In this document: positions 1 to 64,000 of the stretch, one piece after another | How the letters are laid out: each line of letters begins with the position of its first letter | Numbering within the stretch: the first letter of the stretch is position 1 | DNA from: Streptomyces sp. NBC_01454 | GTDB taxonomy: Bacteria > Actinomycetota > Actinomycetes > Streptomycetales > Streptomycetaceae | Length of the DNA stretch: 64,000 bases | Assembly: GCF_036227565.1 (NCBI RefSeq) | Contig: NZ_CP109460.1 | Coordinates: 6,634,001-6,698,000, forward strand | Reading direction: 5' to 3' | The notes under the pieces: generated by a model | Database searches by the model: none | Seen by the model: only the letters and a program-made list of their open reading frames with translations | What the model was told of the DNA's origin: nothing | Position numbers and translations under genes: made by a program

Positions 1-1271
1 TCGGCATCGGTGCCTTCTTCGACCTCTACGAGCTGTTTCTGGGCGGGGTGCTGGCCGCGGTGCTGGCCGGGCAGTGGCACCTGGGGCACACCGCGACGTC
101 CTGGGTGATCGCGTCCGGCTTCCTCGGGATGTTCGTCGGCGCGAATGTGCTCTCGGTGCTCGCCGACCGCTTCGGGCGGCGCCGGATGTTCCTGGTCAAT
201 CTGGCCGCCTACTCGTTCTTCTCGCTGCTGAGCGCCGGTGCGCCGGATCTGTCGTGGCTGCTGCCGCTGCGCTTCGCGGCCGGGCTGGGGCTCGGCGCCG
301 AACTCGTGCTGGTGGACACCTATCTCGCCGAGTTCCTGCCCCGGGCGGTGCGCGGGCGCTACCTCGCCTGGGCCTACACCATCGGCTTCGTGGGCGTGCC
401 GGTCGCCGCGCTGCTCGGGGCCCGCCTGGTGGCCGCCCACCGGCTGCTGGGCCTCGAGGGCTGGCGCTGGCTGCTGCTCGCCGGTGCGCTGGGCGCCGCG
501 TTCCTTCAGCTGATGCGGCGCCGGCTTCCGGAGTCACCGCGGTGGCTGGCGGTGCAGGGCCGCGACGCGGAGGCCGAACGGATCGTGGCGGAGCTGGAGG
601 AGCGGGTGGCCCGGGAGAGCGGCGGCAGCCTGCCGTCGGTACCCGAGACGGAGACCGTCTGGGAACGGCGGGTGCCGCTGGGGGAGATGTTCCGGGGCAC
701 CTGGCGGCGGCGGACCGTGATGTGGTGGCTCTTCCAGGTGCTGCAGACCGTCGGCTACTACGGCTTCGGGTCGCTGGCGCCGGTGGTGCTCACCGCGAAG
801 GGGCACACCGTCACCGAGTCGCTGCTGTACGCGGCGCTGAGCTTCTGCGGCTATCCGGCCGGCTCCGCGCTGTCGGTCCCGCTGATCGACCGGGTCGAGC
901 GCCGGACGCTGATCATCGCCTCGGCGCTCGGCATCGCCGGCTGTGGTCTGGCCTTCGGATTCGCCACCGCGGCCTGGGCCGTCGTCACCTTCGGCTTTCT
1001 GCTGACGGTGTGCAGCAACATCTTCTCCAACGCCTTCCACGTCTACCAGACCGAGCTCTTCCCGACCGCCCTGCGCAGCAGCGCCATCGGTATCGCCTAC
1101 TCGCTGTCCCGGCTCACCTCGGTCGTACTGCCGTTCGTCGCGCTGAGCGTGCTCGACGACTTCGGGGCGGCCGCGGTGTTCACCGGCTCGGCGGGCCTGA
1201 TGCTGCTGCTGTGCCTGGACGTGGCGCTGCTGGGGCCGCGCACGACGGGGCTCAGCCTCGAGCGGATTTGA
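1..1271 (+). CDS. MFS transporter (5' end outside window)
   Basis: This is a major facilitator superfamily permease. The reading frame is open from base 3 with no start in view, so the N-terminus is missing; the visible part begins at the end of TM1 with the motif FFDLYELF. The loop 2-3 signature DRFGRRR and the PESPRWL motif after TM6 mark the sugar/metabolite:H+ symporter branch. About eleven hydrophobic segments remain, and a soluble loop after PESPRWL (about residues 180-235 of the visible frame) joins the two halves. The substrate cannot be read from the sequence. The gene is convergent with the gntR gene across a large inverted repeat. TGA stop at 1269-1271. Confidence 0.9.
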   Translation, partial: GIGAFFDLYELFLGGVLAAVLAGQWHLGHTATSWVIASGFLGMFVGANVLSVLADRFGRRRMFLVNLAAYSFFSLLSAGAPDLSWLLPLRFAAGLGLGAELVLVDTYLAEFLPRAVRGRYLAWAYTIGFVGVPVAALLGARLVAAHRLLGLEGWRWLLLAGALGAAFLQLMRRRLPESPRWLAVQGRDAEAERIVAELEERVARESGGSLPSVPETETVWERRVPLGEMFRGTWRRRTVMWWLFQVLQTVGYYGFGSLAPVVLTAKGHTVTESLLYAALSFCGYPAGSALSVPLIDRVERRTLIIASALGIAGCGLAFGFATAAWAVVTFGFLLTVCSNIFSNAFHVYQTELFPTALRSSAIGIAYSLSRLTSVVLPFVALSVLDDFGAAAVFTGSAGLMLLLCLDVALLGPRTTGLSLERI

Positions 1272-1526
1272 GGGCTTCCCGCGTTTTTGGCTTTCCCGCC
1301 GTGTTGGTTGCTCGCCGTTTGTCGCCCGCTTCGCGGTGCGCTCGCCGTTGCCTGTTCGCTGCGCTTTGTCTCGGCCCGATTTTGGATTTCCCGTCGTTGC
1401 GCCTCTCCGCTGCGCGGGGCTGGTTCCCGCGTTGTCGTCTGCGGCGTCGTGGTTCGTCTCGCCGTTGCGCCTGCGGCGGGCGGGGGTCCGCTGCGCGGGG
1501 CTGTCGGGGTGCGGTGACGGGCCTCC

Positions 1527-1575
1527 GGGGCCGGTGTGTGGGACTGCTTCGCTTTACGTCCCACACACCGGCCCC
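1527..1575 (+). repeat. Hairpin element copy 1 (18-bp stem, 13-nt loop)
   Basis: Perfect 18-bp stem 1527-1544 / 1558-1575 around the loop TGCTTCGCTTTAC (1545-1557). The same loop, reverse-complemented, closes the second hairpin at 1730-1778, but the stem sequence differs while staying fully paired. Confidence 0.85.
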
Positions 1576-1729
1576 TCCGGCCCGCCCCCTCCCGTTGTGG
1601 GAGGGGAAGAAGGCCGGTGGGGGTGGCGGCAAGTGGTGCGGTGCGCCTGGTGCCTCGTAAGGAAACGAGCATCCATGGCCCGCCCCCACTCACCGATACT
1701 TCTCCCCTCACGGGAGGGGACGGGCCGGA

Positions 1730-1778
1730 GGGGGTGGGTGTTCGGACGTAAAGCGAAGCAGTCCGAACACCCACCCCC
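1730..1778 (-). repeat. Hairpin element copy 2, opposite orientation
   Basis: Perfect 18-bp stem 1730-1747 / 1761-1778 around the loop GTAAAGCGAAGCA (1748-1760), the exact reverse complement of the loop of copy 1. Read in the same orientation, the two stems share their ends but differ at several internal pairs, and both partners change together. Confidence 0.85.
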
Positions 1779-1873
1779 GGAGGCCCGTCACCGCACCCGA
1801 CACCCACCCGCCCGCCGCAGGCGCAACGGCGACAAGCCACCACGGCGGGAAAGCCAACAACGTGGGAAGAAAG

Positions 1874-2620
1874 CTAAGCGTCAAGCGACACCGTGAAGGA
1901 GAAGCGGTCGCCCCTGTAGTGGATTCGGGCCACATCGACTGCGTGGCCGTCCTCGTCGTAGGTGATGCCCGTGTAGTGCAGGATCGGGCTGAGCAGCGGG
2001 ATCCGCAGCAGCCGGGCGGTCTCCGGGTCGGCCAGTCGCGCCTCGACGGTGTCGGTGATCCGGCTGATCCGTACGCCCACCACGTCCCGCAGCACCTTCG
2101 TCATCGGCCAGCGGGTCAGGTCCGCCGGGTCGATCCGGGCGGCGATCTCGGGACGTACGTAGTTGTGGGCGTGGTTGGTCGGCTCGCCGGTCTCCTCGTC
2201 GCCGCGCAGCCGGCGGAAGCCCGTCACCTCGGCCATGCCGGGGAAGTACCCGGACAGTTCGGCCGGCACGGTGGTGGGGCCGTGGCCCAGCAGCTCGGTG
2301 CTCATCCCGGACTGCTGGGCCACGATCGCGTCCACGGAACCCAGCAGCCGCACCGGCGCACCGCGCTGAGCGCTCGGCTCGATGAAGGTGCCGCGGCGCC
2401 GGTGCCGGCTGATCAGCCCCTCCGTCTCCAGCTCCTTGAGGGCCTGGCGCATGGTCAGGACGCTCACGCCGTAGTGCGCGGCGAGTGCATCCTCGGTGGG
2501 CAGCCGCAGCGGCGCCTCGGGGGAGCGGCCGAGTATGGAGGCGCGCAGCGACTGCGAGACCTGGTACCACAGCGGCAGCTTGCGGTTCAGGTCGAGCGAG
2601 TCGGGAGCGAAGGTGGTCAC
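1874..2620 (-). CDS. GntR/HutC-family transcriptional regulator with UTRA domain
   Basis: A 248-residue repressor-type protein. A winged helix-turn-helix at about residues 15-80 carries the GntR pattern (LPTEDALAAHYGVS, then TMRQALKELETEGLI and RRRGTF). A UTRA effector domain follows at about 100-245. The start is GTG 2618-2620, preceded by a GGGGAAG-like ribosome-binding site. It lies 16 nt downstream of hmgA on the same strand, so the two are probably one operon, and it may sense an intermediate of tyrosine or phenylacetate breakdown. The palindrome at 4013-4040 before hmgA is a candidate target. The effector is inferred, not visible. Confidence 0.88.
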   Translation of the reverse strand: MTTFAPDSLDLNRKLPLWYQVSQSLRASILGRSPEAPLRLPTEDALAAHYGVSVLTMRQALKELETEGLISRHRRRGTFIEPSAQRGAPVRLLGSVDAIVAQQSGMSTELLGHGPTTVPAELSGYFPGMAEVTGFRRLRGDEETGEPTNHAHNYVRPEIAARIDPADLTRWPMTKVLRDVVGVRISRITDTVEARLADPETARLLRIPLLSPILHYTGITYDEDGHAVDVARIHYRGDRFSFTVSLDA

Positions 2621-2636
2621 GAGGTCTTCCCCGGTG

Positions 2637-3992
2637 TCACGGGCGGAAATGGCGCTGGAGACCCTGCCATACGTCGTCGTAACCCCGCTGCAGATGGCCG
2701 GCGTCCCGGGCCTGTTCGGTGAGCGTCAGCGGCCAGCGGGTCTCGAACATGAAGGCCAGGCCGTCGTCGACCTTCTGCGGCTGGAGCTCGGCGTCGCTCG
2801 CGCGGTCGAAGGTCTCCCGGTCCGGCCCGTGCGCCGACATCATGTTGTGCAGTGAGCCGCCGCCCGGGACGAAGCCGCCTTCGCCGGCCGCCTTCGCGTC
2901 GTAGGCGCCCTCGATCAGACCCATGTACTCGGTCATCACATTGCGGTGGAAGTACGGCGGGCGGAAGGTGTCCTCGCCGACCAGCCAGCGCGGTGCGAAG
3001 ACCACGAAGTCCACGCCCGCCAGCCCCGGGGTGTCGGAGGGGGAGGTGAGGACGGTGAAGATCGACGGGTCGGGGTGGTCGTAGCTGATCGAGCCGAGGA
3101 CATTGAAGCGGCGCAGGTCGTAGACGTACGGGACGTGGTTGCCGTGCCAGGCGACGACATCCAGCGGTGAGTGGTCGTAGGTCGCGGTCCAGAGGTGGCC
3201 GCAGAACTTGTTGACGACCTCGACGGGGCCCTCGACATCCTCGTAGGCGGCGACCGGCGCGCGGAAGTCCCGGGTGTTCGCGAGGCCGTTGGCGCCGATC
3301 GGGCCGAGGTCGGGGAGCTGGAAGGGCCGTCCGTGGTTCTCGCAGACATAGCCGCGCGCGGTCGGGCCCTGTCCGTCGGACGCGGCGTCCAGCAGCTCGA
3401 CGCGGAAGCGGACACCGCGCGGGATGAGGGCCACCTCGCCCGGTTCGGCGCGCAGCAGGCCGAGTTCGGTGCGCAGCAGCAGCGCGCCGCGCTCCGGGAC
3501 GATCAGCAGCTCGCCGTCGGCGGTGCTGAACACCCGCCGGTCCATGGAGGTGTTGGCGCAGTACAGGTGCACGGCCATGCCGGTGCGCTGGGTGGGGTCG
3601 CCGTTGCCGCCCAGGGTCCACAGGCCGTCGAGGAAGTCGGCCGGGCCCGCGGGCTCGGGCAGCGGGTTCCAGCGCAGCCGGTTGGGGTCGGGGACGCAGT
3701 CGGTGAACGGCGCCGAGCGCAGGGCGCCCTGCGCGGCGCGGGTGAACGGCGGGTGGGCGGCCGACGGGCGGATGCGGTAGAGCCAGGAGCGGTGGTTGGT
3801 CCCGCGCGGTTCGGTGAACGCCGAGCCGCTGAGCTGCTCGGCGTAGAGGCCGAGCGGGGCGCGCTGGGGGGAGTTGCGACCGGTCGGCAGTGCCCCCGGG
3901 ACGGCCTCCGAGCTGTGCTCATTGCCGAAGCCGGTGGTGTACGCCAGCGCCTCGGCCGTTTTCCGCGCCTGCTCGTTGCCCGTGCCTGTCAT
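2637..3992 (-). CDS. hmgA: Homogentisate 1,2-dioxygenase
   Basis: This Fe(II) enzyme opens the ring of homogentisate to maleylacetoacetate in tyrosine and phenylalanine catabolism. The 451-residue protein matches the family along its length: [18 protein letters not shown] near the N-terminus and the C-terminal cupin with the metal ligands His349, Glu355 ([13 protein letters not shown]) and His388 (SAHGPD). The upstream in-frame ATG at 4031 is rejected because a GGCGGGAG ribosome-binding site sits before ATG 3990-3992. It is the first gene of an operon with gntR and divergent from a TetR gene. A palindrome overlapping its likely promoter suggests repression. fahA and maiA are not in the window. 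Confidence 0.97.
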
Positions 3993-4012
3993 CGCGTGCT
4001 CCCGCCACTCAA

Positions 4013-4040
4013 GGAATCCTATGCAAGACATTAGGATTCC
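4013..4040. promoter_or_regulatory. Operator-like 9-10-9 palindrome at the hmgA promoter
   Basis: GGAATCCTA (4013-4021) and TAGGATTCC (4032-4040) form a perfect 9-bp inverted repeat with a 10-bp spacer. On the hmgA strand the downstream arm contains TAGGAT, a good -10 hexamer about 18-20 nt before the expected 5' UTR. Binding here would block hmgA transcription. Either the GntR or the divergent TetR protein could bind it. Confidence 0.6.
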
Positions 4041-4131
4041 GGCAGGGGGCCGTCAACGTAAGACTCCCGGCCGCGCGGCCGGAACGTCACGGTTACCCGC
4101 CGCCGGCCCGGTCGCCGGGCAGGATGGACGG

Positions 4132-4794
4132 GTGCAGCAGCCCACCCCGCGCCCCGCCCCGCCGCTCGGCTCCCTCCGCCGCGCCCCCGTCCAGCAGCGC
4201 AGCGCCCAGCGCCTGGCCCGGATCCTCGACGCCTGCGCCCATGTGCTGGAGGAGACCGGCTACGAGAATCTGAGCACCCGGTCCGTGGCCGTCCGCGCCG
4301 GCGTCCCGATCGGCTCCGTCTACCGCTTCTTCCCCAACAAGCGCGCCATGGCCGAGGCCCTCGCCCGGCGCAATCTCGACGCCTACGCGGACCGCATCAC
4401 CGCCCGGCTGGCCACACCGGCCCCCGCGTCGTCGCAGTGGCACCGCGCGATGGACGTGGTGATCGACGAATACCTCGCCATGAAGCGCACGGTGCCGGGC
4501 TTCGCCCTGGTGGAGTTCACCGTTCCCGCCCCGCGCGCCTCCCGCCAGGCCAACTACGAGGTGGCCGACCGGCTGCTCGGCCTCTTCGCCGGACCGCTGA
4601 GCCTGGACCCCGCCGACGAGCGGCTGCGCACCGCCTTCCTGGTGGGCGTCGAGACCGCCGACGCCCTGCTTCAGCTCGCCTTCCGTACGGATCCGGAAGG
4701 GGATCCCGCGATCGTCGGGGAGACCAAGCTGCTGCTGCGGGCCTATCTGGTGCGCTATCTGGACGGCGGCGGGGCGGACGCCGGCCACGAATGA
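4132..4794 (+). CDS. TetR/AcrR-family transcriptional regulator
   Basis: A 220-residue one-domain regulator. The N-terminal helix-turn-helix, about residues 20-68, has the TetR form (RILDACAHVLEETGYENLST, then SVYRFFPNKRAMAEAL); the rest is a helical ligand and dimer domain. The open frame extends back to 3874, but the upstream part overlaps the hmgA start and is basic low-complexity. GTG 4132 with GGCAGGATGG before it is the likely start. It is divergent from hmgA, so autoregulation plus control of hmgA or an unlinked target is possible. Confidence 0.85.
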   Translation: MQQPTPRPAPPLGSLRRAPVQQRSAQRLARILDACAHVLEETGYENLSTRSVAVRAGVPIGSVYRFFPNKRAMAEALARRNLDAYADRITARLATPAPASSQWHRAMDVVIDEYLAMKRTVPGFALVEFTVPAPRASRQANYEVADRLLGLFAGPLSLDPADERLRTAFLVGVETADALLQLAFRTDPEGDPAIVGETKLLLRAYLVRYLDGGGADAGHE

Positions 4795-4999
4795 GTGCGC
4801 GGTCCGCCGTGGCCCGGCGGGGGCACGGGCGGCCACGGCGCGACGGCGCGGCGGCCCGTTCGGAGAGATCCGCATTGACCTGGGGTTTTGCTCGTATTGC
4901 TCGCGCGTCAAGCCCTTGTTAACAAAAGTTTGCGGCACCTAACGTCAGCCGAACCGCCACCCCCGGTAAATGTTCAAGGGCGAACGTGAGGTACCACTG

Positions 5000-6448
5000 A
5001 TGCTGACAATCCTCGGATTTGTCATGATCGCCACCTTCCTGGCGCTGATCATGGTGAAGAAGATGTCACCGATGGCAGCGCTCGTGCTGATTCCCGCGCT
5101 GTTCTGTGTCCTGGTCGGACAGGGCGCGCACCTGGGCGACTACGTCCTCAAGGGCATCGGCGACCTGGCCCCCACGGCCGCGATGCTGATGTTCGCCATC
5201 ATTTACTTCGGGGTGATGATCGATGTCGGGCTCTTCGACCCGATCGTCCGCGGGATCCTGAAGTTCTGCAAGGCCGACCCGGTCCGCGTCGTGATCGGCA
5301 CGGCGCTGCTCGCCGCGATCGTCTCGCTCGACGGCGACGGCTCCACCACCTTCATGATCACCGTCTCGGCGCTCTACCCGCTGTACAAGCGGCTGAAGAT
5401 GAGCCTGGTGGTGATGACCGGCGTCGCCGCCACCGCCAACGGCGTGATGAACACCCTCCCCTGGGGCGGCCCGACCGCCCGCGCCGCCACCGCCCTCAAG
5501 CTCGACGCCGGCGACATCTTCGTCCCGATGATCCCCGCCCTGGCCGTCGGCCTGGTCGCGGTCTTCGTCCTCGCGTACGTCCTCGGCCGGCGTGAGCGCA
5601 AGCGGCTGGGCGTGCTGGCCCTCGGCGACACCCGGCTGGTGACCGAGGACCTGGACGTCAAGGAGAGCGAGCCGGTCCTGGTCGGCGCGGGCGCCGTCGG
5701 CACGGGCGGCGCCCCGGCCGGTGGCCCGCGCACCCCGGGCGGCGCCGGCACCGATTCCGGAGCCGCCGGGTCCGCCGGCTCCCCGGAGGGCGCGGACGAG
5801 GCCGGTCTCCAGACGCTGGACCCGCAGCGCGCCACCCTGCGCCCCAAGCTCTACTGGTTCAATGCCGCGCTCACCGTCGCGCTGCTCACCCTGCTGATCC
5901 TGCAGGCGCTGCCGATCCCGGTGCTGTTCCTGCTCGGTGCCGCCCTCGCGCTCACCGTCAACTTCCCGCACATGAAGGACCAGAAGGCCCGGGTCGCGGC
6001 GCACGCCGAGAACGTCCTCAACGTCTCCGGCATGGTCTTCGCCGCCGCCGTCTTCACCGGGGTGCTCACCGGCACCGGCATGGTCGAGCACATGGCCCGC
6101 TGGCTGGTCAGCGGCATCCCCGACGCGCTCGGCCCGCACATGGGCCTCGTCACCGGCGTGCTCAGCATCCCGCTGACCTACTTCATGTCCAACGACGGCT
6201 TCTACTTCGGCATCGTGCCGATCCTCGCCGAGGCCGGTGCCGCCCACGGCGTGACCCCCGTCGAGATCGCCCGGGCCTCGCTCGTCGGCCAGGCCCTGCA
6301 CATGTCCAGCCCGCTGGTCCCCGCGGTGTACGTCCTCGTCGGCATGGCCAAGGTCGAGTTCGGCGACCACACCAGGTTCACCGTCAAATGGGCCGCGCTG
6401 ACCTCCCTGGTGGTCCTGGGGGCGGGTCTGCTCTTCGGCATCCTCTAG
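5000..6448 (+). CDS. CitMHS-family citrate (metal-citrate):H+ symporter
   Basis: A 482-residue inner-membrane carrier of the CitMHS family, which takes up citrate as a complex with divalent metal. It has about twelve hydrophobic segments, the family motif SLDGDGSTTFMITVSALYPL in the first half, and MNTLPWGGPTARAA after it. A Gly/Ala/Pro-rich cytoplasmic loop at about residues 225-275 separates the halves and is probably disordered. ATG 5000 is chosen over 4970 because GAGG precedes it at the right distance. It is monocistronic. The upstream 205 bp contain the palindrome TTGTTAACAA at 4916-4925, which could be a regulator site. No CitST-type two-component pair lies beside it. Confidence 0.92.
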   Translation: MLTILGFVMIATFLALIMVKKMSPMAALVLIPALFCVLVGQGAHLGDYVLKGIGDLAPTAAMLMFAIIYFGVMIDVGLFDPIVRGILKFCKADPVRVVIGTALLAAIVSLDGDGSTTFMITVSALYPLYKRLKMSLVVMTGVAATANGVMNTLPWGGPTARAATALKLDAGDIFVPMIPALAVGLVAVFVLAYVLGRRERKRLGVLALGDTRLVTEDLDVKESEPVLVGAGAVGTGGAPAGGPRTPGGAGTDSGAAGSAGSPEGADEAGLQTLDPQRATLRPKLYWFNAALTVALLTLLILQALPIPVLFLLGAALALTVNFPHMKDQKARVAAHAENVLNVSGMVFAAAVFTGVLTGTGMVEHMARWLVSGIPDALGPHMGLVTGVLSIPLTYFMSNDGFYFGIVPILAEAGAAHGVTPVEIARASLVGQALHMSSPLVPAVYVLVGMAKVEFGDHTRFTVKWAALTSLVVLGAGLLFGIL

Positions 6449-6594
6449 GGGCGGGCCGGACGGGCCGGACGGGTTGGACGGGGGCGGTCGATGGCGGCCG
6501 CGCCCCCACCTCATAAAGGGAGGTCGCGGGCATCTCGTAGGCTCGTGCCCGCCGTCACCCGGGCCGGGGGGCGGCGGGCTCCCTGGCGCCCGCA

Positions 6595-6613
6595 AAACTA
6601 CCGGCGCTAGTTT
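6595..6613. promoter_or_regulatory. Operator-like inverted repeat before the aldehyde dehydrogenase gene
   Basis: AAACTA (6595-6600) and TAGTTT (6608-6613) are a perfect inverted repeat with 7 bp between, 38 nt before the GTG start. The octamer GCTAGTTT, in which the right arm sits, recurs in the promoter of the TetR gene at 9283-9930 (on the minus strand, about 9959-9966). Confidence 0.5.
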
Positions 6614-6650
6614 GGGGGGACGACGACCGGCGCCACGGGAGGATCACGAC

Positions 6651-8045
6651 GTGAAGCAGCACGACGCGATGTACATCGACGGAAGCTGGCGGCCCGCCGC
6701 GGGCAGCGAGACGATCGAGGTCGTCAACCCGGCCGACGAACGGGTCATCGCCACCGTCCCGGCCGGCTCCGCGCCGGATGTGGACGCCGCCGTTCACGCC
6801 GCCCGCGCCGCCCTGCCGGGCTGGGCCGCCACCCCGCCCGGGGAGCGCGCGGACCGGCTGGCCGCGCTGCACGGCCGGCTCACCGAGCGCGCCGACGAGA
6901 TCGCCGAGACCGTCACCGCCGAACTCGGCGCGCCGCTCGCCTTCAGCAAGGCGGTGCACGCCGGGGTGCCGCTCGCGGTCTGCGCCTCCTACGCCGAACT
7001 CGCCCGTACGTATGCCTTCGAGGAGAAGATCGGCAACTCCACCGTGCTGCACGAACCGGTCGGGGTGGTGGGCGCGATCACGCCCTGGAACTACCCGCTG
7101 CACCAGATCGTCGCCAAGGTGGCCCCGGCTCTCGCGGCGGGCTGCACGGTGGTGCTCAAACCGGCCGAGGACACCCCGCTGGTCGCCCAGCTGTTCGCCG
7201 AGTGCGTCGACGAGGCCCGGATACCCGCCGGGGTCTTCAACCTCGTCACCGGCCTCGGCCCGGTCGCCGGGCAGGCCCTCGCCGCGCACGAAGGCGTCGA
7301 CCTGGTGTCCTTCACCGGCTCGACGGCCGTCGGACGGCGGATCGGTGCGCTCGCGGGCGCCGCGGTCAAGCGGGTGGCGCTGGAACTCGGCGGCAAGTCC
7401 GCCAATGTCATCCTGCCCGGTGCCGACCTGGCGAAGGCGGTCGGGGTGGGCGTCGCCAACGTCATGGCCAACTCCGGCCAGACCTGCAGCGCCTGGACCC
7501 GGATGCTGGTCCACAGGGACCGCTACGCCGAGGCCGTCGAGCTGGCGGCCGCCGCGGCGGCCAAATACGTGCCCGGTGAGCGCGTCGGTCCGCTGGTCAA
7601 CGCCCGCCAGCAGGGCCGGGTCCGCGGCTACATCGAGCAGGGCATCGCCCAGGGGGCGCGCGTCGTGGCGGGCGGCCCGGAGGCGCTCGACGGGCCCGGC
7701 TACTACGTCCGGCCGACGGTCTTCGCGGACGTCACCCCGGAGATGACCCTCGCCCAGGAGGAGATCTTCGGCCCGGTCCTGGCGCTGCTGGAGTACGAGG
7801 ACGAGGACGACGCCGCGCGGATCGCCAACGGCACCGTCTACGGTCTGGCCGGCGCGGTCTGGGCGGGCGACGACGCCGAGGCGGCCGCGTTCGCCCGCCG
7901 TCTGGACACCGGGCAGGTCGACATCAACGGCGGCCGCTTCAACCCCCTCGCCCCGTTCGGCGGTTACAAGCAGTCCGGCATCGGCCGGGAACTGGGCCCG
8001 CACGGCCTGGCCGAATATCTGCAGACCAAGTCGCTCCAGTTCTGA
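6651..8045 (+). CDS. NAD(P)-dependent aldehyde dehydrogenase
   Basis: A 464-residue ALDH-superfamily enzyme that oxidises an aldehyde to the acid. It has the Rossmann region ITPWNYPLHQ, the cofactor loop VSFTGSTAVGR, the general base Glu245 (VALELGGKS), the nucleophile Cys279 (NSGQTCSAW) and the C-terminal GGYKQSGIGRELG. The long upstream extension of the frame is rejected: GGGAGG sits 8 nt before GTG 6651. It is followed by a zinc alcohol dehydrogenase 108 bp downstream on the same strand, suggesting stepwise oxidation of an alcohol through the aldehyde. The nearby TetR gene may control the pair. Substrate unknown. Confidence 0.95.
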   Translation: MKQHDAMYIDGSWRPAAGSETIEVVNPADERVIATVPAGSAPDVDAAVHAARAALPGWAATPPGERADRLAALHGRLTERADEIAETVTAELGAPLAFSKAVHAGVPLAVCASYAELARTYAFEEKIGNSTVLHEPVGVVGAITPWNYPLHQIVAKVAPALAAGCTVVLKPAEDTPLVAQLFAECVDEARIPAGVFNLVTGLGPVAGQALAAHEGVDLVSFTGSTAVGRRIGALAGAAVKRVALELGGKSANVILPGADLAKAVGVGVANVMANSGQTCSAWTRMLVHRDRYAEAVELAAAAAAKYVPGERVGPLVNARQQGRVRGYIEQGIAQGARVVAGGPEALDGPGYYVRPTVFADVTPEMTLAQEEIFGPVLALLEYEDEDDAARIANGTVYGLAGAVWAGDDAEAAAFARRLDTGQVDINGGRFNPLAPFGGYKQSGIGRELGPHGLAEYLQTKSLQF

Positions 8046-8153
8046 GCCGGCCGGGCGGGAGTCGGGCGGCGGGAGGCCCTGCCGCCCGCCGCCCGGCAGC
8101 CCGCCCGCCGCCCGGCACCTCCCCCGCCCCGTCCTCCGCACCGAGGAGATCCT

Positions 8154-9254
8154 GTGGTTCGCGCCGCCGTACTGTCCGCCGTCAACGCCCCGCTCCAGGT
8201 CACCGAGATCGATCTGCCCGCACCCGGCCCCGGTCAGGTCCGCATCAAGCTCGCCGCCGCCGGTGTCTGCCACTCGGATCTGTCGCTGTCCAACGGGACC
8301 CTGCGCCAGCCCGCCCCCGCCGTCCTCGGACACGAGGGCGCAGGCACCGTGACCGCGGTCGGCCCCGACGTGACCACGGTGGCCCCCGGCGACCAGGTCG
8401 TCCTCAACTGGGCGCCGTCCTGCGGCGACTGCCATTTCTGCGGGCTGGCCGAGCCGTGGCTGTGCGCCGGTGCGGGCCTCGCCGCGAACTCCCCGTACGC
8501 CACCCTCGCCGACGGCGCCACCGCGCTCTACCCCGGCCTGGGCACCGCCGCGTTCGCCGAGGAGACGGTGGTGCCCGCACACGCCGCGCTGCCGCTGCCG
8601 GACGGGGTGCCGCTCGCCGACGCCGCGCTGCTGGGCTGCGCGGTGCTCACCGGCTGGGGCGCCGTCCACCACAGCGCCCGGGTGCGGGCGGGGGAGTCGG
8701 TCGTGGTCTTCGGCGTCGGCGGGGTGGGCCTGGCCACGCTGCAGGCGGCACGGATCGCGGGCGCCGGCCCGATCGTGGCGGTGGACGTCTCGCCGGCGAA
8801 GGAGGAGCTGGCCCGCGCGGCCGGCGCCACCGAGTTCCTGGTGGCCGGGGACGCCGCGTTCTTCGAGAAGGAGGGCGCCAAGCGGATCCGCAGGCTCACC
8901 GGGGGAATCGGTGCCGATGTCGCCATCGAATGCGTGGGCCGCGCCGACACCATCCGCGCCGCCTGGTCGGCGACCCGACGCGGCGGCCGTACGACGGTCG
9001 TCGGCATCGGCGGCCAGGAGCAGCAGGTGACCTTCTCCGCCCTGGAACTCTTCTACTTCGGCCGGACGCTCTCCGGCTGCGTCTACGGCAACAGCGACCC
9101 CGCCCGCGATCTCCCGGTCATCGCCGGCCACGTCCGCTCCGGCGCGCTCGATCTCGCCGCGCTGGTCACCGAGCGGATCGGCCTCGACGGCATCCCGGCG
9201 GCCTTCGACGCGATGCTGGCGGGCAAGGGCGGGCGGGCGCTGGTCGTCTTCTGA
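8154..9254 (+). CDS. Zinc-dependent alcohol dehydrogenase (MDR family)
   Basis: A 366-residue medium-chain dehydrogenase/reductase. Catalytic zinc ligands are seen in GVCHSDLS and LGHEGAGTV, structural zinc cysteines in CGDCHFCG with a further Cys in EPWLC, and the NAD-binding motif as VFGVGGVGLATLQAARIAGA. The start is GTG 8154 with GAGGAG upstream. It sits downstream of the aldehyde dehydrogenase gene and converges on a TetR gene whose end is 28 bp away. It fits an NAD-linked alcohol or S-hydroxymethyl-thiol type substrate, but the sequence does not settle which. Confidence 0.95.
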   Translation: MVRAAVLSAVNAPLQVTEIDLPAPGPGQVRIKLAAAGVCHSDLSLSNGTLRQPAPAVLGHEGAGTVTAVGPDVTTVAPGDQVVLNWAPSCGDCHFCGLAEPWLCAGAGLAANSPYATLADGATALYPGLGTAAFAEETVVPAHAALPLPDGVPLADAALLGCAVLTGWGAVHHSARVRAGESVVVFGVGGVGLATLQAARIAGAGPIVAVDVSPAKEELARAAGATEFLVAGDAAFFEKEGAKRIRRLTGGIGADVAIECVGRADTIRAAWSATRRGGRTTVVGIGGQEQQVTFSALELFYFGRTLSGCVYGNSDPARDLPVIAGHVRSGALDLAALVTERIGLDGIPAAFDAMLAGKGGRALVVF

Positions 9255-9282
9255 GGCGGGGCGGGCGGTGCCGGGCGACCGG

Positions 9283-9930
9283 TCAGCCGCCGTCCGGCGG
9301 GACGAGGTCGGGGTGCGCCAGCGCCAGACCGTCCACCAGCGCGCGCAGCCCGGTCTCGAACGCGCCCTCGTCCACCTGCCGTTGATGCTCCGCCAGCAGA
9401 TGTGCCTGGCCCAGATGCGGGTAGTCGGCGGGGTCGTAGGCGCCCGGGTCGTCGACGAAGCCGCGGGCGAACGAGCCCAGCGCGGAGCCGGCGACGAAGT
9501 AGCGGACCATCGCACAGACCCGGGTGGCCTGGGCGGGTGGCCAGCCCGCCTCGACCATGCCGCCGAACGCCGCGTCGGCCATCTTCAGTCCGGCCGGCCG
9601 GCGGCCGGGCCCCTGGGCGAGGAACGGCACGATGTGCGGATGGGCGGCGAGCGCCGCGCGATAGGAGCGGGCCCAGCCGAGCAGCCCGGCGCGCCAGTCC
9701 CCGCCCGCCTCCAGCGCCGACACATCGACCTGGGCGATGACCGTGTCGGCCACCGCGTCGAGGATCTCGTCCTTGGTCGTGAAGTGGTTGTAGAGGGAGG
9801 GGCCGCTGACGCCCAGTTCCGCCGCCAGACGCCGGGTGGAGAGCGCCGGCAGCCCCTCGGAGTCGATGAGCGCCAGCGCCGTGGAGACGATGCGTTCGCG
9901 GCTCAGCAGGGGCTTACGGGGTCGGGCCAT
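9283..9930 (-). CDS. TetR-family transcriptional regulator
   Basis: A 215-residue regulator with the usual helix-turn-helix at about residues 10-55 (LAAELGVSGPSLYNHFTTKDEIL) and a TetR C-terminal helical domain. ATG 9930 (protein begins MARPRKPLLSRERIV) is the conserved-looking start. An ATG at 9939 is 3 codons upstream; neither has a clear Shine-Dalgarno sequence. It is convergent with the alcohol dehydrogenase gene and divergent from a second TetR gene. Its promoter shares the octamer GCTAGTTT with the palindrome before the aldehyde dehydrogenase, so control of that pair is a reasonable guess. Confidence 0.88.
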   Translation of the reverse strand: MARPRKPLLSRERIVSTALALIDSEGLPALSTRRLAAELGVSGPSLYNHFTTKDEILDAVADTVIAQVDVSALEAGGDWRAGLLGWARSYRAALAAHPHIVPFLAQGPGRRPAGLKMADAAFGGMVEAGWPPAQATRVCAMVRYFVAGSALGSFARGFVDDPGAYDPADYPHLGQAHLLAEHQRQVDEGAFETGLRALVDGLALAHPDLVPPDGG

Positions 9931-10003
9931 GACGCACATAGTAGGGGCCGTTTGCCGAAAACTAGCAGTGCTCATTAACCGTCCGGTCCGCATCCGCCGG
10001 ACC

Positions 10004-10020
10004 CTAAGCGCTTGCTCAGC
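10004..10020. promoter_or_regulatory. TetR-type operator copy 1 (upstream of tetR 10085)
   Basis: CTAAGCGCTTGCTCAGC, an imperfect palindrome with half-sites CTAAGC and GCTCAG around a 4-bp centre. An identical 17-mer lies at 11966-11982 upstream of the MaoC gene, in the same left-to-right orientation. Confidence 0.75.
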
Positions 10021-10084
10021 GGCGCGATATGGTGTTCGATCCGTCAGTGGAGGGTCCCTGGTGGATCGAGGAGCGGGGAGCGCG

Positions 10085-10717
10085 ATGGGTGCGGCGGCGG
10101 AACGGGCCGAAGAGGAGAACGAGGAGTGGGCCGGGGTGACCCCGGACGCCGCGCGACGGCTGGTCGGTGCCGCCGTCGAGGCCTTCGCGGAGCGTGGCTA
10201 CCACGCGACCACCACCCGTGACATCGCCGGCCGCGCCGGTATGAGCCCGGCCGCGCTCTACATCCACTACAAGACCAAGGAAGAACTGCTCTACCGCATC
10301 AGCGGCATCGGCCACGAAAAGGCGCTGCGCATCATGGGCGCCGCCGCCGAGGCCGGGGGCAGCGCCACCGAGCGGCTGCGCGACGCCGTGCGCACCTTCG
10401 CCCGCTGGCACGCCGAGCACCACACCACCGCCCGGGTCATCCAGTACGAGCTGCAGGCGCTGAGCCCCGAGCACTACACCGAGATCACCGGCCTGCGTCG
10501 CAAGACCGACCGGCTGCTGCGGCAGATCATCCAGGACGGCGCGGACAGCGGGGAGTTCCGGGCCGACGACGTCCCCGGCACCACCCTCGCGGTGCTGTCG
10601 CTGTGCGTGGACGTCGCCCGCTGGTTCACGGCCGACGGCCCGCGCACGCCGGACGAGGTGGGCACCCTCTATGCCGATCTCGTACTGCGGATGGTGGGGG
10701 CGCCGGACAGACCCTAG
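10085..10717 (+). CDS. TetR-family regulator, probably of acyl-CoA metabolism
   Basis: A 210-residue regulator with an N-terminal helix-turn-helix (AFAERGYHATTTRDIAGRAG, then LYIHYKTKEELLYRI) and a helical ligand domain of the kind that senses acyl-CoAs in several actinobacterial relatives. ATG 10085 has GGGGAG upstream; an in-frame GTG at 10061 with GGAGGG upstream is equally possible and adds 8 residues. Its promoter contains the 17-mer operator that is repeated exactly before the maoC-like gene 1.9 kb away, which makes autoregulation plus control of the hydratase the best inference. Confidence 0.88.
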   Translation: MGAAAERAEEENEEWAGVTPDAARRLVGAAVEAFAERGYHATTTRDIAGRAGMSPAALYIHYKTKEELLYRISGIGHEKALRIMGAAAEAGGSATERLRDAVRTFARWHAEHHTTARVIQYELQALSPEHYTEITGLRRKTDRLLRQIIQDGADSGEFRADDVPGTTLAVLSLCVDVARWFTADGPRTPDEVGTLYADLVLRMVGAPDRP

Positions 10718-10733
10718 GCCGTGGGCTTTCTCG

Positions 10734-11435
10734 TTACTTTCCCGCTGCACCCATGCGTTGCTGCTGCGCCGCGGTGAGTGCGCGGACGACGAAGATGCCG
10801 GCCACGGCCGCGCCCACGACGGTTGCATCGGCTATCACCAGGAACTGCACGTCCGTGTAGGCACGCGCGATGATGTCGTCCGTGGAGCCGGTGTACATCA
10901 GTCCCAGCCCGCTCAGCATCCCGGCCAGCCACAACCCCCACCACCAGTTCACGGCGCGCGGCAGCGGCTCGCCCGGGGCGATCTTCTGGTGGACGTCCGC
11001 GACGATTCCGCGGGGCACCCACAGGTTCATGATCGGTACGATCCAGCCCGCGTAGACCCACGGCCAGGCGTAGCGCGGCGCTTGTCCCGAAAGGACGAGC
11101 GCGTTGTCCCGCACGCGCAACAGCCACACGAGGAAGGCGGCCGCGCACAGCACTGTGGCCGCATTCCCCAAGGTGCTCACGAGGTGGTATGTGTTCTCCA
11201 GCCCGGTCAGCGTGCGGTGTCGGCCGTCGCCCTGGTCCGGGGGTCCGGAGGACGGCAGCCCCGCCGTGGCAAGCCGGATCTGCCAGGCGGCCCGGGCCAC
11301 CCAGGCGGCGCCGGCGAGGGTGAAGCCGGCGATCGCGGAACGGGCCGCGCCCCTGACCGGATGCAGAGCGGGGTGCGTGGTGTCGTTATTCACCCGGCCA
11401 TCCTGACCTACGGCAAGCGCCTGAGGCCAGGCCAT
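10734..11435 (-). CDS. DUF4328 membrane protein
   Basis: A 233-residue protein with about four to six membrane segments and the DUF4328 core (WPWVYAGWIVPIMNLWVPR, then VDVHQKI-like residues). The function of the family is unknown. ATG 11433-11435 has GAGG close by (spacing 3); a GTG at 11393 would remove 14 residues. It begins 10 bp after the MaoC stop on the same strand, so it can be cotranscribed with the hydratase, though no functional link is known. It converges on the TetR gene with only 16 bp between. Confidence 0.82.
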   Translation of the reverse strand: MAWPQALAVGQDGRVNNDTTHPALHPVRGAARSAIAGFTLAGAAWVARAAWQIRLATAGLPSSGPPDQGDGRHRTLTGLENTYHLVSTLGNAATVLCAAAFLVWLLRVRDNALVLSGQAPRYAWPWVYAGWIVPIMNLWVPRGIVADVHQKIAPGEPLPRAVNWWWGLWLAGMLSGLGLMYTGSTDDIIARAYTDVQFLVIADATVVGAAVAGIFVVRALTAAQQQRMGAAGK

Positions 11436-11445
11436 GATCCTCGGT

Positions 11446-11907
11446 CTACAGGTAGAAGCGGCTGACCGTCTCCGCGACGCACACGGGCTTTTCGCCGCCC
11501 TCGCGCTCGACGGTCACGACCGTGGTGAGCTGGACGCCGCCGGACACCTCGGCCACCTCCGCGATCCGGCCCGTGGCGCGCAGCCGGGAGCCGACCGGGA
11601 CGGTGGCCGGGAAGCGCACCTTGTTGGAGCCGTAGTTGAGGCCCATCTTCACGTTGTCGACGCGCATCAGCTGCGGTACGAGGGCGGGCAGCAGCGACAG
11701 CGTGAGATAGCCGTGCGCGATGGTGGTGCCGAAGGGGCCGGCCGCCGCCTTCTCCGGGTCCACATGGATCCACTGGTGATCGCCGGTGGCGTCCGCGAAC
11801 AGATCGATCCGCTTCTGGTCGATCTCCAGCCAGTCGCTGGTGCCCAACTCCTCACCGACCGCGGCCCGCAGTTCGTCGAGCGATCCGAATACTCGGGGCT
11901 GTGCCAT
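11446..11907 (-). CDS. MaoC-like (R)-specific enoyl-CoA hydratase
   Basis: A 153-residue single hot-dog protein of the MaoC family, which hydrates trans-2-enoyl-CoA. The catalytic Asp/His motif is clear (FADATGDHQWIHVD), followed by GPFGTTIAHGYLTLS, which lines the active site. ATG 11907 (MAQPRVFGSLDE) has GAGGAGG upstream; the extension to 12030 is rejected. The 17-mer operator at 11966-11982 lies about 60 bp upstream. It is divergent from soxR. Size and context fit a single-gene R-hydratase working in fatty-acid degradation or polyester supply. Confidence 0.92.
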   Translation of the reverse strand: MAQPRVFGSLDELRAAVGEELGTSDWLEIDQKRIDLFADATGDHQWIHVDPEKAAAGPFGTTIAHGYLTLSLLPALVPQLMRVDNVKMGLNYGSNKVRFPATVPVGSRLRATGRIAEVAEVSGGVQLTTVVTVEREGGEKPVCVAETVSRFYL

Positions 11908-11965
11908 CTCCGTCTGCCTCCTCGGGATCCATCCGCCGCTGTCGCACACCGGCCGGGGGCGCTTA

Positions 11966-11982
11966 CTAAGCGCTTGCTCAGC
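11966..11982. promoter_or_regulatory. TetR-type operator copy 2 (upstream of maoC)
   Basis: Exact 17-bp copy of the site at 10004-10020, CTAAGCGCTTGCTCAGC, located in the maoC/soxR intergenic region about 60 bp before the maoC start codon. Its placement suits a repressor of maoC. Confidence 0.75.
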
Positions 11983-12049
11983 ATGCGGAGTGGGGGTACC
12001 CACTGTCAACGCCTCAGGGCCACCGGGCACGTCCCCCTAGGGTGGAACC

Positions 12050-12631
12050 GTGCCCCAGCTTCCGTACAAGGTTCATGAACTCTCCGTCGGTCAGCTCTCC
12101 GCGCGCAGCGGCGCCGCGGTCTCCGCGCTGCACTTCTACGAGTCCAAAGGGCTGATCAGCAGCACCCGGACGGCGGGCAACCAGCGCCGCTACCCCCGTG
12201 ACGCGCTGCGCCGGGTCGCGTTCGTACGGGCGGCGCAGCGGGTCGGGATTCCGCTCGCCGTGATCCGTGACGCGCTGGCGGAGCTGCCCGACGAGCGCAC
12301 CCCCAACCGGGCCGACTGGGCCGGACTCTCCGAGGTCTGGCGTGCCGAGCTGGACGAGCGGATCAGTCAACTCATGGAACTGCGCGACCGGTTGAGCGAC
12401 TGCATCGGCTGCGGCTGTCTCTCGCTGGAGACCTGTGCGCTGTCCAACCCGTACGACAGCCTCGGCGAACAGGGGCCCGGCGCGCGCCGGCTGCGGGTCG
12501 ACCGGAGCGTCAAGGACCCGGCGGGGGCACAGCGGTGGGCCGACGACCCGCAGGGGAGCGCGGCCGGGCCGAGCGGGCCGAGCCGGAAGAGTGCGGCGGG
12601 CGGTCAGGAGTGCTGTCCGGGCGAGAGGTGA
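12050..12631 (+). CDS. soxR: Redox-sensing MerR-family regulator SoxR
   Basis: A 193-residue MerR protein with the N-terminal winged helix (VGQLSARSGAAVSALHFYES) and the [2Fe-2S] cysteine set of SoxR, C118-x2-C121-x-C123-x5-C129 (CIGCGCLSLETC). Streptomyces SoxR senses redox-active compounds such as its own pigments and activates small export or detoxification genes. The C-terminal tail after about residue 145 is long and low-complexity. A TAGGGT -10 hexamer at 12038-12043 lies 6 nt before GTG 12050 and there is no Shine-Dalgarno sequence, so the mRNA is probably leaderless. I did not find a convincing SoxR box in the window. Confidence 0.93.
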   Translation: MPQLPYKVHELSVGQLSARSGAAVSALHFYESKGLISSTRTAGNQRRYPRDALRRVAFVRAAQRVGIPLAVIRDALAELPDERTPNRADWAGLSEVWRAELDERISQLMELRDRLSDCIGCGCLSLETCALSNPYDSLGEQGPGARRLRVDRSVKDPAGAQRWADDPQGSAAGPSGPSRKSAAGGQECCPGER

Positions 12632-12635
12632 GGGT

Positions 12636-12669
12636 GCGGGCGGGCGCCCCCGGCGTGGGGCGCCCGCCC
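12636..12669. terminator. Bidirectional stem-loop between soxR and the amidase gene
   Basis: Perfect 14-bp GC-rich stem 12636-12649 / 12656-12669 with a 6-nt loop, starting 5 nt after the soxR stop and ending 11 nt before the convergent amidase stop. Confidence 0.75.
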
Positions 12670-12680
12670 GTACCTCGGCG

Positions 12681-14120
12681 TCACCACATGGACGGCTTGC
12701 GGGCCGCCCACGGGCGGGCCTGCTCCAGCTGGGCGGAGAGCGCGATCAAGGTGGCCTCCTCGCCGTACCGGCCGGCCAGCATCACCCCGATCGGCAGGCC
12801 CTGGGCATTCCACTGGAGCGGGACGCTCACCGCGGGCTGGCCGGTGGCGTTGTAGAGCGCGGTGAACGGGGTGAAGGCGCCGATGGCGGCGAACTCGGCC
12901 TGCGGATCGGCGTCGTTGCGCAGCGCGCCGACCGCCACCGGAGGCGCGGCGACGGTCGGGGAGAGGATCACGTCATAGCCGCCCGGCGGCATCAGCCCGT
13001 CCGCGAGGGACTGGGCGAGCATCCGGAAGGCGTGCAGCGACCGGGCGAATTCCGTGCCGGAGACCTCGGCGCCGCGGGCGCGCAGATAGCGGGTGAGCGG
13101 CATCAGCAGCTCCTCGCCCTCCGGCGGCACGGGGCGGCTCGCGGCCAGCACCGACCAGACGCGGGTGAAGGCGAGGAGGATGCCGTCGTCGGACGGCAGC
13201 GTCAACTCCTCGACCTCGTGGCCGAGTCCGGTGAGCAGGGCGGCGGTGTCGGTGGTGGCCGTACGGCAGTCGGGGTGGACCTCGACCCCGGGGACGGGCG
13301 GCTCGGTGAGGCAGGCGATCCGCAGCCGTCCCGGCTCCCGGCGGGCGTACGCGGCGAAGGTGTCGCCGGGCGGCAGTGACGGTGCCGCGAACGGGTCGCC
13401 GGGCATGGGGCCCGCCAGGACGTCCAGCAGGGTGGCCGCATCGGCGACCGTACGGGCCAGCGGGCCCGAGGTGGCCAGGCCGGAGACGTCGTGCAACAGG
13501 GGGCCGCTGCTGATCCGGCCCCGGCTGGGCTTGATGCCGAACAGCCCGCAGACGGACGCCGGAATGCGGATCGAGCCGCCGCCGTCGCTGGCATGCGCGA
13601 GCGGGGCCAAGCCGCCGGCCACGGCCGCGGCCGCCCCGCCGCTGGAGCCGCCCGCCGAGAGCTCCGGGTTCCAGGGGGTGCGGGCGGGCGGCGCGAGGCC
13701 GTTCTCCGTGTAGCAGGGCAGCCCGAACTCGGGGGTGTTGGTCTTGCCGAGCAGGATCGTGCCGCCCGTCCGCAGCTTGCCGACCAGATGGTCGTCGAGC
13801 ACCGGAACATTCCCGTCCAGCGCCCGGGAACCCATCGTGCAGCGCACCCCGGCGACCTGGTTGAGGTCCTTCACCGGGACGGGGACGCCGTGCAGCGGGG
13901 GCAGCGCGCGGCCCTCGCGGCGGGCCGCGGCGGCCTCGCTCTCCGCCTCCGAGGCCTGCTTGCGGGCGATCTCCGGGGTGCGGGTGAGGAACGCGCCGAG
14001 TGTCTCGTCGAGCCGCTCGATCCGCGCCAGATAGTGCTCGGTGAGCTCCACGGGGGAGATGTCACCGGACCGGATCCCCTCGGCCTGCTCGAGCGCGGTC
14101 AGATCGTGCAGTTCGGCCAT
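12681..14120 (-). CDS. Amidase-signature family amidase
   Basis: A 479-residue Ser-cisSer-Lys amidohydrolase. The catalytic Lys is in PVPVKDLNQVAG and the glycine/serine signature is GGSSGGAAAAVAGG, with the Ser nucleophile in DGGGSIRIPASVCG. The C-terminal YNATGQPAVSVPL is typical. ATG 14120 (MAELHDLTALEQAEG) is chosen; the 77-codon extension to 14351 is proline- and arginine-rich and unsupported. It is monocistronic and converges on soxR. Likely a cytoplasmic hydrolase of an aliphatic or aromatic amide. GatA is unlikely because gatB and gatC are absent. The 243 bp upstream (14121-14363) show no gene. Confidence 0.93.
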   Translation of the reverse strand: MAELHDLTALEQAEGIRSGDISPVELTEHYLARIERLDETLGAFLTRTPEIARKQASEAESEAAAARREGRALPPLHGVPVPVKDLNQVAGVRCTMGSRALDGNVPVLDDHLVGKLRTGGTILLGKTNTPEFGLPCYTENGLAPPARTPWNPELSAGGSSGGAAAAVAGGLAPLAHASDGGGSIRIPASVCGLFGIKPSRGRISSGPLLHDVSGLATSGPLARTVADAATLLDVLAGPMPGDPFAAPSLPPGDTFAAYARREPGRLRIACLTEPPVPGVEVHPDCRTATTDTAALLTGLGHEVEELTLPSDDGILLAFTRVWSVLAASRPVPPEGEELLMPLTRYLRARGAEVSGTEFARSLHAFRMLAQSLADGLMPPGGYDVILSPTVAAPPVAVGALRNDADPQAEFAAIGAFTPFTALYNATGQPAVSVPLQWNAQGLPIGVMLAGRYGEEATLIALSAQLEQARPWAARKPSMW

Positions 14121-14363
14121 GGACGTCCACCTTCTCCTGGGAGTGCCTCCCATGCCCTCACGGCAGGGGAGAGGGTGCCCGTGCGGCCTGGTGCCGTACG
14201 GGCGGGAAGGCCGCTGCCCGCCGGGCGTGAGGCCGGTGCGGGTGGTCAGCCCCGTGCACAGTGGTTTCCGTTGCTTCCGTTGTTCGGTTTCTGGTGGTTC
14301 AGTTTCCTGGTCGGACCGTAAAGGCCGTATATGAACGGACGGTTCGGGCACCGAGAGGGCCGC

Positions 14364-15071
14364 TCACCGCGCCGCCGCGGCGCGTATCAGCTGGGCGTTG
14401 TCGCGGGCCGGCCCGCCGTCGGGCAGCAGGAGGGTGTCCTCCAGGCCGATGCGGGTGTCCAGGCCCAGGGCGCCGGCCAGCCGCAGCACCGGCCAGGCCC
14501 CGCCGTCCTGGCCGTGGAGCAGCACCGGGCGGCCGGGCGCGGCGCCGGCCAGCGCGGCCAGCAGCTCGCGCGCGGTGGCCGGCGCGGAACCGGCGTCGGT
14601 GTCGGTCACCTCCGCCAGCACTCGCAGCACCCGGGGCGCGAGCGGGGAGCGGGCGAACAACCGGGCGCCGGCGGTGCCCGACCAGATGCCGGCCTCGATG
14701 CCGACGCCGCGCTCCAGCAGGGCCGCGGCGAGCGCCTCCGCGCCGGGCTCGTGCCAGTTCACCGAGGCGTGATCGGGCAGCGCCGTCCAGGACCCGACCC
14801 GCGCCACCCGGCGCACGGGGTCCGGCTCGGCCCAGGCGCCGGTCGTCACCCCGACCGGGACGTCCACCACCGCGCGGATCGCCTCCACGGCCGCGGCCAC
14901 CACCCGCGGCGCGAGCGAATCCTGGCCGCACGGGGTCTTCGGATGGACATGGACATCCTCGGCGCCGGCCGCCACCGCCTGCCGTGCGGCAGCGGCGAGC
15001 GCGGCCGGTGACATCGGCAGCGCACCTGAACCGGCCGCGGTCCGGGGGCCGTTGAGGCAGACCTGAAGCAT
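14364..15071 (-). CDS. DUF849 / beta-keto acid cleavage enzyme family protein
   Basis: A 235-residue TIM-barrel protein of the BKACE family, whose members condense a beta-keto acid with acetyl-CoA and split it. The start MLQVCLNGPRTA and the zinc-binding His-x-His in AEDVHVHPK are family features. It is shorter than the usual 270-300 residues, with the C-terminal strands trimmed, so the activity is uncertain. ATG 15071 is chosen because the homologous region starts there; the longer frame to 15428 is unsupported. It lies 89 bp downstream of a zinc-ribbon hypothetical on the same strand. Confidence 0.85.
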   Translation of the reverse strand: MLQVCLNGPRTAAGSGALPMSPAALAAAARQAVAAGAEDVHVHPKTPCGQDSLAPRVVAAAVEAIRAVVDVPVGVTTGAWAEPDPVRRVARVGSWTALPDHASVNWHEPGAEALAAALLERGVGIEAGIWSGTAGARLFARSPLAPRVLRVLAEVTDTDAGSAPATARELLAALAGAAPGRPVLLHGQDGGAWPVLRLAGALGLDTRIGLEDTLLLPDGGPARDNAQLIRAAAAR

Positions 15072-15160
15072 GCTCCGATGATGGCAGAAGGGTCTGACAA
15101 TGCTCCCGGACCGCGGCCCTTCCCCGGCGCCCGCCGTGCCCGGCGGCTTCGGGCCGCCGC

Positions 15161-15775
15161 TCAGGCCGCCGCGAACGCCCCCGCGCCGCGGATGCGGTCG
15201 GCGGCCATCAGCGCCTCGGGCGTGAGCACGGACACCGGTGCGAGCACCCCGCACTGCCGGCAGGCCGGTCCGGCCGCCGGGTGGTTCATGGACTGCGGGA
15301 GCCAGCTGAAGCGGGTGCCGCCGCACACCGGGCAGTCGCGGCGCGGCCGGCCCGCCTCCATCGCGACGATCATGTTGCGGAGCACCACCGTGAGCGGGGC
15401 CGCGGGGTGCCGTTGCGGCGACTCGCACGGCACGATGTCACAGCCTCCCCACGTCCGCCGGTGCCACTCGTCGAGGGCGCCGGGCTGCCGGATGCCGTCG
15501 TGCTTCTCCTTGCGGCGCCGGGCGGCGAACTCCTCCTCGTACGCGAGCCAGAGGGTGCGGGCCTCCTCCAACTCGCTCAGCGCGGCCACCAGCCGCTCCG
15601 GATCCGGGTCGCGGTCCTGGGTCGCGATACCGGCCCGGGTGCACAGATGGTGCCAGGTCGCCCGGTGCCCGTAAGGGGCGAAGCGTTCGAGGCACTTGCG
15701 CAGCGCGGTGCGTCGCTGGGTCGCGACGAGTCGTGGATTGCGGACCTGCTCTGCGAGGGCTCTGAAACCGGCCAT
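15161..15775 (-). CDS. Hypothetical protein with C-terminal zinc ribbon
   Basis: A 204-residue protein that I do not recognise as a characterised family. The N-terminal half is basic and helical (VRNPRLVATQRRTALRKCLE); residues about 85-125 are charged and coiled-coil-like. A four-cysteine zinc ribbon closes the protein (CPVCGG, then CRQCG). GGAGGTGGG ends 8 nt before ATG 15775 and fixes the start; the frame running back to 16063 is a shadow. A nucleic-acid-binding role would fit the ribbon but is not shown. The 338 bp up to the divergent acylase gene hold both promoters and no gene. Confidence 0.7.
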   Translation of the reverse strand: MAGFRALAEQVRNPRLVATQRRTALRKCLERFAPYGHRATWHHLCTRAGIATQDRDPDPERLVAALSELEEARTLWLAYEEEFAARRRKEKHDGIRQPGALDEWHRRTWGGCDIVPCESPQRHPAAPLTVVLRNMIVAMEAGRPRRDCPVCGGTRFSWLPQSMNHPAAGPACRQCGVLAPVSVLTPEALMAADRIRGAGAFAAA

Positions 15776-16113
15776 TTCATCCCACCTCCGTGGGGAGGAT
15801 CCGACTGGACGGGGATGAGACGTAACCGATCCCCACTTGGATCCATCGAACTTTTTTGCGGTTTTGGCGGGGCGGGATCCGGGCGGGGGCCGGGGCGAGT
15901 CGGGGCCCGGTCTCGGGGTGTCCCGGGGTGCGAACCGGAGGGGCGGTGGCGCCGTCCGCCCGGAGAGTGACGGTGCCGCCGCTTCGAAGTCCCCCGGAGA
16001 GATGAAAAGTTGACTGTTGTTCATCTTCCGGCCGGGGATAACCGCCGGTAACGTCCCGCCCACCCTTCCCCAGGCTCCGGAAGAGCAGGGGGGACCCCCA
16101 CCGAGGAGCAGGT

Positions 16114-18939
16114 ATGCGACGACGTACCGGAAGGCTCAGGACCGCCGCCGCGGCGGCCCTGTTCGCCTTGGGTGCCATGCTCTTGGCACCGCCCCCCACT
16201 GCGGCCGCGGCCCTTGCACCCGACGATGCCCACGACTACTGCCAGGGCCAGTGCGCCGACATCCTGCCGCCCGGCGCCACCGGCAACGCCACCTTGGTCG
16301 AGATTCTCGGCAACAAGCTGTTCGGTACCCACCCCGAGCACTCCACCGACCAGCTCGGCCCCTACAGCGCACTGGCCGGCGGCTATCAGTCACTCACCGA
16401 CGACACCCTCACCCGGTTCTTCAACGACGCCTCCTTCGGCGTCCCCCAGGACCAGGTCGGCAAGGTCACCACGCCCCGCGACGACGTGACCATCACCCGG
16501 GACAAGAAGACCGGTGTCCCGCACATCAAGGGCACCACCCGTTACGGAACCGAATACGGCGCCGGCTACGCCGCGGGCCAGGACCGCCTCTGGCTGATGG
16601 ACCTCTTCCGCCACATCGGCCGCGGCGAGCTGACCTCCTTCGCCGGCGGCGCACTCGCCAACCAGGGCCTGGAGCAGCAGTTCTGGCCGCAGGCGCCGTA
16701 CACCGAGGAGGACCTGCAACAGCAGGTCGACTACATCCGGGACCACAACGGCGAGCGCGGCAAGCAGGCCATGGCCGACGCCCAGGCCTACATCGACGGC
16801 ATCAACGCCTACCGCGAACAGTCCAAGAACGGCCGCTACTTCCCCGGCGAGTACGTCCTCACCGGCCATGTCGACGCGATCACGAACGCCGGTGAGATCC
16901 AGCCCTTCAAGCTCACCGACCTGATAGCCCTGGCCTCCGTCGTCGGCGGGCTCTTCGGCAACGGAGGTGGCGGCGAGGTCCCCTCGGCCCTCGCGCTGCT
17001 CTCCGCCCAGCAGAAGTACGGCGTGGAGAAGGGCACCGCGGTCTGGGAGTCCTTCCGCGAGCGCAACGACCCCGAGGCCGCCAAGACCCTGCACGACGGC
17101 AGCAGCTTCCCGTACGCGGTCAAGCCGGCCAAGGCCAAGGGCACCGCGCTGCCCGACCGCGGCTCGGTCACCGCCGAGCCGCTGGTCTTCGACCGCACCG
17201 GCGCGGCCACCGTCAAGAGCGGCACCCCGCCGCGGGACCCGGTCAAGGCCCCCAAGAAGTACAAGAAGCTGGAGGGCCTCTTCAAGGACGGGGTGCTGCC
17301 CAAGGGCAGCTTCGACCCCACACAGCACCGCGGGATGTCCAATGCCCTGCTGGTGTCCGGCAAGCACACCGCCAGCGGCCACCCCGTCGCCGTCTTCGGC
17401 CCGCAGACCGGCTACTTCGCGCCCCAGCTGCTGATGCTCCAGGAGATCCAGGGGCCCGGCATCAGCGCCCGCGGGGCGTCCTTCGCGGGGGTGGGGATGT
17501 ACGTCCAGCTCGGCCGCGGCCAGGACTACGCCTGGAGCGCCACCTCCGCCGGCCAGGACATTACCGACACCTACGCCGCCGAGCTGTGCAACGCGGACGG
17601 CTCCGCGCCCACCAAGGACTCCACCTCCTACCGCTACCGCGGCGGCTGCGTCCCCATGGAGAAGATGGAGCGGACCAACTCCTGGAAGCCCACCGTCGCC
17701 GACCCGACCGCGGCCGGCTCCTACCGGATGCAGGTCTTCCGGACGAAGTACGGCATCGTCACCCACCGCGCCACCGTCGACGGCAAACCCGTCGCCTACA
17801 CCGCGCAGCGCTCCACCTACCGCCACGAGGCCGACTCGATCATCGGCTTCCAGATGTTCAACGACCCGTCCTACGTCACCGACGCCGCGTCCTTCCAGAA
17901 GGCCGCCGCGCACATCGGCTACGCCTTCAACTGGTTCTACGCCGACTCCCGGGACATCGCGTACTACAACAGCGGCCTCAACCCGGTCCGCAACCCGGAC
18001 GTCGATCCGTCGCTGCCGGTCACGGCGGACGACGCCTATGAGTGGAAGGGCTACGACCCCGCCACCAACACCACCGACTACACCCCGCCCGCCCAGCACC
18101 CGCAGTCCGTCGACCAGGACTACTACATCTCCTGGAACAACAAGCAGGCCAAGGACTACGACTCGGCGGGCTTCGGCAACGGCTCGGTGCACCGCGGCAA
18201 TCTGCTGGACGACCGGGTGCGCGCGCTGACCAAGGGCGGCGGGGTGACCCGGGCGGCGCTGACCCGCGCCATGGGGGAGGCCGCCGTCACCGATCTGCGC
18301 GGTGAGGACGTGCTGCCCGAGCTGCTGCGGGTACTGAACAGCAAGCCCGTCACCGACCCGGCGCTGAAGACCGCGGTCCAGCAGCTGGAGGCCTGGCGCA
18401 AGGACGGCGCCCAGCGACGGGAGACCGCCGCCGGTTCGCACACCTACACCCACCCCGACGCGGTCCGCCTGATGGACGCCTGGTGGCCGCTGATGGCCGA
18501 GGCGGTCTTCAAGCCCGGGCTGGGCGGCGATCTCTACGACGCGCTGCGGGCCAACCTCGCCCTCGACGAATCGCCGTCCGCCGGCCACGGCCCGACCGGC
18601 GGGCATGCCGGTTCGGCCTTCCAGTACGGCTGGTGGAGCTATGCGGACAAGGACCTGCGGTCGGTGCTCGGCGACCCGGTGCAGGGCCCGCTCGCGGAGC
18701 CGTACTGCGGCGGCGGTGACCTGTCCGCCTGCCGCGACACCCTGCTGACCACCCTTCAGCAGGCGGCCGGGAAGACCGCGGAGCAGGTCTACCCCGGCGA
18801 CGGCAGCTGCAAGGCCGGCGACCAGTGGTGTGCGGATGCGATCATCCAGCGTGCGGTGGGCGGTCTGACCCACGACACCATCAGCTGGCAGAACCGGCCG
18901 ACCTATCAGCAGGTCGTGGAGTTCCCCGCGCACCGGTAG
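16114..18939 (+). CDS. Secreted penicillin acylase family protein (Ntn hydrolase)
   Basis: A 941-residue exported precursor. Residues 1 to about 35 are a signal peptide with an Arg-rich N-region (MRRRTGRLR) and an Ala/Leu core. The alpha chain follows with TRYGTEYGAGYAAGQDRLWL, typical of the family. The autocatalytic N-terminal nucleophile of the beta chain is Ser409 in RGMSNALLVSG. The family hydrolyses amide bonds of beta-lactams, acyl-homoserine lactones or cyclic lipopeptides; the substrate here is open. The start has GAGGAGC upstream. It is monocistronic and ends at a 54-bp perfect palindrome. Four Cys near the C-terminus (CGGG, CRDT, CKAG, CADA) may form disulfides. Confidence 0.93.
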   Translation: MRRRTGRLRTAAAAALFALGAMLLAPPPTAAAALAPDDAHDYCQGQCADILPPGATGNATLVEILGNKLFGTHPEHSTDQLGPYSALAGGYQSLTDDTLTRFFNDASFGVPQDQVGKVTTPRDDVTITRDKKTGVPHIKGTTRYGTEYGAGYAAGQDRLWLMDLFRHIGRGELTSFAGGALANQGLEQQFWPQAPYTEEDLQQQVDYIRDHNGERGKQAMADAQAYIDGINAYREQSKNGRYFPGEYVLTGHVDAITNAGEIQPFKLTDLIALASVVGGLFGNGGGGEVPSALALLSAQQKYGVEKGTAVWESFRERNDPEAAKTLHDGSSFPYAVKPAKAKGTALPDRGSVTAEPLVFDRTGAATVKSGTPPRDPVKAPKKYKKLEGLFKDGVLPKGSFDPTQHRGMSNALLVSGKHTASGHPVAVFGPQTGYFAPQLLMLQEIQGPGISARGASFAGVGMYVQLGRGQDYAWSATSAGQDITDTYAAELCNADGSAPTKDSTSYRYRGGCVPMEKMERTNSWKPTVADPTAAGSYRMQVFRTKYGIVTHRATVDGKPVAYTAQRSTYRHEADSIIGFQMFNDPSYVTDAASFQKAAAHIGYAFNWFYADSRDIAYYNSGLNPVRNPDVDPSLPVTADDAYEWKGYDPATNTTDYTPPAQHPQSVDQDYYISWNNKQAKDYDSAGFGNGSVHRGNLLDDRVRALTKGGGVTRAALTRAMGEAAVTDLRGEDVLPELLRVLNSKPVTDPALKTAVQQLEAWRKDGAQRRETAAGSHTYTHPDAVRLMDAWWPLMAEAVFKPGLGGDLYDALRANLALDESPSAGHGPTGGHAGSAFQYGWWSYADKDLRSVLGDPVQGPLAEPYCGGGDLSACRDTLLTTLQQAAGKTAEQVYPGDGSCKAGDQWCADAIIQRAVGGLTHDTISWQNRPTYQQVVEFPAHR

Positions 18940-18960
18940 CGGACGCACGGCAGCCGCAGC

Positions 18961-19014
18961 GGACGTACGGCAGCAGGCCCCGGGCGCGCGCCCGGGGCCT
19001 GCTGCCGTACGTCC
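18961..19014. terminator. 54-bp perfect palindrome after the acylase gene
   Basis: A 27-bp arm (18961-18987) is followed directly by its exact reverse complement (18988-19014) with no spacer. It begins 22 bp after the acylase stop. There is no T-run after it, as is common for Streptomyces terminators. Confidence 0.8.
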
Positions 19015-19081
19015 GGGGGCCGCCGAACGCCCCGGGCCCGTACGCCGGGACGGACCGCGTGCGGAAAAGCCGGGATTTACT

Positions 19082-19098
19082 TGACCATTCCATGGTCA
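19082..19098. promoter_or_regulatory. 7-3-7 palindrome upstream of the LysR-type gene
   Basis: TGACCAT (19082-19088), TCC, ATGGTCA (19092-19098), 126 bp before the start of the regulator gene. A symmetric site of this kind in a LysR promoter often serves autoregulation. Confidence 0.45.
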
Positions 19099-19223
19099 CC
19101 GAGAACGCATCCCGCATTTTCCGGAAGAAACCCCCAGTAATCCCGGCGGTGCCCGGCCGGGTTTTTCCTGGGGTTATGCTGCACCGTTCTGCATTCCAGG
19201 GATGGGAAAGCGAGTAGGGGCGC

Positions 19224-20246
19224 ATGGCTTTGTCAGTTCCGCAGCAGTACCCGACGGAGTTGCTGGACACCACCATGGACCAGCTGCGCACGCTGATCGT
19301 CGTCCACGAGACGGGCACCGCGCTGGGTGCCGCGCGCCGGCTGGGCAGGGAACAGTCCAGTGTGCAAAAGCAACTGGACACCATGAACCGCACCTTCTCC
19401 GGGCTGTGCGGCGAGGAGTTGGTGCTCAAGCAGGGGCGCGGGAGGGACGCCCTGTTCACCGCGACCGGCGAGGCGCTGGTGGAGCTGGCGCGGCGCACCC
19501 TGGGGGAGTGGTCGGACGGGGTGCGCGACGCCCGCCGCCGGCTGGGCCGGACGCTGTCCGTCGGCACCACCCGCTATACGCTCGGCTTTCTGCTGGACGC
19601 GGTGGAACGCGTCAGTGAGGATTTCGAGCGCGATGACGTCGATCTGAAAGTGACGCATGTCCGCACCGGCGACCTCTTCGCCAAATTGCGTGCCAAGGAG
19701 CTGGATCTGGTCTGCGGCAGCGTGGTCGTCACCGAGGGCAAAGAAGCGGAATTGTTTGGTCCGTACGAGGTCCTGGAATGGCGCCGCAGCGGGCTTTCCC
19801 TGCTGACGAACCTGCCGCCGGAGAAGCTCCCCGGGACCTCCTTCGACGCCCGTGAACTGCCCGGGCTGCCCCTGGTGGTCTCGGCGCGCGGCCTGATCGA
19901 CCGCTTCCTGACCTCCTGGTACGGCCCGGACTACCGGCAGAAGCTGTCCATAGCGGCCGAGATCGAGGCCGCCCACTACGGCTTCGAGCTGCTGCGGTCC
20001 GGGGTGGTGAGCGGGGCGATGCTGGTCACCCGGGGCATCGGGGAGGCGGCCGCGGACGGCCGGCTGCCGGAGGCCGGCGGACTGCGCACCCTGGAACTCG
20101 TCGGGGCGGTGGGCCCCAGGACCGAGGTACTGGTCGGGGTGTTCACCCGCCGCGGGGAGCGCGGCTCCTACGCCCCCGGCCACCCCCTCAACCTCCTGTG
20201 GGAGGCCCTGTCGTGGGAGAGCGGCCGGTGGTGGTTCCGGTCGTGA
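19224..20246 (+). CDS. LysR-family transcriptional regulator
   Basis: A 340-residue regulator. The N-terminal helix-turn-helix ([20 protein letters not shown], then [11 protein letters not shown]) is LysR-like but longer than usual at the N-terminus. The substrate-binding domain begins near residue 110 ([20 protein letters not shown]). The ATG at 19224 is preceded by GCGAGTAGGGGC. Codon use in the middle is slightly richer in A/T-ending codons (TTG, AAA) than the neighbours. No adjacent divergent target gene; lspA lies 130 bp downstream on the same strand. The target is unknown. Confidence 0.8.
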
Positions 20247-20376
20247 GGCGCCGTGTCCGCCGTTCCGACGTGCCGTCAGAATCCGGTCGTGGCGCCCGCC
20301 CGGTGGCGCACCGGGGTGCCGTACGCTCATTCCCGACCAGGGGGGCCTGGGGCGGGACAACATTGGGGGGACTCCC

Positions 20377-20970
20377 GTGACAGAAACTCAGCAGACCACC
20401 GAGGTGCCCGCGGCGGACGGCGCCGACGCGCGCGGCGGGGTGCGGCGCAAGCGGCTCATCCCGGTGCTGTGCGCGGTCGCCGCGCTGGCCTACCTCCTCG
20501 ATCTGGGCAGCAAACTGCTGGTGGTCGCGAAGCTGGAGCACCACGACGCGGTGCAGGTCGTCGGCACCCTGCTCCAGCTGCGGGTCATCCGTAACCGCGG
20601 CGCGGCCTTCGGCTTCGGCGAGGCGATGACCATAATCTTCACCGTCATCGCCGCGGTGGTGATCACCGTGATAGTGCGCCTGGCCCGCAAGCTCTACAGC
20701 GTGCCGTGGGCCCTGGCGCTCGGCCTGCTGCTGGGCGGGGCGCTGGGCAACCTCACCGACCGGCTCTTCCGCGCGCCCGGCGGATTCCAGGGCGGGGTGG
20801 TCGACTTCATCGCCCCCGCCCACTTCGCCGTCCTCAATCTCGCCGATGTGTCGATCTGCTGCGGAGGATTCCTGGTGGTGCTGCTCGCCTTCCGCGGACT
20901 GGACCCCGACGGCACCGTCCACCGGAGTCAGGGCAGCCGCCGGACCTCCCCGGCGCGCTCTCAGCGGTAG
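20377..20970 (+). CDS. lspA: Lipoprotein signal peptidase (signal peptidase II)
   Basis: A 197-residue membrane aspartyl protease that cleaves prolipoproteins after lipidation. There are four hydrophobic segments and the two catalytic aspartates are present: Asp128 ([13 protein letters not shown]) and Asp157 (VLNLADVSI), plus the [11 protein letters not shown] box. A charged 25-residue N-terminal extension precedes TM1. The start is GTG 20377 after GGGGGA. The last 10 bp overlap tail-to-tail with the convergent namZ-like gene. It stands apart from ileS and rluD, so it may be a second lspA copy. Confidence 0.93.
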
Positions 20971-22238
20971 CGCAGATAGCGCGCCCGCACCGTCCTAAAG
21001 CGCCCCAGCCCCTCCTGCCAGGCCGCGACGATCTCGTCCGGCCCCGCGCCCGCGTCGGTCATCGTCCGTACGGCCGAGGAGCCGGTGAGCCGGTCGATGC
21101 CGTGGTCCGGCCGCCAGGCGAAGTCCTTCCAGATCCGTTTCGCGGTCACCAGGAGGCCGATGCCGGTGCGAACCGGGTCGAACGCCTCGGGGTCGTGGAC
21201 GTGCAGCTGGACGCCGCCGATCGTGGTGCCCTGGAACTTGGAGAAGGTGGGGGCGAAGTACGCCTCCCGGAAGTGGACGCCGGGCAGGCCCAGTTCCGTG
21301 GCGGCCGCGGCCCACCGCCGGTCGATACCGTCCGCGCCCAGCAGCTCGAAGGGCCGGGTGGTGCCGCGTCCCTCGGAAAGGTTCGTGCCCTCGAAGAGGC
21401 AGGTGCCGGCGTAGACGAGGGCGGTGTCGGGGGTGGGCATGTTGGGGCTCGGCGGCACCCAGGGCAGGCCGGTCGCCCCGAAGAAGTCGTCGCGGCGCCA
21501 GCCGGTCATCGCCACGGTCTCCAGCTCCACCGGGCGCCCGGCGGCCCGCGGGACGAACTCGCCGTTGAACAGCAGCGCCAGCTCGGCCACCGTCATTCCG
21601 TGTGCCTGGGAGATCGGCTCCCGGCCGATGAACGAGGTGTAGGCCTTGTCGAGCACCGGGCCGGTGGCCGCGCGGCCGGTGACCGGGTTCGGCCGGTCGA
21701 GCACCACGAAGCGCTTGCCGGCGAGGACCGCCGCCACCATGCAGTCGTAGAGCGTCCAGATGTAGGTGTAGAAGCGTGCGCCGACGTCCTGGATGTCGAA
21801 GACGACGGTGTCCACTCCGGAGGCGGTGAAGACGGCGGCGAGTTCCCTCCCGCTCTTGTTGTAGGTGTCGTAGACCGGCAGCCCGGTGGCCGGATCGTCG
21901 TAGCGCCCCTCGGAGCCGCCGGCCTGGGCGGTGCCCCGGAAGCCGTGCTCGGGGCCGAAGACCGCGGTCAGTCGCACCCGGTCGTCGGCGTGCATCACAT
22001 CGACGAGGTGCCGCAGGTCGCGGGTGACCCCGGTGGGGTTGGTGACGATGCCGACCCGCCGGCCGTCCAGGAGGCGGTAGCCGTCGGCGGCGAGCCGGTC
22101 GAAGCCGGTGTGCACCCGTCGCCGGGTGCCGGGCGCGGGCCGCGCGGCGGCCGGGCCGCCCGCCGCCACGGTCAGGGCCGCCCCGGCCGCTCCGGTCGCC
22201 GCCAGCCGCCCGAGCAGAACGCGTCTCGACAGAGCCAT
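20961..22238 (-). CDS. NamZ-type exo-beta-N-acetylmuramidase (DUF1343), exported
   Basis: A 425-residue enzyme of the DUF1343 family, whose characterised member NamZ removes terminal MurNAc in cell-wall turnover. A twin-arginine type signal leads the protein ([15 protein letters not shown], then an Ala-rich core). Family motifs include [38 protein letters not shown] and [13 protein letters not shown] 22238 is chosen because GGAGG lies 7 nt upstream; a GTG at 22244 is the alternative. It overlaps the end of lspA by 10 bp. Cell-envelope recycling is the likely role. Confidence 0.93.
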
Positions 22239-22432
22239 CCGCACACCTCCGTGATCAGCAGTCAGAAATCCACCGGATACGTGTCGTGTGCACGCTAACG
22301 CGCACCGGCCCGCCGGGGAACGGACCCGGCCGTACGCACACCCGTCCCGTGGCGCACGGTCCCGGTCGTGGTCAGCCCCTCCGTGGCGCGAGCGACCCGG
22401 CCGTGACGGGAACGGGCCCCTTCCGCCAGGAC

Positions 22433-22450
22433 ATACCGACTGGTTAGTCT
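22433..22450. promoter_or_regulatory. Operator-like site upstream of the SDR gene
   Basis: ATACCGACTGGTTAGTCT lies 40 bp before the SDR start. Its left half ATACCGACT is shared with the perfect palindrome at 28085-28100 before the kinase/acyl-CoA dehydrogenase operon (there read on the minus strand). Confidence 0.6.
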
Positions 22451-22489
22451 GCCTCCAGCCGATCCGGCGCGACCGAGGGAGATACCGCA

Positions 22490-23260
22490 GTGGAAGCCGT
22501 ACGGGACAAGGCCGTTGTCGTGACCGGGGCGGGCGGGGGGATCGGCGCCGCGCTGGCCCGCCGGTTCGCCGCCGAGGGCGCCCGGGTCGTGGTCAACGAT
22601 CTCGACAAGGCCAAGGCGGAGCGGACCGCCGCGGAGATCGGGGCGCTCGCGGTCGCCGGGGACGCCTCCGGGGTCGTCCCGGCCGCGCGGGAGGCGCTCG
22701 GCGGCGCCATCGACATCTTCTGCGCCAACGCCGGGGTCGGCACCGGCGGCGGACCCGAGGCCCCCGAGGAGGACTGGACGCTGGCCTGGGACGTCAATGT
22801 CATGGCGCATGTCCGGGCCGCCCGTGCGCTGCTGCCCGAGTGGCTGGAGCGCGGCAGCGGGCGCTTCATCTCCACGGTGTCCGCCGCGGGCCTGCTGACC
22901 ATGGTCGCCGCGGCCCCCTACAGCGTCACCAAGCACGGTGCCTACGCCTTCGCCGAGTGGCTCTCGCTGACCTACCGCCACCGCGGCATCGACGTCCACG
23001 CCATCTGCCCCCAGGGCGTCCGCACCGACATGCTGGCCGCCACCGGCGCCGCCGGCGACCTGGTGCTCACGCCCACCGCCGTGGAGCCCGAGGACGTCGC
23101 CGAGGCGCTCTTCGCGGCCATGGCCGAGGGCCGCTTCCTGGTCCTGCCGCATCCGGAGGTCGGCGACTACTACGCCACCCGGGCCGCCGAGCCCGACCGC
23201 TGGCTGACCGGGATGAACCACCTCCAGCAGAAGCTGGAGCAGGCCGAGGGCCGCTCCTGA
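22490..23260 (+). CDS. Short-chain dehydrogenase/reductase
   Basis: A 256-residue classical SDR: cofactor motif TGAGGGIG, NAG-type motif CANAGVG, Ser in STVSAAG, and active-site YSVTK. The acidic residue after beta-2 (VVNDLD) favours NAD(H). GTG 22490 has GAGGGAGA upstream. It is the first gene of an apparent unit with an acyl-CoA ligase and a TetR regulator and has an operator-like site in its promoter. It could act as a 3-hydroxyacyl-CoA or alcohol dehydrogenase within that module. Confidence 0.93.
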   Translation: MEAVRDKAVVVTGAGGGIGAALARRFAAEGARVVVNDLDKAKAERTAAEIGALAVAGDASGVVPAAREALGGAIDIFCANAGVGTGGGPEAPEEDWTLAWDVNVMAHVRAARALLPEWLERGSGRFISTVSAAGLLTMVAAAPYSVTKHGAYAFAEWLSLTYRHRGIDVHAICPQGVRTDMLAATGAAGDLVLTPTAVEPEDVAEALFAAMAEGRFLVLPHPEVGDYYATRAAEPDRWLTGMNHLQQKLEQAEGRS

Positions 23261-23394
23261 CCAAGGGAGCGCCCCGGAGCGGATTCCGCCGTACGGACGG
23301 GGCGCACCGGCCGGGTCCGGTGCGCCCCCCGCCACACCCCAGGTGTTCCCCCGCAGGGATGATCAGGCGATCAGGAAGAAAGGGCCGCACCCCG

Positions 23395-25056
23395 ATGACC
23401 TCCTACCAGGACAAGCCGTGGCTGACACAGCTCACCGACGCCCAGCGCGCCCCCGTCCAGCCGCCCCCCTCGACGCTGCACGCCTTCCGGGCCGCGGTCG
23501 GCCGGGCCCCCGACCGCACGGCGCTCGCCTACTTCGACGGCCGGCTGTCCTACGCCGAGACCGACGCGCTCTCCGACGGCATCGCCGCCCATCTCGCCGG
23601 GCGCGGCTTCCGGCGCGGTGACCGGGCCGCGGTCATGCTGCAGAACACCCCGCACTTCGTGCTCGCCGTGCTCGGCGTCTGGAAGGCCGGCGGGGTGGTG
23701 GTCCCGGTCAACCCCATGTACAAGTCCGCCGAGATGCGGCACATCCTGGACGACGCCGAGGTCACCGCCGTCATCTGCGCCGACCGCACCTGGGACGGCT
23801 TTCTGCGCCTGATCGCCGACGGGGCACCGTCCGTACGGATCGCGCTCACCGCGTGGGAACGGGATCTGCAGACCCGCGACGACCGGCGGGTGCTGCGCGG
23901 CGAGCGGCTCGGGCCGCAGGAGGGCGCCGATGATCTGCTGACCGTCGCCCGCACCACGGGACCGATCCGCGCGGTGCCGGCCGACCCGGGACTCACCGCC
24001 GACGACCTCGCGCTGATCAGCTACACCTCCGGCACCAGCGGCACCCCCAAGGGCGCGACCAACACCCACGGCAACATCACGTACAACGCCGAACGCCAGC
24101 GCACCGGCCTGGGCCTGCCCGACGGCGCCACCTACTTCGCGCTCGCCCCGCTCTTCCACATCACCGGCCTGGTCTGCGAGCTCGCGGCCTGCCTCGCCAA
24201 CGCCGGCACCCTCGCCCTCGCCTACCGCTTCGAGGCCGGCGTCGTCCTGGACGCCTTCCTGGAGCACCGGCCCGCCTACACCGTCGGCCCCTCCACCGCC
24301 TACATGGCGCTGATGGCCCACCCCGAGGTCACCCGCGAGCACTTCGCGTCCTTCACGACCCTGTCCTCCGGCGGCGCACCGCTGCCGCCCGCCCTCGTCG
24401 AGACCTTCCGCACCGGCTTCGGCCCCTACCTCCACAACGGCTACGGCCTGACCGAGTGCACCGCCCCCTGCGCCAGCGTGCCGCCCGGCCGGCAGGCGCC
24501 GGTCGACAAGGTCTCCGGCACCCTCGCCGTCGGCGTCCCCGGCCCCGACACCGTCGTCCGGATCATCGACGAGCAGGGCCGGGACCTGCCGTTCGGCGAG
24601 CAGGGCGAGATCGCGGTGCGCGGCCCCCAGGTCGTCCCCGGCTACTGGCGCCGCCCGGACGCCACCGCCCAGGGCATCCCGGACGGTGAGCTGCGGACCG
24701 GCGACATCGGCTTCATGGACACCGAGGGCTGGCTCTATGTCGTCGACCGCAAGAAGGACATGATCAACGCGTCCGGCTTCAAGGTGTGGCCGCGGGAGGT
24801 CGAGGACGTGCTCTACAGCCATCCCGCGGTGCGTGAGGCGGCGGTCGTCGGGGTGCCCGACGCCTACCGCGGCGAGTCGGTCAAGGCGTACGTCAGCCTG
24901 CGGCCGGGCAGCGCCCCGCAACCCGCCGAGCTGGCCGCGTACTGCAAGGAGCGGCTCGCGGCGTACAAATATCCCCGTGAGGTGGAGATCCTGGCCGAGC
25001 TTCCGAAGACCACGAGTGGCAAGATCCTCCGACGGGAGCTGCGCCACCGCGCATGA
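23395..25056 (+). CDS. AMP-dependent acyl-CoA ligase
   Basis: A 553-residue member of the ANL superfamily that activates a carboxylic acid as acyl-AMP and then acyl-CoA. Motifs: P-loop-like YTSGTSGTPKGATNTH, GYGLTEC, TGDIGFMD, DRKKDMINASGFKVWP and the C-terminal catalytic Lys in LPKTTSGKILRREL. The start MTSYQDKPW at 23395 is the likely one; ATG 23359 would add 12 residues. It is 134 bp after the SDR gene and its stop overlaps the TetR start (ATGA). Substrate class (medium/long chain or aromatic acid) is not resolved. Confidence 0.94.
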   Translation: MTSYQDKPWLTQLTDAQRAPVQPPPSTLHAFRAAVGRAPDRTALAYFDGRLSYAETDALSDGIAAHLAGRGFRRGDRAAVMLQNTPHFVLAVLGVWKAGGVVVPVNPMYKSAEMRHILDDAEVTAVICADRTWDGFLRLIADGAPSVRIALTAWERDLQTRDDRRVLRGERLGPQEGADDLLTVARTTGPIRAVPADPGLTADDLALISYTSGTSGTPKGATNTHGNITYNAERQRTGLGLPDGATYFALAPLFHITGLVCELAACLANAGTLALAYRFEAGVVLDAFLEHRPAYTVGPSTAYMALMAHPEVTREHFASFTTLSSGGAPLPPALVETFRTGFGPYLHNGYGLTECTAPCASVPPGRQAPVDKVSGTLAVGVPGPDTVVRIIDEQGRDLPFGEQGEIAVRGPQVVPGYWRRPDATAQGIPDGELRTGDIGFMDTEGWLYVVDRKKDMINASGFKVWPREVEDVLYSHPAVREAAVVGVPDAYRGESVKAYVSLRPGSAPQPAELAAYCKERLAAYKYPREVEILAELPKTTSGKILRRELRHRA

Positions 25057-25691
25057 ACGAGAGCACGAAGGAGCAGGTGAGGGCGATGGCCGGCACAAAG
25101 GACGGCAACGGCAACGGCGGGGCGAAGCCGGTGGCCCAGCGACTGCTGGCCACCGCCACCCGGCTCTTCGCGGAGCAGGGCTACGACCGCACCTCCGTCC
25201 AGGAGATCGTCGATGCGGCGGGCGTCACCAAGGGCGCCCTCTACCACTACTTCGGCTCCAAGGACGATCTGCTGCACGAGGTCTACGGCCGGGTGCTGCG
25301 GCTCCAGCAGGAGCGGCTCGACCACTTCGCCGACGCCGACGCGCCGGTCGAGACGCGACTGCGGGACGCCGCCGCCGATGTCGTCGTCACCACCATCGAG
25401 AACCTCGACGACACCAAGATCTTCTTCCGCTCGATGCACCAGCTCGGCCCGGAGAAGGACAAGCAGGTACGCGCCGAACGGCGGCGCTATCACGAACGGT
25501 TCCGCGCCCTGGTGGAGGAGGGCCAGCGCACCGGCGTGTTCGCCGCCGACATCCCCGCCGACCTCGTCGTGGACTACCACTTCGGCTCCGTGCACCACCT
25601 GGGCACGTGGTACCGCGAGGACGGCCCGCTCAGCCCGCAGCAGGTCGCCGACCACCTCGCGGAGCTGCTGCTGCGGGCGCTGCGGCCCTGA
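25053..25691 (+). CDS. TetR-family regulator of the acyl-CoA module
   Basis: A 212-residue regulator with an N-terminal helix-turn-helix (LFAEQGYDRTSVQEIVDAAG, then LYHYFGSKDDLLHEVY) and a C-terminal domain of the KstR2-like type. ATG 25053 overlaps the ligase stop by 4 bp, implying translational coupling; a second ATG at 25086 is possible. It lies between the ligase operon and the convergent acyl-CoA dehydrogenase/kinase operon. Related palindromes before both units (22433 and 28085) make it the best candidate regulator for all five genes. Confidence 0.9.
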   Translation: MNESTKEQVRAMAGTKDGNGNGGAKPVAQRLLATATRLFAEQGYDRTSVQEIVDAAGVTKGALYHYFGSKDDLLHEVYGRVLRLQQERLDHFADADAPVETRLRDAAADVVVTTIENLDDTKIFFRSMHQLGPEKDKQVRAERRRYHERFRALVEEGQRTGVFAADIPADLVVDYHFGSVHHLGTWYREDGPLSPQQVADHLAELLLRALRP

Positions 25692-25698
25692 GCGCGCA

Positions 25699-25740
25699 CG
25701 GCGAAGGCCCGCGACCACCGGCGGTCGCGGGCCTTCGCCG
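25699..25740. terminator. Bidirectional terminator stem-loop
   Basis: A perfect 18-bp stem 25699-25716 / 25723-25740 with a 6-nt loop, between the stops of the convergent tetR and acyl-CoA dehydrogenase genes. No T-run. Confidence 0.85.
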
Positions 25741-25758
25741 CCCTGTGGCGGCTGCCGG

Positions 25759-26973
25759 CTAGAGGTACTTCTTCAGCTCACGGCGCGCCAGCGACCGCTG
25801 GTGCACCTCGTCCGGACCGTCCGCCAGCTGGAGGGTCCGGGCCCCGGCCCACAGCTCCGCCAGCGGGAAGTCCTGGCTGACCCCGCCGGCGCCGTGCAGC
25901 TGCACCGCCTTGTCGAGGATGTCCACGACCGTGCGCGGGGTGGCGATCTTGATGGCCTGGATCTCGGTGTGCGCGCCCTTGTTGCCGACGGTGTCCATCA
26001 GCCAGGCGGTCTTCAGCACCAGCAGCCGCAGCTGCTCCACCGCCACCCGGGCGTCCGCGATCCACTCCTGGACCACGCCCTGTTGCGCCAGCGGCTTGCC
26101 GAAGGCCGTACGGGTCACCGCGCGGCGGCACATCAGCTCGATGGCGCGCTCGGCCATGCCGATCAGCCGCATGCAGTGGTGGATCCGGCCGGGACCGAGC
26201 CGGGCCTGGGCGATGGCGAAGCCGCCGCCCTCCTCGCCGATCAGATTGCCCGCCGGCACCCGCACGTCGTGGAAGACCACCTCGGCATGGCCGCCGTGGT
26301 AGTGGTCCTCGTAGCCGTAGACCTGCATGGCGCGCTTCACCTCCACGCCGGGGGTGTCGCGCGGGACCAGGATCATCGACTGCTGGCGGCGCGGGTCCGC
26401 GCCGTCCGGGTCGGTCTTGCCCATCACGATGAAGATCTGGCACAGCGGGTTCATCGCGCCGGAGATGTACCACTTACGGCCGTTGATGACGTACTGGTCG
26501 CCGTCCCGCGCGATACGCGTCTCGATGTTGGTGGCGTCCGACGAGGCGACCTCCGGCTCGGTCATCGCGAACGCCGACCGGATCTCACCGGCCAGCAGCG
26601 GCGCCAGCCACTGCTTCTGCTGCGCCTCGTTGCCGAACTGCGCCAGCACCTCCATGTTGCCGGTGTCCGGCGCCGCGCAGTTCAGCGCGGTGGGCGCCAA
26701 CTGGGGGCTGCGGCCGGTGATTTCGGCCAGCGGCGCGTACTGGAGATTGGTCAGCCCCGCGCCGTGCTCCGCGTCCGGGAGGAAGAGGTTCCACAGCCCC
26801 TGCCGCCGGGCCTCGGCCTTCAGCTCCTCGACGATCGCCGGGGTGTCCCACGGCGAGGCGAGCGCGGCCCGCTGCTCATGGGCGGTCTGCTCGGCCGGGT
26901 ACACGTGCTCGTCCATGAAGGTCAGGAGCCGTGCGCGCAGTTCCTCGGTCCGGGCGTCGAATGCGAAGTCCAT
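25759..26973 (-). CDS. Acyl-CoA dehydrogenase, ACAD10/11-like
   Basis: A 404-residue flavoprotein dehydrogenase. FAD and substrate motifs: FAMTEPEVASSDATNIET, INGRKWYISG, HHCMRLIGMAERA, and LHGAGGVSQDFPLAELW. The MTEPEVASSDATNIE form with the ISGA(M)NP loop resembles the dehydrogenase domain of ACAD10/ACAD11. It follows 7 bp after an APH-like kinase gene, whose product resembles the other half of those mammalian fusions. It likely acts on 4-hydroxyacyl-CoA or a branched acyl-CoA after kinase action. The catalytic base position cannot be assigned with confidence. Confidence 0.93.
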   Translation of the reverse strand: MDFAFDARTEELRARLLTFMDEHVYPAEQTAHEQRAALASPWDTPAIVEELKAEARRQGLWNLFLPDAEHGAGLTNLQYAPLAEITGRSPQLAPTALNCAAPDTGNMEVLAQFGNEAQQKQWLAPLLAGEIRSAFAMTEPEVASSDATNIETRIARDGDQYVINGRKWYISGAMNPLCQIFIVMGKTDPDGADPRRQQSMILVPRDTPGVEVKRAMQVYGYEDHYHGGHAEVVFHDVRVPAGNLIGEEGGGFAIAQARLGPGRIHHCMRLIGMAERAIELMCRRAVTRTAFGKPLAQQGVVQEWIADARVAVEQLRLLVLKTAWLMDTVGNKGAHTEIQAIKIATPRTVVDILDKAVQLHGAGGVSQDFPLAELWAGARTLQLADGPDEVHQRSLARRELKKYL

Positions 26974-26980
26974 GGGTGCC

Positions 26981-28033
26981 TCAGCCTTCCTTGAGGGTGG
27001 TGAGTCCGTGCTCGATGAAGACCGGGACGAGCTCGCCGATCCGGTCGAACCCGGCGCCGACGGTCTGGCCGAGCGTGAAGCGGTAGTGGATGCCCTCGAG
27101 GATCACCGCGAGCTTGAACCAGGCGAACGCGGTGTACCAGGCGAGGGCCGAGACGTCCCGGCCGGAGCGGGCCGCGTACCGCTCGATCAGCTCGGCCGGC
27201 GAGGGGTGGCCCGGGGCGCCGCTGGTGGTGCTCACCGGGGACTGCGGCAGGCCCAGGTCGGAGCTGTACATCGCCAGCAGCCCGAGGTCGGTCAGCGGAT
27301 CGCCGAGTGTGGACATCTCCCAGTCCAGGACGGCCTCGATGGTGTCCCCGGCGCCGACCAGGACGTTGTCCAGGCGGTAGTCGCCGTGCACGACGGTGGG
27401 CGCCGGGGAGGCGGGCAGCGCCCGGCCGAGTGCCGCGTGCAGCTCCTCGATCCCCGGCAGCGCACGGTTCTTCGAGGCGGCCAGCTGCTTTCCCCAGCGC
27501 CGCAGCTGGCGCTCCAGGAAGCCGTCCGGCCGGCCGAAGTCGCCGAGCCCGGCCGCCTGCGGGTCCACCGCGTGCAGCTCCACGAGCGTGTCCACCAGGG
27601 AGAGGACCACCGCGCGGGTGCGCTCGGGGCCGAGCGGCGCGAGCTGCGCGGCCGTGCGGTACGGGGTGCCCGCCACCAGCTCCATCACGTAGAAGGGCGC
27701 GCCGATGACCGACTCGTCCTCGCACAGCAGCAGCGTCTCGGGCACCGGTACCGGCGTCTCGTGCAGCGCGCTGATGACCCGGTGCTCGCGCCGCATGTCG
27801 TGCGCGGTCGCGAGGACGTGGCCCAGCGGCGGGCGGCGCACCACCCAGGAGCCGGTGCCGTCGGTGACCCGGTAGGTGAGATTGGACCGCCCGCCCTCGA
27901 TCAGCTGGGCCCGCAGCGGCCCGCCGGCCAGCCCCGGCCGCTCCCGGTCCAGATGCGCGCGCAATCGTTCCAGGTCGAGGCCGGGAGGCTGTTCCCGGCC
28001 CGGGTCCGGCGGGGGAGGGGTGCCCTTGCTCAT
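26981..28033 (-). CDS. APH-like phosphotransferase paired with acyl-CoA dehydrogenase
   Basis: A 350-residue kinase-fold protein of the phosphotransferase (APH) family. ATP-site and catalytic motifs are intact: VHGDYRLDNVLV with the catalytic Asp, and VLDWEMSTLGDPLTDLG with the metal-binding Asp. The adenine-side motif is GGRSNLTYRV. It is the first gene of a two-gene operon with an acyl-CoA dehydrogenase (7-bp gap). In mammalian ACAD10/11 the same two domains are fused and process 4-hydroxyacyl-CoAs through a phosphorylated intermediate. Despite the fold it is unlikely to be an antibiotic kinase. Confidence 0.92.
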   Translation of the reverse strand: MSKGTPPPPDPGREQPPGLDLERLRAHLDRERPGLAGGPLRAQLIEGGRSNLTYRVTDGTGSWVVRRPPLGHVLATAHDMRREHRVISALHETPVPVPETLLLCEDESVIGAPFYVMELVAGTPYRTAAQLAPLGPERTRAVVLSLVDTLVELHAVDPQAAGLGDFGRPDGFLERQLRRWGKQLAASKNRALPGIEELHAALGRALPASPAPTVVHGDYRLDNVLVGAGDTIEAVLDWEMSTLGDPLTDLGLLAMYSSDLGLPQSPVSTTSGAPGHPSPAELIERYAARSGRDVSALAWYTAFAWFKLAVILEGIHYRFTLGQTVGAGFDRIGELVPVFIEHGLTTLKEG

Positions 28034-28084
28034 CGTGCTCCTCCATGCGGAGTGGACGGTCCATCAGTCGCTGGCCACGATCAT

Positions 28085-28100
28085 GCCGACTAGTCGGTAT
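28085..28100. promoter_or_regulatory. Palindromic operator before the kinase/dehydrogenase operon
   Basis: GCCGACTAGTCGGTAT contains the perfect 12-bp palindrome CCGACTAGTCGG (28086-28097), 52 bp before the kinase start. On the minus strand it reads ATACCGACTAGTCGGC and shares ATACCGACT with the site before the SDR gene. Confidence 0.7.
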
Positions 28101-28190
28101 GGAGTCCAGTGGCCCGGCGTGGGGCGTCCGTCACGCAGGGGATTTCCCGCCATCGCCGCCGCCCCGGGGACGGCGGCGGAACGGCCGGAC

Positions 28191-29219
28191 TCAGGCGTGA
28201 CAGGCCATCGGCACCCCGCCGTTCAGCGCCGTCATATCGCCGAAGGCGGCGATCGGATCGAGCGGTGCCCCCGGCGCCCTGCCCGCCAGCTCCGCGTACG
28301 CCCGGTGCAGATTGGCCACCAGCCGCTCGCTCTCGGCCAGCTCGGCGAACGGCCCGAGATCCGCCCCGCGCGCCACCTCCAGCGGCGTACGGCCGGCCGC
28401 CCGGCCCTCCTGTGCCAGCTGCCCGACGAACCGCAGATAGCGCTCGATGCCGTCGTACACCTCGGGGCCGGTCACCGGGCCGTGCCCGGGGACGACGGTG
28501 ACCGCGTCCAGGGAGCGCAGCAGCTCCATCGCGCGCAGCGATCCGGTCAGCGACCCCATCAGGACGAACGGGGTGCCGCCGTGGAAGACCAGGTCACCGG
28601 CGAAGACGATGCGCTGCCGGGGCAGCCAGACCAGGGTGTCGCCCGTGGTGTGGGCCACGCCCGGGTGGATCAGGTGCACCTCGATGTCGCCGGTGTGCAG
28701 GGTCAGTTCGTCGGTGTAGGTGACCTCCGGGGGCGTCAGGCGGATGTCGCCGTACTCCACCTCCGGCCACACCGCGTGCAGTTGGTGCCCGGCGGCCAGC
28801 AGCTCACGGCGGCAGGAGGCGTGCCCGACGACCGTCGCCTCCGGGGCGAAGACGGCGTTGCCGTAGGTGTGGTCGCCGTGGTGATGGGTGTTGACCAGCG
28901 TGCGGGGCGCCGGCGCGCCGCAGGCGGCGATCCGCCGGCGCAGCAGACGGGCCCGGCGCTCGGTGGCCGCGGTGTCCACGACCAGGGTGGCGTCCCCGTC
29001 GGTGACGAAGCCCGCGTTGTTCAGACACCAGCCGCCGTCCGGCTGGATGAACGCATGGACCCCGGCGGCCAGTTCGGTGAGGTACGGCTCGGGGAGGGCG
29101 GCCCCGGCGGCGGGCGGCCCCTCCGGGCCGGGCCGGGCGGCCTCCGGCCTGGTGGTCCGGGCCGGGTCCGGGTCCACGGAGTGCCGCGCCGGTGTGGTTC
29201 CTGCCGTCTCGTCGCCCAT
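28191..29219 (-). CDS. MBL-fold metallo-hydrolase
   Basis: A 342-residue metallo-beta-lactamase-fold hydrolase. The zinc motif is THHHGDHTYGN, with further ligands in GVAHTTGDT and VFAGDLVFHGG, and a late His in VVPGHGPV. Residues 1 to about 60 are Pro/Ala-rich and probably disordered. ATG 29219 has GAGGGGAC upstream; the frame back to 29282 is unsupported. The closest recognised type is the cyclase/glyoxalase-II-like group; the substrate is unknown. It may belong to the kinase/dehydrogenase neighbourhood but has its own 157-bp upstream distance. Confidence 0.9.
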   Translation of the reverse strand: MGDETAGTTPARHSVDPDPARTTRPEAARPGPEGPPAAGAALPEPYLTELAAGVHAFIQPDGGWCLNNAGFVTDGDATLVVDTAATERRARLLRRRIAACGAPAPRTLVNTHHHGDHTYGNAVFAPEATVVGHASCRRELLAAGHQLHAVWPEVEYGDIRLTPPEVTYTDELTLHTGDIEVHLIHPGVAHTTGDTLVWLPRQRIVFAGDLVFHGGTPFVLMGSLTGSLRAMELLRSLDAVTVVPGHGPVTGPEVYDGIERYLRFVGQLAQEGRAAGRTPLEVARGADLGPFAELAESERLVANLHRAYAELAGRAPGAPLDPIAAFGDMTALNGGVPMACHA

Positions 29220-29349
29220 GCGGGTGTGTCCCCTCGTCCGATGACCCGTCACCCCCGTGGCCCGGCCGGGGTGCGGGCACACCCCGTGGCCGCGGGGGTC
29301 GCGTCACGGTACCGTCACCGGCCGCCGCGGCGGCGCCGCGCCCCCGGCG

Positions 29350-29766
29350 TCACCACCCGGGCCGCGCCAGGAGCACCCCGCCGCACAGCGCCGGCGCGAG
29401 GGTGCAGCCGACCAGCAGCAGGGCGGTCCGCGGCGGCAGGGCCGGCGGGCGGCCGGTGGCCATCGCCCGCATCCGGCGGTGCGCAAGCGTGACGAAGGCG
29501 AGCCACAGCAGCCCCATCAGCACCACCAGGACCACCTCCACCGCCCCCGGTGCCCGGTTGCTCAGCAGCTGGCGGCCGGCCAGCACCGCCATCGCGGTGG
29601 CCGACAGCGTCGTACGCCGCCACGCCAGCCTGGTCCGCTCCGGCTGCAGCCCCGGGTCCCGGTCGGGAGCCGACCGCGGTGCTCCCCCCTCCGGCTCCTC
29701 CGGCTCATCCGGCTCATCCGGCTCATCCGGCTCCTCCGGCTCCGCCGGCCGCGCCGCGCCCGCCAC
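29350..29766 (-). CDS. DUF202 membrane protein with acidic Pro-Glu repeat
   Basis: A 138-residue protein: an N-terminal stretch of tandem Asp/Glu-Glu/Pro triplets (EEPDEPDEPDEPEEPE, about residues 10-25) encoded by a 9-bp repeat, then a DUF202 domain with LQPERTRLAWRRTTLS and three membrane segments. Function unknown. GTG 29764-29766 lies 3 bp after the stop of the other DUF202 gene, so they form an operon and perhaps a heteromeric membrane protein. Confidence 0.82.
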   Translation of the reverse strand: MAGAARPAEPEEPDEPDEPDEPEEPEGGAPRSAPDRDPGLQPERTRLAWRRTTLSATAMAVLAGRQLLSNRAPGAVEVVLVVLMGLLWLAFVTLAHRRMRAMATGRPPALPPRTALLLVGCTLAPALCGGVLLARPGW

Positions 29767-29769
29767 CGG

Positions 29770-30180
29770 TCAGCCGGTCCGGCCGAGCAGCACCAGCACG
29801 ACCAGCGCCACCGCCAGCGCGCCGACGGCCAGCGCCAGCGCCGTGGGGAAGCGGGTGGCCGGCAGGTCCTCGCCGCGCCGCATCGCACGCTCGCAGCGCA
29901 CCCAGTGATTGACCGCCCGCAGCGCACACAGCGCCCCGCCCACCAGCAGCACCACGGTGAACGTCAGCCGCAGCCACGGGTGCAGCCGGGGCAGGAACTG
30001 ATCCACCGCGAACCCGCCGCCGATCAGCGCCAGCCCGGTGCGCAGCCAGGCGAGAAAGGTGCGTTCGTTGGCCAGCGAGAAGCGGTAGTCGGGGGTCGTG
30101 CCCTCCTCGCGGATCCGCGCGGGCGCGCACCACAGCCGCACGGCCTGGCCGGCCGACCGCAGCCCTTCAATGAGGATCAT
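29770..30180 (-). CDS. DUF202 (YidH-type) membrane protein
   Basis: A 136-residue protein with three membrane segments and the family signature FSLANERTFLAWLRTGLALI followed by a Gly-rich turn. ATG 30180 is chosen: the preceding 40 codons lie over the end of the NUDIX gene region and are low-complexity. It is the first gene of a two-gene DUF202 operon. The YidG/YidH pair of other bacteria has the same two-gene layout; the function there is also unknown. Confidence 0.9.
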   Translation of the reverse strand: MILIEGLRSAGQAVRLWCAPARIREEGTTPDYRFSLANERTFLAWLRTGLALIGGGFAVDQFLPRLHPWLRLTFTVVLLVGGALCALRAVNHWVRCERAMRRGEDLPATRFPTALALAVGALAVALVVLVLLGRTG

Positions 30181-30223
30181 GGCCGAAACCCTAGCGGCCG
30201 TCCCGCCCCGTGCACCGGTCGCC

Positions 30224-30757
30224 TCAGAGGTCCCCCGCCTCCCGCCGGGCGAGCAGCTCCCGGTAGGCGGCCAGCCCGTCCGGCGTCCACGGCCGGACAC
30301 CGAGCTCCCGGGTGAGCTCCTCCTCGGTCAGGAACGCGTACCAGTCGATCTCCGACTCCTGCGGGGCGACCGGCAGGGTGCAGCGCACCTGGTAGACGGC
30401 CGACCACCAGGTGTGCTCGGCCGTCTCGTAGAGGAACTTGAACAGCGGCTCCGGCCGCGGCAGCCCCCGCACGCCCAGCTCCTCCTCCGCCTCGCGCAGC
30501 GCCGCCTCGTCATAGCTCTCGCCGGTGCCGACCACCCCGCCCACGAACATGTCGTAGTGCGAGGGGAAGACCAGCTTCTGCGGGGTGCGGCGGTGCACGA
30601 AGATCCGGTCCTCGGCGTCCCGGGCCAGGACGAAGGCGCAGCGGGTGCGCATCCTGCGGGCGTAGGCCGCACCGCGTGGGGCCTGCCCCACGACCTGATC
30701 GTTCTCGTCCACGACGTCGAGGATCTCGTCCGCGTTGAGCGGTTGCTGATCGGTCAT
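30224..30757 (-). CDS. NUDIX hydrolase, IDI-like
   Basis: A 177-residue pyrophosphohydrolase with a complete Nudix box GGVVGTGESYDEAALREAEEELG-type pattern (about residues 75-97: Gly, then Glu five residues on, then REAEEELG). The N-terminal layout (ILDVVDENDQVVGQAPR) matches the group that resembles isopentenyl-diphosphate isomerase but lacks its catalytic context. ATG 30757 is the natural start. It lies 43 bp upstream of the DUF202 pair, same strand. Substrate unknown. Confidence 0.9.
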   Translation of the reverse strand: MTDQQPLNADEILDVVDENDQVVGQAPRGAAYARRMRTRCAFVLARDAEDRIFVHRRTPQKLVFPSHYDMFVGGVVGTGESYDEAALREAEEELGVRGLPRPEPLFKFLYETAEHTWWSAVYQVRCTLPVAPQESEIDWYAFLTEEELTRELGVRPWTPDGLAAYRELLARREAGDL

Positions 30758-30821
30758 GGAGCCATGCAACCACCAGGAGCGGGGGCCGCACCCGGCGGGG
30801 CGCCGGCCCCGCCGCACGGCC

Positions 30822-31715
30822 TCAGCGCGGCTCCAACTCCCGCTCGTCCGTCCGCCGGCCGGCTCCCGGGGGCATCGCCGGATGGCTGCCGATCAGCACG
30901 ATGCCCGCGACGACGGCCACGATCCCGGCCACCTCCCAGGCCAGCGCCCCGGCCGTCACCTGCAGCCGGTCGCCGAGGAAACCGACCCCGCAGGCGATCC
31001 CGGCGAGCGGCTGGGCGGCGGTCAGCGCGGGCAGTGAGAGCCGCAGCGGCGCCGACTCGAAGGCGCTCTGCACCAGCACCAGTGCCAGCACCCCGAGCAC
31101 GACGATGGCGTACGGCTGCCAGCTGGTCAGCAGGGCGCTCCAGCCGCCGTGCCCGAAGCGCTCCCCGCTGATCCGGGTCAGCGCGTCCTGGAGGCCGTAG
31201 ATCAGCCCGGCGGCGATGCCCAGCAGGGCGGCCTCCAGGCTCACATGCACCCGCTCCCGCTTGGCGACCGTCGCCAGCAGCAGGGCGGAGCCCAGCACCA
31301 CGCCCATGATCAGCCACTGCCAGGTCTGGTCGGCGCTGCTGCGCCCGCCCTGCGGACGGCCGGCCACGATGAAGGCCGTCACCCCGCCCGCCAGCAGCCA
31401 CAGCCCCGCCCAGCCGCTGCGGCCGAGCCGCTGGCGGGTCAGCCGCCGGGACAGCGCCATCGCGAACAGCAGATTGGTCGCCAGCAGCGGCTCGACGAGA
31501 GTGATGTCGCCCATCCCCAGCGCGATCGCGCCGAGCGCCATCCCGACCACCATCAGCCCGATACCGGCCACCCACAGCGGCATCCGCACCAGATCGAGCA
31601 GCAGCCGCACCGAGAGGAAGTCCTTCATCGGGGCGTGCTGCGCCGCGGCCTGCTGGAACACGAAGCCGAGTCCCAGACAGCAGGCCGCCCCAAGGGCGAG
31701 CAGTATCACCGTCAC
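30822..31715 (-). CDS. DMT-superfamily permease
   Basis: A 297-residue integral membrane protein with nine to ten hydrophobic segments. It is of the EamA/NIPA-like DMT type seen in Streptomyces (GLGFVFQQAAAQHAPMK near the N-terminus, and two related halves). A short charged tail ends the protein. GTG 31715 with GAGG upstream is the start; the frame runs on antisense to the next gene but that part is a shadow. It is divergent from the FAD-dependent dehydrogenase, and followed 64 bp later by the NUDIX gene. The substrate is unknown. Confidence 0.87.
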   Translation of the reverse strand: MTVILLALGAACCLGLGFVFQQAAAQHAPMKDFLSVRLLLDLVRMPLWVAGIGLMVVGMALGAIALGMGDITLVEPLLATNLLFAMALSRRLTRQRLGRSGWAGLWLLAGGVTAFIVAGRPQGGRSSADQTWQWLIMGVVLGSALLLATVAKRERVHVSLEAALLGIAAGLIYGLQDALTRISGERFGHGGWSALLTSWQPYAIVVLGVLALVLVQSAFESAPLRLSLPALTAAQPLAGIACGVGFLGDRLQVTAGALAWEVAGIVAVVAGIVLIGSHPAMPPGAGRRTDERELEPR

Positions 31716-31923
31716 GTCGCACCTCGTATCGCGCGGGGTGGGGGATTGCGCCTGAGGATAGTCATCCGGCGTCGGGCGTGGGGTGGCCCTCGTCACCCAC
31801 CATTCTCCCGCGCGTCGCGGTGTACCGCGCAGTAACCCGTGGTTGACGCGGCAGTCGGGTGCGCTGAGGATCGTTCCACCAAGGCGGCCGGGGCGCCGGG
31901 CGTGCCCCGTTGAGGAGAAGCAG

Positions 31924-33579
31924 ATGGCGTACGACGCTGATGTGATCGTGATCGGAGCGGGGCTCGCGGGGCTGGCGGCCACCGCGGAACTGGTGGATGC
32001 CGGGCGCACGGTGATCCTGCTCGACCAGGAGCCCGAGCAGTCCCTCGGCGGGCAGGCCCACTGGTCCTTCGGCGGCCTCTTCCTGGTGGATTCCCCCGAA
32101 CAGCGCCGGCTGCGGATCCGCGACAGCCAGGAGCTGGCCTGGCAGGACTGGCTGGGCACCGCCGGGTTCGACCGGCCCGAGGACCACTGGCCGCGCAAGT
32201 GGGCCGAGGCCTACGTCGACTTCGCGGCCGGGGAGAAGCGCTCGTGGCTGCACCGGCAGGGCGTGCGGTTCTTTCCCGTCGTCGGCTGGGCCGAGCGCGG
32301 GGGTTACGGCGCGACGGGGCACGGCAACTCCGTCCCCCGCTTCCACATCACCTGGGGCACCGGACCGGGGCTGCTCGCCCCGTTCCTGCGGCGGGTGCGG
32401 GCCGGTGCCGCCCGCGGACTGGTCGAGCTGCGCTTCCGCCACCGGGTGACCGGACTGTCGCGCAGCGCCGGGGCGGTGGACACCGTCAGCGGCGAGGTCC
32501 TGGAGCCCTCGGACGTCGCCCGCGGCCGGCCCAGCAGCCGTGAGGTGGCCGGCGCCTTCGAGCTGCGGGCCCAGGCGGTGATCGTCACGTCGGGCGGGAT
32601 CGGCGGCAACCACGGGCTGGTGCGCGCCAACTGGCCCGAGCGGCTCGGCAAGCCCCCGCGCCGGATGCTCTCCGGCGTGCCGGCGCATGTGGACGGCAGG
32701 ATGCTGGGCATCGCCGAGGCGGCCGGCGGCCGGATCGTCAACCGTGACCGGATGTGGCACTACACCGAGGGCATCGAGAACTGGAACCCCATCTGGCCGC
32801 AGCACGGCATCCGGATCCTGTCCGGGCCGTCCCCGCTGTGGCTGGACGCCCGCGGCAGGCGGCTGCCGGTGCCGCTGTTCCCCGGCTTCGACACCCTCGG
32901 CACCCTGGAACACATCATGTCGACCGGCTATGACCACACCTGGTTCGTGCTCACCCAGAAGATCATTGAGAAGGAGTTCACCCTCTCCGGCTCCGAGCAG
33001 AACCCGGATCTGACCGGAAAGAGCATCCGCGGGGTGCTGGGCCGGGCCCGGTCCGGCGCGCCCGGACCGGTCCAGGCGTTCATGGACCGGGGCGCGGACT
33101 TCGTCGTCGAGCGGTCGCTGACGGACCTGGTGCGGCGGATGAACGAACTGACCGTGGAGCCGCTGCTCACGGAGGAGGCGCTGCGCGGCGAGATCGTGGC
33201 GCGCGACCGGGAGATCGCCCACGCCTTCACCAAGGACCTCCAGGTGACCGCGGTGCGCGGGGCCCGCAAGTACCTCGGCGACCGGCTGATCCGCACCGCC
33301 GTGCCGCACCGGCTGCTCGACCCCAAGGCCGGCCCGCTGATCGCGGTCCGGCTGCACATCCTCACCCGCAAGACGCTCGGCGGTCTGGAGACCGATCTCT
33401 CCTCGCGGGTGATGACCGAGGGCGGCACACCGCTGCCGGGCGTGTACGCGGCCGGTGAGGCGGCCGGGTTCGGCGGTGGCGGGGTGCACGGCTACCGCTC
33501 GCTGGAGGGCACGTTCCTCGGCGGCTGCCTCTTCTCCGGGCGGACGGCGGGGCGGGCGGCGGCCCGGGCGGTCTCCTGA
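31924..33579 (+). CDS. FAD-binding dehydrogenase, KstD/fumarate-reductase family
   Basis: A 551-residue flavoprotein. The FAD motif is at the very N-terminus (DVIVIGAGLAGLAATAEL), and the C-terminal FAD clamp is PGVYAAGEAAGFGGGG followed by GYRSLEGTFLGGCLFSG. The protein belongs to the flavocytochrome c / 3-ketosteroid-delta-1-dehydrogenase superfamily, but the WSFGGLFLVDSPEQRR segment marks a distinct clade. ATG 31924 follows GAGGAGAAG. Steroid oxidation is only one possibility: the window contains no steroid genes. It is monocistronic. Confidence 0.9.
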   Translation: MAYDADVIVIGAGLAGLAATAELVDAGRTVILLDQEPEQSLGGQAHWSFGGLFLVDSPEQRRLRIRDSQELAWQDWLGTAGFDRPEDHWPRKWAEAYVDFAAGEKRSWLHRQGVRFFPVVGWAERGGYGATGHGNSVPRFHITWGTGPGLLAPFLRRVRAGAARGLVELRFRHRVTGLSRSAGAVDTVSGEVLEPSDVARGRPSSREVAGAFELRAQAVIVTSGGIGGNHGLVRANWPERLGKPPRRMLSGVPAHVDGRMLGIAEAAGGRIVNRDRMWHYTEGIENWNPIWPQHGIRILSGPSPLWLDARGRRLPVPLFPGFDTLGTLEHIMSTGYDHTWFVLTQKIIEKEFTLSGSEQNPDLTGKSIRGVLGRARSGAPGPVQAFMDRGADFVVERSLTDLVRRMNELTVEPLLTEEALRGEIVARDREIAHAFTKDLQVTAVRGARKYLGDRLIRTAVPHRLLDPKAGPLIAVRLHILTRKTLGGLETDLSSRVMTEGGTPLPGVYAAGEAAGFGGGGVHGYRSLEGTFLGGCLFSGRTAGRAAARAVS

Positions 33580-33738
33580 GCGCGGCGGACCGGGGGAGGG
33601 GCGGACGGGACGGGGCGGGCGGCAGCGGGTTCGGGTGGCTCGCGCGCCCAATACCGTGATACGTAAAGGGGGTTGGCGGATCCAGCCATTCCCCTTCTTG
33701 TCTTGACGCGCAGCTCTGCGTACCGCTTTGCTGTCCGT

Positions 33739-33763
33739 GATGACTGGTGCGGACCAAGTCATC
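33739..33763. promoter_or_regulatory. Palindrome with TGGT-N4-ACCA core (DasR-like)
   Basis: GATGACT (33739-33745) and AGTCATC (33757-33763) flank TGGTGCGGACCA, giving a nearly perfect hairpin with one extra A. The TGGT-N4-ACCA core resembles the DasR (GntR-family) site, whose consensus has CTAG in the centre; the centre here is GCGG. It is about 100 bp before the start at 33862. Confidence 0.35.
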
Positions 33764-33861
33764 ACCCTCTGTAGAGGCGCGTGCAGATCCGGTCCCACCC
33801 CGCCGAGGACGGCTCGGCGCGGCGAGCGGCCGGTGCGGCGCGTCATGGAGCCCGCTGACCC

Positions 33862-34851
33862 GTGATCTCGATTACCCCGACCCCACCGTCCCCGTCGCCA
33901 CCCGTGGCGCACACCCCCTGCCCCGACCTCCGGGCCCTCGCCCCGGCCCTGGGCGATGCCGAACTGGCCATCACCGCCGACGCGCTGGCGCTCGGCCAAT
34001 GGGCCAGGGTGCGCACCCTGCTCACCGGGACCGGCACCGACTGGGACCTGCGAGGCCACCGATTAACCGTCCTGGCCACCTCTCCCGGCAGCGCCGCCTG
34101 GGCCGCCGACTGGCTGCTCGCCGAACCGGCCAGCGGCGACGCCGCCACCCTTCTGGCCCTCGCCACCGTCCGGCTCGCGCTGCGCGGCGCGAGCAGCACC
34201 GCGGCCGCCGCCCGGGCCTGTGCCACCGCCGCCGGGATGCTGCCCGACGACCCCACCCCCTGGCTCGGTGCGCTGATCCTCGCCCGCCGCTGCGGCACAC
34301 CGGACGGACAGGAGCACGCCTTCCGGCAAATCCGCGCCCGCCACCGCGACCACCATCACGCACACCACCTGATGACGGCCGCACTGGCCGAACGCCGGCC
34401 GGACGGCGGCGACAGCCCGCGGCACCCGGCCCACGCCTTCGCCGCCCGCGCCGCGGAACGCGCCCCCGCCGACTCCCCGCTCGCCCTGCTGCCCGTCGTG
34501 GCGCACACCGAGCGCTACCGCGCACAGGCCGCCGCCGGCCTGGCCCCGCCCGACCCCGCGGACTCGGGCCACTGGTCCACCCCGCACGCCCACCAGGTCC
34601 TGCGGGCCGCCTTCGACTGGTGGCTGGAGTGGGAGGGCGAGGACCACCCGCGCCGCACGATCGATCTCAACTTCCTCGCCCACGCGCTGTTCCACGAGGG
34701 ACGGATGGCCGAGGCCGCCGCGCTCTTCCAGCGCATCGGCCCGCACCCCACCCGCGCCCCGTGGTCGTACGCGGGCCGCGACGCCGAGGTCGCGTTCCGG
34801 GCCGCCCGCGCCACCGCGCTGCGCCGCGCCCGGGACACCGCGGCGCGGTGA
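33862..34851 (+). CDS. Hypothetical helical-repeat protein with a TTA codon
   Basis: A 329-residue, Ala-rich, all-helical protein with TPR-like spacing, e.g. FLAHALFHEGRMAEAAALFQ in the last 60 residues. I recognise no named family. It has no signal peptide or membrane segment. Codon 68 (34063-34065, Leu in RGHRLTVLA) is TTA, which in Streptomyces needs the bldA tRNA, so production is probably tied to development. GTG 33862 is the likely start, without a strong Shine-Dalgarno sequence. A palindrome lies 100 bp upstream. Confidence 0.72.
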   Translation: MISITPTPPSPSPPVAHTPCPDLRALAPALGDAELAITADALALGQWARVRTLLTGTGTDWDLRGHRLTVLATSPGSAAWAADWLLAEPASGDAATLLALATVRLALRGASSTAAAARACATAAGMLPDDPTPWLGALILARRCGTPDGQEHAFRQIRARHRDHHHAHHLMTAALAERRPDGGDSPRHPAHAFAARAAERAPADSPLALLPVVAHTERYRAQAAAGLAPPDPADSGHWSTPHAHQVLRAAFDWWLEWEGEDHPRRTIDLNFLAHALFHEGRMAEAAALFQRIGPHPTRAPWSYAGRDAEVAFRAARATALRRARDTAAR

Positions 34852-34932
34852 GCCCGCGGCGGCTGATGACGAAAGTCTGACGCCGGGGCCCGGACGCTGG
34901 CCCCGGCGGCCGCGCGGTGTTCGAATCGGGGT

Positions 34933-35685
34933 ATGACCAAGGACGCGAATCCGGCCCGCGCGGCGGACGGCGGCGAGGACGGGCGCGGCACCCCCGTGGG
35001 CCGCCGCGTCGTGCTCGGCATGCTCGCCGCCGGTGCCGCCGGCGTCGCCGCGGCTCCCTTCCTGCAACGCGCCTACGACGAGACGCTCGGCGCCGCCGCC
35101 CAGAAGGACCCCACCGGGCTGTCCGGTCTGCTCCCGGCCGGCGGCGGCTTCCGCTACTACTCGGTGACCGGTTCGGTACCCGACAAGGACGCCCACAGCT
35201 ACCGCCTCACGGTCGACGGCCTGGTCCGCCACCGCACCAGCTACCGCCTCGACGACCTGCGCCGCATGCCGCAGACCCGGCTCGTGCGGGACGTCCAGTG
35301 CGTCACCGGCTGGCGGGTGCCCGGCACCCCCTTCGAGGGCGTCCGGCTCTCGGCGCTCCTCGACGCCGCCGGTGTCCGCCCCGAGGCCAGGGCGGTCCGC
35401 TTCACCTGCTTCGACGGCGCCTACAGCGAGTCCCTCACCCTCGCCCAGGCCCGCCGGGACGACGTCCTGGTCGCCCTGCGGATGCAGGACAAGCCGCTGG
35501 CCCACGCGCACGGCGGCCCGGTCCGCCTCTACGTCGCGCCCATGTACTTCTACAAGTCGGCGAAGTGGCTCTCCGGGATCACCGTCACCGACCATGTCGC
35601 GCCCGGATACTGGGAGAACCTCGGATATGACGTCGATGCCTGGGTCGGCCGGTCGAACGGACGTGACGATGCCCCCACCACCTGA
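34933..35685 (+). CDS. Tat-exported molybdopterin-dependent oxidoreductase
   Basis: A 250-residue protein with a twin-arginine signal (GRRVVLGMLAAGAAGVAAAP) and a sulfite-oxidase-type Mo-pterin domain. Cys123 (VRDVQCVTGW) is the expected molybdenum ligand. The layout resembles MsrP, the catalytic subunit that repairs oxidised methionine in periplasmic proteins, although the actinobacterial group may do something else. It overlaps the cytochrome b gene by 17 bp, which would be the membrane electron donor. The start has no strong Shine-Dalgarno sequence. Confidence 0.88.
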   Translation: MTKDANPARAADGGEDGRGTPVGRRVVLGMLAAGAAGVAAAPFLQRAYDETLGAAAQKDPTGLSGLLPAGGGFRYYSVTGSVPDKDAHSYRLTVDGLVRHRTSYRLDDLRRMPQTRLVRDVQCVTGWRVPGTPFEGVRLSALLDAAGVRPEARAVRFTCFDGAYSESLTLAQARRDDVLVALRMQDKPLAHAHGGPVRLYVAPMYFYKSAKWLSGITVTDHVAPGYWENLGYDVDAWVGRSNGRDDAPTT

Positions 35686-36406
35686 CGCGCCGTCCGCACC
35701 CGCCGCCACCCGCCCCCGGGTGCGGCGCTTCAGCCCCGCCGAACACCGGGTCCATCAGGCCACCGCCGCCCTGATGGCGGTCTGTGTGCTCACCGCGGGC
35801 TGTCTCTACCTCCCCTTCCTCGCCGAACTCGTCGGCCGCCGCGCCCTGATGGTCACCGTCCACGAGTGGTCCGGCATCCTGCTGCCGGTGCCCGTGCTGC
35901 TGGGCCTCTTCTCCCGGGCCCTGCGCGCCGACCTCACCCGGCTCAACCGCTACGGCCCGCACGACCGCCATTGGCTGCGGTCCGCCCTGCGCCGCCGCGG
36001 CGGCCGCCCGGCCGGAAAGTTCAACGCCGGCCAGAAGCTCTACGCCGCCTGGATCGCCGGCGCCGTGCTGGTGATGCTCGCCACCGGTCTGCTGATGTGG
36101 TCCACCCTCCCGCAGGCCCTCGGCCTCGTCCGGGCGGGGACACCCGTGCCCCTGGTGTGGCGCACCGGTGCCACGTTCGTCCACGACTGGCTCGCGCTCG
36201 CCGTGATCCTCGTGATCGCCGGTCATGTCGGGAAGGCGTACGGCGATCCCGAGTCGCGCCGCGGGATGCGGACGGGTTCCGTCGATGCGCGGTGGGCCCG
36301 GCGCGAGCATCCGCTGTGGCGCCCTGAGGACGGGGAGCGGGGCGGGGAAGAGGACGGCGAGCACGGCGGGGAGCGGGACGCGGAGCGGCGCGAACCCCGG
36401 TCCTGA
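35669..36406 (+). CDS. Cytochrome b/b6-type membrane partner of the Mo enzyme
   Basis: A 245-residue membrane protein with four hydrophobic segments and histidines placed as heme ligands (HRVHQATAA, VHEWSGILL, VHDWLALAV, AGHVGKAYG). This matches the formate dehydrogenase gamma / cytochrome b561 fold. The C-terminal 30 residues are very acidic and Gly/Glu/Arg-repeated. ATG 35669 lies inside the end of the Mo-enzyme gene, which implies coupled translation. Together the two would form an MsrPQ-like membrane-bound oxidoreductase. Confidence 0.85.
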   Translation: MPPPPDAPSAPAATRPRVRRFSPAEHRVHQATAALMAVCVLTAGCLYLPFLAELVGRRALMVTVHEWSGILLPVPVLLGLFSRALRADLTRLNRYGPHDRHWLRSALRRRGGRPAGKFNAGQKLYAAWIAGAVLVMLATGLLMWSTLPQALGLVRAGTPVPLVWRTGATFVHDWLALAVILVIAGHVGKAYGDPESRRGMRTGSVDARWARREHPLWRPEDGERGGEEDGEHGGERDAERREPRS

Positions 36407-36418
36407 CGCGGCCACTTG

Positions 36419-36474
36419 CCGAGACTTCCGTGCCGAGACTTCTGTGCAGAGAACCCTGTGCAGAGAGTCCTCTG
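36419..36474. repeat. Four tandem 14-bp repeats in the arsR promoter
   Basis: Units at 36419-36432, 36433-36446, 36447-36460 and 36461-36474 follow CMGAGASYYCYGTG, except that the last ends CTCTG; that unit is itself a 5-4-5 palindrome (CAGAG-AGTC-CTCTG). They end 7 bp before a TACGCT -10 hexamer and cover the -35 region, which suggests repeated binding sites for the ArsR-type protein encoded next. Confidence 0.75.
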
Positions 36475-36493
36475 CACCCCTACGCTGACGTCC

Positions 36494-37117
36494 ATGACCG
36501 ACACCTCGGAGCCGCCGCGGCCGGCCGCATCCGGTGCGCCACCCACCCGGCAGATGGACGCCCGCAGCCTGCGCGGCCTCGCCCACCCCCTGCGCATGCG
36601 CATCCTGGAACTGCTGAGGCTCGACGGCCCGGACACCGCCACCGGGCTCGGCGGCCGCCTCGGCGAGAACACCGGCACGGTCAGCTGGCATCTGCGGCAC
36701 CTCGCCGCACACGGCTTCATCGAGGAGGAGACCGACCGCGGCACCCGGCGCGAACGCTGGTGGCGGGCGGTCCGGGTCGGCAACAACCTCAACACCGCCG
36801 AGTTCCGCGACGATCCGGACACCCGCGGCGCGCTGTCCGTCTATGTGCACGAACTGGTGCAGCAGCACTTCCACCGCGTCGTCGACTACCTCACCGAGGA
36901 CTGGGACGCCGCGTGGCGCCACGCCGGCACCCTCACCCAGTGGCACGACCTGCGGCTCGGCCCCGAGCAGTTGGCGGCGATGAACGCGGAGCTGGCCGAG
37001 GTCGTCGCCCGGCACCGGGCGGCGGCCCACACCGCGTCCGGGGCCGGGACGCCGGACGGGCAGCCGGTCATCGTCCAGCTGCAGTCCTTCCCGCGCAAGG
37101 AACGTGGCGCCCGATGA
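36494..37117 (+). CDS. ArsR-like winged-helix regulator of the adjacent MFS gene
   Basis: A 207-residue regulator with a winged helix at about residues 20-90 (LRGLAHPLRMRILELLRLDG, then TVSWHLRHLAAHGFI) and a helical C-terminal domain. It lacks the ArsR metal-binding CxC motif, so it probably senses a small molecule. ATG 36494 is 7 nt after TACGCT (36481-36486) with no Shine-Dalgarno sequence, so the transcript looks leaderless. The stop overlaps the MFS start as ATGA. The tandem 14-bp repeats over the promoter point to autorepression of the operon. Confidence 0.9.
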   Translation: MTDTSEPPRPAASGAPPTRQMDARSLRGLAHPLRMRILELLRLDGPDTATGLGGRLGENTGTVSWHLRHLAAHGFIEEETDRGTRRERWWRAVRVGNNLNTAEFRDDPDTRGALSVYVHELVQQHFHRVVDYLTEDWDAAWRHAGTLTQWHDLRLGPEQLAAMNAELAEVVARHRAAAHTASGAGTPDGQPVIVQLQSFPRKERGAR

Positions 37118-38430
37118 GCGGACTGCTGCGCCGGCACCGGGACTTCCGGCTGCTGTGGTGCGGTGAGACGGCGGGCAAATTCGGGGCGGCGGTCACCAAT
37201 GTGGCGCTGCCGCTGGTGGCGGTGTCCACCCTCCACGCCTCCACCTTCGCGGTCGGGCTGCTCGGCGCCTGCGGCTGGCTGCCGTGGCTGCTCATCGGCC
37301 TGCCGGTCGGCGCATGGGTGGACCGGCTGCGGCGCCGTCCCCTGATGCTGGGCGCCGCCGGTCTCTCGCTGGTGCTCTTCGCCGCCGTCCCGCTCCTCGC
37401 CCGGTACGGCGGGCTCTCGCTCGGGCTGCTGCTCGCCGTGGCCCTGCTGGCCGGTACGTCTGCGGTGGTCTTCCAGACCGCCTACAGCGCCTATCTGCCC
37501 ACGCTGCTCGCGCCGGCCGACCGGGCCGAGGGCAACGCCAAGCTGCACGGCAGCGCCTCGGCGGCACAGATCGCCGGGCAGGGGACCGGCGGCCTCCTCG
37601 CCCAACTCGCCGGTGCGGTCCACGCGTTGTCCGTCAACGCCGCCACCTTCCTGATCGCGCTGCTGTGCCTGCGGGGCATCCGGCACCGCGAGCCGCGCCC
37701 GGCGGCACGGGAGCGCGGTCTGCGGACCATGGCCGCGGAGGTCGCCGAGGGCATGCGGCTGGTCGCCGGCGATGTGTGGTTCCGTACGCTGACGCTGTTC
37801 GGCGCCGCCTCCAACCTCGCGCTCATGGGCTATCAGTCGATCGCGGCGGTCTTCCTGGTCCGCGAGGTGGGCCTGGCCCCCGGCGCGGTCGGCGGGCTGC
37901 TGGCGCTGGGCGCCTCGGGCGGCATCGCGGGGGCCTTCCTGGCGCGCCGGGCCGCCGGCCGGTTCGGCACCGCCCGCGCCCTGCTGCTGTGCGAACTCGG
38001 CCTGTCCTGCGCCGCGTTGCTCATGCCGCTCGCCGTCCACGGCGCCGGGGCACTGCTCTACGTCGCGGGCAGCTTCGGCGTCAGTGCGGGGGTGGTCGCC
38101 GGCAACGTCCTCAAGGTGAGCTTCCAGCAGCGGTACTGCCCGCCCGCCCTGCTCGGCCGGCTGATCGCCGGCAGCGCCTTCCTCACCTACGGGACGCTGC
38201 CCCTGGGGGCGCTGCTCGGCGGGACGCTCGGCTCGGTGCTCGGCGTCCGCCCGGCAATGTGGATCATGACCGCCGGAGTGCCGCTGGCCGGCCTGATCCT
38301 GCTCTTCTCACCGGTCGGCAGAGCGCGCGACCTGCCGGTACGCCCCGCCCGGGAGGAGCGGCCGGCGGCAGGTGCTTGCGGGCCGGAGCCGGACGGGCGG
38401 GCCGAGGTGACTCCGCTGCCGGGGGCCTGA
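37114..38430 (+). CDS. MFS exporter (DHA3-like)
   Basis: A 438-residue permease with about twelve hydrophobic segments and the early motif GKFGAAVTNVALPLVAVS and LPVGAWVDRLRRRPLM typical of DHA3-type MFS efflux proteins (macrolide, enterobactin). The N-terminal 4 bp overlap the regulator gene, so they form an arsR-mfs operon: ligand-responsive drug or metabolite export is the natural reading. The substrate is unknown. It converges on a sensor kinase gene 50 bp away. Confidence 0.92.
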   Translation: MSGLLRRHRDFRLLWCGETAGKFGAAVTNVALPLVAVSTLHASTFAVGLLGACGWLPWLLIGLPVGAWVDRLRRRPLMLGAAGLSLVLFAAVPLLARYGGLSLGLLLAVALLAGTSAVVFQTAYSAYLPTLLAPADRAEGNAKLHGSASAAQIAGQGTGGLLAQLAGAVHALSVNAATFLIALLCLRGIRHREPRPAARERGLRTMAAEVAEGMRLVAGDVWFRTLTLFGAASNLALMGYQSIAAVFLVREVGLAPGAVGGLLALGASGGIAGAFLARRAAGRFGTARALLLCELGLSCAALLMPLAVHGAGALLYVAGSFGVSAGVVAGNVLKVSFQQRYCPPALLGRLIAGSAFLTYGTLPLGALLGGTLGSVLGVRPAMWIMTAGVPLAGLILLFSPVGRARDLPVRPAREERPAAGACGPEPDGRAEVTPLPGA

Positions 38431-38480
38431 CGCCCCTGCCCGGGGGCCTGTTGAGGCGCGGGGCCGTCGCGGGCGGTCCC

Positions 38481-39641
38481 TCACCCGACCGGCTGCGGGG
38501 CCGGCGCGTCCGCGGCCGGCGGTCCGGCGGCGGGCAGTTCGACCTCGAAGCGGCAGCCCGTCCCGGCATTGCGCACCGTCGTCCGGCCCTGGTGCGCCTC
38601 CACGATGCCGCGCACGATCGCCAGCCCCAGCCCGGCGCCGCTCTCGCCGTCCGCACGGGGCGTACGCGCCGCGCCGCCGCGCCAGCCGGTGTCGAAGACC
38701 CGTCCCAGATCCTCCGCCGGGATGCCGCCGCAGCCGTCCTCCACCGCCAGCACCACCCGGCCCTGCTCGTGCCGTGCGCTGACCGCGACGGTCCCGTCGG
38801 CCGGGGTCGCGCGGATCGCGTTGACCAGCAGATTGCCCAGGACACGGGTGATCTGCTGGGCGTCCACGTGCACCGGCAGCGGCACCACCCCGCCGTCCAC
38901 CAGCCGCACCCCGCTCTTCCGCGCCAGCGGCCCGGCGCCCGCGAGCGCCTCGTCCACCAGGTCGTAGACCGACACCCGCGACAGCGTCAGGGCCAGCGCC
39001 CCGGCCTGGATCCGGGAGAGTTCGAAGAGGTCGTCGACCATGGCGGCCAGCCGGTCCACCTCGATCCGCATCCGTGCGTGGTAGCGCGCGGTGTCCTCGG
39101 CGACCCCGTCCTCCAGCGCCTCGGCCATCGCCCGCAGCCCGGCGAGCGGGGTGCGCAGATCGTGCGAGATCCCGGCGATCAGCTCCCGCCGGGAGGCCTC
39201 CAGCGCCCGCTCGCGCTCCCGCGCCTCGGCGAGCCGCCCGCTGGTCTCCTCCAGCGCCCCGGACAGCGCGGCCAGTTCGGCGGTGGGCGGTTCGGCGGGC
39301 GCCACGAAGCCGCCCTCGCTGCCGACCGTACGGGCCGAACGCGCCAGCTCCCGGCTGCCCGCCGCGATCCGCCGCCCGAAGAGCAGCGCGGCCGCCAGCG
39401 ACACCACACCGGAGACGGCCACCACGGCCATCACCACGCCCAGGTCGTGCCCCGACAGGAACATCGCCTGGGCGACCGCCACCGTGCCCGCCGCCATCGC
39501 GGCCACCGCCAGCGCCGCCACCGCGAACAGCGACAGCGCGACCGAGCGCCGCCGCAGGGCCCGTACCGCGGGCGCGGCGACCAGCCCGGCCACTGTCGCA
39601 CCGAGCGCCGCCAGGGCCACGATGACCAGGAAATCCTTCAT
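38481..39641 (-). CDS. Two-component sensor histidine kinase
   Basis: A 386-residue membrane kinase. Two membrane segments lie in the first 95 residues with almost no extracellular loop; a HAMP-like linker (FGRRIAAGSRELARSARTVG) follows. The phospho-acceptor His is in AGISHDLRTPLAGLRA, and the ATP-binding boxes are NLLVNAIRATP, VEDGCGGIP and GAGLGLAIVRGI. The signal is therefore probably sensed in or at the membrane. ATG 39639-39641 overlaps the response regulator stop by 4 bp. The pair has no recognisable target gene beside it. Confidence 0.94.
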   Translation of the reverse strand: MKDFLVIVALAALGATVAGLVAAPAVRALRRRSVALSLFAVAALAVAAMAAGTVAVAQAMFLSGHDLGVVMAVVAVSGVVSLAAALLFGRRIAAGSRELARSARTVGSEGGFVAPAEPPTAELAALSGALEETSGRLAEARERERALEASRRELIAGISHDLRTPLAGLRAMAEALEDGVAEDTARYHARMRIEVDRLAAMVDDLFELSRIQAGALALTLSRVSVYDLVDEALAGAGPLARKSGVRLVDGGVVPLPVHVDAQQITRVLGNLLVNAIRATPADGTVAVSARHEQGRVVLAVEDGCGGIPAEDLGRVFDTGWRGGAARTPRADGESGAGLGLAIVRGIVEAHQGRTTVRNAGTGCRFEVELPAAGPPAADAPAPQPVG

Positions 39642-40441
39642 GACAGCAGGTCGCCTCCCAGCAACGGACCGTCCCCCTGCGGCGGCTCCTCGCGCGCGGG
39701 GTCGAAGCGGTAGCCGGCGCCCCAGACCGTCGTCACCAGCCGGGGCGCGGCCGGGTCCGCCTCGATCTTCTCGCGCAGCCGCCGCACATGCACGGTCACC
39801 GTGGACAGATCGCCGAACTCCCAGCCCCAGACCCGCTGCAGCAGTGCCTCCCGCGCGAAGACCTGCCCGGGGTGCCGCATCAGGAAGACCAGCAGATCGA
39901 ACTCGCGGGTGGTGAGGGAGAGCGCGCGTCCCCCGCGGGCGGCCCGCCGGCCGGCCGGGTCCGCGCTGAGGTCCCCGGCCCGCAGCACGGCGGCGGCCGC
40001 CGCGGCCGGCGGCGCGGACTCCGCACGGCGCAGCACCGAGCCGATCCGCAGCACCAGCTCCCGCGGGCTGAACGGCTTGGTCACATAGTCGTCCGCGCCC
40101 AGCTCCAGGCCCAGGATGCGGTCCGCCTCCTCGCCCCGTGCGGTGAGCATCACCACCGGCACGGCGGGGCCGTCGGCGGACCGGCGCAGCCGTCGGCACA
40201 CCTCCAGGCCGTCCAGGCCCGGCAGCATCAGATCGAGCACGACGAGATGCGGGCGGAAGTCCGCGGCCCGGTCGAGGGCGGCGAAACCGTCGGCGGCGTG
40301 CTCGGTGGTGTAACCGGCGCGGGAGAGATAGCCGGTGACGACCTCGGCGACGGTCGGATCGTCCTCGACGACCAGGACACGGCGCGGCGGCCCGGCGGCG
40401 GGGACGGGCGGCGGCGCGGAGGACGGGGTGGCGGGGTGCAC
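39638..40441 (-). CDS. OmpR/PhoB-family response regulator
   Basis: A 267-residue regulator: receiver domain at about residues 20-135 with the phospho-acceptor Asp in LVVLDLMLPGLDG and the switch Lys in DYVTKPFSPREL, then a winged-helix DNA-binding domain (LTTREFDLLVFLMRHPGQVF, TVTVHVRRLREKIE). The linker is Ala-rich. The start is GTG 40439-40441. It is the first gene of the pair with the sensor kinase. Phosphorylated protein would bind direct repeats at its target promoters; none is obvious nearby. Confidence 0.95.
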   Translation of the reverse strand: MHPATPSSAPPPVPAAGPPRRVLVVEDDPTVAEVVTGYLSRAGYTTEHAADGFAALDRAADFRPHLVVLDLMLPGLDGLEVCRRLRRSADGPAVPVVMLTARGEEADRILGLELGADDYVTKPFSPRELVLRIGSVLRRAESAPPAAAAAAVLRAGDLSADPAGRRAARGGRALSLTTREFDLLVFLMRHPGQVFAREALLQRVWGWEFGDLSTVTVHVRRLREKIEADPAAPRLVTTVWGAGYRFDPAREEPPQGDGPLLGGDLLS

Positions 40442-40584
40442 GGGGTCAGCCTGCCTTTCCCGGGAGGCGGGTCATGGCCCCAGCCAACACCAGCACGGGC
40501 GGCGGCGGGCGGGCGGGGCGGCATCCGTAAGACTTCGGTTAGCGGTGGCGGCGGGCGGACGCGGCGGCCGGGCGGCCCGGCCGC

Positions 40585-40992
40585 TCAGCCCTCCAGCCCC
40601 TCCCGTACCCGCCGCGACACCGTGATCGCGTACAGGTCGAGGATGCCCGGCGGCTCCGCGAGGCCGGGGCCGCCGGCGCGGATCCAGGCGGCGATGTCCG
40701 CCAGCGCGTCGTCGTCGTTGACCAGTCCCAGCCAGACGGGCCGCCCGCCGGCCGCCCGCCCCGCGGCCGACGGCTGGACCACGACCACGTTCGCCTGGTC
40801 GCAGACATCCAGGCACTCCGAGGCCCGCACGGCAACCCCGGGAAGCGTGGCGCGCAACCGCGGTATCTGCCCGGCGTGGTCGACTCCCGGAATCTTGGCC
40901 GCGTCGCCGCAGCAGCAGCCGCGGCACACGGTGACCCGGCACGGGGCAGCGGTGGCCGCCCGGCCGGCACGCTTGTTGATCATCCGGCTCAT
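40585..40992 (-). CDS. Thioredoxin-like [2Fe-2S] ferredoxin
   Basis: A 135-residue protein of the thioredoxin-fold ferredoxin group. Cysteines lie in CRVTVCRGCCCGD and SECLDVCDQANVVVVQP, the expected cluster ligands being the first and the last two. ATG 40992 is chosen, with ATG 40983 as alternative. The upstream DNA has three tandem 13-bp repeats. A redox role is likely, and a metallophore or cobalamin-type link is sometimes seen for this family but is not visible here. Confidence 0.82.
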   Translation of the reverse strand: MSRMINKRAGRAATAAPCRVTVCRGCCCGDAAKIPGVDHAGQIPRLRATLPGVAVRASECLDVCDQANVVVVQPSAAGRAAGGRPVWLGLVNDDDALADIAAWIRAGGPGLAEPPGILDLYAITVSRRVREGLEG

Positions 40993-41026
40993 GCTACGGG
41001 GGCCGCCCCGGCGCACGGTACGGGGA

Positions 41027-41065
41027 TCCGGGGCACGGGATCGGGGCACGGGATCGGGGCACGGC
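41027..41065. repeat. Three tandem 13-14-bp repeats
   Basis: The unit CGGGGCACGGGAT is repeated with small changes, in the 460-bp non-coding region between the divergent ferredoxin and ABC-F genes. It sits about 35 bp upstream of the ferredoxin start. Confidence 0.75.
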
Positions 41066-41160
41066 GCGGGGACACGAGGCGCCGACGACTCCCGCAGGCC
41101 CCCACGGCGCGGCCCGCCCACCCCGGACGGACCGGATACCGACCCGGGAGACGGCAAGCA

Positions 41161-41184
41161 CAAACGCAACAATAAATGCGTTTG
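41161..41184. promoter_or_regulatory. 8-8-8 palindrome overlapping the ABC-F promoter
   Basis: CAAACGCA (41161-41168) and TGCGTTTG (41177-41184) form a perfect inverted repeat around the AT-rich ACAATAAA. It overlaps the first bases of the -35 hexamer at 41182-41187, so a repressor here would block transcription. Confidence 0.7.
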
Positions 41185-41210
41185 CGTTTCGCCGCCGTCC
41201 CCCGTACTGT
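41182..41210 (+). promoter_or_regulatory. Promoter of the ABC-F gene
   Basis: TTGCGT (41182-41187), a 17-bp spacer, and TACTGT (41205-41210), a good match to the vegetative -35/-10 consensus. Transcription would start near 41217, leaving a leader of about 235 nt. Confidence 0.65.
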
Positions 41211-41216
41211 CGAGCT

Positions 41217-41451
41217 CGTTCCATTGCCGCCGATCGGAGAAGGCCGTTGCTCGTCTGAGGTCCTGAGACACCGCGCCCGTAAGAGGCGAATCCGCCCTGT
41301 GCTCCCGCATTCCGGAGCGGCGGATCATGCCCGGCGCAGCCTGTCCGTGACCTCGGCGTACCGCAACCGCGTACCCCGGCGCACCCCGCGTGTATGACGC
41401 GGTGTCTCCCCGCGCAGTCCCCGTCCTTTCCCCCGCGCTCAGGAGACCCGT
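41217..41451 (+). promoter_or_regulatory. Candidate attenuator leader of the ABC-F gene
   Basis: The leader contains sequences that can pair in two exclusive ways. GAGACACCGCG (41265-41275) is the exact complement of CGCGGTGTCTC (41398-41408). The same 3' segment can instead fold locally as CCGCG-tgtatga-CGCGG (about 41386-41402), or pair GTCTCC (41404-41409) with GGAGAC (41442-41447), which would hide the ABC-F ribosome-binding site. Short ORFs with Shine-Dalgarno sequences precede these parts: TTG-CTC-GTC-TGA at 41247-41258 and a 7-codon ORF at 41327-41350. A longer frame ends with TGA at 41395-41397, in the loop of the local hairpin. Antibiotic-induced ribosome stalling on such ORFs controls other ABC-F genes. 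Confidence 0.55.
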
Positions 41452-43068
41452 ATGTCCGTGCCCCCCGCCGCCGCCTCCATCGTCTGCACCGGCCTCGACT
41501 TCGCCTGGCCCGACGGCACCCCCGTCCTGGAGGACTTCCCCCTGACCGTCGGCCCCGGCCGAACCGGCCTGATCGGCCTCAACGGGGCCGGAAAGTCCAC
41601 CCTGTTGAAGCTCATCGCGGGCGAGCTGACCCCGTCCGCCGGCGGCGTCAAGGTCGCCGGCGAGGTCGGCTACCTCCCGCAGCACGCCCCGCTCGACACC
41701 CATCTGCGGGTCGACGAGGTCCTCGGCATCGCCGGGGCCCGCGCCGCCCTGCACGCCATCGAGGGCGGCGACGCACGCGAGGAGCACTTCACCGCCCTCG
41801 GCGACGACTGGGACGTCGAGGAACGCGCCCGCGCCACCCTCGACCAGCTCGGGCTGCCCGGTCTCGACCTCGACCGCACCATCGGCGAGGTGTCCGGCGG
41901 CGAGTGCGTCCTGCTGCGGCTGGCGGCCCTGCTGCTGCGCCGGCCGGACGTGCTGCTGCTCGACGAACCCACCAACAACCTCGACCGGGCGGCCCGGGAG
42001 CGGCTGTACACCGCGGTCGACGGCTGGTCCAAGGTGCTCGTCGTGGTCAGCCACGACCGCGAACTCCTCCAGCTGGTCGACCGGATCGCCGACCTGCGCG
42101 ACGGAGAGGTCCACTGGTACGGCGGCAACTTCCAGGCCTACGAACAGGCCCTGGCCGTCGAACAGGAGGCGGCCGAACGGATGCTGCGCGTCGCCGAGGC
42201 CGACGTCCAGCGCCAGAAACGCGAACTTTCCGACGCCCAGGTCAAGTTGGCCCGCCGGGTCCGCTACGGCAACAAGATGTCCGCCGCCAAGCGCGAGCCG
42301 AAGATCGTCATGAACGAGCGCAAGAGGGCGGCCCAGGTCTCCGCCGGCAAGCACCGCACTTTGCACACCGAACGCCTGAAGGAGGCCAGGGAACGTCTCG
42401 ACGAGGCCGCCGAGGCCGTCCGGGACGACGACGAGATCCGTATCGACCTGCCGCACACCGCCGTACCCCCCGGCCGGACCGTGCTCCGCCTCGACGCCCT
42501 GCGAACCCGCTACGGCGCCCCCGCCGACCTGGAGGTCCGCGGCCCCGAACGGATCGCGCTCACCGGTCGCAACGGCTCCGGCAAGACCACCTTGCTGCGC
42601 ACCGTCGCCGGCGAGATCCCGCCGGCGTCCGGCACGGCCCGGGTCGACGTTCCCCACCGCTTCCTGCCGCAGCGCCTCGATGTCCTCGACGATGCGCTGA
42701 CCGTCGCCGAGAACGTCGCCTGCTTCGCCCCGGACGCCACCAACAACCACATCCGGGCCCGGCTTGCCCGCTTTCTGTTCAAGGGGTCCCGTGCCGACCA
42801 GCCGGCCGGCACGCTCTCCGGCGGCGAACGCTTCCGAGCCTCACTCGCCGCGCTGCTGCTCGCCGAACCGTCCCCGCAGCTGCTGCTGCTCGACGAGCCG
42901 ACCAACAACCTCGACATCGCCTCGGTCCGCCGGCTCGTCACGGCCCTGGAGTCCTACGAGGGCGCCCTGGTCGTCGTCAGCCACGACCCGGCGTTCCTGG
43001 GGGAGATCGGCATCACGCGATGGCTGACGCTGGAGGACGGTGAACTGACCGGCACCGTACCGCTGTAA
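41452..43068 (+). CDS. ABC-F ATPase, probable ribosome-protection antibiotic resistance
   Basis: A 538-residue soluble protein of two ATPase domains without membrane segments. Walker A motifs are GLNGAGKSTL and GRNGSGKTTL, ABC signatures SGGECVLLRL and LSGGERFRASL, and Walker B LLLDEPTNNLD in both halves. A basic linker of about 80 residues (about 240-330: RQKRELSDAQVKLARRVRYG) joins them; in ARE ABC-F proteins it enters the ribosome and displaces drugs such as macrolides and lincosamides. The start has AGGAGACCC upstream, 5 nt before ATG. Its leader and the palindrome over the promoter point to drug-responsive control. It is not clearly tied to a biosynthetic cluster here. Confidence 0.9.
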   Translation: MSVPPAAASIVCTGLDFAWPDGTPVLEDFPLTVGPGRTGLIGLNGAGKSTLLKLIAGELTPSAGGVKVAGEVGYLPQHAPLDTHLRVDEVLGIAGARAALHAIEGGDAREEHFTALGDDWDVEERARATLDQLGLPGLDLDRTIGEVSGGECVLLRLAALLLRRPDVLLLDEPTNNLDRAARERLYTAVDGWSKVLVVVSHDRELLQLVDRIADLRDGEVHWYGGNFQAYEQALAVEQEAAERMLRVAEADVQRQKRELSDAQVKLARRVRYGNKMSAAKREPKIVMNERKRAAQVSAGKHRTLHTERLKEARERLDEAAEAVRDDDEIRIDLPHTAVPPGRTVLRLDALRTRYGAPADLEVRGPERIALTGRNGSGKTTLLRTVAGEIPPASGTARVDVPHRFLPQRLDVLDDALTVAENVACFAPDATNNHIRARLARFLFKGSRADQPAGTLSGGERFRASLAALLLAEPSPQLLLLDEPTNNLDIASVRRLVTALESYEGALVVVSHDPAFLGEIGITRWLTLEDGELTGTVPL

Positions 43069-43078
43069 GCCCTCGGAC

Positions 43079-43116
43079 GGTGCGGGGGGCGGCGGGTGTC
43101 CCGCCCCCCCCGCACC
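43079..43116. terminator. Stem-loop after the ABC-F gene
   Basis: A 17-bp stem with one bulged C and a 3-nt loop (43079-43096 / 43100-43116), 11 bp after the ABC-F stop and before the convergent NUDIX gene. Confidence 0.75.
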
Positions 43117-43135
43117 GATCCATCCACCACGGCGC

Positions 43136-43603
43136 TCAGCCCTGCCGGCGACCGGGCCACCGTTCCCGGGCAGCCGTGCCGACCAGCTCCAGAGTCGCCC
43201 CGCACTGCGAATGCAGCGGCACCGGCAGGGCGTCGGGAGTGAACCAGGCGAGCGCATCGAACTTGTGCGGTTCGCCGATCGTCACCTCGTCCGGCTCCAC
43301 CCGTACGGCGAAGACCACCGCGACCCAGTGCGAGTCGACCGGATCACCGCGCAGCACATTGCGCACCCCGAGCTGCTCGATGCCGAGCGGCCGCACGCCG
43401 TACTCCTCGTGCACCTCCCGCGCCACGGCCGTCTCGAAGGACTCACCGAACTCCAGCGCCCCCGCGCCGCAGTCCCAGGTCCCCGGCTCGTCCCGGGCCC
43501 CCACACCGCGCCGGGCCAGCAACACCCGCCCACCGCCGTCATGGCACACGAAGACACAGGACACCTTGGGCCCCTCAAATCCCGTGCTTCCCACCGCAAC
43601 CAC
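43136..43603 (-). CDS. NUDIX hydrolase
   Basis: A 155-residue NUDIX protein. The box is complete: GALEFGESFETAVAREVHEEYG (about residues 48-69: Gly, Glu, then REVHEEYG). The protein is short and single-domain, of the ADP-ribose/nucleotide pyrophosphatase type. It converges on the ABC-F gene. A homopyrimidine tract lies directly upstream, so on the coding strand the region before its start is purine-only. No substrate can be assigned. Confidence 0.9.
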   Translation of the reverse strand: MVAVGSTGFEGPKVSCVFVCHDGGGRVLLARRGVGARDEPGTWDCGAGALEFGESFETAVAREVHEEYGVRPLGIEQLGVRNVLRGDPVDSHWVAVVFAVRVEPDEVTIGEPHKFDALAWFTPDALPVPLHSQCGATLELVGTAARERWPGRRQG

Positions 43604-43613
43604 GCCTCCTCTC

Positions 43614-43649
43614 CTCCCTCTCCTCCCTCTCCTCCCCCATCTCTCTCCC
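43614..43649. repeat. Homopyrimidine tract with 9-bp repeat
   Basis: From 43614 the plus strand carries only C and T (CCTCCTCTCCTCCCTCT repeated at 9-bp steps) for over 30 bases, broken once by an A near 43640. It lies between the NUDIX and HAD genes. Confidence 0.8.
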
Positions 43650-43659
43650 CGCTCCCGTC

Positions 43660-44334
43660 TCAGAAGTGCCGCAGCAGCTCACCGAACGCCGACAGCCGCA
43701 GCACCTTCTTGTCGGCCGGATCGAGGTCGCCGTGCTCCAGCACCCAGGTGTGCTGGTGGGGGATGAACACCGCATTGAGGCCGGCGGAACGGGCCGGCAG
43801 GATGTCCGACTTCGGGGAGTTCCCGATCATCCAGGTGGCGGCCGGCACCAGATCGTAGGCGCGGATCAGCTCCTCGTAGGTCGCGGTGTTCTTCTCGGCC
43901 ACGATGTGCACGCCCCGGAAGTGCCCGGTCAGCCCGGACACCGTCACCTTCCGCTGCTGCTCCTCGGTGTCGCCCTTGGTCAGCAGCAGCAGCTCATGCC
44001 GCCGGGCCAGCTCGGACAGGGTCTCGGCCACCCCGGGCATCAGCTCCACCCGGTCCCCGGCGAAGGCCGCCGCCCAGCCGGAGATCCGCGCCGACTCCGC
44101 AGCCGTCGCGGCCCGCCCCCGCAGCTCCGCCACACACTGCCCGAGGCTGTGCAGGAAGACCTTGCTGCCGTAGCCGAGGGTCACCGCGTTCGCCGCCTCG
44201 ATCCCGTCGAGCACGGCCCGCACCCCGGCCGGGTCGAGTCCGGGAGCGGACATCCACTCCAGGAACTCGTCGATGACCCGCTCATAGATCACGTTGTTCT
44301 CCCACAACGTGTCATCCGCATCGAAGATCAGCAT
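43660..44334 (-). CDS. HAD-family hydrolase
   Basis: A 224-residue haloacid-dehalogenase-type phosphatase. Motif I is LIFDADDTLWENN with both catalytic Asp residues, motif II is LLLLTKGDTEEQ, and motif III/IV WMIGNSPKSDILPA. ATG 44334 (MLIFDADD) places motif I at the expected position; the frame continues to 44469 without support. It lies 56 bp upstream of the NUDIX gene, same strand, and could be cotranscribed with it. The physiological substrate is unknown. Confidence 0.92.
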   Translation of the reverse strand: MLIFDADDTLWENNVIYERVIDEFLEWMSAPGLDPAGVRAVLDGIEAANAVTLGYGSKVFLHSLGQCVAELRGRAATAAESARISGWAAAFAGDRVELMPGVAETLSELARRHELLLLTKGDTEEQQRKVTVSGLTGHFRGVHIVAEKNTATYEELIRAYDLVPAATWMIGNSPKSDILPARSAGLNAVFIPHQHTWVLEHGDLDPADKKVLRLSAFGELLRHF

Positions 44335-44506
44335 CCGCAGCCAGCCCTTTCCCCATGTCACCGACCCGCGCACCCTACGCACGCACCCGGCCCGCCCGCA
44401 CCGGATATTCGCTGCGAGCGGGGCGAACGGGCCCGGCCCCGGCCCCCGGCTCGCCCCCCGGACGCACACCCACCGGACCGGACCGGGCAGCGCCCCCGCC
44501 CAGACC

Positions 44507-45487
44507 TCACGACCGCGGCAACGCGCCGTCGTCCCCCTCCGCCCACTCCGCCCACTCCGCCAGCCGCAGCCCGCTCTCGAACCGCCGCGCCCGCCCGTCG
44601 ACCGGATCGGTGAACTCCAGCACCCTGGCGAGCAGTTGCAGCGGCGCGGAGAAATCGTCCGGGGCCGGATCCCGGACCACCGGATAGACCGGATCGTGGA
44701 GGATCGGCAGCCCGAGACCGTTCATGTGCACCCGCAGCTGATGTGTACGGCCGGTGGTGGGCAGCAGCCGGTACCGCCCGAGCCCGCCGCGCCGCTCGAT
44801 CAGCTCGATCCGGCTCTCCGCGTTGGCCGCACCGGCCTCCTCGCGCGCGGCGATCACCCCGCGCTCCTTCACGATCCGGCTGTGCACGGTCACCGGCAGC
44901 GCCACCCGCCCGTCGTACGGCGCCACCGCCTCGTACTCCTTGCGCACCCGCCGCCCGCTGAACAGACTCTGATACGCGCCCCGGTCCTCGGGCCGTACGA
45001 CGAACAGCGCCAGCCCCGCCGTCAGCCGGTCGAGCCGGTGCGCGGGCTGCAGCGCGGGCAGCCCGAGCTCACGGCGCAGCCGGGCCAGCGCCGTCTCGGT
45101 GATGTGCCGCCCGCGCGGCGTCGTGGCCAGAAAGTGCGGTTTGTCGGCGATCACGATCCGGTCGTCCCGGTGGACGATCCCCACCTCGAACGGAACCGGC
45201 ACCTCCGGCGCGAAGTCCCGGTGGAACCAGACATGGCGTCCCGGCACATACGGCTCGTCGCCACTGAGCACCCCGTCCACCCCGACGAACCGCCCCGCCG
45301 CCAGCATCGCGTCCACCCGCCCGGCCCCGATCGCCCCCTCGAACCGGTCGACGAGATGTTCCCGGACGGTGCCCCACAACCCCTCCGGATCGGCGGGCAG
45401 CCGCACCCGTACGGGATCGATGCCGTCGCGCTGGGGGAGCGGGGCAGGGGGAAGGGGGGATCTGCGTCTCACCTGGCAAGGGAACAC
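44507..45487 (-). CDS. RluA-family RNA pseudouridine synthase
   Basis: A 326-residue pseudouridine synthase. The catalytic Asp motif is AHRLDRLTAGLALFVV and the downstream family pieces are KEYEAV and GRTHQLRVHMNGLGLPILHD. The N-terminus is rich in Arg and Pro. GTG 45487 is a permissive start; GTG 45472 is possible, and neither has a clear Shine-Dalgarno sequence. It modifies uridine in rRNA or tRNA; the exact target site cannot be read. It lies 172 bp upstream of the HAD gene. Confidence 0.9.
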   Translation of the reverse strand: MFPCQVRRRSPLPPAPLPQRDGIDPVRVRLPADPEGLWGTVREHLVDRFEGAIGAGRVDAMLAAGRFVGVDGVLSGDEPYVPGRHVWFHRDFAPEVPVPFEVGIVHRDDRIVIADKPHFLATTPRGRHITETALARLRRELGLPALQPAHRLDRLTAGLALFVVRPEDRGAYQSLFSGRRVRKEYEAVAPYDGRVALPVTVHSRIVKERGVIAAREEAGAANAESRIELIERRGGLGRYRLLPTTGRTHQLRVHMNGLGLPILHDPVYPVVRDPAPDDFSAPLQLLARVLEFTDPVDGRARRFESGLRLAEWAEWAEGDDGALPRS

Positions 45488-45601
45488 CGAGAGGGCTGCC
45501 GGCTCAAGTCGCGGCCGGCGGCGCGGGCCGGCGGGGGAGGGGCGAACGACCGACGCCCCCGCGGCCCGGCCCGCTCCGGCCTCGATTCAGCGCAGCCGTC
45601 C

Positions 45602-47035
45602 TCACCGCAGCCGTCCTCCCCGCCGCGGCAGCAGCGCCGCCGCACCCACCGCCACGGCCACCAGCAGGGCGGCGGCGAGCAACAGGCTCTCCCGCATACC
45701 CGCCGTGAAGTTCCCCGCGAGGAGCGCGCCGAAGACGGCGATGCTGAGCGCTCCGCCCGTCTGGCGGGCGGTGTTGAGCAGCGCCGCCGCCGTGCCGGCC
45801 CGCTCGGCGGCGAGGCTGTCGAGCATCAGGGAGGTCAGCGCCGGCATGGCGAGGGAGCCTCCGACGCCCAGCGGGACCATCAGCAGGGCGACCGCCCACG
45901 CGGGCGTGCCGGTGCCGACGGCGAGCAGCTCGCCGCAGCCCAGCGCGCAGGTCAGCAGGCCCGGGACGACCACCGCCCGCGGGCCGAAGCGGGAGACCGC
46001 CCGCGGCGAGAGGTAGTTGAAGTACGCGGTGACCGCCGCCATCGGCACGAACATCAGCCCCGCCGACAGCGCCGACTGCCCCCGCTGCTCCTGGAAGAAG
46101 AGACCCAGCACGAACACCCCGCCGTAGAAAGCGGTGTTGAGGGCGAAGCCGGCGAGGACCGGCACGACGACGCCGCGCTGCCGGAACAGCTCCAGCGGCA
46201 GCATCGGCGCACGCCGCCGTGCCTCCACGGCCACGAAACCGGCCCCGGACACCACCGCGACCCCGGCGGCGACGGCCACGGTGCCGGTGAGCCCGCTGTG
46301 CCCGCCCTCGATCACGGCGAAGGTCAGTGCGGCCAGCGCGAGGACCGCCGTCAGCTGCCCCGGCAGGTCGAACGCGGCACGGTGGCGCGGGGAGCGCGCC
46401 GCCCGCAGCAGGATCAAGAACGCGGCGATCCCGGCCGGTGCGTTGAGGCAGAACACGGCGCGCCAGGTCCACACCGTCGTGAGCAGCCCGCCCAGAACGG
46501 GCCCCGCAGCGATGGCCACCGCGCCGCCGACGGTCCACAGCGCGATGCCCCGCGCCCGGGCCCCCGGCTCGGGGAACGCCTGCCGGATCAGCGCCAGCGA
46601 GGCAGGCACCATCACCGCCGCCGCGCTCCCCTGCACCACCCGTGCCGCCGTCAGCGCCCCGAGCGTGGGCGCCGCCCCGCAGGCCAGCGAGGCGAGGGTG
46701 AAGACGCCGAGCCCCCAGCCGTACGCGCGCCGCGCGCCGACCGCGTCCGAGAGCGCACCGGCGGAGAGCATCAGTGCCGCGAACATCAGCGTGTAGCTGT
46801 CAGCGACCCACTGGAGCCCCGCCAGCGAGCCGCCGAATGCGTGCCCGACGGCGGGCAGCGCGACATTGACGCCGGAGACATCGATCGTGATCACGAAGAA
46901 GCCGAGGACGGCGGCGGTCAACGCCGCGCCGGCGGATCCCGGCCGCTCCGCCGCACCCAGGGTCTCCGCTCTCCCGCCCCGGGCGCCGGCCCCCGCTTCC
47001 CGTTCCGCGTCCGCCACGGATCGCGTCACACCCAT
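45602..47035 (-). CDS. DHA2-family MFS efflux transporter
   Basis: A 477-residue drug-export permease with fourteen hydrophobic segments. Motif C-like GLLTTVWTWRAVFCLNAPAG and the N-terminal FFVITIDVSGVNVALPAVG are characteristic of the EmrB/QacA group. ATG 47035 has GAGGGGCAGAGG upstream; the frame on to 47296 overlaps the divergent regulator and is rejected. It is divergent from an XRE-type regulator 160 bp away, which probably controls it. Confidence 0.93.
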   Translation of the reverse strand: MGVTRSVADAEREAGAGARGGRAETLGAAERPGSAGAALTAAVLGFFVITIDVSGVNVALPAVGHAFGGSLAGLQWVADSYTLMFAALMLSAGALSDAVGARRAYGWGLGVFTLASLACGAAPTLGALTAARVVQGSAAAVMVPASLALIRQAFPEPGARARGIALWTVGGAVAIAAGPVLGGLLTTVWTWRAVFCLNAPAGIAAFLILLRAARSPRHRAAFDLPGQLTAVLALAALTFAVIEGGHSGLTGTVAVAAGVAVVSGAGFVAVEARRRAPMLPLELFRQRGVVVPVLAGFALNTAFYGGVFVLGLFFQEQRGQSALSAGLMFVPMAAVTAYFNYLSPRAVSRFGPRAVVVPGLLTCALGCGELLAVGTGTPAWAVALLMVPLGVGGSLAMPALTSLMLDSLAAERAGTAAALLNTARQTGGALSIAVFGALLAGNFTAGMRESLLLAAALLVAVAVGAAALLPRRGGRLR

Positions 47036-47195
47036 CGTCCTCTGCCCCTCCCTGCCCCGTCCCCACCGGATGCGGCTACGGAAGGCAGCCTGCTCGGCGT
47101 GCGCGATCTCCGGTAGACCGAGCCGTACGGGGGAGCGGCGTTCCTGGCCCTGACACGGCCCCCCTGGACGCGTCACCCTTTGCGACACTTGGCGG

Positions 47196-48068
47196 ATGAG
47201 CGAAGGCACGGAACTGGGCCGCTTCCTCCGCGCCCGCCGCGGGCAGATCCGCCCGCGGGACGTGGGCCTGCCCGCCGGCACGGGCATCCGCCGCACTCCG
47301 GGGCTGCGCCGCGAGGAGCTGGCGACGCTCGCCGGGGTCAGCGTCGACTACTACACGCGGCTGGAGCGCGGCCGCGAGACCCGGCCCTCGCCCGCCGTCG
47401 TCGCCGCGCTCGGCGAGGTGCTCCAGCTCTCCCCCGACGCGCTGCGGCGGCTGCACGAGCTGGTGGCGCTCGCCGCGGGCCAGGCACCGGCGCCGTCCCC
47501 GGGTCCGGCGCGCGCGGTGCGGGAGTCGGTGCGCACCCTGCTGGAGACGCTGCGCCCCTCACCGGCGTACGTCGTCAGCCGCGCCAATGACCTGCTGGCC
47601 GCCAATCGGCCCGGCCTGCGGCTCCACCCCGGCATCACGGACTGGCCGCCGGAGCGCCGCAACCTCACCCGCTACATGTTCCTGCACCCCATGGGCCGCG
47701 GCCTGTACCGCGACTGGGAGGCGATGGCGGCGCACAGCGCGGCCCACCTGCGGGCGATCGCCGGCGCCGACCCGGACATGCCGGAGCTGGCCCAGCTGGT
47801 CGGCGAACTCGTGCTGAAGAGCCCGGAGTTCGCCCGACTGTGGGAGCGGTACGACGTACGGGCGCGCGGCGGCGGCCGGAAGCACTTCCAGCACCCGGAG
47901 GTGGGCTCGATGTGCCTCAGCTTCGAGGTGATGGAGATCTTCCGCACGAACGGCCAGCGCCTGGTCAGCTACCAGGCTCCGCCCGGCACCCCCGACCACG
48001 ACGCGATGCTGCTGCTCGACATGGCCAGCCCCAGGGAGGCGGCGCCCGCCGAGGGGGCCGAGCGGTAG
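47196..48068 (+). CDS. XRE-family regulator with MmyB-like ligand domain
   Basis: A 290-residue regulator. The helix-turn-helix is near residues 32-80 (GLRREELATLAGVSVDYYTR, LERGRE). The C-terminal MmyB-like domain (LLETLRPSPAYVVSRANDLL, RNLTRYMFLHP) resembles a PAS-like fold known to bind fatty acids in this family. It is divergent from a DHA2 efflux pump and followed by a 46-bp perfect palindrome. A local pump regulator is the best inference. Confidence 0.92.
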   Translation: MSEGTELGRFLRARRGQIRPRDVGLPAGTGIRRTPGLRREELATLAGVSVDYYTRLERGRETRPSPAVVAALGEVLQLSPDALRRLHELVALAAGQAPAPSPGPARAVRESVRTLLETLRPSPAYVVSRANDLLAANRPGLRLHPGITDWPPERRNLTRYMFLHPMGRGLYRDWEAMAAHSAAHLRAIAGADPDMPELAQLVGELVLKSPEFARLWERYDVRARGGGRKHFQHPEVGSMCLSFEVMEIFRTNGQRLVSYQAPPGTPDHDAMLLLDMASPREAAPAEGAER

Positions 48069-48086
48069 CCGCCCGGACGTGCGGAA

Positions 48087-48132
48087 ACAGTTCAGCGGGC
48101 GGTGACCGTACGGTCACCGCCCGCTGAACTGT
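48087..48132. terminator. 46-bp perfect palindrome after the XRE gene
   Basis: Bases 48087-48109 and 48110-48132 are exact reverse complements with no loop spacer. It lies 19 bp after the XRE stop and 12 bp from the 3' end of the convergent tRNA gene, so it can terminate both. Confidence 0.85.
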
Positions 48133-48143
48133 GTGCTTCGCTG

Positions 48144-48228
48144 TGTCCGAGGGGGGACTTGAACCCCCACGCCCGATAAAGGGCACTAGCACCTCAAGCT
48201 AGCGCGTCTGCCATTCCGCCACCCGGAC
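48144..48228 (-). tRNA. tRNA-Leu (anticodon GAG)
   Basis: The minus strand from 48228 to 48144 gives an 85-nt class II tRNA. The acceptor stem is GTCCGGG with CTCGGAC plus discriminator A (one G-T pair). The anticodon stem CTAGC/GCTAG holds the loop TTGAGGT, giving anticodon GAG for CUC/CUU. There is a long variable arm, and the T-arm is GGGGGTTCAAGTCCCCC. CCA is not encoded. No integrase or att repeat is adjacent. Confidence 0.95.
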
Positions 48229-48459
48229 AAGGTGTCTGCCGGTGCGGCCTGGGCCGTTCCGACGTGGAAAACAATAGCAAACCTTCGCGGGTGGTCGATC
48301 ACCCGCACCAGGCGCCCCATGCGCGGCTGTGACCAGGGCATGTCGGGAGTATGGCGCCCTTGGGCACAGGCGGTGGCGGGTGGAGGATGGCGGTGGACCC
48401 CGCCGCGGGCCGTGCTCCCCGGGGGCGCGAGACGCGGCCGTGAACCCAGAGGAGGCAGT

Positions 48460-48540
48460 GTGAGCGAGCACCGCGAGCGAACCGTGGAAAGGTGCGAGCC
48501 CCGCGCATGCAAGGCCGAGCGAAGCGAGGTTGCGGCATGA
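48460..48540 (+). CDS. 26-codon ORF coupled to the M20 peptidase gene
   Basis: GTG 48460 follows AGAGGAGGCAGT, a near-perfect Shine-Dalgarno sequence at good spacing. The reading frame encodes 26 charged residues (begins VSEHRERTVERCEPRACKAE) and ends TGA 48538-48540, overlapping the M20 ATG as ATGA. Two cysteines lie at positions 12 and 17. It could be a small protein or a translated leader that controls entry to the peptidase gene. GAGCGA-type repeats of this kind occur in other Streptomyces gene starts, so it may also be a spread sequence. Confidence 0.5.
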   Translation: MSEHRERTVERCEPRACKAERSEVAA

Positions 48541-49862
48541 GCGAGTCGCAGTCGGGCCGTACGGTCACCGGCGAGGACGAGGTCGTCGACCTGTGCCGGG
48601 ACCTGATCAGGATCGACACCAGCAACTACGGCGACCACTCGGGCCCGGGGGAGCGGGCCGCCGCCGAGTACGTCGCGGAGAAGCTCGCCGAGGTCGGCCT
48701 GGAGCCGCAGATCTTCGAGTCCCACAAGGGCCGTGCCTCGACCGTCGCCCGTATCGAGGGCGAGGACCGCTCGCGGCCCGCGCTGCTCATCCACGGGCAC
48801 ACCGACGTCGTGCCGGCCAACGCCGAGGACTGGACCCACCACCCCTTCTCCGGCGAGATCGCCGACGGGTGCGTCTGGGGCCGCGGCGCGGTCGACATGA
48901 AGGACATGGACGCGATGACGCTGGCCGTCGTCCGTGACCGGCTGCGCACCGGGCGCAAGCCCCCGCGCGACATCGTGCTGGCGTTCCTCGCCGACGAGGA
49001 GGCGGGCGGCACCTACGGCGCGCGCTATCTCGTCGATCACCACCCGCACCTCTTCGAGGGCGTCACGGAGGCGATCAGCGAGGTCGGCGGCTTCTCCTTC
49101 ACCGTCAACGAGAAGGTGCGGCTCTACCTCATCGAGACGGCCCAGAAGGGCATGCACTGGATGAAGCTGACCGTGGACGGCAACGCCGGCCACGGATCGA
49201 TGATCCACAAGGACAACGCCATCACCGAACTGTCCGAGGCGGTCGGCCGGTTGGGCCGCCACGAGTTCCCGGTGCGGGTGACCAAAACGCTGCGGTCCTT
49301 CCTCGACCAGCTCGGGGACGCGCTGGGCACCGAGCTCGACCCCGAGAACATGGACGCCACGCTGGCCAAGCTCGGCGGGATCGCCAAGCTGATCGGCGCC
49401 TCGCTCAAGAACACCGCCAACCCGACCCAGCTGGGCGCCGGCTACAAGGTCAACGTCATCCCGGGCCAGGCCACCGCGCACGTCGACGGCCGGTTCCTGC
49501 CGGGCCATGAGGAGGAGTTCCTGGCCGACCTGGACCGGATCCTGGGCCCGCGGGTCAAGCGTGAGGACGTGCACGCCGACAAGGCGCTGGAGACCACCTT
49601 CGACGGCGCGCTGGTCGACGCGATGCAGTCGGCGCTGCAGGCCGAGGACCCGATCGCCCGGGCCGTGCCGTACATGCTCTCCGCCGGTACGGACGCCAAG
49701 TCCTTCGACGATCTCGGGATCCGCGGATTCGGTTTCGCCCCGCTGAAACTTCCGCCGGAGCTGGACTTCGCAGGAATGTTCCACGGGGTGGACGAGCGGG
49801 TGCCGGTGGACGGACTGAAGTTCGGGGTGAGGGTGCTCGATCGGTTCATCGACCAGAGCTGA
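48537..49862 (+). CDS. M20-family metallopeptidase
   Basis: A 441-residue zinc amidohydrolase. Metal ligands are seen in LLIHGHTDVVPA (His, Asp), VDMKDMD and FLADEEAGG with the catalytic Glu, and a late His in DFAGMFHGVDE. A dimerisation insert lies around residues 190-310. ATG 48537 has GAGGTTG upstream; the longer frame to 48492 is rejected. It overlaps a 26-codon ORF. It belongs to the dipeptidase/ArgE-like group, with an unknown amide substrate. Confidence 0.93.
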   Translation: MSESQSGRTVTGEDEVVDLCRDLIRIDTSNYGDHSGPGERAAAEYVAEKLAEVGLEPQIFESHKGRASTVARIEGEDRSRPALLIHGHTDVVPANAEDWTHHPFSGEIADGCVWGRGAVDMKDMDAMTLAVVRDRLRTGRKPPRDIVLAFLADEEAGGTYGARYLVDHHPHLFEGVTEAISEVGGFSFTVNEKVRLYLIETAQKGMHWMKLTVDGNAGHGSMIHKDNAITELSEAVGRLGRHEFPVRVTKTLRSFLDQLGDALGTELDPENMDATLAKLGGIAKLIGASLKNTANPTQLGAGYKVNVIPGQATAHVDGRFLPGHEEEFLADLDRILGPRVKREDVHADKALETTFDGALVDAMQSALQAEDPIARAVPYMLSAGTDAKSFDDLGIRGFGFAPLKLPPELDFAGMFHGVDERVPVDGLKFGVRVLDRFIDQS

Positions 49863-50004
49863 ATTCGGCCCGAATTTCCTGCCTTTACGCCGAGTTCGCT
49901 GAAACGAGTGAACACCCCGATGTGTTCGTAGCTTCAACGGTCTTTTCTTCGTTGCAGTGAGTGCGGTCCGCGGCTGGGATCGTACTTGCCTACAAGGAGG
50001 AATA

Positions 50005-50238
50005 ATGATCAAGAAGGTCGCCGCTGCTGCGGCACTGGCCGGTGGTGTCGTACTCGCCGGTGCGGGTCTGGCCGTTGCGGACTCGGGTGCCCAGGGTGCG
50101 TCACTGAACTCCCCCGGTGTGGTGTCCGGCAACACGGTCCAGGTACCGGTGCACGTTCCGGTGAACGCCTGCGGCAACACGGTCTCCGTGGTCGGCCTGA
50201 TGAACCCCTCCTTCGGCGAGAACTGCGTCAACAAGTGA
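50005..50238 (+). CDS. chpH: Short chaplin (ChpH-type)
   Basis: A 77-residue exported protein: signal peptide of about 27 residues ending in AVAD, then one chaplin domain (PGVVSGNTVQVPVHVPVNAC, GNTVSVVGLMNPSFGENC) with the conserved Cys pair. Chaplins self-assemble into amyloid-like films that make aerial hyphae and spores hydrophobic. AAGGAGGAATA before ATG 50005 fixes the start. Upstream, GAACAC-N6-GTGTTC at 49910-49927 is a possible regulator site. It sits just before a long chaplin, the same arrangement as chpH-chpC in Streptomyces coelicolor. Confidence 0.94.
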   Translation: MIKKVAAAAALAGGVVLAGAGLAVADSGAQGASLNSPGVVSGNTVQVPVHVPVNACGNTVSVVGLMNPSFGENCVNK

Positions 50239-50340
50239 CTTTCCGACGTCCTTTGGCGTTGTACTTGCACCCGTAAGGGTCCGACTCGGTCCAGCTGCGG
50301 AAGGCGAATTCTGCATTCCGGAGCCGCTGAGGATATTTAG

Positions 50341-50380
50341 GCGGACGGGTGGATTTTCTCGAGGATCGTCACCCGTCCGC
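50341..50380 (+). terminator. Hairpin between the two chaplin genes
   Basis: An 11-bp perfect stem GCGGACGGGTG (50341-50351) / CACCCGTCCGC (50370-50380) with an 18-nt loop, ending 33 bp before the long chaplin start. It could attenuate transcription from chpH into chpC. Confidence 0.65.
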
Positions 50381-50413
50381 ATTCCTGTAAGGCACTAGGC
50401 AGGGGAACTACCT

Positions 50414-51208
50414 ATGAGACAGGTCGCACGAAAGGGCCTGATCACCGCGGCGGCCGCCAGTGGCGTACTCGCCCTGGCCGCCGGCTATGCACACGCCGAC
50501 GCGGGAGCCGCCGGAGGCGCGGCCAACTCGCCCGGTGTGGGATCCGGCAACAACGTCCAGGTTCCGGTCCATGTACCGGTGAACGCCTGCGGTAACACCG
50601 TCAATGTCGTCGGGCTGCTCAACCCCGCGTTCGGCAACCGCTGCGCCAACGGCGGCGGTGGCGCATTCCACGGCGGCCGCCACCACGGTGGTGGCGGCGG
50701 TGCGGGCGCGGCAGGCCAGGCGTCGAACTCGCCGGGCGTCGTGTCGGGCAACAATGTCCAGGCCCCGGTCGACGTTCCGGTGAACGCCTGCGGCAACCAG
50801 GTCTCGGGGGGCGGGCTGCTGAACCCCGCCTTCGGCAACCACTGCGCCAACGAGACGCCGACCCGCCCGGGTGTGCCGCAGCACCCCGGCAGGCCCCACC
50901 ACCCGGGCAAGCCGGAGCACCCGGGGACGCCGCACCACCCGGGCAAGCCCCACCACCCGGGCAAGCCGGAGCACCCGGGGACGCCGCACCACCCGGGCAC
51001 GCCGGGCCAGCACACCCCGCACACGCCGGGTACCCACCCGCAGACCGGGGGGCACACCCCGCACGTGACGCCGGCCAAGCCCGCCAAGCCCGTCGGGCAG
51101 CTCGCGCACACCGGCGCGGGCTCGATCGGGTACGCGGTGCCGGCCAGTGCCGGGCTGCTGCTCGGGGGCGCCGTGCTCTACCGCAGGGCGCGTGCCGCGC
51201 GCCGGTGA
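50414..51208 (+). CDS. chpC: Long chaplin with LAHTG sortase signal (ChpC-type)
   Basis: A 264-residue cell-wall-anchored protein. The signal peptide is about residues 1-29 (HTH-like AAAASGVLALAAGYAHA). Chaplin domain 1 (VPVNACGNTVNVVGLLNPAF) is typical. Domain 2 keeps both Cys but has GNQVSGGGLLNPAFGN in place of the hydrophobic NVVG core. Then come about eight HPGxPx repeats (about residues 155-200), a spacer rich in Thr/Pro, and the sorting signal LAHTG with a TM segment and basic tail. A class E sortase would anchor it. GGGGAACTACC lies before ATG. Confidence 0.94.
   Translation: MRQVARKGLITAAAASGVLALAAGYAHADAGAAGGAANSPGVGSGNNVQVPVHVPVNACGNTVNVVGLLNPAFGNRCANGGGGAFHGGRHHGGGGGAGAAGQASNSPGVVSGNNVQAPVDVPVNACGNQVSGGGLLNPAFGNHCANETPTRPGVPQHPGRPHHPGKPEHPGTPHHPGKPHHPGKPEHPGTPHHPGTPGQHTPHTPGTHPQTGGHTPHVTPAKPAKPVGQLAHTGAGSIGYAVPASAGLLLGGAVLYRRARAARR
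50894..50999 (+). repeat. 54-bp period repeat in the HPG tract of chpC
   Basis: A 52-bp segment at 50894-50945 is repeated exactly at 50948-50999. Each copy encodes three HPGxPx units; the hexapeptide itself is an 18-bp repeat. Slippage or unequal recombination could change repeat number. Confidence 0.85.
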
Positions 51209-51240
51209 CCGGCCGCGGATAGCGCACCAGGCGCACGACG

Positions 51241-51270
51241 GAGCGGGCCCCGCCTCGGCGGGGCCCGCTC
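51241..51270. terminator. Bidirectional terminator after chpC
   Basis: A perfect 14-bp stem 51241-51254 / 51257-51270 with a 2-nt TC loop. It stands between the chpC stop and the convergent DUF5703 gene. Confidence 0.85.
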
Positions 51271-51295
51271 TGCTGTCCTCAGCCGCCGGAGACGG

Positions 51296-51484
51296 TCACC
51301 ACGTGGCGCGCAGCTGCCGGATGATCCGGCGGCGCAGCCTCACCTTGCGGCTCCCGTCGGGATTCAGACGCAGGCGGTCCAACTCCCAGTGTCCGTACTC
51401 GGCATGGTCGGTCAGCAGGCGTGTGGCAGCCTTCCGGGAGACGCCCCGGGGCACATACACATCGCAGAATTCGTATTCCGGCAT
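51296..51484 (-). CDS. DUF5703 family protein
   Basis: A 62-residue, strongly basic protein with the actinobacterial DUF5703 pattern (DVYVPRGVSRKAATRLLTDH and EYGHWELDRLRL, ending RLRRRIIRQLRATW). The function is unknown. The start is ATG 51482-51484; no Shine-Dalgarno sequence is visible, so it may be leaderless. Only 47 bp separate it from the divergent start at 51532, so both promoters share this short region. Confidence 0.88.
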   Translation of the reverse strand: MPEYEFCDVYVPRGVSRKAATRLLTDHAEYGHWELDRLRLNPDGSRKVRLRRRIIRQLRATW

Positions 51485-51531
51485 CGCATCTATTGTGCGG
51501 GACCGGCCCCGGTACGGATAGCGTCTGCACT

Positions 51532-52206
51532 ATGTCTGATGCTGCGCAGCCTTCCGCTGCCGAGGTACGTGCCGCCGCCGAGGCGGTCAAAGCCGCGCTG
51601 GACCGTCACCTCGACGCGGTCGAACGCCGCTCGGGGGAGGACGATCCGGCCGTCTACGCCGCGTTCGACGAGCTCGCCGCGGCGGCTGAGGTCTATGACG
51701 AGCTGCTGTACGACACCTACGACGAGGTCACCCCCTTCGAGATCCCCGGGAACGAGGCGCTGCCCGCCTATGCGGGCCCGGAGGAGCCGAGTGCGCTGAG
51801 CGTGCTGATCCGGCGCGACTACACCGTCGCCGAACCGCAGCGGCTGCTGCACCAGGCCCAGCGCGTCGCCGATCTTGATCCGGACGCCGCCGACGAGGCC
51901 GCGGCCGGGGGTGCCGACGCCGCCGCGGTCGTCGGCACCAGCGTGCATGCCGCGCTGGGGGTGCTGTTCGGCGAGTTCGAACCGGACGAGATCGCTTCCC
52001 GGCACAAGGAGTTCGGCCTGGAGGAGGGCGATTCCACCCTGTGGGTGGCGGCCGCCGACGATCCGGCCGAGCCGGGGGAGTGGCTGTCCGCACCGTTCGA
52101 CCAGGCCGATCCCCAGCGGGTCGTCTGCCGCTTCGACGTCAGCGCGGTCTTCGACGAGGAACTCGGCGACGACGATCTGATGGAGCCGCTCGACCACGAG
52201 CGGTGA
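51532..52206 (+). CDS. Hypothetical acidic protein
   Basis: A 224-residue acidic protein that I do not recognise by name. The first 70 residues are helical (ALDRHLDAVERRSGEDDPAV), the middle has VLIRRDYTVAEPQRLL, and the C-terminus has the acidic VFDEELGDDDLMEPLD. There is no membrane segment or signal. TAGCGT (51519-51524) is 7 nt before ATG 51532 with no Shine-Dalgarno sequence, so the message is probably leaderless. The earlier ATG 51421 lies on the other side of the divergent promoter and is rejected. It ends before two adjacent stem-loops. Confidence 0.78.
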   Translation: MSDAAQPSAAEVRAAAEAVKAALDRHLDAVERRSGEDDPAVYAAFDELAAAAEVYDELLYDTYDEVTPFEIPGNEALPAYAGPEEPSALSVLIRRDYTVAEPQRLLHQAQRVADLDPDAADEAAAGGADAAAVVGTSVHAALGVLFGEFEPDEIASRHKEFGLEEGDSTLWVAAADDPAEPGEWLSAPFDQADPQRVVCRFDVSAVFDEELGDDDLMEPLDHER

Positions 52207-52211
52207 GCGAG

Positions 52212-52245
52212 GGGTGGGTGCGCCGCCGCGGCGGCGCACCCACCC
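52212..52245. terminator. 34-bp perfect palindrome
   Basis: Bases 52212-52228 and 52229-52245 are exact reverse complements without a spacer, starting 6 bp after the stop of the hypothetical gene. It is the first of two adjacent hairpins. Confidence 0.8.
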
Positions 52246-52260
52246 TGCTCCGGTGACGAC

Positions 52261-52304
52261 GCTGCCCCGGCCGTCGGCAGGATTCTGCCGACGGCCGGGG
52301 CAGC
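52261..52304. terminator. 20-4-20 stem-loop, second of two
   Basis: A perfect 20-bp stem 52261-52280 / 52285-52304 with a GATT loop, 39 bp from the stop of the convergent helicase-like gene. It could serve that gene while the 34-bp palindrome serves the other. Confidence 0.85.
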
Positions 52305-52342
52305 GGGCGTAGCGGGCGTAGGGGACCGGCGGCGGGCCGGAC

Positions 52343-55129
52343 TCAGCCGTCCGCCGAGGGCTCCTGAGTGGTCTGCGCGCTCTGCTGGAGGAGGGTGCGC
52401 AGCCGGGTGGTGCGCTCCTTGACGGGCACCTCGGCGACCGCCCGGGCCAGCGCCTGGTCGACGCCCTGGACCACCGACAGATGGCGCTCGCCACGGCTGA
52501 AGGCGGTGTAGACCCAGGCGCGGGTCAGGCCGCCGGCGGCATCCCCGGGGAGCACGACCACCGCGGCGGGCCAGCGCATTCCGGCGGCCTGGTGCGCGGT
52601 GAGCGCCCAGCCGTGGCGCACGGCTCCCGCGCCGACCTGCTCGCGCGGCACCACGACCGCGGCGCCGTCGCAGTCGAGCCGCAGTCCGGACGCGTCCGCG
52701 CCGGTGACCGTGCCGGGCACCGTACGGCCGGGGGCGGGGGCGTAGGCCACGCGGTCGCCGGGGTCGAAGCCGCCGAACCGGCCGGGGCCGGGGTTGAGCC
52801 GCTCCTTGAGGGCGGTGTTCAGCGCGCGGGTGCCGGCCGCGCCGCCGTGTCCGACCGTGATCACCTGTGTCCGGTCCGCGGGGACCCCCAGCGCCCGGGG
52901 CACGGAGTCGGCGACCAGCTGGACGGTGCGGTGCACCGCCTCACCGGCATCCCGCGCCGGGACGATCACCACCTCCTTGCCGGGCGCCTCGACCTGGCTC
53001 AGCTCGCCGATGCCGATGCCGGACACCAGCTCGCCGATCGGCCCGAAGTCCGGGGTGCGGGAGGCGACCTGGGGGCAGAAGCGGGCCGCGAGCAGATCGG
53101 CGAACAGTCGTCCGGGGCCGGCCGACCACAGGACGCCCGGGTCGCCGCTGAGCACCAGCCGGGTCCCGTCGGGCAGCGATTCGACGAGGAGTGCGGCGGT
53201 CTCCAGATCCAGCTGCGGGGCGTCCAGCACCACCAGCAGATCGAGTGCGAGGGCGCCGTCCGCATCCCGGCCGGGGCCCTGCTGCCCGGACAGCAGGCCG
53301 GAGACGGTCACGGCGGCCGGGTCGGGGGCTGTGCCGGGGTCCACCGCGTCGGGCGCGCCCGCGGCGAGGTCCGCGGCCAGGCGCCGGCGGCCGTTCTCGG
53401 TATGCGTGGCGCCGAAGGCCCGCAGGCCCAAGGCGCGGGCCGCGGCGAGCAGCGCGGCCGGTTCGGCGCGGGCCGCCTCGGCGCCCGTGTGCGCCACCAC
53501 GCCGCTGTGGGCGGCGGCGCGCAGGAGCTCCGCGGCCGAGGGCGACGGGGCGGCGGCCGCGGCGGCCTCCCACGCGGCGGCGGAGGGCCGGACGGGGCGG
53601 GTGGTGGTGTCGTCGGTGTGGCCGGAGGCAGGGTCGGACCCGGCGGGCGCCTCGGGCCCGGCCCCGGCCCCGGACCCGGTACCGGTGTGGGTGTCGGACG
53701 CCGGGGCTGTCTCGGACCCGGCGGTCGCGTGGTCCTCGTCGGCTGCCGCTGCCGCTGCCGGTTCCGCCGCGGTCGTGGCGTCCTCGGCCGGCGGTGGGGC
53801 GTCCGCCGTCTCCGCCTCCGGACCGGCGACCGCTTCGAAGGTGTTCAGCAGTCGTGCCAGGCCGTCGGCGACGCTCTCCTCGGCCATCGCGAAGCGATCC
53901 AGACCGAGCAGGATCCGGACCGGCTGCGCCGCCTCCTCGTCCTCGCCCGTGACGGGGCGGGGCCTGCCCGGCTCCTCGATCGCGTCCTGGAAGACGAGCA
54001 CGGCACCGTCCGCGATGGCGGTCTGCAGGGCCTCGTCGGGGTCGGGCACCGCGCGCTGGGCGAGCGCCGCACGCAGCGCGGATGCCTCCAGGGCGGAGTG
54101 CCCCGCGACCGCGGCCTGCTCCAGCAGCCAGCCGACCAGCGCCTGTGCGCGCCGCTCGTCGTCCGGCCCGCAGGCGGGGCCGAGCAGCGCGCGGGCGAAG
54201 CCGTCGGCCTGCTCGGGGCGTACCCCGGGCACGGCGAGCAGCTGCCAGGGGTCCTCGTGCAGCGCCTCGGCGGCCCGCTCCCCGAGCACCTCCGCGGCCC
54301 GGTCCGCCAGCGACTCGGGGGCGCCGCCGGCCGCGAGGACCTGCCGTACGCCGTCGGCTCCGGGCGCGTACGCAGCCGGCCCGGGAGTCGCCGCGGAGCC
54401 GGTGGGGGCGGTCGCCCCGGCGGACGGGCCCGTGGCGCCGCCGTCCACGACGGAGGGACGGGCCGGCCCGCCGGCCTCGGGTGCGGGATGCGGCGGGGAC
54501 GGTTCCGGGGCCGGGCTCGCCGGGCGGTGCTGCGGTGCGGGGCCGCCGGAGGACGGGGGGCCGTCGGCGGGCCGGCCGGCGGGTGCGGCCGGCTTGGCGG
54601 GGCGCGGGGCGTCGGCGAAGAAGGAGGCGGCCGAGCGCTCGCCGGTCTCCACGGCCCGCACCGCCGCGGCCAGCGTCTCCGCGGTCGCCTTGGCCGATTC
54701 GGACGCCCCGGTGCCGCGGGCTGCGCCGGCCGGAGCGGCAGGGGACTCGGGACCGGGTGCTGCGGCCTCTGAACCGCCCGCCGCCGCGTCCTCGCCCACC
54801 CCGGCAGCGTCCTGCGGGGGCGTCCTACCGTCCGCTGCCGCGGGGGCGTCGCCCGGAGCCTCTGCCGACTCACCGTCGCCCGGAGCCTCTGCCGGAGCGC
54901 CGTGACCCGGAGCCTTGGCCGGGGTGCCGTCCTCCGGGGCCGTCGTGCCGTCGCCGGACGCCGTGGCCGCCACGGGAGCCGCTGCTTCTCCGCTCGGGGC
55001 AGCTGCGTGTGCCGCGGGGTCAGTGGTCCCGTCCGGCGCCGCCGCGGGGCCGGACGCCTGGGCATCCGCGGTCCCGGGCGCGGCCTCCTGCTCGGGCGCG
55101 GTGTCGCCGGCGAGGCGGTCGGTACTCAC
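52343..55129 (-). CDS. RecD2-like helicase-fold protein lacking Walker A
   Basis: A 928-residue protein. Residues 1 to about 260 are a disordered Ala/Pro/Gly/Glu-rich tail. About 262-330 matches the RecD2 helix-hairpin-helix region (EDPWQLLAVPGVRPEQADGF), then the GHSALEASALRAALAQ module. The helicase core follows from about 520, but the P-loop position reads GVVAHTGAEAARAEPA without GxGKT, and Walker B is LVVLDAPQLD. The motif III-like SGDPGVLWSAGPGRLFADLL and the C-terminal ALTAHQAAGMRWPAAVVVLP and WVYTAFSRGERHLSVV are kept. It is probably a non-ATPase DNA-binding relative. GTG 55127-55129 overlaps the aldo/keto reductase stop (GTGA), so the two are coupled. Confidence 0.82.
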   Translation of the reverse strand: MSTDRLAGDTAPEQEAAPGTADAQASGPAAAPDGTTDPAAHAAAPSGEAAAPVAATASGDGTTAPEDGTPAKAPGHGAPAEAPGDGESAEAPGDAPAAADGRTPPQDAAGVGEDAAAGGSEAAAPGPESPAAPAGAARGTGASESAKATAETLAAAVRAVETGERSAASFFADAPRPAKPAAPAGRPADGPPSSGGPAPQHRPASPAPEPSPPHPAPEAGGPARPSVVDGGATGPSAGATAPTGSAATPGPAAYAPGADGVRQVLAAGGAPESLADRAAEVLGERAAEALHEDPWQLLAVPGVRPEQADGFARALLGPACGPDDERRAQALVGWLLEQAAVAGHSALEASALRAALAQRAVPDPDEALQTAIADGAVLVFQDAIEEPGRPRPVTGEDEEAAQPVRILLGLDRFAMAEESVADGLARLLNTFEAVAGPEAETADAPPPAEDATTAAEPAAAAAADEDHATAGSETAPASDTHTGTGSGAGAGPEAPAGSDPASGHTDDTTTRPVRPSAAAWEAAAAAAPSPSAAELLRAAAHSGVVAHTGAEAARAEPAALLAAARALGLRAFGATHTENGRRRLAADLAAGAPDAVDPGTAPDPAAVTVSGLLSGQQGPGRDADGALALDLLVVLDAPQLDLETAALLVESLPDGTRLVLSGDPGVLWSAGPGRLFADLLAARFCPQVASRTPDFGPIGELVSGIGIGELSQVEAPGKEVVIVPARDAGEAVHRTVQLVADSVPRALGVPADRTQVITVGHGGAAGTRALNTALKERLNPGPGRFGGFDPGDRVAYAPAPGRTVPGTVTGADASGLRLDCDGAAVVVPREQVGAGAVRHGWALTAHQAAGMRWPAAVVVLPGDAAGGLTRAWVYTAFSRGERHLSVVQGVDQALARAVAEVPVKERTTRLRTLLQQSAQTTQEPSADG

Positions 55130-56109
55130 AGCGTGCTCCAGTCCTGATCGGGGTAGTGGTGCACCGGAGCCGATACATCGTCCAGCGCCCGGCGGATCTC
55201 GTCAGGAAGACTAAGGGCCTCCACTGACAACGCCGCGCCGAGCTGCTGTGCCGTGCGGGCGCCGAGGATCGGCGCGGTCACTCCGGGACGGTCGCGGACC
55301 CAGGAGAGCGCGACCTGGAGGGGGGTGACGGCCAGTCCGTCGGCGGCGGTGGCGACCGCGTCCACGACCCGGCCGGCCGTCTCGTCGAGGTACGGCGCGA
55401 CGAACGGCGCCATGTGCTCCGATCCGCCCCGCGAACCGGCCGGGGTCCCATGGCGGTACTTGGCCGTCAGCACACCGCGGCCCAGCGGCGACGACGGCAG
55501 CAGACCGATGCCGAGATCGAGCGCCGCGGGCAGCACCTCCCGCTCCACTCCGCGCTGGAGCAGGGAGTACTCCATCTGTGTGCTCGCCAGGCGGTTGCGC
55601 ACCCCGGGCGCCGCGAGCTGCCAGGTGCCGGCCTTGGCGAGCTGCCAGCCGGAGAAGTTAGACACCCCCACATAGCGCGCCCGGCCGCTGCTGACGGCGA
55701 GGTCGAGGGCCGCCAGGGTCTCCTCCAGCGGCGTGTGCGGATCGAAGGCGTGCAGCTGCCAGAGGTCGACATAGTCCGTGCCCAGCCGCTCCAGTGACGC
55801 GTCCAGGGCGGCGAGGAGATGGCGGCGGGAGCAGTCGACCCGGCGGTCCGCCTCCAGGACGCTGCCGGCCTTGGTGGCGATCACCAGGTCGGCGCGCGGC
55901 ACGAGGTCTTCGGTCAGGCGGCCCAGGAGGTATTCGGCACCGCCGTCGGCGTAGATGTCGGCGGTGTCCACGAGGGTGCCGCCGGCCTCCCAGAACGCCT
56001 TGAGCTGGTCGGCGGCTTCCTGCTCGTCCGTGTCGCGGGCCCAGTTCAGGGTGCCGAGCCCGAGGCGGGTCACGCGCAGGCCCGTACGGCCGAGGTGCCT
56101 TTGCTCCAT
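55126..56109 (-). CDS. Aldo/keto reductase
   Basis: A 327-residue NADPH-dependent TIM-barrel oxidoreductase. The catalytic Asp/Tyr are in DTADIYADGGAEYLLG, Lys in VIATKAG and His in LWQLHAFDPHTP; the cofactor part is PILGARTAQQLGAAL. ATG 56109 (MEQRHLGRTGLRVTRLGLGT) is the start; the extension to 56253 is unsupported. It is the first gene of a coupled pair with the RecD2-like gene. It reduces an unknown carbonyl. Confidence 0.93.
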   Translation of the reverse strand: MEQRHLGRTGLRVTRLGLGTLNWARDTDEQEAADQLKAFWEAGGTLVDTADIYADGGAEYLLGRLTEDLVPRADLVIATKAGSVLEADRRVDCSRRHLLAALDASLERLGTDYVDLWQLHAFDPHTPLEETLAALDLAVSSGRARYVGVSNFSGWQLAKAGTWQLAAPGVRNRLASTQMEYSLLQRGVEREVLPAALDLGIGLLPSSPLGRGVLTAKYRHGTPAGSRGGSEHMAPFVAPYLDETAGRVVDAVATAADGLAVTPLQVALSWVRDRPGVTAPILGARTAQQLGAALSVEALSLPDEIRRALDDVSAPVHHYPDQDWSTL

Positions 56110-56212
56110 GAGCCTTGAGATTACTGGCCGCGCGCGAGGATCAGGGGACCTGTGGACAACCCGCCGATGACGGCCGGCGCGGGCGCGCGCTACAGTCCCC
56201 GGAACAGCGACG

Positions 56213-56226
56213 TTACCGATCGGTAA
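56213..56226. promoter_or_regulatory. 14-bp perfect palindrome before the LLM oxidoreductase
   Basis: TTACCGATCGGTAA lies 10 bp before the ATG, just before the AAGGGGAG ribosome-binding site and downstream of a TACAGT -10-like hexamer at 56191-56196. The symmetry is typical of TetR-type operators; no TetR gene is adjacent. Confidence 0.6.
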
Positions 56227-56236
56227 GGGGAGCGGC

Positions 56237-57292
56237 ATGAGGCTTGGCATCAACCTCGGCTACTGGGGCGCCGGGATGGACTCCGACAATCTCGCGGTGG
56301 CGCAGGAGGCCGACCGCCTCGGATATTCCGTCTGCTGGGCCGCCGAGGCCTATGGCTCCGACGCCCCCACGGTGCTCTCCTGGGTCGCCGCCCAGACCGA
56401 GCGCATCGACATCGGTTCGGCGATCTTCCAGATCCCGGCGCGGGCGCCCGCCATGACCGCGATGACGGCCGCGACCCTGGACTCGCTCTCCGGCGGCCGC
56501 TTCCGGCTCGGCCTGGGCGTCTCGGGCCCGCAGGTCTCCGAGGGCTGGTACGGCGTCAAGTTCGACAAGCCGCTGGCCCGCACCCGCGAGTACGTGGACA
56601 TCGTCCGCAAGGCCATGACCCGCGAGCGGCTGTCCTACGAGGGCGAGCACTGGACCCTGCCGCTGCCCGGCGGCCCCGGCAAGCCGCTGAAGCTCACCGT
56701 GCACCCGCAGCGCGAGCACATCCCGCTCTACATCGCCGCGATCGGCCCGAAGAACCTGACGCAGACCGGCGAGATCGCCGACGGCGCGCTGCTGATCTTC
56801 CCCGCCGCCGAGCATCTGGAGGACACCGCGGTCACCCACCTCCGCGCCAGCCGCGAGAAGGCGGGCAAGACGCTGGAGGGCTTCGACATCTGTCCGACGC
56901 TGCCGCTGGCCCTGGGCGCGGACAAGGACGTCAGCGCGCTGGCCGACATGTTCCGCCCGTACACCGCCCTGTACGTCGGCGGTATGGGGAGCCGGAAGCA
57001 GAACTTCTACAACCAGCTGGCCCGGCGCATGGGATACGAGAAGGAAGCCGCCGAGATCCAGGACAAGTACCTGGCCGGCGACAAGGAGGGCGCGGCCGCC
57101 GCGATCCCGGAGCGGCTGATCGACCAGACCACGCTGCTCGGTTCCGTCGAGCGGATCGCCGAGCGGATGCAGGCCTACGCGGCGGCGGGCGTGACCACCT
57201 TGACGCTGGCTCCGGCGGGCTTCGCCCTGGAGGACCGGCTGGCGTCGCTGCGGGCGGGCACCGAGGCCCTGGAGCGCGCCGGACTGGCGTAG
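56237..57292 (+). CDS. LLM-class F420-dependent oxidoreductase
   Basis: A 351-residue luciferase-like TIM-barrel flavin/deazaflavin oxidoreductase. The N-terminus MRLGINLGYWGAG and the segments WAAEAYGSDAPTVLSW and SGGRFRLGLGVSGPQ match the F420-dependent group common in actinobacteria. ATG 56237 has AAGGGGAG upstream. It is divergent from the aldo/keto reductase. F420 rather than FMN is inferred from family; the substrate is not known. Confidence 0.92.
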   Translation: MRLGINLGYWGAGMDSDNLAVAQEADRLGYSVCWAAEAYGSDAPTVLSWVAAQTERIDIGSAIFQIPARAPAMTAMTAATLDSLSGGRFRLGLGVSGPQVSEGWYGVKFDKPLARTREYVDIVRKAMTRERLSYEGEHWTLPLPGGPGKPLKLTVHPQREHIPLYIAAIGPKNLTQTGEIADGALLIFPAAEHLEDTAVTHLRASREKAGKTLEGFDICPTLPLALGADKDVSALADMFRPYTALYVGGMGSRKQNFYNQLARRMGYEKEAAEIQDKYLAGDKEGAAAAIPERLIDQTTLLGSVERIAERMQAYAAAGVTTLTLAPAGFALEDRLASLRAGTEALERAGLA

Positions 57293-57576
57293 GAGACCGT
57301 CAGGGGCGCCGCCGTCCGGTCGCTGTGCCGCCCGGCCCGTCGCGGTCCGGCGCCAGGACGCCGGACCGGACATACGCCGCGGCCGTGGTGGGGGCTCGGG
57401 GGTCCTCCCCGCCACGGCCGTCGCGCTGCACAACGCCGTGACGGGTGGGCCGGTTACGCCCGCAGCGGGGGCAGGTCCCGCCCGAACGGCGCAAGGGACC
57501 GCGACTGCGGTTGCCGCCCGCCGAACACCCCACTTGACTCGGTCTTCGCGGGTGTGTCCGTTCGGAGGTGGCGCAG

Positions 57577-58365
57577 ATGTTCTCGGCCCGAAGCCTGTTC
57601 CAGGAGATCGTCGACAACGACGACTCCTACCGACTGTTCTGCTCCATCGCGGCGAGCGGCGAGGCTCAGGGCGGCTGGGAGAACGGCCGGATCGCCGCAC
57701 TGCTCCCCGCGTCCATGCGCACCCTGGCGCCCAAGGTCACCCGGCACGGCGCCGACGAGGACAAACACGGCCGGATCTTCCACGCCCTGCTGCGCAAGCG
57801 CGGCCTGACGCCCGCCCTCGTCCCCGACGAGACCGACTACACCGCCCTGCTGGAGCGGCACGGCATCGGTCTGGCGCACGACAAGCTGCGCCGCAACGTG
57901 CCGCTCACCGAGCTCGACATCATCACCTACCTCGCCCACAGCCGGGTCACCGAACAGCGCGCCGCCGACCAGATGGAGATGCTCACCCGGCACTTCGGCG
58001 ACCACCCCGAGGTGGGCAGGGCGATCCGGATGATCTCCCATGACGAGGAGAACCACCTCGACTACTGCCACGAGGAGCTGCTGCGGCTGGCCGGCGCCGG
58101 GCACGGCCGGACCATTCAGCGGATCCTGCACGAGTGCGCCCGTGCCGAGATCGTCGTCTACCGGGACGTCAGCCTGGCCGTGATGGACCACATGGGCCGC
58201 ATCCTGACCTGGCCGAGGGCGAAATCCGCCGCGCTCGCCACCGGGATCCGGGCGATGCACGGCTATGAGCGGCTGGGCGGCTGGCGGCGGATGGTCAGCC
58301 TCCGGATGCCCGAGCGGCGCGACGCGCTGGGCGGCCCGGCGGCCTCGGCGCCGGAGTTCGCCTGA
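57577..58365 (+). CDS. Ferritin-like diiron-type protein
   Basis: A 262-residue four-helix protein with two ExxH motifs (ADEDKHGRIFHALL and HDEENHLDYCHEELL), as in diiron carboxylate ferritin-like proteins. The rest is charged and helical. ATG 57577 is chosen over GTG 57568 because GGAGGTG ends 6 nt before it. The family's activity is not defined: oxidase, hydroxylase or iron handling are all possible. The 280 bp upstream are gene-free. Confidence 0.82.
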   Translation: MFSARSLFQEIVDNDDSYRLFCSIAASGEAQGGWENGRIAALLPASMRTLAPKVTRHGADEDKHGRIFHALLRKRGLTPALVPDETDYTALLERHGIGLAHDKLRRNVPLTELDIITYLAHSRVTEQRAADQMEMLTRHFGDHPEVGRAIRMISHDEENHLDYCHEELLRLAGAGHGRTIQRILHECARAEIVVYRDVSLAVMDHMGRILTWPRAKSAALATGIRAMHGYERLGGWRRMVSLRMPERRDALGGPAASAPEFA

Positions 58366-58401
58366 GGCCGGTGCCCGGACGGGTCCGCGGCGCCGCCGGT
58401 G

Positions 58402-59397
58402 TCACAGCCAGCCGCGGCGCTTGAAGAGCCGGTAGAGCGACACCTCGATGACGACCATCAGCCCCAGGATGGCCGGGTACCCCAGGTGCCATGACAGCTC
58501 CGGCATGTCGTGGAAGTTCATGCCGTAGATGCCGGCGATCAGCGTGGGGACGGCCGCCAGTGCCGCCCAGGCCGAGATCTTGCGCATGTCGTCGTTCTGC
58601 CGTACGCCCATCTGCGCGAGATGGGCGGCGAGGATGTCCGAGAGCAGTCGGTCCAGGCCCTCCACCGACTCGTTGGCGCGGGTGAGATGGTCCTCGACAT
58701 CGCGGAAGAACGGGCGCGCATGATCGTGCACGAACGGCACCCCGGGGTTCTGCAGACGGGCCATCGGCTCCGCCAACGGGCCGGTCGCCCGGCGGAATTC
58801 GAGCACCTCGCGCTTGAACGCGTAGATCTCGGCGGCGGTGTTCCTGGTGTCCTGGCCACGCACCGGGGCGAACACCTCAGCCTCCAACTCCTCCAGATCC
58901 ACCTGGAGTTCGGCCGCCACCTCGATGTAGTGGTCCACCACCGCGTCGCTGACCGCGTAGAGCACCGCCCCCGGGCCGTGCCGCAGGATCTCCGGGTGCT
59001 CCTCCAGCCGGTGGCGCACCGCGGCCAGCGGGCTGGCCTCCCCGTGGCGGACGGTCACCACGAACGAGTCGCCCACGAAGACCATCAGCTCCGACGCGGT
59101 CACCGTGTCCGCGCGGTCGTCGTAGGTGACCGGCTTCAGCACCATGAACAGGGAATCGTCGTAGACCTCCAGCTTGGGCCGTTGGTGCGCCTTGAGGGCG
59201 TCCTCGATCGCCAGCGGATGCAGGGCGAACTCGGACCTGACGCGCGCGAACTCCTCCTCCGTCGGCTCGTGCATCCCCAGCCACAGGAAGGACCGCCCCT
59301 CGGCCCGTGCGGCGCGCAGGGCATCGGAGAAGTCCGTCGCGCACTCGTTGCGACGGCCTTCCCGGTAGATGGCACAGTCCACGATCACACCTGGCAT
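58402..59397 (-). CDS. corA: CorA-family magnesium/cobalt transporter
   Basis: A 331-residue Mg2+/Co2+ channel. The N-terminal cytosolic domain ends with a long helix; the pore signature is the GMN motif in IYGMNFHDMPELS between the two C-terminal membrane segments, followed by a short basic tail. ATG 59397 (MPGVIVDCAIY) has GAGGGGCGAG upstream. It is divergent from the phosphomutase gene with 59 bp between the two starts. Confidence 0.95.
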   Translation of the reverse strand: MPGVIVDCAIYREGRRNECATDFSDALRAARAEGRSFLWLGMHEPTEEEFARVRSEFALHPLAIEDALKAHQRPKLEVYDDSLFMVLKPVTYDDRADTVTASELMVFVGDSFVVTVRHGEASPLAAVRHRLEEHPEILRHGPGAVLYAVSDAVVDHYIEVAAELQVDLEELEAEVFAPVRGQDTRNTAAEIYAFKREVLEFRRATGPLAEPMARLQNPGVPFVHDHARPFFRDVEDHLTRANESVEGLDRLLSDILAAHLAQMGVRQNDDMRKISAWAALAAVPTLIAGIYGMNFHDMPELSWHLGYPAILGLMVVIEVSLYRLFKRRGWL

Positions 59398-59456
59398 TCT
59401 CGCCCCTCGCCCGGCCACCTGCCAGAAAGGCGTCCGCGGAACGTAGGCTGGCGGCC

Positions 59457-60155
59457 ATGCCCACGCTGATCCTGGTGCGGCACGGCCGCTCCACCGCCAA
59501 CACCGCCGGGGTGCTCGCCGGGCGCGCGCCCGGAGTCGCCCTCGACGAGCGCGGCGCCGCCCAGTCCGCCGCGCTGCCCGCCCGCCTGGCCCAGGTGCCG
59601 CTGACCGCCGTCGTCTCCAGCCCGCTGCAGCGCTGCCGGGAGACCGTGCAGCCGCTGCTGGACGCCCGCCCGTGGCTGACCCTGCACATCGAGGACCGGA
59701 TCAACGAATGCGACTACGGCGACTGGTCGGGCCGCAAACTCGCCGAACTGAGCGACGAGCCGCTGATGGAGGTCGTCCAGCGGCACCCCTCCGCGGCCGC
59801 CTTCCCCGGGGGTGAGTCGATGCGGGCGATGCAGGCGCGGGCGGTGGACGCGGTACGCGACTGGAACGCCCGGATCGAGGAGGCACACGGCCCCGAGGCC
59901 ACCTACGCCATGTGCGCGCACGGCGACATCATCAAGGCGCTGGTCGCCGACGCCCTGGGCATGCACCTCGACCTCTTCCAGCGGATCTCCGTCGAGCCCT
60001 GCTCGGTCACCGCGATCCGCTTCACGCGGCTGCGCCCCTACCTCGTACGGCTCGGGGACACCGGTGATTTCGGATCGCTCGCACCCCGGGACGATGGGGG
60101 CAGCGCGGCGGCCGACCGGGACGCGGCCGTCGGCGGTGGTGCGGGAGCAGCGTGA
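59457..60155 (+). CDS. Histidine phosphatase family (MSMEG_4193-type phosphomutase)
   Basis: A 232-residue phosphoglycerate-mutase-superfamily protein with the catalytic motif LVRHGRSTAN and the late His in MCAHGDIIKAL. The Ala/Asp-rich C-terminal tail is disordered. TAGGCT (59444-59449) lies 7 nt before ATG 59457 without a Shine-Dalgarno sequence, so the message looks leaderless. It is followed by DUF3090, SCO1664-type and mshC genes on the same strand, a group kept together in many actinobacteria. Its role in mycothiol metabolism is inferred only from this neighbourhood. Confidence 0.9.
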   Translation: MPTLILVRHGRSTANTAGVLAGRAPGVALDERGAAQSAALPARLAQVPLTAVVSSPLQRCRETVQPLLDARPWLTLHIEDRINECDYGDWSGRKLAELSDEPLMEVVQRHPSAAAFPGGESMRAMQARAVDAVRDWNARIEEAHGPEATYAMCAHGDIIKALVADALGMHLDLFQRISVEPCSVTAIRFTRLRPYLVRLGDTGDFGSLAPRDDGGSAAADRDAAVGGGAGAA

Positions 60156-60275
60156 TCAGTCGGCGCAGTAGGGTGGTGCGACGGCGCTGCCCGCCACGCC
60201 CCTGCGATCCGCGCAGTGACCGCAGGACGTGCAGCGACCGCAGTGACCCCGCAGTCGAGCAATCGGAGCAGGACG

Positions 60276-60866
60276 TTGTCCCGTCAGGTGTTCTTCTACG
60301 ACGCGCCGGACCGCTTCGTGGCCGGTACGGTCGGGCTGCCTGGCCGCCGTAGCTTCTACCTCCAGGCCACCGCGGCCGGCCGCACCACCAGCGTCGCCCT
60401 GGAGAAGACCCAGGTCGCAGCCCTCGCCGAGCGGATCGACGAGCTGCTGGACGAGGTCGTACGGCGCAGCGGCGGCAATGCGCCGGTGCCCGCGGTCTCG
60501 CCCGCCGAGCTGGCCGACGCCGCCCCGCTGGAGACCCCGGTCGAGGAGGAATTCCGGGTCGGCACGATGGCGCTGGCCTGGGACGGCGAGGACGAGCGGA
60601 TGATCGTCGAGGCACAGGCCCTGGTCGAGCTGGACGCGGACGATGACGAGGAGCTCGCCGACGCCGAGGAGCGGCTGCTCCAGGACGACGAGAACGGTCC
60701 GCCGATGCTGCGGGTACGCCTCACCGGAACCATGGCCAGGGCCTTCGCCAAGCGGGCGCTGGAGGTCGTCAACGCCGGCCGCCCGCCATGCCCGCTGTGC
60801 AGCCTGCCGCTCGACCCGGAGGGACACGTATGCCCGCGCCAGAACGGATACCGGCGGGACGCCTGA
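60276..60866 (+). CDS. DUF3090 family protein
   Basis: A 196-residue actinobacterial protein of unknown function. It has the family N-terminus LSRQVFFYDAPDRFVAGTVG, an acidic stretch at about residues 115-145, and a C-terminal zinc-binding ribbon (PPCPLCSLPLDPEGHVCPRQ). The true start may be the internal TTG at LSRQVFFYD; the frame supports TTG 60276 with GGAGCAGGA upstream. It overlaps the SCO1664-type gene by 37 bp, so they are translationally linked. Confidence 0.85.
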   Translation: MSRQVFFYDAPDRFVAGTVGLPGRRSFYLQATAAGRTTSVALEKTQVAALAERIDELLDEVVRRSGGNAPVPAVSPAELADAAPLETPVEEEFRVGTMALAWDGEDERMIVEAQALVELDADDDEELADAEERLLQDDENGPPMLRVRLTGTMARAFAKRALEVVNAGRPPCPLCSLPLDPEGHVCPRQNGYRRDA

Positions 60867-61765
60867 GCGCCATGGAGCCCGCCGCCCGCCCGGCCGCGCC
60901 GGTGCCCGGTCCCGCCGATCCGCAGTCCCCGTCAAGGGCACGACCGGCCGCGCCGCCCGCCGCCCCGGACCCCCGCGACGTCCTCCTCGCCGAGGGGGAG
61001 CTGACGGTGCGCGGCCGCATCCAGGAGGCGTCCAACGCCGTGCTCTACTGCACGGTCGCGTACGACGGGACCGGCGCCGCCTGTGTCTACAAGCCGGTCG
61101 CCGGCGAGCGCCCGCTATGGGACTTCCCCGACGGCACCCTCGCCCAGCGTGAGGTGGCCGCGTACGAGGTCTCCCGGGCCTGCGGCTGGGATCTGATCCC
61201 GCCGACGGTGCTGCGGGAGGGGCCGTACGGCACCGGCATGGTCCAGGAGTGGATCGATCCGCCGGAGAGCGGCGACGCGGTGCCCGAGCTGCTGGCCCTG
61301 GTCGAGGACGAGGAGCCGGGGCCGGGGTGGAAGGCGGTCGGCCTCGCGCAGACCGGCGAGGGCGGTACGGCGCTGCTGGTGCACGCCGATGACCCGCGGC
61401 TGCGGCGGCTCGCGGTGCTCGACGCGGTGATCAACAACGGTGACCGCAAGGGCGGTCATCTGCTGCCCGGCGCCGGCGGGGAGTTCTTCGCCATCGATCA
61501 CGGCGTGAGCTTCCACGCCGAGGACAAGCTGCGCACGCTGCTGTGGGGGTGGGCGGGGGAGCCGCTGACCGAGGAGGCGCTCGCGGTCCTCGGGGACCTG
61601 CGTACGTCGCTGGAGGACGGCGGTCCGCTCGCCGCCCGACTGGCCGAACTGATCACGGACCACGAGACCGAGGCGCTGCGGGCGCGGGTGGCCCGGCTGC
61701 TGCACAGCGGCCGGCACCCGGAGCCGAGCGGCGAGTGGCCCGCCATCCCCTGGCCGCCCGTCTGA
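60830..61765 (+). CDS. SCO1664 family protein
   Basis: A 311-residue conserved actinobacterial protein. After a Pro/Ala-rich N-terminus (about 45 residues) it has a kinase-like fold with VYKPVAGERPLWDFPDG, VINNGDRKGGHLL and FAIDHGVSFH, reminiscent of phosphatidylinositol 3/4-kinase-like and HipA-like proteins. The catalytic-loop Asp (NNGDRKGGH) and the metal Asp (AIDHG) are present. ATG 60830 has GGAGGGA at spacing 6. Its partner genes and its position before mshC suggest a link to mycothiol or cell-envelope metabolism. Substrate unknown. Confidence 0.88.
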   Translation: MPAPERIPAGRLSAMEPAARPAAPVPGPADPQSPSRARPAAPPAAPDPRDVLLAEGELTVRGRIQEASNAVLYCTVAYDGTGAACVYKPVAGERPLWDFPDGTLAQREVAAYEVSRACGWDLIPPTVLREGPYGTGMVQEWIDPPESGDAVPELLALVEDEEPGPGWKAVGLAQTGEGGTALLVHADDPRLRRLAVLDAVINNGDRKGGHLLPGAGGEFFAIDHGVSFHAEDKLRTLLWGWAGEPLTEEALAVLGDLRTSLEDGGPLAARLAELITDHETEALRARVARLLHSGRHPEPSGEWPAIPWPPV

Positions 61766-61896
61766 CCGGGCGGGCACCGCGCGGGGGAGCCGGGCCGCCT
61801 CATGGCATGCCCGTCCGTCGAACACAAGACCGCCTTTCCGGCCAAGAGTCCCGGTCCGGTTCGTATGCGGAACATCCGTCCGGTTAGGCTCAAGGC

Positions 61897-63126
61897 ATGC
61901 ATGCATGGCCCGCTTCTGAGGTCCCCGCCCTGCCCGGCCAGGGCCGCGACCTGAGGATCCACGACACCGCGACCGGCGGACGGGTGACCCTCGCCCCCGG
62001 TCCCGTCGCCCGTATCTATGTCTGCGGCATCACGCCGTACGACGCCACCCACATGGGGCACGCGGCGACCTACAACGCGTTCGACCTGGTTCAGCGCGTG
62101 TGGCTCGACACGAAGCGCCAGGTGCACTACGTGCAGAACGTCACCGATGTCGACGACCCGCTGCTGGAGCGGGCCGTGGCCACCGGCGACGACTGGACGG
62201 CGCTCGCCGAGCGCGAGACCGCCCTCTTCCGCGAGGACATGACGGCCCTGCGGATGCTGCCGCCCCGCCACTACATCGGCGCGGTCGAGTCGATACCCGG
62301 CATCGTCCCCCTGGTGGAGCGGCTGCGCGAGGCCGGCGCCGCCTACGAGCTGGACGGCGACATCTACTTCTCCGTCGAGTCCGACCCGCACTTCGGCGAG
62401 GTCTCCCGGCTGGATGCCGAGGCGATGCGGCTGCTGTCCGCCGAGCGCGGCGGCGACCCGGAGCGCGAAGGCAAGAAGAACCCGCTCGACCCGATGCTGT
62501 GGATGGCGGCCCGGGACGGCGAGCCGAGCTGGGACGGCGGCTCGCTGGGCCGCGGCCGGCCCGGCTGGCACATCGAGTGTGTCGCCATCGCGCTGGACCA
62601 CCTCGGCATGGGCTTCGACGTCCAGGGCGGCGGCTCCGATCTCGCCTTCCCGCACCACGAGATGGGCGCCTCGCACGCCCAGACGCTCACCGGTGAGCAC
62701 CCGTTCGCCAAGGCGTATGTGCATGCCGGGATGGTGGGCCTGAACGGCGAGAAGATGTCCAAGTCCAAGGGCAACCTCGTCTTCGTCTCGACGGTGCGGC
62801 GCGACGGCACCGACCCCGCCGCGATCCGGCTGGCGCTGCTCGCCCACCACTACCGCGCCGACTGGGAGTGGACCGACGCCGTGCTGGAACAGGCCGGGGA
62901 GCGGCTGGCGCGCTGGCGTGCCGCCGTCTCCCGTCCCGACGGCCCGTCCGCCGACGCCCTTGTCGAGGAGATCCGTACGGCGCTCGCCGACGACCTGGAC
63001 TCCCCGGCGGCGCTGGCGGCCGTGGACCGCTGGGCCGCGGCCCAGCAGGACGGCGGCGGCACCGACGAGGGAGCCCCCGGGCTCGCCTCCCGCGCGGTCG
63101 ACGCACTCCTCGGCGTGGCCCTGTAA
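61897..63126 (+). CDS. mshC: L-cysteine:1D-myo-inositol 2-amino-2-deoxy-alpha-D-glucopyranoside ligase
   Basis: A 409-residue class I aminoacyl-tRNA-synthetase-like enzyme that joins cysteine to GlcN-inositol in mycothiol synthesis. It resembles Cys[16 protein letters not shown] (HIGH-type motif with the first zinc Cys), the mshC-type [18 protein letters not shown] and the KMSKS motif at residues 286-290 ([10 protein letters not shown]). It lacks the CysS anticodon-binding C-terminus, as MshC does. TAGGCT (61885-61890) lies 6 nt before ATG 61897, with no strong Shine-Dalgarno sequence: probably leaderless. It closes the phosphomutase-DUF3090-SCO1664 group. Confidence 0.96.
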
Positions 63127-63147
63127 AACTCTCCGTTCTCCGCTCCC

Positions 63148-63181
63148 AGGGGCGCCTTCACCGGCCGGTGAAGGCGCCCCT
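63148..63181. terminator. Terminator stem-loop after mshC
   Basis: A 34-bp perfect palindrome (63148-63164 / 63165-63181) beginning 22 bp after the mshC stop, followed by TTCTC. Confidence 0.85.
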
Positions 63182-63268
63182 TCTCGTGGGCGGCGGGACC
63201 GGAAATCCAGCAGTCCGCCGCAAGAGTCCATGGTGGCGGGCCCCGCGGGCGGGCTAGAGCTTGCGGTC

Positions 63269-64000
63269 ATGAGGACACCAACAGGACTGCGGGCCGCGGT
63301 CGTTGCCGCGCTGCTCGGGCTCGCGATGACCGTCGCGGGGCCGGCGGGCAGCGTACGGGCCGACGCCGGGGCGCCCGCACAGACCGTCGGCGACATCACC
63401 GGCTTCGCGGCGGACGGGCCCGTCTACCATCTGCACGCGGGCCGCGCCGAGGCCCGCGTCAGCTTCGTCACCCCGCGCACCTTCCGTCTCGAACTCGCCC
63501 CCGACGGCACCTTCTCCGACCCCACCGGCAAGGACATTGTGCTGCCCCAGGGCGCACCGCCCCCCACCCACTGGCGGGACGCCGGCGACGCCTATGAACT
63601 CAGCACCTCCCAGGTCACCCTGCGGGCCTTCAAGGCGCCGCTGCGCTTCGAGCTGCGGCGGGCCGACGGCTCGCTGGTGTGGTCCGAGTCGAAGGGGCTG
63701 AGCTGGGACGACAAGACCACCACCCAGACCCTCGCGCGCGGCGCCGACGAGCAGTTCTACGGCGCCGGCATGCAGAACGGCCGCGGCAACACCTCCCACC
63801 GCGGCCACACCACCGAGGTCGGGGTGGACTACCACTGGGACGACGGCGGACACCCGAACTCCGTCCCGTTCTACCTCTCCTCCGCCGGCTACGGCGTCTT
63901 CCGCAACACCTACGCGCCCAACACCTATGCCTTCCACGACCCGGTGACGACGAGCGCGCGGGAACGGCGCTTCGACGCCTACTACTTCGCCGGGCCGAGC
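63269..64000 (+). CDS. Secreted GH31-family glycosidase (3' end outside window)
   Basis: The first 244 residues of an exported glycoside hydrolase. The signal peptide is about residues 1-33 (LRAAVVAALLGLAMTVAG). The N-terminal beta-domain contains ADEQFYGAGMQNGRGNTSHR and SVPFYLSSAGYGVFRN, TYAPNTYAFHDP, characteristic of alpha-glucosidase/alpha-xylosidase-type GH31 enzymes. The catalytic Asp lies beyond the window. The frame is open to base 64000. There is no clear Shine-Dalgarno sequence; TAGAGC at 63255-63260 may be the -10. Confidence 0.88.
   Translation, partial: MRTPTGLRAAVVAALLGLAMTVAGPAGSVRADAGAPAQTVGDITGFAADGPVYHLHAGRAEARVSFVTPRTFRLELAPDGTFSDPTGKDIVLPQGAPPPTHWRDAGDAYELSTSQVTLRAFKAPLRFELRRADGSLVWSESKGLSWDDKTTTQTLARGADEQFYGAGMQNGRGNTSHRGHTTEVGVDYHWDDGGHPNSVPFYLSSAGYGVFRNTYAPNTYAFHDPVTTSARERRFDAYYFAGPS

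Follow-up and report, generated by a model that had tools for sequence, protein, structure and literature searches.

Results

Genes and leader of the locus

The window, that is, the whole stretch of 64,000 nucleotides analysed, harbors on the forward strand (41452..43068) a gene coding for an ABC-F ATPase of 538 amino acids, which is probably the orthologue of Are5sc (SCO6720). The protein scored 340.9 bits against the NCBIfam model of ribosomal-protection-like ABC-F proteins, whose cut-off is 380, and 289 of the 295 genomes searched in the genus had relatives at E <= 1e-150. The published 20-nt target of the are5sc guide had no exact match in 188 loci; matches with one mismatch lie at the 3' end of the L010 and L017 genes, and the corresponding site of the window gene has a match with five mismatches, a resemblance that favors the orthology. 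Within the window's own genome (G000), the protein most similar to this ABC-F is only 39% identical, over residues 16-534, and therefore a TiaA-like partner (a class of about 54%) seems to be absent. About 1 kb upstream of the gene, a response regulator and a sensor histidine kinase, OmpR/MtrA-like and PnpS/BaeS-like according to NCBIfam scores that lie below the cut-offs, are encoded on the reverse strand (38481-40441).

The promoter read in the preliminary description is indeed present: TTGCGT (41182-41187) and TACTGT (41205-41210) are separated by a 17-nt spacer. Together with an ATAAAT (41172-41177) lying 3 bp upstream of the -35 box (TTTGCG or TTGCGT, 41181-41187; 17-18 bp from the -10 box), they make up a WblC/WhiB7-like candidate promoter on the forward strand (41162..41210). 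Its layout resembles the architecture reported for the WblC promoters of S. coelicolor (GAAAWY, 3 bp, TKGMNN, 16-19 bp, TANNNT; PMC7157823), the ATAAAT fitting four of the six positions of the motif, and we regard it as a candidate WblC site. The promoter lies inside an inverted repeat, AAACGCAA-N12-TTGCGTTT (41162-41189), which extends across the -35 region and might possibly be the operator of some regulator; this repeat is perfect in L089, L096, and L097 and deviates at one or two positions in L090-L093 and L098. Judging from the position of the -10 box, the leader would span from about 41217 to 41451.

The leader embeds a short upstream open reading frame (uORF), L1, with a Shine-Dalgarno (SD) sequence of its own (GGAG; SD and uORF, 41236..41258, forward strand), whose codons TTG-CTC-GTC-TGA (41247-41258) would encode MLV. 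A second frame, L2 (CTG-AGG-TCC-TGA, LRS; 41255..41266, forward strand), overlaps it. Since these peptides equal those published for are5sc, the leader belongs to a known kind of attenuator. Of the two short ORFs with ribosome-binding sites that had been proposed upstream of the gene, the one at 41247 (L1) is conserved, whereas the ATG...TGA frame at 41327-41350 (MPGAACP) is gapped in most alignment rows and, by eye, L089 and L091 keep its ATG and not its stop; this second ORF is probably irrelevant. Likewise, an unsystematic look at the relatives revealed no conservation of the longer frame said to stop in a local hairpin.

Six arms of the leader, all on the forward strand, are relevant to its folding. 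Arm A (GAGACACCGCG, 41265..41275), whose first base is +19 of the uORF, is the exact reverse complement of arm B (CGCGGTGTCTC, 41398..41408), so that the 11-bp complement already noticed is real. The alternative partner of arm B is the SD region of the ABC-F gene: GTCTCC (41404-41409) pairs with GGAGAC (41442-41447) of arm C (the SD AGGAG plus AC, 41441..41447) and covers the SD, and the further GCGC pair that was expected to strengthen this stem (41412-41415 with 41435-41438) is also there. Pairing of B with A is predicted to correspond to the on state and pairing with the SD region to the off state. Folding indicates that the local hairpin at 41386-41402, which had been listed as a competitor, is able to form beside the B:SD stem. 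The segment containing the SD and codons of L1 is also the 5' strand of a helix, H1, whose 3' strand is arm D (GACCTCGGCG...GCAAC, 41349..41367; GACCTCGGCG...GAGCCGTCCT in many relatives). H1 can be extended by the pairing of arm E (TTGCCGCCG, 41224..41232) with arm F (CGGCGCA, 41378..41384), which in the window is not followed by a T-run.

Conservation of the leader

An SD followed by a TTG...TGA uORF was found in all of the 80 Streptomyces upstream regions fetched, a figure that is silent on more distant relatives because the ABC-F proteins of all 80 are at least 73% identical to that of the window (73-88%). These regions came from the top of a list of at least 149 places besides the window's own, some being skipped by hand. 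The uORF peptide differs from MLV in five of the 80 (MLF, MLL in two, MLD or MLA). In the distant relatives, the uORF often reads MRI (TTG-CGC-ATC-TGA), and arms A and B change together, as in L020, where GCGATCACC accompanies GGTGCTCGC. For the uORF motif, 19 of 24 rows were used; L001 (a duplicate of the window) and L015, L023, L040, and L065 (doubtful starts or short, different leaders) were left out.

With a covariance model (R1) covering the region from the uORF to arm D, matches at E <= 0.01 were obtained in 107 of the 121 genomes searched in the genus. In the class, 34 of 296 matched at E <= 0.001, of which 24 belong to the genus and 10 to a single other family; the window's own genome carries one copy found by the model. 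The idea that the leader might be shared with other genes found no support, as all 32 matches checked, i.e., 20 from the scan of the genus (mainly second copies and weak ones) and 12 from that of the class, are followed by an ABC-F relative, whole or fragmentary. In L200, an are5sc-like uORF is followed closely only by a piece matching ABC-F residues 367-505, and this gene seems to be degraded or to have lost a part. In L172, L175, and L177, the ABC-F relatives are preceded by variant leaders whose uORF has four codons (TTG-CTC-CAC-ATC-TGA). A scan of the window against Rfam 15 at the gathering score matched only a tRNA (48144-48228) and gave no match for the leader.

Alternative folds and their co-variation

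Three alternative pairings emerged: H1, joining the uORF to arm D; the 11-bp stem A:B; and B:SD, which would mask the ribosome site of the ABC-F gene. The comparison of the leader arms in other Streptomyces, proposed in the preliminary description as a check, revealed that both the pairings and the uORF are conserved and that the alternative folds co-vary. Indeed, when the arms of 98 leaders were paired with their own or with another species' partner, z-scores of -7.5 (H1), -6.9 (A:B), and -5.0 (B:SD) were obtained, the controls giving +0.9 (U:B), +0.4 (D:C), +1.7 (D:B), and -2.9 (A:C); from the last value it follows that relatedness inflates z and can alone reach about -3. The sets of 98 leaders used for the swap tests, the E:F helix, the local pairing of D, and the T-runs correspond to the 99 collected leaders minus L161, in which no D arm was found, and the table of arms holds 97, L161 and L149 being absent.

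In an alignment of 43 of the 99 leaders hand-chosen for diversity (A3), 90.3% of the H1 cells are paired, vs 31-44% in slid registers; seven H1 pairs are changed on both sides, vs 3.4 after shuffling, and the register slid by +2 also gives seven. No pair of the inner helix GAGGTC:GACCTC is changed on both sides. For A:B, in 42 of these leaders (A4; L119 was left out, its B arm lying outside the tail used), 90.9% of the cells are paired vs 24-51% in slid registers, and six pairs (18 cells) are doubly changed, vs 3.4 cells after shuffling and at most 4 and 6 in slid registers.

Folding predictions for GC-rich RNA are unreliable, and the following values have to be read with this caveat. The whole leader folds with z = -2.0 (5 of 200 dinucleotide shuffles were as good), and its segment from B to the SD with z = -4.4 (30 shuffles), the mean over the 99 leaders being -1.2. 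Across these leaders, the SD region is paired upstream with a value of 0.76 vs 0.33 in shuffled sequences. When the 72 nt preceding the start codon were folded, the best structure connected the B side with the SD side in every leader (99 of 99); it ends a median of 2 nt (at most 15) before the start codon, and four or more T are present in the 8 nt after it in only four of the 99. Comparative and folding evidence together point to mutually exclusive leader folds, one of which would shut the gene.

Position of the ribosome and A:B pairing

The spacing between the uORF and arm A is almost invariant, the CACC of arm A lying at uORF offset 22 in 90 leaders and one position away (21 or 23) in the remaining nine of the 99, whereas arm D is separated from the uORF and from arm B by stretches whose lengths differ by tens of nucleotides. 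The leading edge of a ribosome on a start codon lies near +16. With the ribosome modelled as a mask from -15 to +17, the mean A:B pairing was 0.12 in the unoccupied leader and 0.70 when TTG (codon 1) was in the P site, and it dropped to 0.21 for codon 2 and to 0.02 for codon 3. Ribosome positions upstream of TTG permit A:B as well (0.74 at -3, 0.64 at -6, and 0.47 at -12), and therefore the register sets a downstream limit only. As a function of the leading edge, A:B was 0.66-0.70 from +13 to +18, 0.35 at +19, and 0.09 at +21.

Relative to the ribosome-free leader, a ribosome on the start codon raised A:B in 86 of the 99 leaders and lowered it in none; the SD became more open in 61 and less open in six, its mean accessibility increasing only from 0.22 to 0.33. 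In transcripts ending before the SD, the mean A:B pairing was 0.93 (codon 1), 0.49 (codon 2), 0.03 (codon 3), and 0.21 (free), the corresponding values for the window being 0.98, 0.09, 0.00, and 0.00. In the full-length window leader at equilibrium, A:B was only 0.01 even when a ribosome occupied the start codon, arm A being engaged in a local stem; forcing A:B would cost 2.8 kcal/mol with the ribosome and 15.1 without. A full-length equilibrium switch is thus unsupported for the window, and the model needs co-transcriptional folding there. Among the near relatives, L089 (0.97) and L092 (0.88) do switch at equilibrium and L091 (0.02) does not.

It had been objected that stalling on the first short ORF would block the long-range stem. 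The models do not bear this out, since a ribosome at the published stall site, the start codon, leaves arm A (from +19 on) free, and only a ribosome on codons 2-3 would block it.

A group of compact leaders (L161, L178-L181, L183-L185) keeps the uORF and the A:B and B:SD arms and lacks the D arm. In seven of these eight, modelled A:B is 0.62-1.00 without a ribosome and at most 0.27 when codon 2 or 3 is in the P site, L181 showing only a weak A:B (0.15-0.22). Since A:B forms here in the free leader and falls with a ribosome on codon 2 or 3, translation of the uORF would be necessary for the off state. What speaks against such a requirement is the accessibility of the SD, which in the compact leaders hardly follows A:B and is no higher in the free leader (0.16-0.23) than on codon 3 (0.23-0.27).

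Termination signals

A T-run (at least five T in 8 nt, from D+28 to D+50) is present in 39 of 98 leaders, 10.0 being predicted by shuffling (the count is 36 of 98 in the E:F analysis, the 39 corresponding to slightly wider bounds); it occurs in none of the 11 leaders of the window clade (the window and L089-L098) and in 39 of the other 87. The E:F helix, to which the 5' end of the transcript contributes one strand, closes H1 and has a swap z of -5.2; it appears in the best fold of 29 of the 36 T-run leaders, and in 22 of these 29 a run of at least three T begins at its end or within 3 nt of it. Thus, H1 closed by E:F and adjoined by a T-run looks like a terminator enclosing the uORF, and such a structure in many relatives would fit the published transcriptional control. 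A terminator made of D and a local downstream arm was also considered and discarded, this pairing reaching only 0.02-0.16 and the T-run following E:F instead. The ribosome mask lowered E:F pairing only from 0.78 to 0.68 and removed on average 21 kcal/mol of structure; we infer that a stalled ribosome may prevent the terminator. Our scan for consensus-type terminators, whose scope is sites with a T-run, revealed a terminator-like site in 16 of the 99 leaders and none in the window between 41000 and 41600. Lacking the T-run, the window clade may switch mainly at translation.

Discussion

The closest known system is the are5sc leader of S. coelicolor, for which uORF translation, the stall site, and induction by drugs were shown by others (Koberska et al. 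2025, PMC12421871). According to this report, the 232-nt leader (about 235 nt here) carries the overlapping uORFs MLV, with a TTG start, and MRS/LRS, the latter, the counterpart of L2, being reported as untranslated; ribosomes are arrested at the start codon of MLV by lincosamides, streptogramin A, and pleuromutilin, and not by erythromycin (PMC12421871). The TTG-started MLV uORF, the overlapping LRS, the ABC-F gene, and the WblC link are common to both. There are also differences. Control of are5sc was described as transcriptional, whereas the leaders of the window clade are devoid of a T-run, their D arm is altered, and the SD gate proposed here would be translational. Moreover, in the text of PMC12421871 the ribosome sites of the uORFs belong to the anti-terminator, contrary to our reading of H1.

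We consider it probable that the leader is an attenuator of the are5sc kind, in which a stall on the start codon blocks H1, lets A pair with B, and opens the SD of the ABC-F gene. Conservation, co-variation, and geometry in folding models are what our analysis contributes to this reading; the gate at the SD, the sequence of steps, and the operation of the switch in this strain are inferred. Without a ribosome, the leader would fold into H1, hiding the uORF and trapping arm A, and B would remain available for masking the SD of the ABC-F gene. Once on codons 2-3 or on the stop codon, a ribosome would cover A, so that B would mask the SD in this case too. A lincosamide, streptogramin A, or pleuromutilin drug would instead halt the ribosome on the TTG start codon, where it would block H1 and yet end just before A, so that A might pair with B as the RNA emerges and the SD would stay open. 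In many relatives, an extra helix closes H1 and a T-run comes after it, so that the stalled ribosome should also prevent termination; the window clade, having no T-run, should rely mainly on the SD gate. Beyond the are5sc report, we propose a gate that masks the SD and a register set by the start codon. The drug-responsive, ribosome-mediated attenuator of the preliminary description is well supported by the are5sc precedent and by co-variation. Its second uORF is not, nor are macrolides, which should drop out as inducers, since erythromycin, unlike lincosamides, streptogramin A, and pleuromutilin, gave no response in the published toeprints.

Similar strategies are known from other leaders. 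Competing stems that unmask a ribosome site when the ribosome on the leader ORF stalls, as proposed here, are typical of ermC-type translational attenuators, which differ in that the stall occurs inside a longer leader peptide, is macrolide-dependent, and concerns a methyltransferase gene. The tiaA leader of S. coelicolor shares LSAP stalling at the uORF start codon, and reporters suggested translational control, but its uORF is a different one, MVGDDDISG (PMC12421871); we found tiaA-type uORFs upstream of several ABC-F relatives of roughly 54-56% identity. The LSAP-induced lmrC leader of Streptomyces lincolnensis also precedes an ABC-F gene and, as the A:B models would suggest for the compact leaders, apparently needs uORF translation for the off state, but it is described as terminator-based (PMC8546547). 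For the leader studied here, a search of the titles and abstracts of openly accessible papers revealed no publication on an SD-masking switch between A:B and B:SD.

A less likely explanation, which nevertheless retains some weight, is that attenuation is purely transcriptional, as for are5sc, the stall on the uORF averting a premature terminator and the B:SD hairpin being incidental or itself a terminator. Reporters placed are5sc control at the transcriptional level, with a predicted terminator and anti-terminator (PMC12421871), and the excess of T-runs (39 of 98 leaders vs 10.0 expected), the consensus sites in 16 of 99 leaders (the window not included), and the long hairpin ending beside a T-run in 22 of 29 leaders all agree with it. 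However, the window clade has no T-run in any of its 11 leaders and the window no consensus terminator site between 41000 and 41600; moreover, the fold joining the B and SD sides, found in 99 of 99 leaders, ends a median of 2 nt before the start codon and is followed by T-rich sequence in only four of 99.

That induction might be due to a WblC-driven promoter alone, the leader being a passive 5' UTR, appears very improbable: the WblC-like architecture of the promoter and the inclusion of are5sc in the WblC regulon (PMC12421871) speak for it, but the uORF is conserved, the arms co-vary, and in the are5sc report promoter-only reporters were active without drug whereas the reporter with the are5sc leader was drug-induced (PMC12421871). 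Chance folding of a GC-rich leader, from which many stems are expected and whose overall z is only -2.0, can hardly be maintained in the face of the co-variation, the register controls, and a uORF-to-A spacing fixed within 1 nt in 99 of 99 leaders.

Going back to the attenuator with start-codon stalling, we tentatively suggest, as a combined reading whose chances of holding in full are somewhat below even, that a single ribosome frozen on the start codon might operate two gates, blocking a giant terminator hairpin built round its own uORF and releasing the stem that unmasks the SD. Within this reading, the stem would be released because the leading edge of the ribosome stops just before arm A, and the register of arm A would limit the response to drugs acting at the first codon. 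Different lineages might then have lost different gates: the window clade would have lost the terminator gate and kept the A:B and B:SD arms, and the compact leaders L161, L178-L180, and L183-L185 would have lost H1 and kept the same arms.

The attenuator model supplies a concrete geometry, open to experiment, for how a uORF of only three codons can report drugs that freeze ribosomes at the start codon, and the leader family, with its 99 collected members, is one in which the comparison of lineages could separate the terminator gate from the SD gate.
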